This document shows, piece after piece, positions 1 to 34,312 of a DNA stretch of 34,312 bases (the stretch's first letter is position 1; every line of letters starts with the position of its first letter). The stretch is taken from positions 1 to 34,312 of IMG/VR virus record IMGVR_UViG_3300044802_000015. One strand, given 5' to 3'. Both the position numbers and the translations under genes were made by a program. A model generated the notes under the pieces. That model worked only from the letters and a program-made list of their open reading frames with translations, ran no database searches and was not told the origin of the DNA. The stretch is from a virus.

Positions 1-95
1 GCACCCTCGTTATCGTCTTTTTGTTTATACCCGTTATTTAACAGCCAACGAGCCAATACGCTAATTTCATGTGCATAATCTCTTGTTTCGTTCAT
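1..95 (-). CDS. Partial copy of the 61-aa gene cut by the contig end
   Basis: This is the first part of the reading frame found complete at 34074-34259, present again because the contig ends overlap. The start codon is the ATG at 95-93 and the frame runs off the left edge. The single base difference at position 22 changes one codon (Gln here, Pro in the complete copy). It should not be counted as a second gene. Confidence 0.9.
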   Translation of the reverse strand, partial: MNETRDYAHEISVLARWLLNNGYKQKDDNEG

Positions 96-148
96 TGTCT
101 ATCATCATCCTCAAATTTAATTGTATCGGCTTTTACGTCCACATGCTC
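1..148. repeat. Terminal redundancy, left copy (contig circular)
   Basis: These 148 bases are the same as 34165-34312 except at position 22 (T here, G at 34186). The right copy joins seamlessly to the 61-aa gene that starts at 34259, so the two copies are the overlap of a circular assembly rather than two loci. The true unit is about 34,164 bp. The repeat lies inside coding sequence, so it does not look like a packaging terminus. The P22-like terminase would fit a circularly permuted headful genome (inference). Confidence 0.93.
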
Positions 149-445
149 TAGCATCTTGGTTACGTTGGTATGGATGACCCGTAAAAACTTCTCTTGCTTA
201 TCAATCTTTAAATTTGTTTTTTCTAGATCTTTTTCATGGATTACAACATCTAATTTTTGCTTTGCAACTACGTCAACATACATTGTGCTAGCACGCGTAT
301 AAAACCAATAAGCACCAGCACCAAAAGAAGAGGCTATAGCAATGGCCATTATTAGATTTTGAAAGATGTTTTTAATCCACCACACGGCGCGTTTTTGCTC
401 GCTCCATGTTCTTTCGTTTTCTTTTGATATTATTACAGTGTCCAT
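92..445 (-). CDS. Membrane protein with C-terminal coiled coil, unknown role
   Basis: A 117-aa protein with one hydrophobic segment (about residues 27-50, containing AIAIASSFGAGAYWFY) after a charged N-terminus, followed by a Lys/Glu-rich probable coiled coil to an acidic end (EDDD). The ATG at 445 is preferred over the GTG at 454 because AAGGTG lies six bases upstream of it. Its TGA overlaps the ATG of the next gene, which continues across the contig join into the lysis genes, so it is co-transcribed with them. It could be an accessory lysis or envelope protein; no family is recognised. Confidence 0.7.
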   Translation of the reverse strand: MDTVIISKENERTWSEQKRAVWWIKNIFQNLIMAIAIASSFGAGAYWFYTRASTMYVDVVAKQKLDVVIHEKDLEKTNLKIDKQEKFLRVIHTNVTKMLEHVDVKADTIKFEDDDRQ

Positions 446-506
446 TTGGCGCACCTTACATTATTATACCGAAAAAATAAATAAATACTTAATAAAAACG
501 TGCAGT

Positions 507-527
507 TTGTCTCTCGCGGAGCGACAA
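507..527 (-). terminator. Weak hairpin after the 143-aa gene, possible terminator
   Basis: On the minus strand an imperfect stem (TTGTC / GACAA, one mismatch, then CTC / GAG around a CGC loop) starts one base after the stop codon of the upstream gene. The T-run (TTTTTA) comes only some eight bases after the stem, so termination would be weak. It could instead be a 3'-end stabiliser or processing site between the exported-protein genes and the lysis genes. Confidence 0.3.
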
Positions 528-959
528 CTAAGGAACAATTATCGCCTGTTTCCCAACCTCAAGATTTCCAACCTTGTCATCAACATAGCCAGAGTAATTG
601 ACAACGGCCTGTAGCTTCTGTTCGCCTTTGCCGTTCTCAACCAATTCAAAGCTAAAATCACTCCACGGCACTAAGCCATTGGGTAGCAGGTTATCGATGG
701 CAATAGTCTCCGCTTCTCCTAAAACAATATCACCACAAGCTGCAAGATGAATAGGTTTGCCTTGACCATTCTCTGCAATAATTCGTGTGCATTTAGACTG
801 GTCTCCAATGATATCTTTAACTTTTTGTGACGTCTCAAGGTCATGTCGTACTTGATTTTGATAAAGTACTTTAACGTTTTTAGCAGGGATTAAAACGCCT
901 GTTGCTACTCCTGCTGCAAATACGGTTGTTGATATAATTCCAAGTTTAGTTTTTTTCAT
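528..959 (-). CDS. Exported or membrane-anchored protein, unknown role
   Basis: A 143-aa protein that starts MKKTKLG and has a hydrophobic, Ala/Gly/Val-rich segment at about residues 7-25, ending near Ile-Pro-Ala-Lys. This looks like an uncleaved anchor or a signal peptide. The rest is soluble, with two Cys (near ACGD and SKCTR) that could pair in the periplasm. The ATG has AAGGAA upstream. It is the last of three consecutive genes after the tailspike whose products carry export signals. I do not recognise the family; a role at the host envelope is an inference from the signal only. Confidence 0.72.
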   Translation of the reverse strand: MKKTKLGIISTTVFAAGVATGVLIPAKNVKVLYQNQVRHDLETSQKVKDIIGDQSKCTRIIAENGQGKPIHLAACGDIVLGEAETIAIDNLLPNGLVPWSDFSFELVENGKGEQKLQAVVNYSGYVDDKVGNLEVGKQAIIVP

Positions 960-970
960 TTTAAAATTCC

Positions 971-2260
971 TTATCTAATAACTGCTGATACTTCTACCCA
1001 GCAAGTACCCACAGCATCATAAATAAATGTTGCTGTACTGTAACGTGTCATTGCTAAAGTTGTCCCTGCAGTTGGTATTCCTGCCACGGGGCCAGAAACC
1101 TTGGAGCAATAACCAGCTCCTGATTCCTCCAAAATAGAAGTAAGATTTGCACTGTTATTAAAAATATTAAACCATTGGTTTGCGACCGCATTTGCAGTTC
1201 CTAATCTGGCTTGACACCCATCAGTATCTGAACATGTAAAAGCTGTTCCTGGTACTATTACATCATTTGCTTGACCCAATGCTCCAGTTAAAATTCCAAC
1301 ATTACAAACCGGAACCCCTGCTCCTGCAGCGCAAACATAATCAGCCCCTTCATATAATTGAAATCGTGGTTTACCACTTGGTGTGTCTCCAAAAATAGTT
1401 TCCTTTGCCTTTATAACTACCTTACCAGTATTTGAGTTTGCAGTTGGTTGAACCGAAAAAGAATAAGCATTTCCGCTAGCAGGCGTCGCTTGCCAACTCG
1501 TTGTTCCCATCATAATATTCCCAACAGTAGAACAATCTTTACCGCCAAAAATTGCCATCGAATTATCGTAAGATGTATTTGCGGTTATACACCAACCCCT
1601 ATCCGATGCTGCATTTGACATTGCAATGCTTCCAACAAGTGGCGATGTTACCTTGCTATATGTGGTAGCTCCTGGCTGATAAATTTTAAAGCTTTTTACA
1701 ACAGTATCTCCTTGTGTACCTGTAGTTACAGCAATACGAGCTGCTACGCTTGTTGCTATTCCAATAATTCTAGCAACTCCAACCTTAGGAGTTAAATACA
1801 CATACACTGTACTTGCCGTAGCTGTCATTTTAGGACTAAGTGTTGCATTTGCATTAATTGCGGTAGCAAGGTTTGTGGCTGTTACTGCTAGCTGAGTTGC
1901 AGTATCATCACTTCCCAAAGCGAAATCAGTTGTGCTTGCAAGAGCTACAGATACTCCAGTTACTGTAGTTGTTACGGTTACGGCACCCAATGAGTTTTTA
2001 ACCATTGTATAATACTGCGTTTGAATGCCTCCAACAGCGTACAAATCACCACCATTTTTATTAGTAGCAGCTTGTGAGTAGGCATTTGCACCAATGTAGC
2101 TACAGTCGGTTGCTGCTGTGTCGGAGGTCATGGGACCACAGTAATTATAATCTGTTAGAACTTCTCCGCTTGCAGAAGAGCTACCACCACTTACAGCATA
2201 ATATGGTCCAGCGAATAAATTAAACGGAATAAAAAACAAAACAAATATTAACTTTTTCAT
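971..2260 (-). CDS. Signal-peptide protein with virion-fibre-like domains
   Basis: A 429-aa Ala/Thr-rich protein. Residues 1-17 form a clear type I signal peptide (MKKLIFVLFF..., cleavage likely after LFA before GPYY). Residues about 90-170 hold a Thr/Ala-rich beta pattern with TNLATAINA followed by short strands, reminiscent of domains in phage fibre and decoration proteins. The second half is also beta-rich, with scattered Cys that could pair after export. It lies in the late operon between the tailspike and the lysis genes, with AGAGGT upstream of its ATG. A secreted phage protein built from virion-like domains is unusual. It could act at the cell surface, or the signal could place a virion part in the periplasm; I cannot tell which. 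Confidence 0.72.
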   Translation of the reverse strand: MKKLIFVLFFIPFNLFAGPYYAVSGGSSSASGEVLTDYNYCGPMTSDTAATDCSYIGANAYSQAATNKNGGDLYAVGGIQTQYYTMVKNSLGAVTVTTTVTGVSVALASTTDFALGSDDTATQLAVTATNLATAINANATLSPKMTATASTVYVYLTPKVGVARIIGIATSVAARIAVTTGTQGDTVVKSFKIYQPGATTYSKVTSPLVGSIAMSNAASDRGWCITANTSYDNSMAIFGGKDCSTVGNIMMGTTSWQATPASGNAYSFSVQPTANSNTGKVVIKAKETIFGDTPSGKPRFQLYEGADYVCAAGAGVPVCNVGILTGALGQANDVIVPGTAFTCSDTDGCQARLGTANAVANQWFNIFNNSANLTSILEESGAGYCSKVSGPVAGIPTAGTTLAMTRYSTATFIYDAVGTCWVEVSAVIR

Positions 2261-2272
2261 AATTTTATACCT

Positions 2273-2665
2273 CTATTTGCAATGAATGTAATAACAAGCT
2301 GCATCAGAGTTAACATTTTTACACGCCACATAGCGAGTCTCTGCGTCTGTTGCGAAGTCAAGCCACGTACCGCTAGGGACAATCATGTCACCAGCCGCTG
2401 CGGTTGGAGCTGTTGTTCCCCAACGCAAGTAAGAAGCATCGGAACAAAATAACAAATAACGCGAGTCTTGAGTTAGTATCGCGCTGCTAACACTGGTAGT
2501 ATTAGAGCAATCTATTGTGGTTGCTGCTCCAATGGCAGGCACGCAGGCTCTGGTAAATTCTCTAAGACTTAAAGCCGGTGATGTGTTTGGTATTGCTCCA
2601 ACATAGGTAGCTACCAACAAGCATACACCAATAAAAGCCGAACTGATTAAAACTGCATTTTTCAT
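2273..2665 (-). CDS. Small exported protein with fibre-like domain
   Basis: A 130-aa protein with an N-terminal hydrophobic segment (about residues 4-24, ending VGA before IPN), which is a likely signal peptide or anchor. The remainder contains five or more Cys and a beta-rich section (LRWGTTAPTAAAGDMIVPSG...) that resembles small domains of phage fibre or head-fibre proteins. A strong AAGGAG lies eight bases before the ATG. It sits directly after the tailspike and just before another signal-peptide protein, so the two may work together. The function is unknown. Confidence 0.7.
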   Translation of the reverse strand: MKNAVLISSAFIGVCLLVATYVGAIPNTSPALSLREFTRACVPAIGAATTIDCSNTTSVSSAILTQDSRYLLFCSDASYLRWGTTAPTAAAGDMIVPSGTWLDFATDAETRYVACKNVNSDAACYYIHCK

Positions 2666-2683
2666 AACAATCTCCTTTAAAAA

Positions 2684-4768
2684 TTAAAATGATAAACTCA
2701 CGTTATTCGTTATTGTTCCACTGGTTGCAGCAGTTGCCATACTCTCAAATATGTTAGATGATTGCATTGCATTTGCGTGGTTGACCAGTGTCATTCCATA
2801 CGTGCCATTTTTTAAATAGTTACCGACCAACAAGATACCATTTACATCCGTGCCAGCTGTTCCCTGTATCAATATATTTACACCACTATCATTTGCACGC
2901 ATAAGCATGTTACCACCATGTATCATGATATTATTAGCAACACCTAAAACATAAATAGTCTTATCTGCTGAATTGATTTCATTGCCGTAAATATTAAGAC
3001 CCACCAAGGCTTCACCAGCACCAAAAGTTAAAACTGCATTTATGCCAATTGTGCAACTTACAAATTTATTACAACCACAATCAACATATGCAGCCTTAAT
3101 AAGGCTAAATGGTGTTGCGCTCATGGTGTCAATATTGTCTTTTACTGTGGCCTTACCATAGTTGGTTGCTATCTCTGCACCAATACCACCCAGAGTTGTT
3201 CGCATTATCTTATTGCCGCAATATTCAACATCAATTTTAATTGTCTCAAGCGCTGTTTGATCGAAGTCAAAAACAGTATTTGAGTTGGTGCTTGAGTCTG
3301 GTGAATGGTCAAGCATATAGCACTCGTTACGATTAAATTTAAGATACATTCTTTCAGCAGAGCTATTTAATGAGTATTCAATATCAACATTACAAATAGG
3401 GCTGGTGTATGATATTGCATGGGTTACAGCATTTGTACCGGCAATTTGATAAAACTTATTGTCGTGTATGTTTACATTAGGGCTACCACAAACAATCATG
3501 TGACCAATACCGTCAAAAATTGAATTTTTAATTTCTATATTTCTACAATTTTGTCCTATTGTTATTTTTTCATTTGTATTGCTTACATAACCAGCAAGCC
3601 ACAAATCAGAATATGTTGAAACCATTTTTATATTATTAAAAATAATATTGAATGGGTTACATGCTGCATAAACACCTTGTGATATTGTAAGAACATTATC
3701 TTCTATGTCTGCAATTTTTGTTATACCACAACTGTTAAATCCATTAAAATAAACATTTCTACACCCAACAATATACATAAAATCGGCAATACCGTCTGTA
3801 GCTACTCCACAAGTAACATTATTAAAATATACGTTATAACATCCGTCCATGCTTCCAACATTAAAGGAATTAGTTGAATTTTGTGCTGTGGTTGTTTTAT
3901 GTATTCTTACATTATTAAATGTAACATTTTCGCAATAATCAAAATCAAATACTTTTTTGTATGTTGTTTCAATTTCAACATTATCAAAAGTTATATTCTT
4001 AACAGGTAATATCCTATAAATAACACACGATGCAGCTGCATAATTATTTATAAGCATGTCTTCAATAGTAATTGTACCTCCAGAACTAGAATGTACTTTG
4101 TTTAATTCGCCATTTGGAGTATCCGTTATTGATATCATATCACCAGCAACCAGAGTAGTTGTCCCACCCAAGAATCTACTTCCAATATATTTATTGAGTG
4201 TAAGAGAATTTGAAGAACCCGTTGTCCCTGTTGCGAGTATGGTTGCTGTTCCGGGGTTGCTTGTTGATGTAATAAGTAGTTTACCGTTTTCAATCGTAAT
4301 TCCGCTTTTCATTACCAGGGTGGTATTAATCTTAAATGTCTTACCAAGCAAATCAACAACGCACGTAGCTGCATCTATTGCGTCTTGAACCTGTCTTGTT
4401 TCATCGTTTGATCCATCACCTATAGCACCAAAATCCAATGGGTTACTGGCTATCTGGTGCAATCTGGAGGTAGTTTGAGAAGCTGTTGACCATACAGAAT
4501 ATTGATTGTCATATGTTTTAATTACCGCATCAGCTGCATCGGTCAAAATAACACAATATCCAGTTTCATCCTTCATGTAATAATCAGCAAAATACCCGTT
4601 ACCATCGGCAACCAAAGGGTTAGTGTTTGCGTGTGTTAATGCTTGATCTGAATAAGTATCAAGTTTAACAGTTGTACTTCCAGCAACAAAAAAGCAAAGT
4701 TTAGCACCAGCAATAGGATTGCCGTTTGTATCTAAAGCGCGTTGAATGAAAAATCCTTGATTACTCAT
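2684..4768 (-). CDS. Tailspike with N-terminal virion-binding domain and beta-helix
   Basis: A 694-aa protein. Residues 1-100 resemble the virion-binding N-terminus of podovirus tailspikes (NGNPIAGAKLCFF, TYSDQALT, NPLVADGNGYF). The motif DFGAIGDGSNDETRQVQDAI at about residues 112-131 is the usual start of a pectate-lyase-like right-handed beta-helix, followed by many short Asn-rich strands (FNNVTC, VYFNGFN, IEIKNS) as in such helices. It would bind and probably cleave a surface polysaccharide, deciding host range. The start overlaps the preceding stop (ATGA) and has AGGAGC upstream. It takes the place of P22 gene 9 at the end of the tail block. Catalytic residues cannot be assigned by eye. 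Confidence 0.88.
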   Translation of the reverse strand: MSNQGFFIQRALDTNGNPIAGAKLCFFVAGSTTVKLDTYSDQALTHANTNPLVADGNGYFADYYMKDETGYCVILTDAADAVIKTYDNQYSVWSTASQTTSRLHQIASNPLDFGAIGDGSNDETRQVQDAIDAATCVVDLLGKTFKINTTLVMKSGITIENGKLLITSTSNPGTATILATGTTGSSNSLTLNKYIGSRFLGGTTTLVAGDMISITDTPNGELNKVHSSSGGTITIEDMLINNYAAASCVIYRILPVKNITFDNVEIETTYKKVFDFDYCENVTFNNVRIHKTTTAQNSTNSFNVGSMDGCYNVYFNNVTCGVATDGIADFMYIVGCRNVYFNGFNSCGITKIADIEDNVLTISQGVYAACNPFNIIFNNIKMVSTYSDLWLAGYVSNTNEKITIGQNCRNIEIKNSIFDGIGHMIVCGSPNVNIHDNKFYQIAGTNAVTHAISYTSPICNVDIEYSLNSSAERMYLKFNRNECYMLDHSPDSSTNSNTVFDFDQTALETIKIDVEYCGNKIMRTTLGGIGAEIATNYGKATVKDNIDTMSATPFSLIKAAYVDCGCNKFVSCTIGINAVLTFGAGEALVGLNIYGNEINSADKTIYVLGVANNIMIHGGNMLMRANDSGVNILIQGTAGTDVNGILLVGNYLKNGTYGMTLVNHANAMQSSNIFESMATAATSGTITNNVSLSF

Positions 4769-7029
4769 TGTGGTTGCTCCTGATTACCTATAGTGTTTTC
4801 TCTTGATAAAGTCAAAATTCTAGTAAATTGTCGTAAAAAATTCTCATTTAACATTAATCCATAATCAATTACGCCTTTTTTATTCACTAATCCCAAAAGT
4901 GCATCTCTAGCAGGTTTATTATTCAAAATCATTGCTTGTTCTTCTGGACTAGTAGTTACCACAGCCCTTACTTTATCAGCAATAGCCTTTATTGAACCAG
5001 TACCCCAGATAGATGATTGTTCTGCTGTTTGAGAGCCGAATTGACGACCCATGTTTGTTAAAATTCCAGACGCATTTATTATGTCTTCAACATTTTGTTT
5101 TATATTTGGTTGATCTGAATACAATGTATATAGTTTTCTTTTTAATTTATCATTGTTTAAAACGCTTGCAAGTTTTGCATCAGAATAAGCCATTCCTTCT
5201 TTTCCTGCGAATGAACTCGGGCTTGGCTCTGCCTTTGTTAATATCTCACCCAAAATAGAAGCTCTAACAATATCATGTTTTTCTGGGTCTACTGCCTTAA
5301 TCATGCTCATTACTTTTTTAACTTGGTCTGTACTTGTAGAAGGTGACGCTAAGTCCTGTATGCTTTTTTCAATATTTTCTGATTTATTACCTGATTGCTT
5401 TAATATTTTTTCTGCTAAATTGGTTCTTACATCATCAATTGCTGCAGAATGTTCTGCATATGTCTGTCTTGCCGTATTTATTGCATCTGCAATAGAACTA
5501 TCGTTTGAGTTTAATGCTGATTCTTCCATATCTTTATTTAGTGCGCCATATAATTGACCAGAAATACGTCTTGATTCTGCAGTATCCATATCTTTAAATA
5601 CTGATTCAGAACCTTTTGCTGCTTTACCATATTTTTTAATGGTGTTCAGCATCTCTGTTGCTGTTGCAATAGGAGAATCAATGTTACCACCAGCTGATTC
5701 AATTCTTTTTAATACTTCTTCTTTTGCGCTATTTAATGCGTTTATAGTAGGCTTTGATACGCTTTCAGCCCCAAGCGTTTTATTTGATGCTATTTCTTTA
5801 TCTATAGTCTCAATAAAATTTCTATATGAAAATACGGGTTGACCACCAGCAAGGCCATCAATTGCGTCATATAGTGGTTTTGCTGCTGCACTTCGAGCAT
5901 TCTTCAAATTTGATATTTGTTGTTCAACAGCGTTACCCAATATTTTTCCAGCCTCATCAGGTGGTAACGCAAGGGCTTGATCAAAAGTCTTATTGGTAAA
6001 CTTGGCTAAATCCATAGATCGTTCTAGATCAAAACCAGCTACAAGATTTTGTGTCTTTGGGTGTTGAGCTAACATTCTAGCTCTTGCTAATGATGCTGGG
6101 TCTCCAGCTATTTGAGAACCTGAAAAATTAAATGGTTCTCCATTTACTTCTGATATTCTTTTTTCTAAATCTAATCTTTTTTGTACGTTCGGAGCAAAAT
6201 CAAACTGTTTACCACCTCGACCACCAGCAAGAGCCTCGTCAACCATATTAAAGCCCTGGTCAACTGGTTCTTTATATGATGTTTCTGTGGCTTGTTTAAT
6301 TCCAGATTGCAATTCTTCCTGTAGTAATTTTTGTGGTCTAAATTTATTTATTAAAGCACCAAAACCCTTACCTATTCCAGCACCCAACACGTTACCACCA
6401 GCCCCGAGAGCAACTTCTGTTAGTCTTTCTTTTGTGGTTGCATTTTCTTTTCCTGGTACAGCATAATGACCAACTGCTTGTTTACCAACAGAACCAACTG
6501 CTCCAGCAAGTGCCTCACCTCCGGCAAAACCCAAAGCAGCACCTCCAGGAAATGGTAATAATGACCCTAAACCAGCACCAACCGCCGCTATTGGTTGGCT
6601 TGCTATTCCGCTTGCCAAGTCACCACCCACATCGGCAACGTCGCCAGGCAAATCGCTCCAAAAATGACCACTACCAACACCGCCTGGGTCTGTGGTTTGC
6701 CATTTATTTGTCTTAGGGTCTCTAACTATAAATGTACTTTTATCTTGTGGGTCTGGTCTTACGTTATCATTACCGTAAATAGACTTAAGGTAATTCATCT
6801 TCCCTTCGTCACCAGTTTTAAAGCTCTTTAAAAATCTCTGACCAAGGTTAAGTGCGCTTGTATCTCTATTTACATCTAGTGGTTGCGCTTGTGGTTGTTC
6901 TGGTACTGCTTGTTTTTTAGGAAAGTATTTAGCCAAAACAGGGTCTTGAGTAACATCAAAACCATTATCTTTTTTATCTTTATAGTATTTTGCAAGAACA
7001 GGGTCTTGCATTACATCATAATCACTCAT
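4765..7029 (-). CDS. Ejection-type internal virion protein (P22 gp16 position)
   Basis: A 754-aa protein in the position of P22 gene 16. Its N-terminus carries a duplicated motif, QDPVLAKYY at about residues 8-16 and QDPVLAKYF at 28-36, each followed by lysines. Residues about 130-225 are Gly/Ala-rich and hydrophobic (IASQPIAAVGAGLGSLLPF, LGFAGGEALAGAVGS), suited to membrane insertion. The rest is helical and charged. By position and composition it is probably carried in the capsid and ejected with the DNA to help form a channel through the host envelope. No enzymatic domain is recognised. The start overlaps the previous gene by ATGA. Confidence 0.75.
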   Translation of the reverse strand: MSDYDVMQDPVLAKYYKDKKDNGFDVTQDPVLAKYFPKKQAVPEQPQAQPLDVNRDTSALNLGQRFLKSFKTGDEGKMNYLKSIYGNDNVRPDPQDKSTFIVRDPKTNKWQTTDPGGVGSGHFWSDLPGDVADVGGDLASGIASQPIAAVGAGLGSLLPFPGGAALGFAGGEALAGAVGSVGKQAVGHYAVPGKENATTKERLTEVALGAGGNVLGAGIGKGFGALINKFRPQKLLQEELQSGIKQATETSYKEPVDQGFNMVDEALAGGRGGKQFDFAPNVQKRLDLEKRISEVNGEPFNFSGSQIAGDPASLARARMLAQHPKTQNLVAGFDLERSMDLAKFTNKTFDQALALPPDEAGKILGNAVEQQISNLKNARSAAAKPLYDAIDGLAGGQPVFSYRNFIETIDKEIASNKTLGAESVSKPTINALNSAKEEVLKRIESAGGNIDSPIATATEMLNTIKKYGKAAKGSESVFKDMDTAESRRISGQLYGALNKDMEESALNSNDSSIADAINTARQTYAEHSAAIDDVRTNLAEKILKQSGNKSENIEKSIQDLASPSTSTDQVKKVMSMIKAVDPEKHDIVRASILGEILTKAEPSPSSFAGKEGMAYSDAKLASVLNNDKLKRKLYTLYSDQPNIKQNVEDIINASGILTNMGRQFGSQTAEQSSIWGTGSIKAIADKVRAVVTTSPEEQAMILNNKPARDALLGLVNKKGVIDYGLMLNENFLRQFTRILTLSRENTIGNQEQPQ

Positions 7030-8621
7030 GATGCTGCCCCTATTTGTTTAAGTCTATTTAGTTCTTGCTGAACATCTGGATTGCTTGGATCTACTTTCCC
7101 TTTTTTAATTGCATCAACCAAGGCTGCATATTTATCTTTTTCTTGTAATGGCGCAACCATACTTGTTTCGTCACCTTGACCAACATCGGGTTCATTTTGA
7201 ACTGGTGCTTGTTTCTGTTTGGGTTGTTTAGCTTGTTGTTTAATCGTTTTTCTTAGTTGTTCTTTTTCTTTATCTCCAATATTTGGTATTAAATCTATGG
7301 CCTTTAATCTGTCCTGGAGATGATTAACGGGATCAATTGCCACTGGTTGTGGCTGTGTTTGTTGTGGTTGCGTTTCTTTTCTATTTTTATCAAAATTAGG
7401 AACTTGCATTGGTTCTAATACAATACCATTTTTTATAGTATCAACAGATGTATTATATTCTTCAACCTTTGATCTTATAAGCTCTTCTAGACCTGCCTTA
7501 ACTTGTGTTGGGCTTCCAGATGTTAAAATATTTTTAACACTTTCCTCTGTCTGTTTTATCTCTTCTGGGTCTGAAGAACCAGCATGTGTTAGACTTCGTA
7601 ACATTTGATCAAATTTTCTTGCCTGTGAAATGCTTTGTTTCTGTTGATCGTTTGTTGAACTAGGATCAATCTTCTCTGCTATACCACTAATCATATTGCC
7701 TAAATGTCCAATGAAAGTACTATCTTCTAATACTCCATTATCAATCATTTTTTGCAATTCTGGTACTTTTGCAAGAGATGTTTTTAAGGCTGTTGCTTTT
7801 AACTGCAATGCGTTTCTTGCTCTAGTTTCCAACATAGAATTACCACTATCTGGGTTTATACTATTATTTACAGTTACGTTTCCTTGGCCTTTTTCTTGAC
7901 CAATAACCTTAGCTTTCCACGCCGTACCAAAATCAATCATTGTTTGTTTGTCTGCCATTGCCTGATTGGGGTCAGATATACCATTTTTATTCATTGCCTC
8001 AATAATTAATGGTGAAAATTCTGGCTTTGTCATCATGCTAATTGTTTGACTTGCGTGTTGTCCAAGCTGACCCCATGCTTGAGGGTCTGCATTTTGTGGT
8101 AGCTGAACACCTTGTAAACTAATTGCTCCTGATTTAGCTTCATTCTGTAATCTTGCAACTTGAAATTGTGCCTGATTAGGATCTTTTGTAATTGCTTTTA
8201 CTGCAGAATCAATAGATTTTGCCGTATTTAATTGTGTCTCTTGGAATTGCTTAACTGCCTTACCTTGCGTTTCAACATCTCGACCACTAATCTGTGATTG
8301 AAGATTAGTATTTTCTAAACCTGCTTTTTGCTGTGCTTGTTGTTGCATCTTCCATTGGTTAACCGCATTTGGGTTAGCGTCTTGCAATGCTTGCAACATC
8401 TCGGGGTGACCTTCATTAGCTGCACGCATAGCCTCTGGTAATAATCTAGCACTTCTATCATCCTGTATCTGTTGGTCTTTTTCTTCCATCATTAGGTCTT
8501 GTAACTTACCCTGTTTTTCCATTTGTTCTTTTTGCATTTCTTGCTCTTTAGACCTTTGAGCAAGAGATATAATTTGTCCTAAATCAAAATTTCCAAATTG
8601 TGTTCCTTGATATTGTGCCAT
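7026..8621 (-). CDS. Gln-rich coiled-coil ejection-type protein (P22 gp20 position)
   Basis: A 531-aa, strongly hydrophilic protein rich in Gln, Lys and Asn. Residues about 20-60 form a likely coiled coil (RSKEQEMQKEQMEKQGK). The C-terminal half has Pro/Gln-rich linkers (TQPQQTQPQPV) and further helices. It occupies the place of P22 gene 20 between the gp7-like and gp16-like proteins and overlaps the next start by ATGA; GAGGG lies upstream of its ATG. It is probably packaged in the virion and ejected with the DNA. The assignment rests on gene order and composition, not on a recognised motif. Confidence 0.72.
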   Translation of the reverse strand: MAQYQGTQFGNFDLGQIISLAQRSKEQEMQKEQMEKQGKLQDLMMEEKDQQIQDDRSARLLPEAMRAANEGHPEMLQALQDANPNAVNQWKMQQQAQQKAGLENTNLQSQISGRDVETQGKAVKQFQETQLNTAKSIDSAVKAITKDPNQAQFQVARLQNEAKSGAISLQGVQLPQNADPQAWGQLGQHASQTISMMTKPEFSPLIIEAMNKNGISDPNQAMADKQTMIDFGTAWKAKVIGQEKGQGNVTVNNSINPDSGNSMLETRARNALQLKATALKTSLAKVPELQKMIDNGVLEDSTFIGHLGNMISGIAEKIDPSSTNDQQKQSISQARKFDQMLRSLTHAGSSDPEEIKQTEESVKNILTSGSPTQVKAGLEELIRSKVEEYNTSVDTIKNGIVLEPMQVPNFDKNRKETQPQQTQPQPVAIDPVNHLQDRLKAIDLIPNIGDKEKEQLRKTIKQQAKQPKQKQAPVQNEPDVGQGDETSMVAPLQEKDKYAALVDAIKKGKVDPSNPDVQQELNRLKQIGAAS

Positions 8622-8635
8622 CTTAAAACCCTCGA

Positions 8636-10963
8636 TTAACCATTCTTATACATGTTATATAAATAAGCCTGTGCTGCCGTATTTCCTAAGTTACCACCCA
8701 GATTAGCAGCTGCCTGCGCACCACCACCAGCATACTGAACAGGGGATTGCATTTGACCCATAAGTGCTGCTGTTAACTGGCTGTTTTGAGTATTTGCTCC
8801 AACATCCCAATTACCCATTGCCTGACCTTGGTTCATATACTGATTTGCTAAATTACTATAATAACTTTGTGCTGCAGATGCTTGTTGCTGTTCTGCAGTA
8901 GAAAGAACAGCACCTTGTTGACCAGCTTGGTTTTGATACAAATTAGAAAGATTGCTACCATATTGACCGTATGCATTAGCTTGTTGCTGACCTGTTGCCA
9001 TTGCGTTCTGGCTTCCCATACTTGCTGCGTTTGCATAAGCACCAGCATTAGCGCTCGCATTGGTTCCTAAATAGCTATTCATCAATTGATTTTGTGATGT
9101 TTGTAATCCTGCTTGTTGACTTGCATTGTTAATGTCATATCCTGCTTGCTGACTATTTAACCCTACTTGTTGACTTCCAAGGCTTAAAGCATTTTGTGAT
9201 TTTTGTCCGCTTAATGATGCTTGTTGTGCTGCCAATTGGCTTGCATAACTTGCCTGTTGAGTACCAAGACTAGATTGTTGACTTGCTAAGTTTGAAGCCA
9301 TACCGGCCTGTGAGGTATCAAGACCAGCAAGGGCTTGACCCTGCTGCGCATTCATTCCGGCTTGGTTTTGGTATAAACTTGCTAACTGTCCAGCTTGCTG
9401 AGTTGACAACCCTGCCTGTTGCGATGTTAACCCTGCAGTTGCATTACCTTTTGACACGTCATACGCTGCCTGTTGACCACCGATACCAGCCAAAGCAGTT
9501 CCTTGGCTAGAAAGGTTAGAAGCTTGTTGACCAGTTAAGGCATTTTGTTGATTTTGATTTTGCAAGTAAACATTGCTCAAATTATTACCGGCATTGGTTA
9601 AATTAGATGCTTGTTGTTGAGCTGCCGTGTTTTGGTAACCGGCCACTTGTCCTGCTTGCTGTAGTTTGCTTGCGTCAACACTGCTAGTAGCTCCAACAAG
9701 TTGGTTATTTGCAGCTAGTTGGTTTTGAACATATTGTTGATAGTCTTGATTTGCCAAATTAGTATCGTATTTTGACAATGCTTTTAACGTAGCACCAGAA
9801 TTGCGACCACCCTGCGCAGCTGCTGCCCTTTGTATTGCCTGTTCGCCCTGTTGCTGCTTAAATGCGTATCCCGGGTCTTGCTGATATCCTTGACCAAGTG
9901 CTTGATTACCTAGTTGACCAAGTAAGCCTTCAGTTTTTGATTGAACACCACCAACCGTATTTTGAGCCTGTTGTGAACCTTGACCTAGTGTTTGGTTCGC
10001 CATTTCGGTTGAACCAGCAATTGACCCAAGAGCACTATTTCCAGATTGTGCAGTTGATTGACCAGCTTGGCCCAATACTTGGTTTGCTTGTCCATAACCT
10101 TGTGAAATATCACCTTTGGTTTGTCCTAATTGCTGATTGGCTTGACCATAACCCTGTTGTAATTGCATCCCTGCTTTATTGTAATCCTGATTGGCTTGAC
10201 CATAACCCTGGTTGGTTACTCCTAAAGCATTATTATAGTTTTGATTGGCTTGTGAATAACCCGAGTTAATATCTTGGTTTGCGCTACCATATAAACTATT
10301 TACTTGGCTACCGCCCTGAGATAGCTGATTAGATGATTGGCCAAACAAATTGCTTACTTGTCCATATCCTTGATTTAATTGACTTCCTGCTTGATTAAGG
10401 TAGTTATTTGACTGATTATTTGCACCGGTCAACAATCCTTGTGACCTACTTGTCAGATTAGTTGCTTGCTGCAATCCCTGATTAAGGTCTTGTGTCGCGT
10501 ATTTTGTAGCTTGTTGAGTATTGCCTTGTTGTTGTTGTAATGATGCATTATTTATATTTTGTTGTTGATTGGTTCCTACCTGAATGTTTCCTTGTGCTTG
10601 TTGATATGCTTGCGCAAGGGCGGATTGTGTTTGACCAAGACCAGAACCGAGAGCCTGTTGTGATTGATTACCATATTGATCATACATTCCTTGCAATTGA
10701 GGAACGTATTGATTAACTATATCGTTTGTAGCTCCATAACCAGATGCTAGTGCAGCACGTGAATTAGGACCATAAATATCTGACATCCCACGGTTAGCAG
10801 CATCAATATTCTGCTGATTTTGCCGCATTTGTGCTTCTGTTAATGCTGTTTGTTGCGCAAGGGCTTCTTTTGAAGCCTTTTCCTGAGAATCAGCAGCGCT
10901 TTTTTGTCCAAGATAATTTATACCAGCGCCAACTATTGTGCCAAGTGCTAGACCCCAAGCCAT
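8636..10963 (-). CDS. Gln/Asn-rich repeat protein, probable DNA-transfer/ejection protein
   Basis: A 775-aa low-complexity protein rich in Gln, Asn, Ala, Gly and Ser. An N-terminal segment (ALGTIVGAGINYLGQKSAAD) is hydrophobic. From about residue 150 to 330 it has repeats close to 11 residues long with the recurring core QGYGQANQ (also SGYSQANQ and LGQAG). A conserved-looking block, DPGYAFKQQQGEQAIQRAAA followed by GGRNSGATLKALSKY (about residues 365-400), is a motif I associate with podovirus tail or DNA-transfer proteins. A second set of shorter repeats (SQQAGLSTQQAG) follows. In gene order it matches P22 gene 7. A long helical bundle spanning the periplasm is an inference. TAATG overlap with the GNAT gene implies translational coupling. 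Confidence 0.75.
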   Translation of the reverse strand: MAWGLALGTIVGAGINYLGQKSAADSQEKASKEALAQQTALTEAQMRQNQQNIDAANRGMSDIYGPNSRAALASGYGATNDIVNQYVPQLQGMYDQYGNQSQQALGSGLGQTQSALAQAYQQAQGNIQVGTNQQQNINNASLQQQQGNTQQATKYATQDLNQGLQQATNLTSRSQGLLTGANNQSNNYLNQAGSQLNQGYGQVSNLFGQSSNQLSQGGSQVNSLYGSANQDINSGYSQANQNYNNALGVTNQGYGQANQDYNKAGMQLQQGYGQANQQLGQTKGDISQGYGQANQVLGQAGQSTAQSGNSALGSIAGSTEMANQTLGQGSQQAQNTVGGVQSKTEGLLGQLGNQALGQGYQQDPGYAFKQQQGEQAIQRAAAAQGGRNSGATLKALSKYDTNLANQDYQQYVQNQLAANNQLVGATSSVDASKLQQAGQVAGYQNTAAQQQASNLTNAGNNLSNVYLQNQNQQNALTGQQASNLSSQGTALAGIGGQQAAYDVSKGNATAGLTSQQAGLSTQQAGQLASLYQNQAGMNAQQGQALAGLDTSQAGMASNLASQQSSLGTQQASYASQLAAQQASLSGQKSQNALSLGSQQVGLNSQQAGYDINNASQQAGLQTSQNQLMNSYLGTNASANAGAYANAASMGSQNAMATGQQQANAYGQYGSNLSNLYQNQAGQQGAVLSTAEQQQASAAQSYYSNLANQYMNQGQAMGNWDVGANTQNSQLTAALMGQMQSPVQYAGGGAQAAANLGGNLGNTAAQAYLYNMYKNG

Positions 10964-11394
10964 TATTGCACTACCTTTCTATAAAGATTACCAACATGCT
11001 CATAACTATTATCAATTTTTACTTCTTTTTGCATGTCCATTATAATCTGTTTAATTCCTTTTTCTTTTGCTAGTTTTTCAGAACCATCTATTAACTGTTT
11101 ACCTATACCATTTTTTCTATCTTTTTTCGATACATATAATCCAACAATAGACATTGATAAGCACGAATCATCAAACATAGAACTTCCAAAAGAAACAAAA
11201 CAATACCCGTTTATTTTATTGTTCTTATCTTCCGATAAAAATATTAAACCACCATTACATGTGAATTTATTAAAAAACGAATCTAATGATTTTGTACTAA
11301 AACCAACATTAAATAGTGTTCCGATATCATCATAAACTTCACGCATAAATACAACTAAGTTTTCAATGTCCTGTATGTTTGCTATTCTTATCAT
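10963..11394 (-). CDS. GNAT-family N-acetyltransferase
   Basis: A 143-aa protein with the GNAT fold signature: a strand MSIVGLYVSKKDR followed by the acetyl-CoA pyrophosphate loop RKNGIGKQL (about residues 93-101) and a helix. The N-terminus (IRIANIQDIENLVVFM) is the usual first strand and helix. The length is normal for the family. It lies between tail genes with overlaps on both sides (ATGA, TAATG), so it is made late with virion proteins. The substrate is unknown: a virion protein, a host protein and a small molecule are all possible. In P22 this slot holds gp14, which is unrelated by eye. Confidence 0.82.
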   Translation of the reverse strand: MIRIANIQDIENLVVFMREVYDDIGTLFNVGFSTKSLDSFFNKFTCNGGLIFLSEDKNNKINGYCFVSFGSSMFDDSCLSMSIVGLYVSKKDRKNGIGKQLIDGSEKLAKEKGIKQIIMDMQKEVKIDNSYEHVGNLYRKVVQ

Positions 11395-11978
11395 GCCCCA
11401 ACACCTTCAACTTGATATGTAATCATGATGCCAGAAAGACAAGCAAAGGCTGTATATGTGTTGTCAGAACCCAAGCGGGTTAAAACACATAGGACAACAT
11501 TGTCTGAATCTATTCCAGAAATTGCAGTGAATGATGATTTTCTCATTATTTTTTCTACCATTGGACCACTATCTATTATGATTTCTGTAGAACCAGCCCC
11601 AGAAACATTACTTCCAACTCCAGCTAAAATATAATCCAATTTCCATGTGACACTACCCGTAGCTGTTAAAAATGGAGACCAATACAAATCAATATTTATA
11701 TCTGTTGATTGCTTTAAATTTTTAGGTAATGAAAAGCAAAAATATTGAAGTTTATTCGATCCATTTATATAGCAAGATGCATCATATGTTCCCAGAACAA
11801 CAGATGGTAATGTTGATGGTCTAAGTGTCATTGCATCAATCCAAATCTTTTGATAAACTGGACGTGATTTTATAAATCCAAGAGTTTCTAATATTGAATT
11901 AAAAAACTGTGACCAAGACCTTGAAACACATTTGTTGTTATCTGTAATTTGTTCTGCTTGTCGGGGTAGTGTTATCAT
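11391..11978 (-). CDS. Tail or virion surface protein with jelly-roll-like domain
   Basis: A 195-aa protein. The first 35 residues (RQAEQITDNNKCVSRSWSQF) look like the short virion-anchoring peptide seen at the start of some podovirus structural proteins. Residues about 45-190 are beta-rich with an aromatic YWSPFLTATGSVTWKLDY strand and a C-terminal LSGIMITYQ strand, a pattern I associate with small jelly-roll domains in phage virions. It follows the gp10-like gene where P22 encodes the tail needle gp26, but it has no long coiled coil, so it is not a typical needle. It may be a needle substitute, tip or decoration. Confidence 0.68.
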   Translation of the reverse strand: MITLPRQAEQITDNNKCVSRSWSQFFNSILETLGFIKSRPVYQKIWIDAMTLRPSTLPSVVLGTYDASCYINGSNKLQYFCFSLPKNLKQSTDINIDLYWSPFLTATGSVTWKLDYILAGVGSNVSGAGSTEIIIDSGPMVEKIMRKSSFTAISGIDSDNVVLCVLTRLGSDNTYTAFACLSGIMITYQVEGVGA

Positions 11979-13366
11979 CCCCTAGATTCCAATCGAGCAT
12001 ATGCACCAAGAATTGCTAACTTAATAGGCTCTACAATGGTTAATCTAAAAGACCTATCAACAAAAGCACCAAGTCTTGAAAAGTTAACAATAGCGTTTCT
12101 TTCGCCACGCAAACCAATAGACCTAGATAGTTGGTTACTCCATGTAACACCATAATCATCTGACCATTGTAATTGTGCTGTTGGAGTTGATCCCACACCC
12201 AAAAGATTAGCCGTACCAGTCTCAAGGTCAACTATCATCTCATGTACGCTTATCATTCTAGAGCCTTGTGAATATGAAGTAATAGCAGGGAATACACATT
12301 GTCTTGATATACTTTCAGTATCCTCTAAATACGTGTTTAAATCTAATTCATAAACCCATCCACTATCTTTTGTTCCACAATAATTCTTTTCAAAAGCATT
12401 CTCAATTGTAGCTACCACCCATCGAGACCCAACACTCTGTCTTTCATGCCAAAGACCAGTAATCATATCATAAACAAGAGTAGTATCCATAAGTGCCAAC
12501 GCATAAAAAGCATGTCCTTCATCTCTATACGTAAAAGCATATGCATCTTTTGCAAAACCTGATTCTCGAATAATCTTTTCAATCGCAGGAGTACTTATCT
12601 CCTGGGGCTGGTAACCATTGTTTGTATAAACAGCGTAGTTATCACCTAACCAGAATACGTGATTATTTAACTTGGCTACAGTGTTACCATTCATACAACC
12701 ATGCTCAATAAACCCTGACTGATTGCGACCAAACGGAAAGTCTGCGTTTCCAGTATCAGCCCAAATCTCGGTTGTGGATTCACCAAACAACCAAAGCTCG
12801 CGATGATCAGAGATACACCCCTTAAGATTATCGGCAAATACATCGGCGCTTGAGAAGTCAAGACCGTCAATGGTAGTCATATCATCAAGACCAGTTATCC
12901 AAAATCTTTCAGATTCACCTTCTGCTAATATCCCGTAACCGTCTTGATAAGTAAGACCTACAATGTTTGTAACTGTTGTATTAGGGAACACGCCACTTGC
13001 ATTTGCATAATAAAAACATGTTTGTGTTGCTATTCCAAGATGTGTCCCATTATCAATTATTTTTACTTGGTCATTACCACCAATAACTCCAGTTATCTGA
13101 GTCGATACACCTGTTGATGTTACACAATAAAGAGTGTTGCCAGATACCACCCATAGGAAACCGCCCATAACGTGCATACCCCGTATGGGTCCACTTCCTA
13201 ATTGTATCCATCTCTTTATCCCTGGTGTTGGATATAAAGTAAACGGAGAACTAGAACCTTGTGCGTTAGGCTCTGCATATAAGTTAATTAACTGTTGTAT
13301 TGATACATTACTAGAACGTGTCTTATACGAATTAGAACCTATTGGTATGTTAACAAGTTCTGGCAT
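11975..13366 (-). CDS. P22 gp10-like packaged-DNA stabilisation (tail hub) protein
   Basis: A 463-aa protein close in length to P22 gp10 (472 aa). It opens with IPIGSNSYKTRSSNVSIQQLINLYAE and then TLYPTPGIKRW and GPIRGMHVMGGFLWVVSGN, the typical start of the family. Repeated beta segments follow, with Trp-rich motifs such as DHRELWLFGESTTEIW. In P22 the protein closes the portal channel after packaging and is part of the tail hub. It follows a gp4-like gene, as in P22. The stop overlaps the next start (ATGA). The Shine-Dalgarno is poor, so coupling to the upstream stop, three bases before, is likely. Confidence 0.88.
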   Translation of the reverse strand: MPELVNIPIGSNSYKTRSSNVSIQQLINLYAEPNAQGSSSPFTLYPTPGIKRWIQLGSGPIRGMHVMGGFLWVVSGNTLYCVTSTGVSTQITGVIGGNDQVKIIDNGTHLGIATQTCFYYANASGVFPNTTVTNIVGLTYQDGYGILAEGESERFWITGLDDMTTIDGLDFSSADVFADNLKGCISDHRELWLFGESTTEIWADTGNADFPFGRNQSGFIEHGCMNGNTVAKLNNHVFWLGDNYAVYTNNGYQPQEISTPAIEKIIRESGFAKDAYAFTYRDEGHAFYALALMDTTLVYDMITGLWHERQSVGSRWVVATIENAFEKNYCGTKDSGWVYELDLNTYLEDTESISRQCVFPAITSYSQGSRMISVHEMIVDLETGTANLLGVGSTPTAQLQWSDDYGVTWSNQLSRSIGLRGERNAIVNFSRLGAFVDRSFRLTIVEPIKLAILGAYARLESRG

Positions 13367-13369
13367 TGT

Positions 13370-13723
13370 TTAAAACCAAAATGGCCTCACTGCAATTGGT
13401 GGTTTCTTTGCGGCTGTCTGTCTTGACAAGTCTAATCGTGCCATTTCTCGGCCTTGTAGTACAACCTGAAGGCGTTCGCCGCTTAACCCATACAAACTAG
13501 CACACTCTGCAGCAGAAATGTCTCTAACGGAAAGCTGCGCGTATTCTGGTATTGCGGTAACTTCAAACGGAGCAAGGTTTTCATAACGTAACTTTGACAA
13601 TACACTTGTGACTATTTCAATTACACGTTGTGCATCTTCAGCGCTGGCATTCTGTCCAGCTGGCTTAATTCCTAAATGCTCAAGTGTTCTATCTGCAATC
13701 TCAGCGATTGTCATCGTTGCCAT
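13370..13723 (-). CDS. P22 gp4-like head-tail adaptor
   Basis: A 117-aa mostly helical protein with TIAEIADRTLEHLGI at the start and RVIEIVTSVLSKLRYENLAPF in the middle, as in small head-completion proteins that bind below the portal. P22 gp4 is larger (166 aa), so this is a compact version. Its position, just before the gp10-like gene and after the coat block, is the same as in P22. TAATG overlap with the preceding small gene suggests coupled translation. No muralytic motif is visible, although P22 gp4 has been reported to have such activity. Confidence 0.78.
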   Translation of the reverse strand: MATMTIAEIADRTLEHLGIKPAGQNASAEDAQRVIEIVTSVLSKLRYENLAPFEVTAIPEYAQLSVRDISAAECASLYGLSGERLQVVLQGREMARLDLSRQTAAKKPPIAVRPFWF

Positions 13724-13977
13724 TATTTTTTACCTTTTGCCATTTGCAAAACGATTGCTACTCCTGGTCCTTTTCCTTTTGGTGCTTCTGATTCTTTTGA
13801 TGTATCGTCACCTTGTGATTCATCAGAACTACCACTGTCGGATTGAACATCGGGATTACTTGCATCAAATTTGCAGCCACAATCAGGACACTCAACCATT
13901 TGTTCTTTGGAGTCTGATTTTTCGTCTTGTTTTTTCATGTCTTCTTTTGCTGCTAAAATATCTTGTAAAGTTGCCAT
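13723..13977 (-). CDS. Small acidic protein with CxxC motif, unknown role
   Basis: An 84-aa protein. The N-terminus is helical and charged, then comes ECPDCGCKF (Cys at about residues 30, 33 and 35), then a Ser/Asp/Glu-rich stretch (SDSGSSDESQGDD), and it ends KGPGVAIVLQMAKGKK. A single CPDCGC without a second Cys pair would bind a metal only as a dimer or with other ligands. It is packed tightly between the 105-aa gene and the gp4-like gene, so it belongs to the head-completion block. No family is recognised. Confidence 0.65.
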   Translation of the reverse strand: MATLQDILAAKEDMKKQDEKSDSKEQMVECPDCGCKFDASNPDVQSDSGSSDESQGDDTSKESEAPKGKGPGVAIVLQMAKGKK

Positions 13978-14295
13978 TTACTTTTTACCTTTTTTAGTTG
14001 TTTTTTTAACCTTATCAGAAGTTAACACTTTAATTGTTTTTTTTGCAATATCAATTTTTATTTCTTTATCCATAAAATCCAAAGCTTCTTTACCGGTCAT
14101 GATAATAGCTGGTATCTTTGGATTAGGTTTTTCAATTTCTTCAAATGATTCTACAACACTAAAGCATTTTAAAGATACGCATCGAGCTGATAAACCAGCA
14201 TCACTATGCTTCTGTTCAACATCTCTTAAAAATATCTTTCCAAATACTTCACGTTGTTTTTCAGGTCCTAAATATTTAATTTTAAAAATCTTCAT
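13978..14295 (-). CDS. Small basic protein of the head block, unknown role
   Basis: A 105-aa protein with a beta-rich beginning (MKIFKIKYLGPEKQREVFG) and a strongly basic tail (KVKKTTKKGKK). It is the first gene after a terminator that follows the coat gene, with GAGG upstream of its ATG, and its stop is next to the following ATG. The position suggests a head-completion or DNA-contacting minor protein; that is inference. I do not recognise the family. Confidence 0.65.
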   Translation of the reverse strand: MKIFKIKYLGPEKQREVFGKIFLRDVEQKHSDAGLSARCVSLKCFSVVESFEEIEKPNPKIPAIIMTGKEALDFMDKEIKIDIAKKTIKVLTSDKVKKTTKKGKK

Positions 14296-14305
14296 TATAA
14301 CCTCG

Positions 14306-14341
14306 AATAAAATGAAATGGGGTAGCTGTTACACTACCCCA
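14306..14341 (-). terminator. Intrinsic terminator downstream of the coat gene
   Basis: Read on the minus strand, a perfect 8-bp stem TGGGGTAG / CTACCCCA with an 8-base loop (14318-14341) is followed by TTTCATTTTATT (14317-14306). It lies 29 bases after the coat stop codon and before the next gene. It probably reduces read-through, so that coat and scaffold are made in excess over the tail genes. Tail expression would then need read-through or antitermination, since no clear promoter is seen after it. Confidence 0.75.
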
Positions 14342-14369
14342 AATCACTAGGTAGAGGATAACCTAAATC

Positions 14370-15434
14370 CTATGTATCAGCAACAGCTGCGCAATAGATA
14401 GTGAAAACACCATTTTGCTTGCTATTGAACATAAGCTTTTCAATTCCACGAATCTCTGACAATGCTACACCGCTTTTTGCGCCGTAATCAAATGTCTTAG
14501 TCGTGAATTGTGTACGTTGACCCCAGCCAATACCGACGGCTTGTGCGCCTACTAGAAAGTTAGCTGCGATATCAGTTGTACCACTTGCACCAGCATTAGA
14601 AATAACGCCAATTTCTGGAATTTCTTTGCAGATAACGCCGTCCCACATAATATCGCCATCAACAAATAGTGGGTTGTCGTCGCCGCGTACGGCTGCATAA
14701 CTTTGGATAGTTGCCAAAGAGGTTTTTAAATCTCTAAAGCAATAACTATTACAAAGCAACACGTACCATTCACCTTTTTCATCAACTTTGATAGGTCGAA
14801 TGTGAGGTGATGCTACTTTCGCCATACGTTTAGCAAGACTTACGATTCCATAAGCCAACACGTCTGCTGAACCGTCAACGGTAGCAGTGCATACGCTATG
14901 GTCATTACCTGCGTTATTAGCTTTTGCAGCTCCAAATAACACGCGGTCACTATTTGCAGCCAACCACGCATCTTTTTGTGCTTCAGTTGCATCAGCATAT
15001 TTGGTTTTGCCGTCAACTACTGGACTATAAAGCGCATTGATAATACCAGTACGCATTTGGTCAACTGACCAATTTTTTAATGCAGCCCGAGACGCATTAA
15101 GCAAGTCAATCTTGCTTTTGATTTGCTGCATATTACCAACTACTACTGCATTACGTAATTGGTCGATGGTCAACTGATGACCATAGTTACCCAACATCTC
15201 TTCATTTCCTTCGAGGGTGTTATTGCCAGTCACACCAGCATTAACTAATCGAGTAATGAGAGATACGGTTACTTTGTCGCCTACTTGTTTGGTCAAGTCT
15301 TCAATCAACTGCAAGGCGCTGTTTTCATCAGTACCCATCAATTTTTGAAATTGACTCGCTCGAACGTATTCTGTGAAAAATTTATCAGACCATGCAGTTA
15401 CGCTATTGGCTGACGCTAAAATAGTATCTGACAT
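14370..15434 (-). CDS. Major capsid protein, N4-gp56/DUF4043-like
   Basis: A 354-aa protein following the scaffold gene. It opens with SVTAWSDKFFTEYVRASQF, then GDKVTVSLITRL and GNNTLEGNEEMLGNYGHQLTI, a layout I associate with the N4-gp56 family of HK97-fold coat proteins. RNAVVVGNMQQ and the C-terminal SEIRGIEKLMFNSKQNGVFTIY also fit. AAAGGA lies before the ATG. In the capsid it would form the shell around the scaffold. This family differs from P22 gp5 (430 aa), so the genome combines a P22-like portal and tail with another coat type. A terminator follows the gene. Confidence 0.85.
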   Translation of the reverse strand: MSDTILASANSVTAWSDKFFTEYVRASQFQKLMGTDENSALQLIEDLTKQVGDKVTVSLITRLVNAGVTGNNTLEGNEEMLGNYGHQLTIDQLRNAVVVGNMQQIKSKIDLLNASRAALKNWSVDQMRTGIINALYSPVVDGKTKYADATEAQKDAWLAANSDRVLFGAAKANNAGNDHSVCTATVDGSADVLAYGIVSLAKRMAKVASPHIRPIKVDEKGEWYVLLCNSYCFRDLKTSLATIQSYAAVRGDDNPLFVDGDIMWDGVICKEIPEIGVISNAGASGTTDIAANFLVGAQAVGIGWGQRTQFTTKTFDYGAKSGVALSEIRGIEKLMFNSKQNGVFTIYCAAVADT

Positions 15435-15446
15435 AATAAAATCCTT

Positions 15447-16217
15447 TTAGCGACCACCCAACATAGACCTCAGACTTGTGGGTCCAGTGAATGGTTGCGT
15501 TGTTTCAGAGCCAGAGCCTCTTGCCCCAGCTATAGTTTTTGGTAAATTTTTGACAATTGCTTGACCGTATTTTTGCGAGTATTCGTCTTCAAGTTTTTGG
15601 CGCTCTTCATTACGTATTTTTTCACGCAATTCAGAGATTGAACCAACATCTTTAGCTTCAAGATAAGTCTTGCCGTTTTCATATGCAAAATAGGCAGGGT
15701 TTTGATGTTCTCCCATTTGGCGAACCAAGTCAGGTGACATCTTCGACATCTCTAGGAACGCATCGACCGCTTGTTGATAATCTTCTGGATGTTGTTGACG
15801 TACCATCTGTTCGCTTAAGTTCAAACGTTCAAGTCTTACTCTGTTTTCCATAAACGCAACTGGATCCCTGAAGAACATATCTTCTTGAGATGGATGCTTA
15901 ACAGGTTGGTTACCTTGTGGATTAATATGTTGAGTGTACGCCTTAACTTGTCCACTCATTTCTGCAAGTTGACGCTCAAGTTCTTGTCGTTTCTGTCTTT
16001 CTTTCTTCAACTCTTTGAATGGAATGTGTCTTGTGTTACTTTTTTGATCTAAATCATCGTGATCATCATCAGATTCTTTTTCTTTTGTTTTTAACTCTTC
16101 TTTTGGTGCTTTATCCTCAGTTTTTTTAGGGGTTTCAGCATCAGGTAAAGAATTTCCAACATCAGCAAAAGCTTCTGGTTCCTTTTCATCGATAATTGTG
16201 TTCAAATCAGTAGCCAT
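15447..16217 (-). CDS. Scaffolding protein
   Basis: A 256-aa highly charged, helix-rich protein just upstream of the coat gene. The N-terminal half is acidic and Lys/Glu-rich (KEELKTKEKESDDDHDDLDQ), then KELKKERQKRQELERQLAEM is a clear coiled coil (about residues 80-105), and the C-terminus is short and basic-glycine-rich (TSLRSMLGGR). These are usual features of podovirus scaffolds, which guide coat assembly and leave before or during packaging. The ATG at 16217 has AAGGAG nine bases upstream; the longer frame to 16262 has no ribosome site. Confidence 0.82.
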   Translation of the reverse strand: MATDLNTIIDEKEPEAFADVGNSLPDAETPKKTEDKAPKEELKTKEKESDDDHDDLDQKSNTRHIPFKELKKERQKRQELERQLAEMSGQVKAYTQHINPQGNQPVKHPSQEDMFFRDPVAFMENRVRLERLNLSEQMVRQQHPEDYQQAVDAFLEMSKMSPDLVRQMGEHQNPAYFAYENGKTYLEAKDVGSISELREKIRNEERQKLEDEYSQKYGQAIVKNLPKTIAGARGSGSETTQPFTGPTSLRSMLGGR

Positions 16218-16280
16218 AATACACTCCTTACGCCTTTTTACGTAGGCGAACGATAGACGCAATACACTAGAATATATGTA

Positions 16281-16309
16281 TTGCGATATAATATGATATA
16301 TTGTATATC
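16281..16309 (+). promoter_or_regulatory. Candidate promoter for the lone plus-strand gene
   Basis: TTGCGA (16281-16286) and TATATC (16304-16309) are 17 bases apart, in a stretch of alternating A/T from about 16265 to 16315. The match to a sigma70 promoter is moderate. The gene it would drive (16365) is divergent from the scaffold gene, so some promoter must be here. A minus-strand promoter (TTGCGG, 17 bases, TATACA, within about 16300-16330) may overlap it and serve the scaffold and coat genes. Confidence 0.5.
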
Positions 16310-16337
16310 AGTATAACGCAAAGACCGCAACAAAAAA

Positions 16338-16354
16338 TTAGGGGTAAACCCTAA
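16338..16354 (+). promoter_or_regulatory. 5'-UTR hairpin abutting the Shine-Dalgarno
   Basis: TTAGGG (16338-16343) and CCCTAA (16349-16354) can form a 6-bp stem with the loop GTAAA. The AAGGAG ribosome site begins at the last base of the stem, and the ATG is at 16365. Such a small stem could protect the mRNA 5' end or tune initiation without hiding the ribosome site. Confidence 0.5.
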
Positions 16355-16364
16355 AGGAGATTCT

Positions 16365-16835
16365 ATGACTACTTATCGTTCTACAACTGCAGCGGCAGAC
16401 TATCCTTGCGACCATGGTCGTGGTGGTCATCAAGTTTTATGTTCTTACGGGACGTACACAGTGACCAGCGCATTAGTAAAAGATGACGTTTATTTGATGT
16501 CTAAGTTACCACCCAAAGCCATTGTTTTGAGTGGAATGCTTTATGGTACTGATATCGACACAGGTACAGAGACTCTTGAAATGGATATCGGTAAATATGA
16601 CAGCACCGGAGCTGTTGTAACTGCTGATTATTATCATAACTCAGGAGTAATCGATGGTGATTCACTTGAACATGCTGGTAACATAGCTTGGATTTGTGAA
16701 CACATGAACGCGTTAAACGCTCCACTTACACCCAGCTCAACAGCTGAAACGTATGTTGGTGTTAAAATTACTGCAGCTGCTAATGCAACTGGTACAGGTA
16801 CTTTCACAACCGTAATCAATTACATTGTGCCGTAG
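16365..16835 (+). CDS. Probable head decoration protein on the opposite strand
   Basis: A 156-aa beta-rich, Thr/Ala-rich protein. KDDVYLMSKLPPKAIVLSGM at about residues 39-58, followed by GTDIDTGTETLEMDIG, is a pattern I associate with small virion proteins encoded beside coat genes, probably decoration or head-surface proteins. AAGGAG lies just before the ATG. It is the only plus-strand gene in the 16 kb of head and tail genes, sitting between the glycosyltransferase and the scaffold. It has its own promoter-like sequence and terminator. Independent expression at a high level would suit a protein needed in hundreds of copies. The role is inferred; no homology search was done. Confidence 0.75.
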   Translation: MTTYRSTTAAADYPCDHGRGGHQVLCSYGTYTVTSALVKDDVYLMSKLPPKAIVLSGMLYGTDIDTGTETLEMDIGKYDSTGAVVTADYYHNSGVIDGDSLEHAGNIAWICEHMNALNAPLTPSSTAETYVGVKITAAANATGTGTFTTVINYIVP

Positions 16836-16885
16836 TAGGATTAGTTAATAACTAGTTAATTTCTAGTTAATTTTTTAACTAATAC

Positions 16886-16926
16886 AAACCCTGCTAGATG
16901 TAAAAGTTTAGCAGGGTTATTTTTTG
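16886..16926 (+). terminator. Intrinsic terminator of the decoration gene
   Basis: AACCCTGCT (16887-16895) pairs perfectly with AGCAGGGTT (16910-16918), extendable by one A-T pair, and is followed by ATTTTTTTG on the plus strand. It overlaps the last codon and stop of the convergent glycosyltransferase gene (stop at 16917-16919). On the minus strand no T-run follows the stem, so it should act only on the plus transcript. Confidence 0.85.
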
Positions 16927-17621
16927 CGTTCTTTAGGTCCTTTAAATTGACCTGTCATAACTGCAGACCGTAAGAAACCAACAGCAGATTTACCATAAAA
17001 TACTGATTTACTATTCCATTCAATTTTACTCGCATCTTTTACAAACCATGAAGACATAAAATCTTTATTGCTTCCATTAAACAGCGTAGAATGTGCGTCT
17101 GGCCTATGCTCTGCAAGGCTTGGTATGCTGCAATATGTTTTAATATGGTTTGCTGCAGCATAAAGGCTTACGTGTAAATCTCCTGACTTATTCCAAACAC
17201 TTACATATTTGTCATCCCAACATACCATGTGTTTAGCTAATTTTGATTTTAAGCATGTAGCTGCTCCATAAACATGGTTTGTGCTTTCTAGCCAACAGTA
17301 ACCACCATTCTTGACTCTTTTAACTAATTCATTTTTACGACCAATAAACAAACTAGCAATATCGCCTGGACAGTACGATAAGCATCTTGCTGCCTCATAT
17401 TCAAAGTTATCACAAACAATAACATCATCATCCAACATAATAATCCAATCGCAACCACTATCTGCACCATGTAGCTTTTGAGTACGACGAGTACGCCAGC
17501 TACCACCCGATAGCGGAACGTCAACACATACTATTGCGTTAGGTATTTGTTTTAATAAATCTGCTAGGTAATTTCTGCGTGATACGATTGAACCAATATA
17601 AATTTTAATCGTAGGTAACAC
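16917..17621 (-). CDS. Glycosyltransferase-like protein
   Basis: A 234-aa protein. It starts with a strand LPTIKIYIGSIVSRRNYLAD, then CDWIIMLDDDVIVCDNF (about residues 57-73), where LDDDV is a DxD-type metal and nucleotide-sugar site of a GT-A fold. Later come ESTNHVYGAATCLKSKLAKH and WNKSGDLHVS, consistent with an acceptor region. It would transfer a sugar in the cytoplasm. The target could be a virion protein, host O-antigen or DNA; position between portal and scaffold slightly favours a virion protein. The start is a GTG two bases after the portal stop, without a good ribosome site, so coupling is likely. Confidence 0.72.
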   Translation of the reverse strand: MLPTIKIYIGSIVSRRNYLADLLKQIPNAIVCVDVPLSGGSWRTRRTQKLHGADSGCDWIIMLDDDVIVCDNFEYEAARCLSYCPGDIASLFIGRKNELVKRVKNGGYCWLESTNHVYGAATCLKSKLAKHMVCWDDKYVSVWNKSGDLHVSLYAAANHIKTYCSIPSLAEHRPDAHSTLFNGSNKDFMSSWFVKDASKIEWNSKSVFYGKSAVGFLRSAVMTGQFKGPKERKK

Positions 17622-17622
17622 G

Positions 17623-19707
17623 TTATTGTTGTGGTGGCTGTCCTACTGGCATCTGTGAAACTTGTTGAGCTGCAACCATTCCAGGATTAGGTTGTGGGTT
17701 TGCTTCAGCCATAATTGCTCCAGCTTGTGCGGCATGTTTAACGGCTCGCGCTTGCTCCATTTGAAGATTAGGACCAATAGCCTGAGTCTCTGCTTGAACA
17801 TGTTGTGCATCTGCTTGAGCCTTAAGTGTTTGAGCATCCTTAAGCTTAGCATCGGCTTGCATAACCATCATTTGTGCCTGCTGCATCATTTGTTGCGCTT
17901 GCATCATTTGTGGATTGTTTTGCTGTTGCAACATATCAAGCAGTTTTTTCTTATTGCGTAACTGGCTTGCTTCAATCAAAACTTCTGGCGGTATTGGAAT
18001 TCCATTTTGTGCAAGAGAAGCCATCTTTTCAAACTCTTCTTGTTCAATAACGGCCGTGTCTGGTGTCTCTGTTAAAATAATATCTATGTCTAAATTATTC
18101 GTAGAGTTACCAATCCAAGGCTGTTGCATTGGTGGTGATTGTAATATTACTTGTAATGCCTGCTGTTGTGCTTGCATTGGGTCCATAGGGGATGGGGCTG
18201 GTTGACCTTGTTGAGGTGGTTGCTGTCCTTGTTGAATTATTTGTTGTACTATCTTGTTAAACCCTTCCATGGCCATAGGTTCAACTTGATTAAGAGCGTT
18301 AGCTGGTTCAACTCCCTTTTGTAGTATCTCCATAACTCGTTGACCTAAAGTCATCTTTTTATTTAGCCCAACAAAGCGATATCCAGCAGGGTCTTTTTCA
18401 TCTGATATTCTAATCCACTTTTCATCTTTCCAAAATTGCCTAATTCGTAACCACATAGCCACAAAGATATCATGCGACCACTCTTTGATATTGTCAGATA
18501 CTTCCTCAAGTTCAATAGTCATCGCTCTTTGCTTGGCTAATATAGCGCGTCCACTTGCACCCTGTTCATTATCTTCACTTGGTCCTACAAAATCAATTTC
18601 ACCCTTTGCTTCTTGAAGTAACTGGAATTGACCTTGCACCATGTCTTGATTTTGCAATATCTCAAACATAGCATTAGGTTTAACTTCAACAGCACCATCA
18701 GGCTTTGCAAGTTGAGTCATTGCGGTTTGAATATTCTCAACTGCTCCTGATTCATATTTAACTTGACGCAACGTTAAGAGATGCAGAGCTTTAGACCTGC
18801 GCTTGTTAATTTCTTCTTGTGGGCTTATCAGGTTTCTAACAACTCCATATCGGTTATTATCTTTATCAATAAAACCGCTTGTCATAATTAAAGGACAAAC
18901 GTTGCGTTCTTTTTCATTAAGAAATCCTGTTGGATTTGGTTCATCTAAGAAACCACCACGAACAAACGTACACTTGTACCATTCTCCTGATTTCTTATAA
19001 TACATCTCAATTACTTTAACTCGTTTACGTTTTGGATCACCCCAAACACGCGGAGCATCATCAAGAGTATTGTTATTTGCATTTGTAGTTAGCGTAGAAT
19101 CAACGATGTCTTTTTTATCTTCCCATCTGTCTTTAGCATCTTCTACGTCCATCCAAAGACAAATGCCTACAAATTTAGCATCACTAAAATCAATTTCTCT
19201 AGCATGAGGATCATAAATCAGTCTATCCCATGACACATATCGCAGCATCACGTCAACGGTTGGTTGTTCATCCGTACCCGTATTCTCAACCTCTACAACA
19301 GCACCGCCACAACCTTCGACACTCACATTTTTATGAACGCGAGTTCTAAGCTTTCCAAATCGTTGCGCATCAGCAACATAGCGTAACGCATCAGTCATAG
19401 CGTTTGCTGCATCACTGTGTTTACTTGGCGTACGCGGTAATGCTTCAGGGTCAATACGTGACCTAATCTCATTGCCAACAATGCTATTTATCTTTTTAGC
19501 AATACGATTGATTGTAATAACAGGCTGACCGCGCTTGTTAAGTTCTGTAATCTCGTCGGACGTCCATTGTATACCATCGTAAAAGTCACGATCTTTCTGT
19601 GCTTTCTTTCTATTGTCTGTGGTTGCCGTGTCCCAATCCTCAACCCACTGTACCATTTTCACAAGTTGTTCGTTTAAGTCTTGTTCTTCTTTTTCTTTTT
19701 TCTTCAT
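17623..19707 (-). CDS. P22-like portal protein
   Basis: A 694-aa protein close in size to P22 gp1 (725 aa). The family start is clear: RKKAQKDRDFYDGIQW, then LNKRGQPVITINRIAKKINS and VGNEIRSRIDPEALP. LISPQEEINKRRSKALHLL and SGRAILAKQRAMTIELEE fit the core. The last 150 residues are Gln/Met/Ala-rich helix (MMQAQQMMQQAQMMVMQADA), like the C-terminal barrel of P22-type portals. Twelve copies would form the DNA gate and bind terminase and the gp4-like adaptor. The ATG at 19707 lies just after the terL stop and has GGAAGG upstream; a TTG at 19716 is rejected. Confidence 0.92.
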   Translation of the reverse strand: MKKKEKEEQDLNEQLVKMVQWVEDWDTATTDNRKKAQKDRDFYDGIQWTSDEITELNKRGQPVITINRIAKKINSIVGNEIRSRIDPEALPRTPSKHSDAANAMTDALRYVADAQRFGKLRTRVHKNVSVEGCGGAVVEVENTGTDEQPTVDVMLRYVSWDRLIYDPHAREIDFSDAKFVGICLWMDVEDAKDRWEDKKDIVDSTLTTNANNNTLDDAPRVWGDPKRKRVKVIEMYYKKSGEWYKCTFVRGGFLDEPNPTGFLNEKERNVCPLIMTSGFIDKDNNRYGVVRNLISPQEEINKRRSKALHLLTLRQVKYESGAVENIQTAMTQLAKPDGAVEVKPNAMFEILQNQDMVQGQFQLLQEAKGEIDFVGPSEDNEQGASGRAILAKQRAMTIELEEVSDNIKEWSHDIFVAMWLRIRQFWKDEKWIRISDEKDPAGYRFVGLNKKMTLGQRVMEILQKGVEPANALNQVEPMAMEGFNKIVQQIIQQGQQPPQQGQPAPSPMDPMQAQQQALQVILQSPPMQQPWIGNSTNNLDIDIILTETPDTAVIEQEEFEKMASLAQNGIPIPPEVLIEASQLRNKKKLLDMLQQQNNPQMMQAQQMMQQAQMMVMQADAKLKDAQTLKAQADAQHVQAETQAIGPNLQMEQARAVKHAAQAGAIMAEANPQPNPGMVAAQQVSQMPVGQPPQQ

Positions 19708-19708
19708 T

Positions 19709-21157
19709 TTATGCAACCTTCCAATTATGTTCTATTGGTTCTTTCTCTGCCCACATATCAGTAACAACCTTAGGTTTCAAGCTAACAATTGCAGGGTGTG
19801 CTTTATCAAGTGCCATGCAAAAAATAGACATAGCATCGAATGCATCATCATGGCGACCACCCGGGAATGACACACATTGATTTATTGCCCTGTCAGCCCA
19901 GTCGGTAAAAGGAAACTTAATCTTTCCCATTGATGCACGCGCTTGGAATGATCTACCTCGCACCGCTTTGTCGTGTATCGATGTTATCCATTCGCAACGC
20001 AAAAACACCTTACGCTCTTGCATGCGTTTAATTAAGAACGGTTCTATTGCTCGATGAATAGTGCCACCTTCACCAAACCAAGCAAATGGCTTATGTTCCT
20101 TCGCCAAGTCAAGCAACGAATCAATCCATTTGTCAGGTGTTGTTTGGCCATACCACCAATCTATAACGTAAATATCTGAATTACTATCAATGCCAAGAAC
20201 AGCATGCTCCGTGTAGTCGGGGTCACTTCCTGACCTTGGTTCACTGACTGCGAAGTCAGAAGCAATGTAATAATACATACGCTCAGGTAAACGCTCATAT
20301 CTGTTCTCCTGTAGCCAAGCCCGTTGCATATACGAGCCAGTTTCAACGCTTGGCTGCTGTTGGTAAAGTGCTGACCATTCTCTATCTTGTATAACAGACT
20401 TAGTATGTTTTAACGCTCCAAGGTCAAACCATTCTGGCCATAAAGCACGCTCTTGCGATGTTCCCTCATTCTCGATAGCAGGTAAAGAAACCACTTCCCA
20501 CTTCTCAGATTGCAAAGCTATTCCTGCCAAATCGTCGTCTGCCCAACGAGTACACATAAGAACTATGGCCCCATCTGGCATCAATCGAGTGTAAAGAGTA
20601 GAGGCATACCATTCCCATATTTTCTTTTTATGTACTTCACTATCAGCTTCTTCTCTGTTCTTTATTGGATCATCAATAATAATACAAGAAGCTCCAAAGC
20701 CTGTAATGCTACCACCCACACCAGTTGACACATAAACGCCACCACTTGACGTGTGCCATTTACCAGCTGCCTGGCTGTCTTGTGCAAGCTTAACGTTTTT
20801 AAATACTCCCTGGTAGATTGGCTCATTAACTAAGTTTCTAACCTTACGCCCAAAGTCATTAGCTAGCTCTGCGTTGTATGAAGTGCTTATGATTTGCTTG
20901 GTAGGATTTCTTCCAATATACCAAGCTGGAAACCTAATTGTTGCTATCTCTGATTTACCGTGTCGAGGCGGTGCAAAGACAGCAAGTCTTTTAATCTCGC
21001 CACGTTCAACAGCTTCGAGTGCATCACATATACGCTTATGGTGATTTCCTGACTGCCAACGCGGATGAGTATACTCAATAAACGGCAATAGCTTTCTATG
21101 TGCTAGTGTTCGCTTGATTGATGATTCCACTATCCGTTGTTCTATCAAACTGTCCAT
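19709..21157 (-). CDS. terL: Terminase large subunit
   Basis: A 482-aa protein with an N-terminal packaging ATPase and a C-terminal nuclease. The Walker A-like APPRHGKSE is at residues 62-70 and Walker B CIIIDDPIKNREEA at about 158-171. The TSYNAELANDFGRKVRN stretch between is also typical. The nuclease part shows YIASDFAVSE, with EHAVLGIDSNSDIYVIDWWYG and the C-terminal acidic site GRHDDAFDAMS. It cuts and pumps DNA into the prohead at the portal. The first 62 bases overlap the end of the upstream gene in another frame. The start is supported by the usual TerL beginning (LLPFIEYTHPRWQSGNHH). Confidence 0.95.
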   Translation of the reverse strand: MDSLIEQRIVESSIKRTLAHRKLLPFIEYTHPRWQSGNHHKRICDALEAVERGEIKRLAVFAPPRHGKSEIATIRFPAWYIGRNPTKQIISTSYNAELANDFGRKVRNLVNEPIYQGVFKNVKLAQDSQAAGKWHTSSGGVYVSTGVGGSITGFGASCIIIDDPIKNREEADSEVHKKKIWEWYASTLYTRLMPDGAIVLMCTRWADDDLAGIALQSEKWEVVSLPAIENEGTSQERALWPEWFDLGALKHTKSVIQDREWSALYQQQPSVETGSYMQRAWLQENRYERLPERMYYYIASDFAVSEPRSGSDPDYTEHAVLGIDSNSDIYVIDWWYGQTTPDKWIDSLLDLAKEHKPFAWFGEGGTIHRAIEPFLIKRMQERKVFLRCEWITSIHDKAVRGRSFQARASMGKIKFPFTDWADRAINQCVSFPGGRHDDAFDAMSIFCMALDKAHPAIVSLKPKVVTDMWAEKEPIEHNWKVA

Positions 21158-21665
21158 TGTGTACCCTGATTAAAGAGTTCTGAATAGATTCTATTGTTGA
21201 CTTTAATCCATAATGTTTATGTTCTTGTATAATAATATCAATCATTGGCCTAACTGCCAAGTAGGTATCATACTTATTAACCTTGCCATCTGGTAGTCCG
21301 CAAAGTTCAGATGCGCTTGATACCAAGTGACTACGACAAGCAATAGGCCTAACTGGGTAGATTGAGCAACCACCCTTATCATCCAGAAACACACACCCGT
21401 TGTGCATTCCTGCGTATTCTGTTGCATTCATCTTACTCTGCAATCCAGATTGTTCATTTACTCTTACCCAATCTAATTTTAATTTAATATTATCAACATA
21501 TTTTAGTATAACCATTGCTTCTATTTGTGAAATATTTATTACTAACTCACAACAGGCAATACAGCCTTTTTTACATGATATTTGTTTTCTATGTAGGTTT
21601 TTGCTGATTGAATTATCAAGAGTTCTGAATGCGTTTATAACGCGACGATAAGAACCTCTATCCAT
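21096..21665 (-). CDS. YkgJ-type cysteine-cluster protein between terS and terL
   Basis: A 189-aa protein with the full pattern of the YkgJ/FliB-like cysteine-cluster family: SCKKGCIACCELV (Cys 31, 35, 38, 39), then GCVFLDDKGGCSIYPVRPIACRSH (Cys 91, 100, 110), and a further Cys 122. The family is thought to bind Zn or Fe-S; functions are poorly known. The ATG at 21665 is chosen because it follows the other starts closely (eight-base overlap with terS); the longer frame begins at a TTG without a ribosome site. The C-terminus overlaps terL by 62 bases, so it is made with the packaging motor. A role in packaging, in protein methylation or in redox sensing cannot be told apart here. Confidence 0.82.
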   Translation of the reverse strand: MDRGSYRRVINAFRTLDNSISKNLHRKQISCKKGCIACCELVINISQIEAMVILKYVDNIKLKLDWVRVNEQSGLQSKMNATEYAGMHNGCVFLDDKGGCSIYPVRPIACRSHLVSSASELCGLPDGKVNKYDTYLAVRPMIDIIIQEHKHYGLKSTIESIQNSLIRVHNGQFDRTTDSGIINQANTST

Positions 21666-22122
21666 TGCTATTCTTTTTCTTGATATCTTCAAGTAATTTC
21701 ATCAGCTGGTCTAAAGGCAATTCATCAATGTTAGTCGTGCTTGTAATTTCGATAGTTGATTCGGTTTTAATTCTGTCTTTATAATCGTCTGGCTTATGGG
21801 CTTTAAGAATAGTATTCATCAGCTGGTCCGAGTATTCTTGTATGTGTCCTACAAGCTGACCACTTTGATACACTGGCTTTTCGTATCCTTCGACAGCCCT
21901 ACGCTTTGCTTCATCTTCTATCGTATCAGCAATAGAATCTCTACATTTATTAAATTTCTCTAAGAAATCAGGACAAGTATCTTTCCAAACATATAAAAGA
22001 CCTCTATTTATTTTAGCTTCTTCACAGGCTCTACCGACCATTATTGTGCGCTTATAAGCATCTAAAAATGCCTCTTGTTTGTCTAGCTGGAGTTTCCTTG
22101 TCTTAAAACCACTACCTGACAT
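21658..22122 (-). CDS. terS: Terminase small subunit
   Basis: A 154-aa protein two genes before terL. The N-terminal half has an HTH-like section (KRTIMVGRACEEAKINRGLLYVWKDT, about residues 24-49), then DFLEKFNKCRDSIADTIEDEAKRRAVEG, the helical oligomerisation pattern common in small terminases, then YSDQLMNTILKAHKPDDYKDR, a motif seen in many TerS proteins. It would recognise the packaging site and load TerL. It starts three bases after the preceding stop and has only a weak ribosome site, so coupling is likely. Confidence 0.85.
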   Translation of the reverse strand: MSGSGFKTRKLQLDKQEAFLDAYKRTIMVGRACEEAKINRGLLYVWKDTCPDFLEKFNKCRDSIADTIEDEAKRRAVEGYEKPVYQSGQLVGHIQEYSDQLMNTILKAHKPDDYKDRIKTESTIEITSTTNIDELPLDQLMKLLEDIKKKNSNG

Positions 22123-22125
22123 ACA

Positions 22126-22452
22126 CTAATAATCACTTCCTGTTGGTTCTGTATCAGCAAATCTTAAGTTTTGCACCAACGTTTTACCCAATGAAGTAAC
22201 CACTGTGTTGGTTATGTTTCCACCAGAATCAGCAACCGTAATTGTGGTTTTAGGTGTAACAAGAGCAGCACCGATAACCGTAACACCATCAGCTGTAAAA
22301 GTGCTTGTGCTTATGGTTTCAAGTGGATCTAACATGTCAGACCAATCCAGCGTATAAATCTCAGTTGAATCATGATGCTTTGGTATGGTCAAAATACCAT
22401 CCCTGTCAGAATACATTGGATTTGTTGACCTGCTTAAAATTAATGTTGCCAT
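22126..22452 (-). CDS. Small beta-rich protein, fibre-tail adaptor-like
   Basis: A 108-aa protein. YTLDWSDMLDPLETISTSTF at about residues 33-52, followed by short strands and ending TVVTSLGKTLVQNLRF, is the pattern of small phage beta-sandwich proteins sometimes annotated as fibre-tail adaptors. The ribosome site is poor. It is odd to find such a protein before terS rather than among tail genes. It may be a minor virion protein or an adaptor; confidence in the gene is higher than in the role. Confidence 0.65.
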   Translation of the reverse strand: MATLILSRSTNPMYSDRDGILTIPKHHDSTEIYTLDWSDMLDPLETISTSTFTADGVTVIGAALVTPKTTITVADSGGNITNTVVTSLGKTLVQNLRFADTEPTGSDY

Positions 22453-22466
22453 TTAGCTACCATACC

Positions 22467-22688
22467 TTAGCATGTTTGTTTTTGCAACCGCTTTTTATAT
22501 CTTGTAACCATAGTTGATAACTGTGTTGGTGCTACCCCAAACGCACGAGCAAACTCACCCAGATTTGTCATCTCAGTCTGCTCAACATCTAGCCACCACC
22601 TACACAACCTCTCCCAACGTTTAGCATCTACATGATTGTCAGTCCTGGCCTTTTTATACATTATTCCATAAGTGCTACCGTGGCTCAT
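22467..22688 (-). CDS. Small HTH-like protein
   Basis: A 73-aa basic protein. The C-terminal half, LGEFARAFGVAPTQLSTMVTRYKKRL, reads as a helix-turn-helix (about residues 43-68), and the N-terminal half is helical with Trp-rich KRWERLCRWWLD. A good GGAGGAAC site lies just before the ATG, within the end of the VRR-NUC gene, which it overlaps by 14 bases. It could be a late regulator or part of the packaging recognition machinery just before terS; either role is inference. Confidence 0.65.
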   Translation of the reverse strand: MSHGSTYGIMYKKARTDNHVDAKRWERLCRWWLDVEQTEMTNLGEFARAFGVAPTQLSTMVTRYKKRLQKQTC

Positions 22689-23166
22689 AATGTTCCTCCA
22701 ACATCCTTATGGCCTCATCAGCACCATGAGCAACCATCACAACCCACCCATTCTTAACCAATACATCATGCCATTCATATTGCTTGTCACTAACACTTGA
22801 TGGTCCCTTTCTTTTCATCTCCAACCCTACCATTGGCATACCAACGATCACCAAATCGGGAACACCTGGACTTAATCCTTCTGCCTTTAGATAGTTCGCA
22901 TATCTGGCCCTTGCCGTATTGTCACCACCAAATGACACCCCATTCGGAACCGCAAAAAAGAACAGCCCCTTAGCTCGCAACCACCCCACAACCTCACACT
23001 GTTCCTCATGCTCTGTTTTTAATCCACTAGCCATGCGTTTACCCTTCTTAACCTTTCTTCTATTATCCTGGTACTGTTCTTCTTTAATAGCAGCCCAGTC
23101 CTGTTTATCACCAAATCTTTCCAGAGCCTTAGCTATCCTATCTCTATGTGTGTCTGTTAATATCAT
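22675..23166 (-). CDS. VRR-NUC family nuclease
   Basis: A 163-aa single-domain nuclease with the VRR-NUC layout of the PD-(D/E)xK fold: TEHEEQCEVVGWLRAKGLFF, then AVPNGVSFGG, GVPDLVIV (Asp 104), GLEMKRKG (Glu 116, Lys 118) and Gln 129 in SDKQYEWHDVL. The end, GWVVMVAHGADEAIRML, is also typical. Stand-alone phage members are thought to act on branched DNA such as Holliday junctions, which would clear DNA for packaging. It is the first gene after the repeat-rich intergenic region. The ATG at 23166 directly follows a GTG at 23169; AGGT lies upstream, and either start is possible. Confidence 0.88.
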   Translation of the reverse strand: MILTDTHRDRIAKALERFGDKQDWAAIKEEQYQDNRRKVKKGKRMASGLKTEHEEQCEVVGWLRAKGLFFFAVPNGVSFGGDNTARARYANYLKAEGLSPGVPDLVIVGMPMVGLEMKRKGPSSVSDKQYEWHDVLVKNGWVVMVAHGADEAIRMLEEHYEPR

Positions 23167-23479
23167 CACTATTACCTATACCATCTAAAATTTAGAATCA
23201 AGATATTGTTTAAATTAAATTCATAACCGTAGTTTTTCATATCCGCTTTTTCATATCCGTAAAACTCTCTAAGTTATTGTTTTTATTATTAATTATATAT
23301 ATATATATGATACATATGATATATGTGAGTAGATATATAGAGAAATAAATATATTATGTGTTAAATATTTCTATATATAATAGAGTGCCATCATATTCAT
23401 ACACATCCATCATATCCGTAAAAATATATAATAATTACTTATAGTTAGATTGATTTGCGAATGTGTATGAAGATTACGG
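23167..23479. other. AT-rich intergenic region with repeats, candidate origin/late control
   Basis: No gene is seen in these 313 bases. They contain a tandem direct repeat TTTTTCATATCCG (23233-23245 and 23247-23259), a third copy of TCATATCCGTAAAA at 23410-23423 (also at 23251-23264), and a perfect 15-bp inverted repeat AAATTCATAACCGTA at 23217-23231 and 23475-23489. A further inverted pair TTCATACACAT is at 23396-23406 and 23461-23471. The middle is nearly pure A/T (about 23278-23395). Near the VRR-NUC start is TCTAAA-A-TTTAGA (23184-23196), which could be an operator. Position next to the primase-helicase gene and the iteron-like repeats suggest a replication origin; it must also promote or pass late transcription. 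Both roles are inference. Confidence 0.55.
23233..23260. repeat. Tandem 14-bp iteron-like direct repeat
   Basis: Two copies of TTTTTCATATCCG plus one variable base lie head to tail. The core TCATATCCGTAAAA occurs again, exact over 14 bases, at 23410-23423. A relative, TCATAACCGTA, is at 23221-23231 and is inverted at 23475-23485. Spaced copies of one 9-14 bp core in an AT-rich region are what initiator or regulator binding sites look like. Confidence 0.65.
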
Positions 23480-25699
23480 TTATGAATTTTTAATTCTAAA
23501 ATTGACTACTATATTACCATTTTCGTTTTTTTCTGACTTGTGCTCAATTTCACCAGTTGCTATCAAATCAGACAAAATATCTCCGGTTTCTTTGGCATTC
23601 ATCCTAAATTTTTTCATTGCCCACGACTTTGTGTGCCATCCAAAGTCTTTTTTAAATGCCCTAATGACGCTGTTTATTTTCTTTGTATATGGTGTCTCAA
23701 CCTCAACATTGTCTATTCTTGACATAATTGAATCTAAAAGAACCATACTAAGTTCACAAGACCATTTAGCACAATCAATATTAATTATAGGATTTTCTTT
23801 ACATTTTCCGCAAGCATAAACAAGTGACAGTTTTTTAGCTGTTTCTGCCAACCTTGTATATGGCTCAAATATACCATCAATATCTTGTAATTTATCGATT
23901 TTATCATGTAAAACCATCTCAAACTCATAAAAATAATCAGTTGCCTCTTGTGTCTCATTTACAACTATTGAATCATGATTTTTAAATGCTAAATTACCAA
24001 CAGAATCAAACCTATGTTGCCAGAAGTTAAACCAATCCAATATACATTCCGGTATATCTTTATTCTCCTTAAAACCTCTTATTGGCACAGGATTGTTATC
24101 ATTACTTTCAAACACTATAAACCTACCAAGTAAACCATTTGCAATATTATTTCTTGTTATTGTTGGTAAAAAATCATGTGGATTAGTAGACCCGTAAAAA
24201 CTAAAACAAGGATTTTCTATCGGTATTTGTCTTTTGCTGTCTTTGCCAACAGTTTTTAACCTTGGTATATAAATGCTCTGTGCCGCACCAGTCATTTTTA
24301 ACATCATTGGTTTTATGCTTTTTACCCACGATTGTGCATTTTTATCATCAACAGACTTTAAAAAATCACCAGCCTCGTCAACCAAGGCCAACATAGATGG
24401 ATTATCGACCAGATTGTCTTCTATGGCTGCTTCTGACGTAAAAGAGTCACATATATGCCCTATGCTACCAATTTTGCTGTAAAGCCGTTTAATGCACTTT
24501 CTGACACTATCTTTACCGCATCCAGTTTCCCCAACGCTCATTATATATAAATTTGTTCTTAAACCGCTTGTGGTCTTAACTTTTCTGCCAAGAATGCAAG
24601 CCATTGAAGATAATGCACCTGCCAATGATAATATTTTTTGCTTCTTTGGGCTGCTTGAATCAACCCAATTAACAATATCTCCAATTATACCATCAACACT
24701 CAATAGCTCATTCAATGTCTTTTTCTTTTTACTATTTTTAGTATTTTCAACAAAAGCTTCAATCCAAGAAAAATCTTTAGTTGTTTCCATTATGGAAATA
24801 GTTGAATCTAACTTATCACCAAAAGAACCCTTCCTGTACTTAAAGGCATTCATCAACTTCTTACGTAACTCTTTTTCACCCCATGGCGGTTGACATCGAC
24901 TATTCCAATCAACAAACAAAGGCCAGAATTCATCATTAGATAACCCAAAGTCATACCCTATGTTTGCCACCTCATATGTTTTAGTATCACCCCCACAACC
25001 CTCTATTGCACCATCAACACGTTCAATATAGGCACTACATCTAGCAAATTTATCAAGGTATGATTCATCACTACTCTTAACAGAATCAATATCAATTATT
25101 ATTTTGGGTTTTGGTTTAGATATAGACAATTCAAATTTACTTATAAGATAATCAATATCATATCGCGTACGTCCATTGGTATACACTAGGTCAATTAAGA
25201 ATGGTTTATCTTTAATCTTTTGATGATAGAACCCAGGGACCCTTAATACGTGCTGTATTCCTTTTGCTACCTTATCGGCACCATATTTTTCAATCATTGC
25301 ACTTTGTAACAATTCATATTGTTCAAAATCACAATTGTTCATTAACCAGTAAACATGTTCACCCCGACACGTTTTAACCTTGATGGATGGTTGCAAATCA
25401 AAATCAGGAGTTTCGATACCATCAAAATCAAGAGCCAACGCCCTAACCCGTGTAACATCTTTTTTTGTTCGTTTACCATTTGATTCGTTTACCATCACAC
25501 AAACAGATGACCCTCCAAGATTTATTATTCTAAGCTGGTTCATTAACTCATATAGGCTACCATGTAATATCTTTGGTATTATTTTCGGGTCATCCTTATC
25601 TGCATAAGTTTGAAATACAAACTTGTTCGCCTTGTCATCTAGTTCCTTTAAAAATTTGCTTGCCTTGTCAAAATTAGAAGTGTCAAACTGCAAAGACAT
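23480..25699 (-). CDS. Primase-helicase (RepB-like primase plus DUF3987-like ATPase)
   Basis: A 739-aa replication protein of two parts. Residues about 60-190 look like an archaeo-eukaryotic-type primase of the RepB/PrimPol kind: RALALDFDG (Asp 91 and 93), KTCRGEHVYW (His 115) and HVLRVPGFYHQK (150-161). Residues about 350-560 are a P-loop helicase: Walker A GETGCGKDS (390-398), Walker B LALVDEAGDF (437-446) and a sensor-like FYGSTNPHDF. The C-terminus has KKFRMNAKETGDILSDLIATGEI, winged-helix-like. It would prime and unwind phage DNA, and it ends beside the repeat-rich region. GGAG lies before the ATG. It is on the opposite strand from the recombination genes, in the operon of the regulator. 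Confidence 0.88.
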   Translation of the reverse strand: MSLQFDTSNFDKASKFLKELDDKANKFVFQTYADKDDPKIIPKILHGSLYELMNQLRIINLGGSSVCVMVNESNGKRTKKDVTRVRALALDFDGIETPDFDLQPSIKVKTCRGEHVYWLMNNCDFEQYELLQSAMIEKYGADKVAKGIQHVLRVPGFYHQKIKDKPFLIDLVYTNGRTRYDIDYLISKFELSISKPKPKIIIDIDSVKSSDESYLDKFARCSAYIERVDGAIEGCGGDTKTYEVANIGYDFGLSNDEFWPLFVDWNSRCQPPWGEKELRKKLMNAFKYRKGSFGDKLDSTISIMETTKDFSWIEAFVENTKNSKKKKTLNELLSVDGIIGDIVNWVDSSSPKKQKILSLAGALSSMACILGRKVKTTSGLRTNLYIMSVGETGCGKDSVRKCIKRLYSKIGSIGHICDSFTSEAAIEDNLVDNPSMLALVDEAGDFLKSVDDKNAQSWVKSIKPMMLKMTGAAQSIYIPRLKTVGKDSKRQIPIENPCFSFYGSTNPHDFLPTITRNNIANGLLGRFIVFESNDNNPVPIRGFKENKDIPECILDWFNFWQHRFDSVGNLAFKNHDSIVVNETQEATDYFYEFEMVLHDKIDKLQDIDGIFEPYTRLAETAKKLSLVYACGKCKENPIINIDCAKWSCELSMVLLDSIMSRIDNVEVETPYTKKINSVIRAFKKDFGWHTKSWAMKKFRMNAKETGDILSDLIATGEIEHKSEKNENGNIVVNFRIKNS

Positions 25700-25700
25700 T

Positions 25701-26033
25701 TTATTTCTCCAATAGATTAAGTAAAAGTTTAGTTATTTGGTTTGATTTATCGCTGTTGTTGTTTCTGTCCGGATGTGCAAAAAAAATCAAGTCCTTTATT
25801 GTCTTGCTATTTAAATTGTTATTTCCGTTATAATTATTGCTTCTATAATTATTTGAATACTCATTAATAAAATTATCTATAGTACGTTCAACCAATGAAT
25901 TATAATCACAAACAAACTTACAGTTAGGATATCCGGAGCAACCAACAAACAAATTACCATCAGAACGCCTTGAGCGCTTGACAAGATTACAACCACAGCG
26001 TGGACAATTACCGTATATAATACCGTAAACCAT
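25701..26033 (-). CDS. Topoisomerase-type zinc ribbon with J-like HPD tail
   Basis: A 110-aa protein. The N-terminus is a C4 zinc ribbon of the topoisomerase I tail type: CPRCGCNLVKRSRR, FVGCSGYPNCKF (Cys 10, 13, 32, 38). An Asn-rich linker (about 58-77) leads to DLIFFAHPDRNNNSDK, which has the HPD tripeptide of J domains (87-89) in a shortened helical context. The zinc ribbon should bind single-stranded DNA. The HPD segment could touch host DnaK or may simply resemble a J domain. TAATG overlap with the regulator and a one-base gap to the primase-helicase place it in the replication operon. Confidence 0.75.
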   Translation of the reverse strand: MVYGIIYGNCPRCGCNLVKRSRRSDGNLFVGCSGYPNCKFVCDYNSLVERTIDNFINEYSNNYRSNNYNGNNNLNSKTIKDLIFFAHPDRNNNSDKSNQITKLLLNLLEK

Positions 26034-26242
26034 TATTGTTTTAGTTGTTCAACTTTTTCTTCGATTAAATTAGAAACAGGTATTTTAATTAATTTTGATA
26101 TTTCTTTCGCTACTTCAATAGGTAATGGTCTATGACCCATTAAATACATGCTTAAAAGAGTTGGGTCTATATTGATTTTTTGAGCAATATAAACTTGTTT
26201 ATATCCGCTTTTATCAATTTCAATTTTTGCTTTAGTAATCAC
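26033..26242 (-). CDS. Cro/CI-family small regulator
   Basis: A 69-aa protein that is almost entirely one XRE-type HTH domain: YKQVYIAQKINIDPTLLSMYLMGHRPLP, then IEVAKEISKLIKIPVSNLIEE (about residues 14-61). It lacks a dimerisation or cleavage domain, so it is Cro-like in size. The start is a GTG with GGGAG seven bases upstream. It faces away from the early plus-strand operon across a 120-bp control region, as lambda-type regulators do. It is first in the operon with the zinc-ribbon and primase-helicase genes, so it may tune its own replication genes as well as the early promoter. Confidence 0.82.
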   Translation of the reverse strand: MITKAKIEIDKSGYKQVYIAQKINIDPTLLSMYLMGHRPLPIEVAKEISKLIKIPVSNLIEEKVEQLKQ

Positions 26243-26362
26243 TTTTTTACTCCCTTGTAAAAATAATTAAAATAAAGAATAATAATTCTTGACATTCATA
26301 TATGACCGATGATAAAAAGTCAACCATTAAGTTAATTAACCAATTAAAAAAGGAGAAAACAA
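26243..26362. promoter_or_regulatory. Divergent promoter and operator region
   Basis: On the plus strand TTGACA (26289-26294) and GATAAA (26311-26316) are 16 bases apart and would drive the early operon starting at 26363. Between the boxes lies a perfect 10-bp palindrome TCATATATGA (26296-26305), well placed for a repressor. A second palindrome GTTAATTAAC is at 26331-26340. On the minus strand TTGACT (26323-26318) with TATGAA 17 bases on would drive the regulator, so the two promoters overlap. AGGAG for the early gene is at 26351-26355. Binding by the adjacent 69-aa regulator is inferred. Confidence 0.65.
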
Positions 26363-26758
26363 GTGACCAATAATTATTCCGCATCACCAACAGAAGAACT
26401 TGTTAGGATGCTTATAGAAGCAAAACAAGTTGAGAAGTCAGTAACAGAATCAAGACAGAAAATAGCCGATGAATTGTCTATGCGTCTTGAATGCCCTGTG
26501 GATGGAAGCAAATCCCACACAATTGGAAATCATAAAGTAACAATTAAGGGCGTAATGAATTATAGGGTCGATTGGGAAAAATTTGACCAAGTTATAAAGG
26601 GTCACGAGCACCCACCATTTAAGTTTAAAAAAGAATTAGATGTAACTGGTTTTAAATGGATTAGGGACAACGACAAATCATTTTATAAACAACTGTGTGA
26701 AGCTGTTACATCGGGTAGTGGCAGAACGCAGATACAAGTAGAGGAGATAGAACAATGA
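26363..26758 (+). CDS. First early gene, unknown function
   Basis: A 131-aa protein starting at a GTG with AGGAG eight bases upstream. The first half is helical and charged (SPTEELVRMLIEAKQVEKSVTESRQKIADELSMRL), followed by a compact domain with HTIGNHKVTIKG and WIRDNDKSFYKQLCEAVTSG. Similar small proteins precede Sak4-type ATPases in other phages as far as I recall, but I cannot assign a function. The stop overlaps the ATG of the ATPase gene (ATGA), so the two are translated together. Confidence 0.75.
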   Translation: MTNNYSASPTEELVRMLIEAKQVEKSVTESRQKIADELSMRLECPVDGSKSHTIGNHKVTIKGVMNYRVDWEKFDQVIKGHEHPPFKFKKELDVTGFKWIRDNDKSFYKQLCEAVTSGSGRTQIQVEEIEQ

Positions 26759-27507
26759 CAACGTTAAGCAGTGTAAAGGGAACGAAGTGCAAGAAGCCAG
26801 TACGTACCTTAATTTATGGTCCACATAAAATAGGTAAAAGCACATTTGCTTCTGGTAAAAACAAATCAATATTTATCCAGACAGAAGATGGCCTTGATAA
26901 TATTGATGCAAAATCATTCCCACTATGTAAATCATGGGATGATGTTTTAGGTTGTGTTGCATCTCTATATAATGAGAAGCATGACTTTCAAGCGGTTGTT
27001 TTAGATAGTGCTGATTGGGCAGAAAAGCTATGCCATGAGGCAGTAGCAAAAGAACACAATGTTAGCGGAATAGAGTTAATAGGTTATGGCAAAGGATATT
27101 CGTTTAGTGCCGATAAATTTAACGAGCTATTGCAGGGATTTAACGCTTTAAGATTAGAAAAAAATATGGACATAATAATATTATGTCATAGCGAGATTAA
27201 GCGATTTGATGACCCCATGACAGATAGTTATGATAGATATCAAATAAAGCTACACAAAACAGTTGGTAAGATGATTCAAGAGTGGTCAGATGTTATTGGA
27301 TTTTGCCAACAAGAAATGGCAACCAAAATAGAAAAATCAAAAGGGTTTAAGGATGATAGGGTAATCCCTGTTGACCTTGGGACGCGTGTTTTAAAATTAG
27401 CAGGAACAGCTAGTTTTGACGCTGGAAACAGATTCGATTTACCAGCAAGCATACCGCTTGTATGGTCAGAATATGAACAAGCCTTAAATCAGGCTAGAGG
27501 AGCTTAA
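26755..27507 (+). CDS. Sak4-like RecA-fold ATPase
   Basis: A 250-aa P-loop protein: TLIYGPHKIGKSTFA with Walker A at residues 22-30, IFIQTEDGLDNI, Walker B QAVVLDSADW at 79-88, and IIILCHSEIKRF as a later strand with a polar end. The pattern fits the Sak4/AAA_24 family of phage single-strand annealing or RecA-like recombinases. Downstream lie a DUF669 protein and an exonuclease, the usual partners: end resection, ssDNA coating, strand annealing. It would act in replication-linked recombination and repair of phage DNA. Confidence 0.87.
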   Translation: MTTLSSVKGTKCKKPVRTLIYGPHKIGKSTFASGKNKSIFIQTEDGLDNIDAKSFPLCKSWDDVLGCVASLYNEKHDFQAVVLDSADWAEKLCHEAVAKEHNVSGIELIGYGKGYSFSADKFNELLQGFNALRLEKNMDIIILCHSEIKRFDDPMTDSYDRYQIKLHKTVGKMIQEWSDVIGFCQQEMATKIEKSKGFKDDRVIPVDLGTRVLKLAGTASFDAGNRFDLPASIPLVWSEYEQALNQARGA

Positions 27508-27509
27508 TT

Positions 27510-27968
27510 ATGGTAGACCTAAATTTTAACAGTGCAGACCATGAACCATTAGGAACATTTGAAGTTGTACCTAAGGGTGACTATCTGGCAATTATTACAG
27601 ATAGCGAAATGAAGCCAACAAAAGCAGGCGATGGACAATATTTACAATTGTCAATTCAATTGCTTGAAACAGAGTATAAGGGTCAAATACTTTGGGAGCG
27701 TTTAAACCTGTTTAACAAAAATGAGACGGCTGTCAAAATAGCTAACTCGACACTTAGCAGCATATGCATTGCCTGTGGAGTTCCTGCCCCAAAAAAATCA
27801 GAAGAGTTGCACAACAAAGCAATCATTATTAAGGTTGGCGTTGTTGAACGCAAGGATAGACCAGGCGAATTTAGTAACGAGATTAAAGGATATAGCGCAA
27901 CTGGTGGTATCAAAAAAGCAGTTGAACCATCCAGTATTAGCGGTGTACCGCCGTGGAAAGTTAAATAA
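27510..27968 (+). CDS. DUF669 family, probable ssDNA-binding protein
   Basis: A 152-aa protein. The start VDLNFNSADHEPLGTFEVVP followed by GDYLAIITDSEMKPTKAGDGQYL and LSIQLLETEYKGQILWERLNL matches DUF669, a family regularly encoded beside Sak4-type ATPases and thought to be OB-fold-like. Near the middle it has ICIACGVPAPKKSEELHNK. It begins two bases after the ATPase stop. It most likely binds the ssDNA produced by the downstream exonuclease. Confidence 0.82.
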   Translation: MVDLNFNSADHEPLGTFEVVPKGDYLAIITDSEMKPTKAGDGQYLQLSIQLLETEYKGQILWERLNLFNKNETAVKIANSTLSSICIACGVPAPKKSEELHNKAIIIKVGVVERKDRPGEFSNEIKGYSATGGIKKAVEPSSISGVPPWKVK

Positions 27969-27977
27969 TCAATTAGA

Positions 27978-28023
27978 TTTGTGATGCATGGGATACATTC
28001 CCCATTTGTTCATGCATCACAAA
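27978..28023 (+). promoter_or_regulatory. Long perfect hairpin between recombination genes
   Basis: TTTGTGATGCATG (27978-27990) pairs without mismatch with CATGCATCACAAA (28011-28023), a 13-bp stem enclosing 20 bases. It lies ten bases after the DUF669 stop, and AAGGAG for the exonuclease follows at 28027. No T-run follows on either strand, so it is not a standard terminator. It may be an RNA processing or stability element that sets the ratio of ssDNA-binding protein to nuclease, or a binding site in DNA. Confidence 0.65.
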
Positions 28024-28036
28024 ATTAAGGAGCAAC

Positions 28037-28867
28037 ATGCCAACATTGCCCAGACCAACCATTGACGCCATTTATTCAACATATAAACAGGATGACATAA
28101 GAACCTATCTTGGAGCATCTGAATTAGGTGAAAGTTGTATGCGTCGTTTATGGTATTCTTTTAGATTGGTTAAAAAACAAACATTTAAGGGTAGAATACT
28201 CAGGCTATTCGATACAGGAAAACGAGAAGAGGTTAGGGTATTAGAGGAATTAAAAAAAATAGGTGTCACCATATATGATATTGACCCCAATACTGGTAAC
28301 CAATTTGGATATTTTGCTTGTAATGGACACCTTGGTGGTCACCTTGATGCCGTGGGTGTTGGGTTTAAAGAGTCAGATAAGCCCCATGTTGTCGAGATAA
28401 AAACACACAACCTTAAATCATTTAACGACCTAGAAAAACACGGGGCTGAAAAAAGTAAACCAAGGCACTACGTACAAGTGCAACTTTATATGGGGATGGC
28501 AGACATTGATAGAGCTGCATATCTTGCTGTATGCAAAGATAATGATGAATTATATTTTGAGAGAGTATGTTTTGATAAACAATTTTATAACCAACAACTT
28601 GCAAAGGCATCCAGAATAATAAACGCAAAGACACCACTTGAAAAGATATCAGAAGACCCCAGTTTCTACACGTGCAAGATGTGTGACTGCTCGGATATTT
28701 GCCACCATGGAGCAGATTGTGAACGTAATTGTAGAACGTGTATACACAGTGAACCCGTAGAAGATGGTGGCTGGTTTTGTAATGAATCAGATTTAACAAA
28801 TGATGGGAAGTCTTTTGAATGTAAATATCATGTTTTTATTGCGGACCTGGATACAGTACCTTTTTAA
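28037..28867 (+). CDS. Cas4/RecB-like exonuclease with Fe-S cysteines
   Basis: A 276-aa PD-(D/E)xK nuclease. GGHLDAVG gives Asp 104, HVVEIKTHN gives Glu 120 and Lys 122, and HYVQVQLYM (144-152) is the QxxxY-like motif of the RecB/Cas4 group. An early Cys 34 (GESCMRRLWY) plus CKMCDCSDIC (Cys 213, 216, 222, spaced C-x2-C-x5-C) match the four cysteines that hold a 4Fe-4S cluster in Cas4 and AddB. A second cluster, CERNCRTCIH with later Cys near GWFCNES and SFECKYH, may bind zinc. It would resect DNA ends for the Sak4-like protein. There is no other Cas gene or CRISPR array, so this is a recombination nuclease. Confidence 0.85.
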   Translation: MPTLPRPTIDAIYSTYKQDDIRTYLGASELGESCMRRLWYSFRLVKKQTFKGRILRLFDTGKREEVRVLEELKKIGVTIYDIDPNTGNQFGYFACNGHLGGHLDAVGVGFKESDKPHVVEIKTHNLKSFNDLEKHGAEKSKPRHYVQVQLYMGMADIDRAAYLAVCKDNDELYFERVCFDKQFYNQQLAKASRIINAKTPLEKISEDPSFYTCKMCDCSDICHHGADCERNCRTCIHSEPVEDGGWFCNESDLTNDGKSFECKYHVFIADLDTVPF

Positions 28868-28886
28868 AAATAAATTAAAAATATTC

Positions 28887-28914
28887 TTGACAAATAAAAC
28901 ATTTATGATATTAT
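28887..28914 (+). promoter_or_regulatory. Strong sigma70-like early promoter
   Basis: TTGACA (28887-28892, all six consensus) and TATTAT (28909-28914, five of six) are 16 bases apart. The predicted transcription start is about 28920-28922, at or next to the ATG at 28922. No Shine-Dalgarno precedes that ATG, so the message may be leaderless. This promoter would drive the run of small genes to about 32.1 kb separately from the recombination genes. Confidence 0.75.
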
Positions 28915-28921
28915 TAACAAT

Positions 28922-29137
28922 ATGAACAATACAACAGAATTAATTGAACTCGAATTTCTTGTTAGAAAATATGAACTTTTTATTAATGAAGGATTAAAAT
29001 TAGAACCAATGGGTTGTAAGTGTAAAAAATTTAAATATATGTTTATACTTTTTAATTATGAAAGAAGAACTATTGGAATTGGTACAATAGATCATCTTGT
29101 AGAGTTCTTAAAAAAACAACTAAAGGAGACAAAATGA
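28922..29137 (+). CDS. Small early protein, unknown role
   Basis: A 71-aa protein, mixed helix and strand, with MGCKCKKFKYMFILFNYE in the middle and a helical LVEFLKKQLKE end. No ribosome site lies before the ATG, which is at the expected transcription start of the promoter just upstream, so leaderless translation is possible. The end overlaps the next start (ATGA). No family is recognised. Confidence 0.65.
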   Translation: MNNTTELIELEFLVRKYELFINEGLKLEPMGCKCKKFKYMFILFNYERRTIGIGTIDHLVEFLKKQLKETK

Positions 29138-29346
29138 GACCAGACATATTAAAAGATATTGGTAAGTCACTAGTCAAGAGCTGGATCGATTGGCATGGAT
29201 TAAACGATATTGATAAATTTAATGTGTCTGTCGAGAGTATGAATCTAACAGACAATGAGGATGATTTGGTTATTATCCAAGATGGTATGTTTGAGGAGAT
29301 TGAATCATTAAAAGTTTATATCAACGAAACAAGGATTAGAAAATAA
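29134..29346 (+). CDS. Small early protein, unknown role
   Basis: A 70-aa acidic protein (ILKDIGKSLVKSWIDWHGL, then TDNEDDLVIIQDGMFEEIESL). AAAGGAG lies before the ATG, which overlaps the preceding stop, and its own stop overlaps the next ATG. Small acidic early proteins often bind host factors, but nothing here shows a target. Confidence 0.62.
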   Translation: MRPDILKDIGKSLVKSWIDWHGLNDIDKFNVSVESMNLTDNEDDLVIIQDGMFEEIESLKVYINETRIRK

Positions 29347-29540
29347 TGCTACGAAACAAGATTTTAGAAAAAGGAACAACTTACACAACCGTGGCAATGG
29401 CTGCGCTTGCGCATGAAGTAAGTATTCCTACGATTAAACGTTGGGCAAAGTTGAAAAAAATTAAGTCCATTAAATCAGGTCTGCATTTGTATGTAGACAA
29501 TGATTCAATTATTAAATTTTTAATTCTAAGGAAATTTTAA
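29346..29540 (+). CDS. MerR/excisionase-like HTH protein
   Basis: A 64-aa protein. VAMAALAHEVSIPTIKRWAK (about residues 16-35) is a helix-turn-helix, followed by SIKSGLHLYVDNDSIIKFL, the wing and last helix seen in MerR-like and excisionase proteins. It is basic overall. It could be an early-to-late switch regulator or an excisionase relic; with no integrase present the first is more likely. TAATG overlaps link it to both neighbours. Confidence 0.75.
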   Translation: MLRNKILEKGTTYTTVAMAALAHEVSIPTIKRWAKLKKIKSIKSGLHLYVDNDSIIKFLILRKF

Positions 29541-29734
29541 TGAGTGACATCCAACACTACATTCGTTTCTATGATGAATCAGGTAAACAAATAATGAACC
29601 AATTCAAAGCTGGATGGGGTTGTCCGATAGGATGTAAAATTATTTTTGGAGAGTTAGGAAGATACAAAGCTATTCATAGAGTTGAGTTACCAGATGGAAG
29701 TCTTGAGATAACAGTGAGGAAGGTAGGGAAATAA
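29540..29734 (+). CDS. Small early protein, unknown role
   Basis: A 64-aa beta-rich protein ([46 protein letters not shown]). Two Cys stand in CPIGC. It overlaps both neighbours by TAATG and precedes the pentapeptide-repeat gene. I do not recognise it. Confidence 0.62.
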
Positions 29735-30480
29735 TGCATATTCAAATCAAAAACAGATACGACGAATCAGTAATATTTGAAGGTGAATTTGAAACGCTGT
29801 TATTGTCGGTTGAGGAGGCTGTGAGGAAAAACGCTAATTTGTACGATGCTAATTTGTACGGTGCTAATTTGCGCGGTGCTAATTTGCGCGGTGCTAATTT
29901 GTACGATGCTAATTTGTACGGTGCTAATTTGCGCGGTGCTAATTTGTGCGGTGCTAATTTGTACGATGCTAATTTGTACGGTGCTAATTTGCGCGGTGCT
30001 AATTTGTGCGGTGCTAATTTGTACGATGCTAATTTGCGCGGTGCTAATTTGTACGATGCTAATTTGTACGGTGCTAATTTGCGCGGTGCTAATTTGTGCG
30101 GTGCTGTAAATCTGAACAAATATTTAACTACTCCAATGTATATCCTAAAAGATCAAGTTGGAAAAATACGCGCATACAAACTCGTAAAAGAAAACGGCGA
30201 AGGCCCAATGAATGGAGGGATAAAATACGAAATAGGAAAAATCTATAATGTTGATGATGCGAATACAGATGAGAATGAAAACTGTTCAACAGGAATACAT
30301 TTAGCAGGTCTTGATTGGGTAATGAAAGAATGGAAACAAGGATATAAAATATTGATTGCAGAATTTACGGCCGAAGACATCGCGGCAATCCCGATCGGGT
30401 CCGATGGTAAATTTAGGGTTTTTAAATGCAAAATTATTAAAGAGAAAGATTTAAAAGAACTAGGATTGGATGGTAAATAA
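29734..30480 (+). CDS. Pentapeptide-repeat protein with DUF7666-like tail
   Basis: A 248-aa protein of three parts. Residues 1-33 are a short cap ([20 protein letters not shown]). Residues 34-123 are 18 exact pentapeptides A-N-L-x-(D/G) with x being Tyr, Arg or Cys, which should fold as a right-handed quadrilateral beta-helix. The C-terminal part ([41 protein letters not shown]) resembles the DUF7666-type domain often found after such repeats in phage proteins. Some pentapeptide proteins mimic DNA and bind gyrase, but Tyr/Arg-rich faces here are not acidic, so that is not supported. It is in the early operon, linked by TAATG overlaps on both sides. Confidence 0.83.
29833..30102 (+). repeat. 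Eighteen 15-bp tandem repeats with a 60-bp higher order
   Basis: Each unit is GCTAATTTG followed by TACGAT, TACGGT, CGCGGT or TGCGGT; the first nine bases never vary over 18 units. Units run in the order YD-YG-RG-RG, YD-YG-RG-CG twice, YD-RG, then YD-YG-RG-CG, so a 60-bp block has been copied, and one block has lost two units. The near absence of silent changes points to recent expansion by slippage or unequal recombination. Confidence 0.97.
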
Positions 30481-30728
30481 TGAAAACCCTAATCGCCAAA
30501 ATTGCAGTAAATGTATTGGTAATAATTGTTTGTGTTGCACTGGCATATTTTACCATAGCAGACCACTATGCATTAGTAGAATGTAGGAGGTCAAACGACG
30601 CAATTGAAACAAGCAAGGAATGTCTTGCGACACTAAATGAATGTATTGACCAAGTGAATCACGCTTATGGGATTGCTGATATTTGGGAACAAACAGCACA
30701 AAATTGTAACAACAAAACAGGGAAGTGA
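30480..30728 (+). CDS. Membrane-anchored small protein with several Cys
   Basis: An 82-aa protein with an N-terminal membrane segment (about residues 4-27, KIAVNVLVIIVCVALAYFTI) and a short C-terminal domain with four further Cys (VECRR, KECLATLNECID, QNCNN). The Cys would be able to pair if the domain is in the periplasm. It may be an early membrane protein acting in exclusion or cell-envelope change, but nothing shows this directly. Confidence 0.68.
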   Translation: MKTLIAKIAVNVLVIIVCVALAYFTIADHYALVECRRSNDAIETSKECLATLNECIDQVNHAYGIADIWEQTAQNCNNKTGK

Positions 30729-30736
30729 GTGGTGAG

Positions 30737-30970
30737 ATGAACAGCTCCATAAATGATAGATTTTTTATAAAAGTAAACAAAACAGATAATTGCTGGGAGT
30801 GGATAGGACATTTACAACGCAAGGGGTATGGTTGGTTTTCAATTAAACATAAATCGTATTTAGCGCATAGAATTTCTTGGATATTACACAACGGAGAGAT
30901 TAAAGTATATTGGTTTTAATGACCAAGTTGACATTGCCGATAGATATTTAGAAATAAGGGAGTGTAAAAA
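30737..30970 (+). pseudogene. Truncated HNH endonuclease remnant
   Basis: From the ATG at 30737 the frame gives about 60 residues: DNCWEWIGHLQRKGYGWFSI, then SYLAHRISWILHNGEI, which is the well-known first half of HNH_3-type phage endonucleases. It then ends at 30919 after KVYWF. The expected catalytic part (His-Lys-Cys, Asn-Pro-x-His) is missing. Another frame from about 30902 reads YIGFNDQVDIADRYLEIRE to a stop at 30973, which looks like the tail of a different gene. A deletion joining two genes out of frame is the simplest explanation. The protein should be inactive as a nuclease. Confidence 0.72.
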
Positions 30971-31174
30971 ATGACAACCCCACGTTTGTTTTTAAGGGAA
31001 AGCATAAATGGGCTTATTCGCCAATACAAAGAAGAGTTGCGCAGCAATAAGGCGATTAGAAAAAAATTAGATTTTAGAGAACCGGGTTACGGTTTTTTGC
31101 TTGGTGAAATACAAACGATGCAAGAAGTTATTAAAGACTTAAAAGATTGTATCATTAAGGATAAGTTAAAATGA
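30971..31174 (+). CDS. Small helical early protein, unknown role
   Basis: A 67-aa basic, helix-rich protein (RESINGLIRQYKEELRSNKAIRKKL, later IQTMQEVIKDLKDCIIKD). GGGAG lies before the ATG. The stop overlaps the next gene (ATGA). No family is recognised. Confidence 0.65.
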   Translation: MTTPRLFLRESINGLIRQYKEELRSNKAIRKKLDFREPGYGFLLGEIQTMQEVIKDLKDCIIKDKLK

Positions 31175-31587
31175 CAACCACACAAACCAAAATAAAAATA
31201 TGCCTTTACTGCGAATCAATAGACGGTTTTTGTGATTCATGCATCAGTAATCGGTATATGAAAGTAAACGCTTATTTTGTAAATTGCCCTAATTGTGGAT
31301 CAACTGGACCGATTGCACCAACAGCAAACAAGGCGGTTAAACTATGGAATGCGGCTTCACTAAACAAACAAATAGTTGATTTAGAATTTAAAAATGAGCA
31401 ATTAGAAAAAGACATTGAAATGATTGATGGATGTAAAACTACATTTTTTGAACTAACAGAAACAAATAAAAAATTGTGTGTCGAACGCGATGAATTGCAA
31501 AAAGAACGAGACAAATACAAAGCAATATTAGACGCACAACAGGAACGTATTGATATAATGACGGGTAAAAGAATGTCAGAGGAGTAA
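31171..31587 (+). CDS. Lar-like zinc protein with coiled-coil tail
   Basis: A 138-aa protein. The N-terminus has two Cys pairs, CLYC and CDSC (Cys 11, 14, 21, 24), then NCPNCGSTGPIAPT with KAVKLWNAA. The CPNCGS...WN combination is the signature of Lar-type restriction-alleviation proteins, which protect phage DNA from type I restriction by modulating the host methylase. Residues about 65-130 are a coiled coil (LEFKNEQLEKDIEM, CVERDELQKERDKYK) not found in typical short Lar proteins. An anti-restriction role is possible but rests on this one motif. Confidence 0.68.
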   Translation: MTTTQTKIKICLYCESIDGFCDSCISNRYMKVNAYFVNCPNCGSTGPIAPTANKAVKLWNAASLNKQIVDLEFKNEQLEKDIEMIDGCKTTFFELTETNKKLCVERDELQKERDKYKAILDAQQERIDIMTGKRMSEE

Positions 31588-31593
31588 CAAATA

Positions 31594-31806
31594 ATGAAAA
31601 GATATGAATTTAAAGAGCATAATCAATTATGGGACAATAAAGACAAATGCTGGATAATATGGGAAACAGTATCTGGCAAAATAGGCATCGGAGAAGAATT
31701 TAAAAAAGAATTGCTGCACGTATTAAATAATTATGGGAAGTCGTTTAAGAGATATAAGCAAGAAATGTCAACAACAGATGCCATGCATCTTAAGGGGTGT
31801 AGGTAA
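31594..31806 (+). CDS. Small basic early protein, unknown role
   Basis: A 70-aa protein with several Trp and Lys (YEFKEHNQLWDNKDKCWIIW, then FKKELLHVLNNYGKSFKRYK). GAGGAG lies upstream of the ATG. The stop overlaps the next start (TAATG). Not recognised. Confidence 0.62.
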   Translation: MKRYEFKEHNQLWDNKDKCWIIWETVSGKIGIGEEFKKELLHVLNNYGKSFKRYKQEMSTTDAMHLKGCR

Positions 31807-32165
31807 TGAATGAAGGTCTAAAAAAAGCAATATTTGAATGCATACACGCAAACAAAAAACTTTATCTTGAAGAATCTAGTTTGATATTGGACGCAATAGA
31901 ACCCCTAATCGATTACGATTACCAAGAACTCAGAAACTACTCTGAGAGTATGAAGGCTCAATCCGAAGAGTATGAATTAGAGGTGAGGCGATTAAAAGAA
32001 GAACTGGCAACAATAAAAGGTGCAATTATGAAAAATGATATAACTGTAGAGCATAGAGCTGATGGTAGCTATGCTGTATTTAGGACGGTTGATCTACTTG
32101 GCAACCAGGATGCCAGCAATCAATCCAACAAAAGCGCCACTAACGGCTCCAGCTCCAAGCCATAA
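31806..32165 (+). CDS. Last early gene, coiled-coil protein overlapping the late operon end
   Basis: A 119-aa protein with a helical, acidic N-terminal half and a coiled coil (SMKAQSEEYELEVRRLKEELATIK, about residues 48-71). The last 24 codons overlap the end of the convergent spanin-like gene (72 bases, 32094-32165) and give a low-complexity tail rich in Asn and Ser (NQSNKSATNGSSSK). That tail is probably a by-product of the antisense overlap, the functional part being the first 90-95 residues. The family is unknown. Confidence 0.62.
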   Translation: MNEGLKKAIFECIHANKKLYLEESSLILDAIEPLIDYDYQELRNYSESMKAQSEEYELEVRRLKEELATIKGAIMKNDITVEHRADGSYAVFRTVDLLGNQDASNQSNKSATNGSSSKP

Positions 32166-32495
32166 AAACCAATTATTTGACGGTACTGGTTTTCCTATTT
32201 TAAGAACTTCTATTTGCTCTGATAGGTCTTTAATCCGTGTATCGCATAGTTCTTTTTCCGTGTTGATAACGGATTGACATACCTCAGGCCAACGCCAAAG
32301 GCACCGAAGCTTTGTGGACAAATACTGGCTTGTTTCAATCGGAATAAGTACTCCTCCTGGAGCGTTCGACACTTCTGGCAGATCCAACCTTGGGAGCACG
32401 TTTTGAGGTGATTCGCCCACTCCTCTCGATATCCAACACTCATTTTCCTTTAATGGCTCCGTTGAGATTATCTGCAGGATTACTAATAGCAGCAT
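32094..32495 (-). CDS. Spanin-like protein with C-terminal membrane segment
   Basis: A 133-aa protein starting at an ATG nested inside the end of the upstream Rz-like gene in another frame, with GAGGTG six bases before it. It has a short hydrophobic start (MLLLVILQIIS), a middle region with three Cys (RCLWRWPEVCQ, KELCDTR) and a coiled-coil-like KDLSEQIEVLK, and a C-terminal membrane segment (NWFLWLGAGAVSGAFVGLIA). Nesting in the i-spanin gene is typical of o-spanins (Rz1), but no lipobox is seen. An N-terminal export signal plus C-terminal membrane anchor is instead the layout of unimolecular spanins. A 77-codon frame at 32210-32443 competes for the same DNA. Confidence 0.62.
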   Translation of the reverse strand: MLLLVILQIISTEPLKENECWISRGVGESPQNVLPRLDLPEVSNAPGGVLIPIETSQYLSTKLRCLWRWPEVCQSVINTEKELCDTRIKDLSEQIEVLKIGKPVPSNNWFLWLGAGAVSGAFVGLIAGILVAK

Positions 32496-32733
32496 TAGAC
32501 ACCTCAATTTCTTTGTCTCGAAGCTTTTTTTCTTGTTCGGCGAGCAACTGGTCTTTTCTTATTGATTCCCTTAATTCGGCTTCAGCCTTCATGCGTTCTA
32601 TATTTAGAACAATAGAACCTTGCTCGGATGTTCGCAACTTATTGGTTAATCGCCATGCAGCAAACCATCCCGACAGGGTAGCAACCAACACGGCGACTGA
32701 TCCGCATAACCATATCCACATATTATTAAGCAT
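32440..32733 (-). CDS. i-spanin (Rz)-like protein
   Basis: A 97-aa protein with an N-terminal membrane segment (about residues 6-26, WIWLCGSVAVLVATLSGWF) followed by a charged coiled coil (ERMKAEAELRESIRKDQLL, EQEKKLRDKEIEV). This is the i-spanin architecture: anchored in the inner membrane, reaching into the periplasm to join an outer-membrane partner and fuse the membranes at the end of lysis. TAATG overlap couples it to the holin gene. The next gene starts inside it. Confidence 0.75.
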   Translation of the reverse strand: MLNNMWIWLCGSVAVLVATLSGWFAAWRLTNKLRTSEQGSIVLNIERMKAEAELRESIRKDQLLAEQEKKLRDKEIEVSNAAISNPADNLNGAIKGK

Positions 32734-32948
32734 TATGGATTAGAAGAGGTGTTATTATCGCTAATTTTTTTAGCTGTTCTTGCGGCTGTATATCCGAGTG
32801 CTGCCAATACTGCCAATAGGATTGTGGCAACTTTAGTCCACCCATCTGGTAATGAACCAGATTGAATCAATGCTCCTACGATAACCGATATTGTAATCCA
32901 TAATTCTGAACGTGTTAAAATTGCCCATATGTCATTAAGCTTTGTCAT
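32733..32948 (-). CDS. Holin, two membrane segments
   Basis: A 71-aa protein with two hydrophobic segments (about 16-31, LWITISVIVGALIQSG; 37-55, WTKVATILLAVLAALGYTA) and a charged, polar C-terminus (ARTAKKISDNNTSSN). This is the class II holin layout. It would open the inner membrane so that the M15 endolysin, which has no signal peptide, can reach the cell wall. The ATG at 32948 has AAGGAG seven bases upstream; a longer frame from a TTG at 33002 runs through a hairpin and has no ribosome site. Confidence 0.8.
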   Translation of the reverse strand: MTKLNDIWAILTRSELWITISVIVGALIQSGSLPDGWTKVATILLAVLAALGYTAARTAKKISDNNTSSNP

Positions 32949-32967
32949 AATAATCTCCTTAAATTTA

Positions 32968-32994
32968 GAAGCCGCATCACCATGACACGGCTTC
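32968..32994 (-). promoter_or_regulatory. Hairpin in the holin leader
   Basis: GAAGCCG (32968-32974) pairs with CGGCTTC (32988-32994), with three more pairs possible inside the loop (TCA/TGA). It lies 8 bases upstream of the holin ribosome site and after the lipoprotein stop. No T-run follows, so it is not a normal terminator. It may tune holin translation or mRNA stability and so lysis timing. Confidence 0.5.
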
Positions 32995-33031
32995 AAGTAC
33001 AACGTTAATTAAAAACAATACTACCATGATA

Positions 33032-33472
33032 TTACTGATAATTACACGAAAAAGTTTCTTTAAAAACTCTGTTTGAATGAGAAGCATTTGCATCACCTGT
33101 CAATATTTCTAAAAAAAAGTGCTTAAGCTCATGTTGCAACATTTCTTCTCTGTGGTTGCCACCAATAGCTATTGATGCATTGTATCTATGGAAACAGGCC
33201 ACATGCCTTTTTGCATCGTAACAATAAACCATTTCATCGTCTGTTATGGTAACAGATAAAAGAGATATAAGTGATTTATCCGCACCCATAAAATCAGCAA
33301 CACATTCTATTGTTTTTTTAATTTGCTCTATATCAATATCGCTGTTCGAGTAATTATAGACAATTAATCCAGTAGAATCATCAAAAAGGAATGCTTCTTT
33401 ACCTTCTGGACCCTGGGGTAAACAGCTAAATAAGCACAAGGAAAGCGTCAATATTTTGACTAAATTAAACAT
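33032..33472 (-). CDS. Lipoprotein with HExxH metalloprotease-like motif
   Basis: A 146-aa protein. Residues 1-17 are a lipoprotein signal, LTLSLCLFSC, with Cys 17 as the lipidated residue (lipobox LFSC). The C-terminal part has MLQHELKHFF, a HExxH zinc motif (His 114, Glu 115, His 118), followed by ILTGDANASHSNRVF, where His 132 or Asp 127 could be the third ligand. It lies between the endolysin and the holin, with an eight-base overlap with the endolysin gene. It may be an envelope protease or peptidoglycan-linked factor helping lysis, or a superinfection-exclusion lipoprotein. No known phage lysis family fits it by eye. Confidence 0.75.
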   Translation of the reverse strand: MFNLVKILTLSLCLFSCLPQGPEGKEAFLFDDSTGLIVYNYSNSDIDIEQIKKTIECVADFMGADKSLISLLSVTITDDEMVYCYDAKRHVACFHRYNASIAIGGNHREEMLQHELKHFFLEILTGDANASHSNRVFKETFSCNYQ

Positions 33473-33896
33473 TTAAATATATCTTCTTTTCAGCATCATA
33501 CCGCAAACACTCTTGCCTTTGATTGTCAGAAAGTCCTATATGTATCCAGCCCCCGTTAACAGACCTCTCGTCAATCAACTGGTCAAATCGCAAGTTCTTT
33601 CTTATAAAGTCAAATATAGCCTCATTGGTTGCATATCGAGCTACAAAATCTGCGGCATACCCTAAAATATGTGCACTACTGGGGCTGCCACCAATGGCGT
33701 CATTTAACTCTTTGCATCTATACCCAGATGTTACCCATAAAGGTCCATATTGATTTCTTACAGGTTCAAGTATTTGTTCACAAACCTTTTTAAGATTTGC
33801 CAAGCAAATTATATCTGGATTGTTATTGATATTTCTATGCTCAGTATGAGTCATTTCTTGCAATGAAAAATGATGTGATATATATTGCTGTGGCAT
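33465..33896 (-). CDS. Endolysin, M15-type L,D- or D,D-peptidase
   Basis: A 143-aa protein with the M15_3 pattern: SHHFSLQEMTHTEH at the start, WVTSGYRCKELNDAIGGSP, then SSAHILGYAADF (His 76, Asp 83) and GGWIHIGL (His 119), giving the three zinc ligands. This is the single-domain endolysin that cuts peptide bridges in Gram-negative murein. There is no signal peptide, so it depends on the holin. The start overlaps the previous stop by TAATG. Confidence 0.9.
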   Translation of the reverse strand: MPQQYISHHFSLQEMTHTEHRNINNNPDIICLANLKKVCEQILEPVRNQYGPLWVTSGYRCKELNDAIGGSPSSAHILGYAADFVARYATNEAIFDFIRKNLRFDQLIDERSVNGGWIHIGLSDNQRQECLRYDAEKKIYLNV

Positions 33897-34084
33897 TATT
33901 TTTTATCCTCTGGCACCAGAACAGACTTAGGCGTCACCCACTCAGTTATAACTCTTTCGCTATGACAATGGGGACATCTAAGCGTTCCGATGTTACTGCA
34001 AACATAAAACGTCTCTTCGCAACTGTTACACGTGCAACGCATCATGTCCTTCGCGATATATTTTTTAAAAGGGCTATTCATCAT
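33896..34084 (-). CDS. Small zinc-ribbon protein
   Basis: A 62-aa protein with MRCTCNSCEETFYVC and TLRCPHCHSERVI, a CxxC...CxxC zinc ribbon of rubredoxin-knuckle type, and a polar tail. ATG codons at 34084 and 34081 are both possible; the longer frame starts at a TTG and is rejected. It overlaps the preceding gene by about ten bases and the endolysin start by TAATG. It could bind nucleic acid or simply be a small structural zinc protein; the lysis-cassette position gives no further clue. Confidence 0.68.
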   Translation of the reverse strand: MMNSPFKKYIAKDMMRCTCNSCEETFYVCSNIGTLRCPHCHSERVITEWVTPKSVLVPEDKK

Positions 34085-34259
34085 TATGCTTAAATCTCTT
34101 TCCAAAAATTGTATAAACCTTGTCTAAAGTATTTTCTTGAATTATCCGAATTGCGCAATCAACAGCACCCTCGTTATCGTCTTTTGGTTTATACCCGTTA
34201 TTTAACAGCCAACGAGCCAATACGCTAATTTCATGTGCATAATCTCTTGTTTCGTTCAT
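34074..34259 (-). CDS. Small helical protein at the contig join
   Basis: A 61-aa protein (MNETRDYAHEISVLARWLL, then CAIRIIQENTLDKVYTIFG). It is helical with mixed charge and is not recognised. Its first 95 bases are also present at 1-95 because the contig ends overlap. In the circle it directly follows the 117-aa membrane protein (ATGA overlap), so the late operon is continuous across the join. Confidence 0.7.
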   Translation of the reverse strand: MNETRDYAHEISVLARWLLNNGYKPKDDNEGAVDCAIRIIQENTLDKVYTIFGKRFKHNDE

Positions 34260-34312
34260 TGTCTATCATCATCCTCAAATTTAATTGTATCGGCTTTTAC
34301 GTCCACATGCTC
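34165..34312. repeat. Terminal redundancy, right copy
   Basis: This is the same sequence as 1-148 with G at 34186 in place of T at 22. Removing one copy closes the circle and leaves every gene across the join intact. Confidence 0.93.

Follow-up and report, generated by a model that had tools for sequence, protein, structure and literature searches.

An inverted capsid cement gene, head-to-head with the scaffold gene, in a small lineage of uncultured podoviruses

The window, by which we mean the whole stretch of DNA analysed, is a virus record of 34,312 bases from an uncultured short-tailed phage (podovirus). In tailed phages the late head genes usually form one co-directional operon. Gene calls bear out the statement of an earlier note on this DNA that all the other head and tail genes, from terS (21658-22122) at the start of the block down to the tailspike at its far end (about 2.7 kb; 2684-4768), lie on the minus strand, including the head-completion and tail genes. 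Inside this block a single gene is found on the plus strand, at 16365-16835; the 156-aa reading frame proposed there is real, and sequence homology, profile and model fold assign it to a capsid cement (decoration) protein.

Its minus-strand neighbours are the terminase large subunit gene terL (19709-21157; PHROG 38, E 8.7e-103), the P22-like portal gene (17623-19716; PF16510, E 9.9e-95, with its place in a clade tree), a glycosyltransferase gene (16917-17621; PHROG 854 glucosyltransferase, E 1.2e-15), the scaffold gene (15447-16217, ATG at 16217) and the gene of the major capsid protein, or coat (14370-15434; Phage_capsid_3, Pfam PF13252, E 1.8e-52; PHROG 334, E 1.7e-75). The scaffolding protein was recognised by its position between portal and coat and by 40% identity to the ORF at the same place in a related locus, L103. 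The scaffold and cement genes stand head-to-head, and the glycosyltransferase gene is the second occupant of the slot between portal and scaffold; its target may be DNA or surface.

Some other genes of the window may be mentioned here. A 105-aa ORF after the coat gene, considered as a second cement gene, has no credible family match, is missed by the cement profile and was rejected. The early block contains a pentapeptide-repeat protein gene (29734-30480; PF00805, E 5e-50), and positions 8636-10963 encode a 775-aa protein in which Gln, Gly and Ala strongly predominate and short imperfect repeats are numerous; it weakly matches a family of DNA ejection proteins.

The identity of the 156-aa protein is supported by several searches. 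As a single sequence it matches the cement protein of Pam1 (7EEL_H; phmmer against PDB, E 6e-4) and the virion structural protein family PHROG 8455 (E 8.6e-5), and a tblastn search of 50,697 phage records gave one match, the annotated cement protein of Pam5 (33.5% over 100%, E 2e-11). When viral contigs were scanned with single sequences, either cement or coat of the window, no relative came up, and alignments had to be used. A family profile of 41 members, from which the Pam phages were left out, matches 7EEL_H with E 2.4e-12 and gp1 of phage GP4 (8H89_J) with E 6.1e-7. The AlphaFold2 model (pLDDT 87.3) superposes on GP4 gp1 with Z 17.2 and an rmsd of 2.2 over 143 residues, followed by the cement proteins of Pam1 (Z 13.9), KHP30 (10.9) and KHP40 (10.2); beyond these four, the next phage match has Z 8.2 and the rows below it do not exceed 7.7. 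By sequence and by fold, membership in the Ig-like capsid cement family of the Pam1/GP4/KHP30 type is secure, and the supposition of a capsid decoration gene was correct. By analogy with GP4 and Pam1, the protein should be arranged as trimers on the outer face of the expanded head of this P22-type podovirus.

The cement gene is preceded by a Shine-Dalgarno sequence AAAGGAG (16353-16359; AGGAG at 16355-16359) located 5 nt before its ATG. The 6-bp hairpin TTAGGG/CCCTAA reported to touch this site was found again (16338-16354, arms 16338-16343/16349-16354; fold z -3.2 on the plus strand and -2.3 on the minus strand). Its minus-strand reading had been overlooked: in the scan, 16354-16338 represents a small terminator-like element, a stem followed by T6. 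Downstream of the gene, the terminator and its T-run (16887-16925, plus strand) stand as described, with the correction that the perfect stem is of 10 bp and not 9 bp (16887-16896/16909-16918); 13 pairs are formed in total, T6 follows at 16920-16925, and the fold of -20 kcal/mol (z -5.9) makes it the top terminator-like element of the whole window in the scan. The stem had also been thought to double as the last codons of the glycosyltransferase gene. It overlaps only two bases of the stop codon (16917-16919), and it is the T-run that encodes the last two lysines. This hairpin may be weakly active on the minus strand too.

Another strong terminator-like hairpin (14318-14341, minus strand; fold z -5.9) is located just 3' of the coat gene, and in the scan, ranked by G+C pairs, the hairpin 14341-14318 is the runner-up to the cement terminator. 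Each of the two shell-protein units is thus closed by one of the genome's two strongest terminators.

The cement gene is convergent with the glycosyltransferase gene, and so one can suppose that the plus-strand transcript serves mainly to damp glycosyltransferase or scaffold expression, an antisense effect on the neighbours that the earlier note had proposed. The terminator, however, would stop such a transcript where it reaches the far end of the glycosyltransferase gene, no more than about 10 nt from the stop codon, which is why we consider damping very improbable; moreover, the cement ORF encodes a conserved, foldable protein. The suggestion that the cement gene, on a strand of its own, stands outside the operon agrees with its position.

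The gap between the scaffold (minus) and cement (plus) genes, 16218-16364, is a putative control region for both strands. It contains a perfect 9-bp dyad, CGCAATACA-N10-TGTATTGCG (16258-16285, shuffle p about 0.03), which the earlier note had missed and which is a candidate regulator site. The core of this dyad, ATACA-N10-TGTAT, is found both in the window and in L103, at 54 and 53 nt from the scaffold ATG, respectively. The 3.47 Mb of loci contain it at no further site, L004 and L176 being copies of the window and L103. The promoter-like boxes described in this gap were not substantiated: TATAAT is present at 16287-16292 with no good -35 nearby, and the best sigma-70 score in 16218-16364 is at the level of chance (shuffles p 0.49 on the plus strand and 0.24 on the minus strand).

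Among related loci with a strand switch at this place, which are described below, dyads with p<=0.05 in the shuffle test occur in four of eight divergent gaps, as compared with none of 45 canonical portal-scaffold gaps. Besides that of the window, significant dyads are located in the gaps of L285, L215 and L195, while the dyad of L103 by itself is not significant (p 0.17). The dyad sequences are unlike between most strand-switch members, and a search for a short motif common to all divergent gaps gave G+C-rich best seeds barely above shuffles. This computed enrichment suits a divergent control region bound by a regulator, with the dyads as putative operators. Such dyads are not unique to the scaffold-cement gap, since a perfect 13-bp inverted repeat, TTTGTGATGCATG-N20-CATGCATCACAAA (27978-28023, shuffle p 0.005), lies within the short interval that separates two plus-strand genes in the replication region.

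To place this arrangement among relatives, coat, portal and cement profiles were run over 301 loci, of which 153 distinct ones contain both coat and cement. The cement gene is on the coat strand in 150 of them and lies -60 to +120 nt downstream of the coat gene in 140; the annotations of Pam5 and Pam1 likewise show cement immediately behind coat, in the same direction. It is inverted in three only, the window, L103 (a 12.7-kb contig) and L285 (from a 37.2-kb contig), and this fraction is not a natural frequency as the loci were gathered by similarity. In all three the gene is located between portal and scaffold, head-to-head with the latter. The usual place of this gene is right after coat, and with 150 of the 153 related loci keeping it in the coat direction, the inversion is derived and lineage-specific. 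The earlier note had held that relatives with the gene in the coat direction and no independent transcript would refute the unit; that direction indeed prevails, and it indicates a derived inversion rather than an unreal unit.

The surroundings of the three inverted genes are not identical. The stop codons of cement and portal overlap by 4 nt in L103 and are 1 nt apart in L285; neither has a terminator after cement, and the glycosyltransferase gene between cement and portal is present in the window only. As the strand-switch relatives are all metagenomic contigs and the arrangement is rare, one can ask whether assembly or binning has flipped a piece of a contig. We find this scarcely credible: the genes on both sides are intact, the same layout recurs in independent contigs with a portal identity of only about one half, and the 4-nt overlap in L103 is not neatly produced by a chimera.

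The portal tree unites the window, L103 and L285 in one clade. When further rows were added, all nine strand-switch rows were placed in one 10-row clade (support 99/99; fewest changes, 2), in which L033 is the sole row without a strand switch. In five of the nine (the window, L103, L285, L244 and L055) an opposite-strand gene occupies the slot beside a normal portal, and in the other four (L215, L195, L235 and L269) the portal itself is inverted; L343, found later, is a further case of inverted portal. The slot in these rows contains cement, another unassigned protein, or either of them plus the inverted portal. In L269, itself only a 5.2-kb fragment, the inverted portal is preceded by two cement genes, and the scaffold is deduced from a 43-aa fragment; this tandem cement pair (332-1345) is convergent with terL. 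The cement tree groups L103, L285 and L269 and leaves the window copy unplaced on a long branch. A single clade for the three inverted cements is not rejected (AU p 0.37), so the sequences are compatible with a single origin of the inverted cement.

The other proteins encoded in the slot are homologous to one another and make up a family marked by the motif FxGRSDGI. Its genes are opposite to coat in L244, L055, L215 and L235 and run along with coat in L033; L343 and L360 carry the family in the two orientations, as judged from the motif only. The slot therefore takes the same kind of gene either way. Members of this family (L244 6631-8292, L055 4326-6541, L033 5830-6741, L360 11633-12598 and L343 11879-14277) have a signal-peptide-like start and no match among the Pfam families tested, and are candidate alternative surface proteins.

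The occurrence of homologous slot genes on either strand, together with the inversion of the portal itself in some relatives, could also point to an invertible (phase-variable) segment, flipped by site-specific or homologous recombination between cement-on and cement-off or alternative surface states. Against this, no inverted repeat of at least 10 bp flanks the cement cassette (16151-16364 compared with 16836-17000), and no inversion recombinase was found among the subset of window ORFs tested; we regard a switch of this kind as quite improbable.

More generally, the portal-scaffold slot has a median length of 112 nt, exceeds 350 nt in 65 of 210 loci and contains varied cargo. For example, a ribonucleotide reductase small subunit gene lies between portal and scaffold in L059 (10947-11951; PHROG 86, E 1.3e-63). 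In L201 (3454-7910) a displaced cement gene is followed by ORFs that by eye resemble a TnpA/TnpB pair of the IS200/IS605 type, and the terL gene after them has an apparent intein-like insertion, also noted by eye.

Such a site invites comparison with morons. According to this explanation, the phage would have gained the cement gene recently as an autonomous unit, complete with promoter and terminator, at a tolerant place in the late operon; the gene would be dispensable, and mobile between phages. The pid gene of P22 was called a moron because it is inserted at a site that is empty or differently occupied in relatives, is transcribed in the opposite direction and has a 3' Rho-independent terminator (PMC3573128), and the cement unit likewise lies on the opposite strand, ends with a terminator-like hairpin and occupies a site that in relatives holds other cargo or none. 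Its composition is nevertheless native: GC and GC3 of the cement gene (0.423 and 0.295) are like those of portal (0.405/0.291), scaffold (0.397/0.285) and coat (0.421/0.336), which gives no sign of recent acquisition. Neither inverted nor direct repeats were found to flank the cassette, no promoter rises above chance, L103 and L285 keep the gene in the same place and on the same strand, and its product is a shell protein that the wider group shares. Recent acquisition of a moron thus seems to us unlikely, though less so than the other alternatives. The same evidence divides the proposal of an insertable cassette: relatives do carry other cargo or none at the site, whereas the case for a recent mobile insertion is weakened by native composition, lack of repeats and a place kept in relatives. 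The best reading is that the slot is prone to insertion and inversion, and that the cement gene is moron-like in layout but old and native in composition.

We consider it probable that the arrangement represents a rewiring at the level of the lineage, in which the cement gene is read divergently from scaffold and coat out of a shared control region, as the gene layout suggests. The portal-scaffold stretch probably became a site for opposite-strand genes in an ancestor of this lineage, and in the window the site is occupied by cement. Scaffold-coat and cement would be read outward from one short divergent region and presumably be co-regulated, with a regulator probably bound at the dyad of the gap. 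Such control would keep cement and coat in balance once the cement gene had left the coat operon, and would provide a coat-matched output of cement without readthrough from portal. With a strong terminator closing each shell unit, the high-copy shell genes would thus be separated from the rest, if transcription follows the predicted signals.

More tentatively, and with somewhat more doubt than belief, one can suggest that this podovirus lineage rebuilt its head-gene expression around a regulated bidirectional region, the regulator at the dyad setting both outputs: scaffold and coat on one side, and cement, cement plus portal or another slot protein on the other. As part of the same proposal, the portal-scaffold interval would be a long-lived hotspot of insertion and inversion for accessory, possibly surface-protein, genes.

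The protein family is a known one; its arrangement here is new and marks a small lineage of uncultured phages. In the open-licence literature we found neither an inverted cement gene nor a strand switch upstream of scaffold described. Cement is needed at about the copy number of coat, and its divergent position represents a natural experiment on the control of shell stoichiometry. Here a structural gene is laid out like a moron, and the portal-scaffold gap is a place to seek accessory capsid proteins in uncultured phages.

Among known systems, the cyanophages Pam1 (PDB 7EEL) and Pam5 share with the window a homologous cement protein of the same fold and a head neighbourhood of terS, terL, P22-like portal, scaffold and Phage_capsid_3-type coat. 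They differ in that their cement gene directly follows coat on the same strand, while that of the window is inverted upstream of scaffold. The best fold match is gp1 of the Ralstonia phage GP4 (PDB 8H89; Z 17.2 over 143 residues), although the identity is only about 19%. In GP4 this protein is present in 540 copies, equal to the coat number, and forms Ig-like trimers at the quasi-threefold axes of the outer surface (PMC9698820); a corresponding location of the window protein in the virion is predicted by this likeness.

With respect to anatomy, the closest parallel is P22 pid, since all three reasons for calling it a moron are found in the cement unit. However, pid is a host-interaction gene, whereas the window gene is a structural gene of the shell, with native composition, no flanking repeats and a place kept in distant relatives. 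The dec protein of phage L is likewise an accessory decoration protein of a P22-type head, with an OB-fold (PMC9698820) in contrast to the Ig-like window cement. In the parts of the phage L report consulted, its authors place the virion assembly genes in the late operon and mention neither an opposite strand nor a terminator for dec (PMC8022706), while the cement gene of the window has both.
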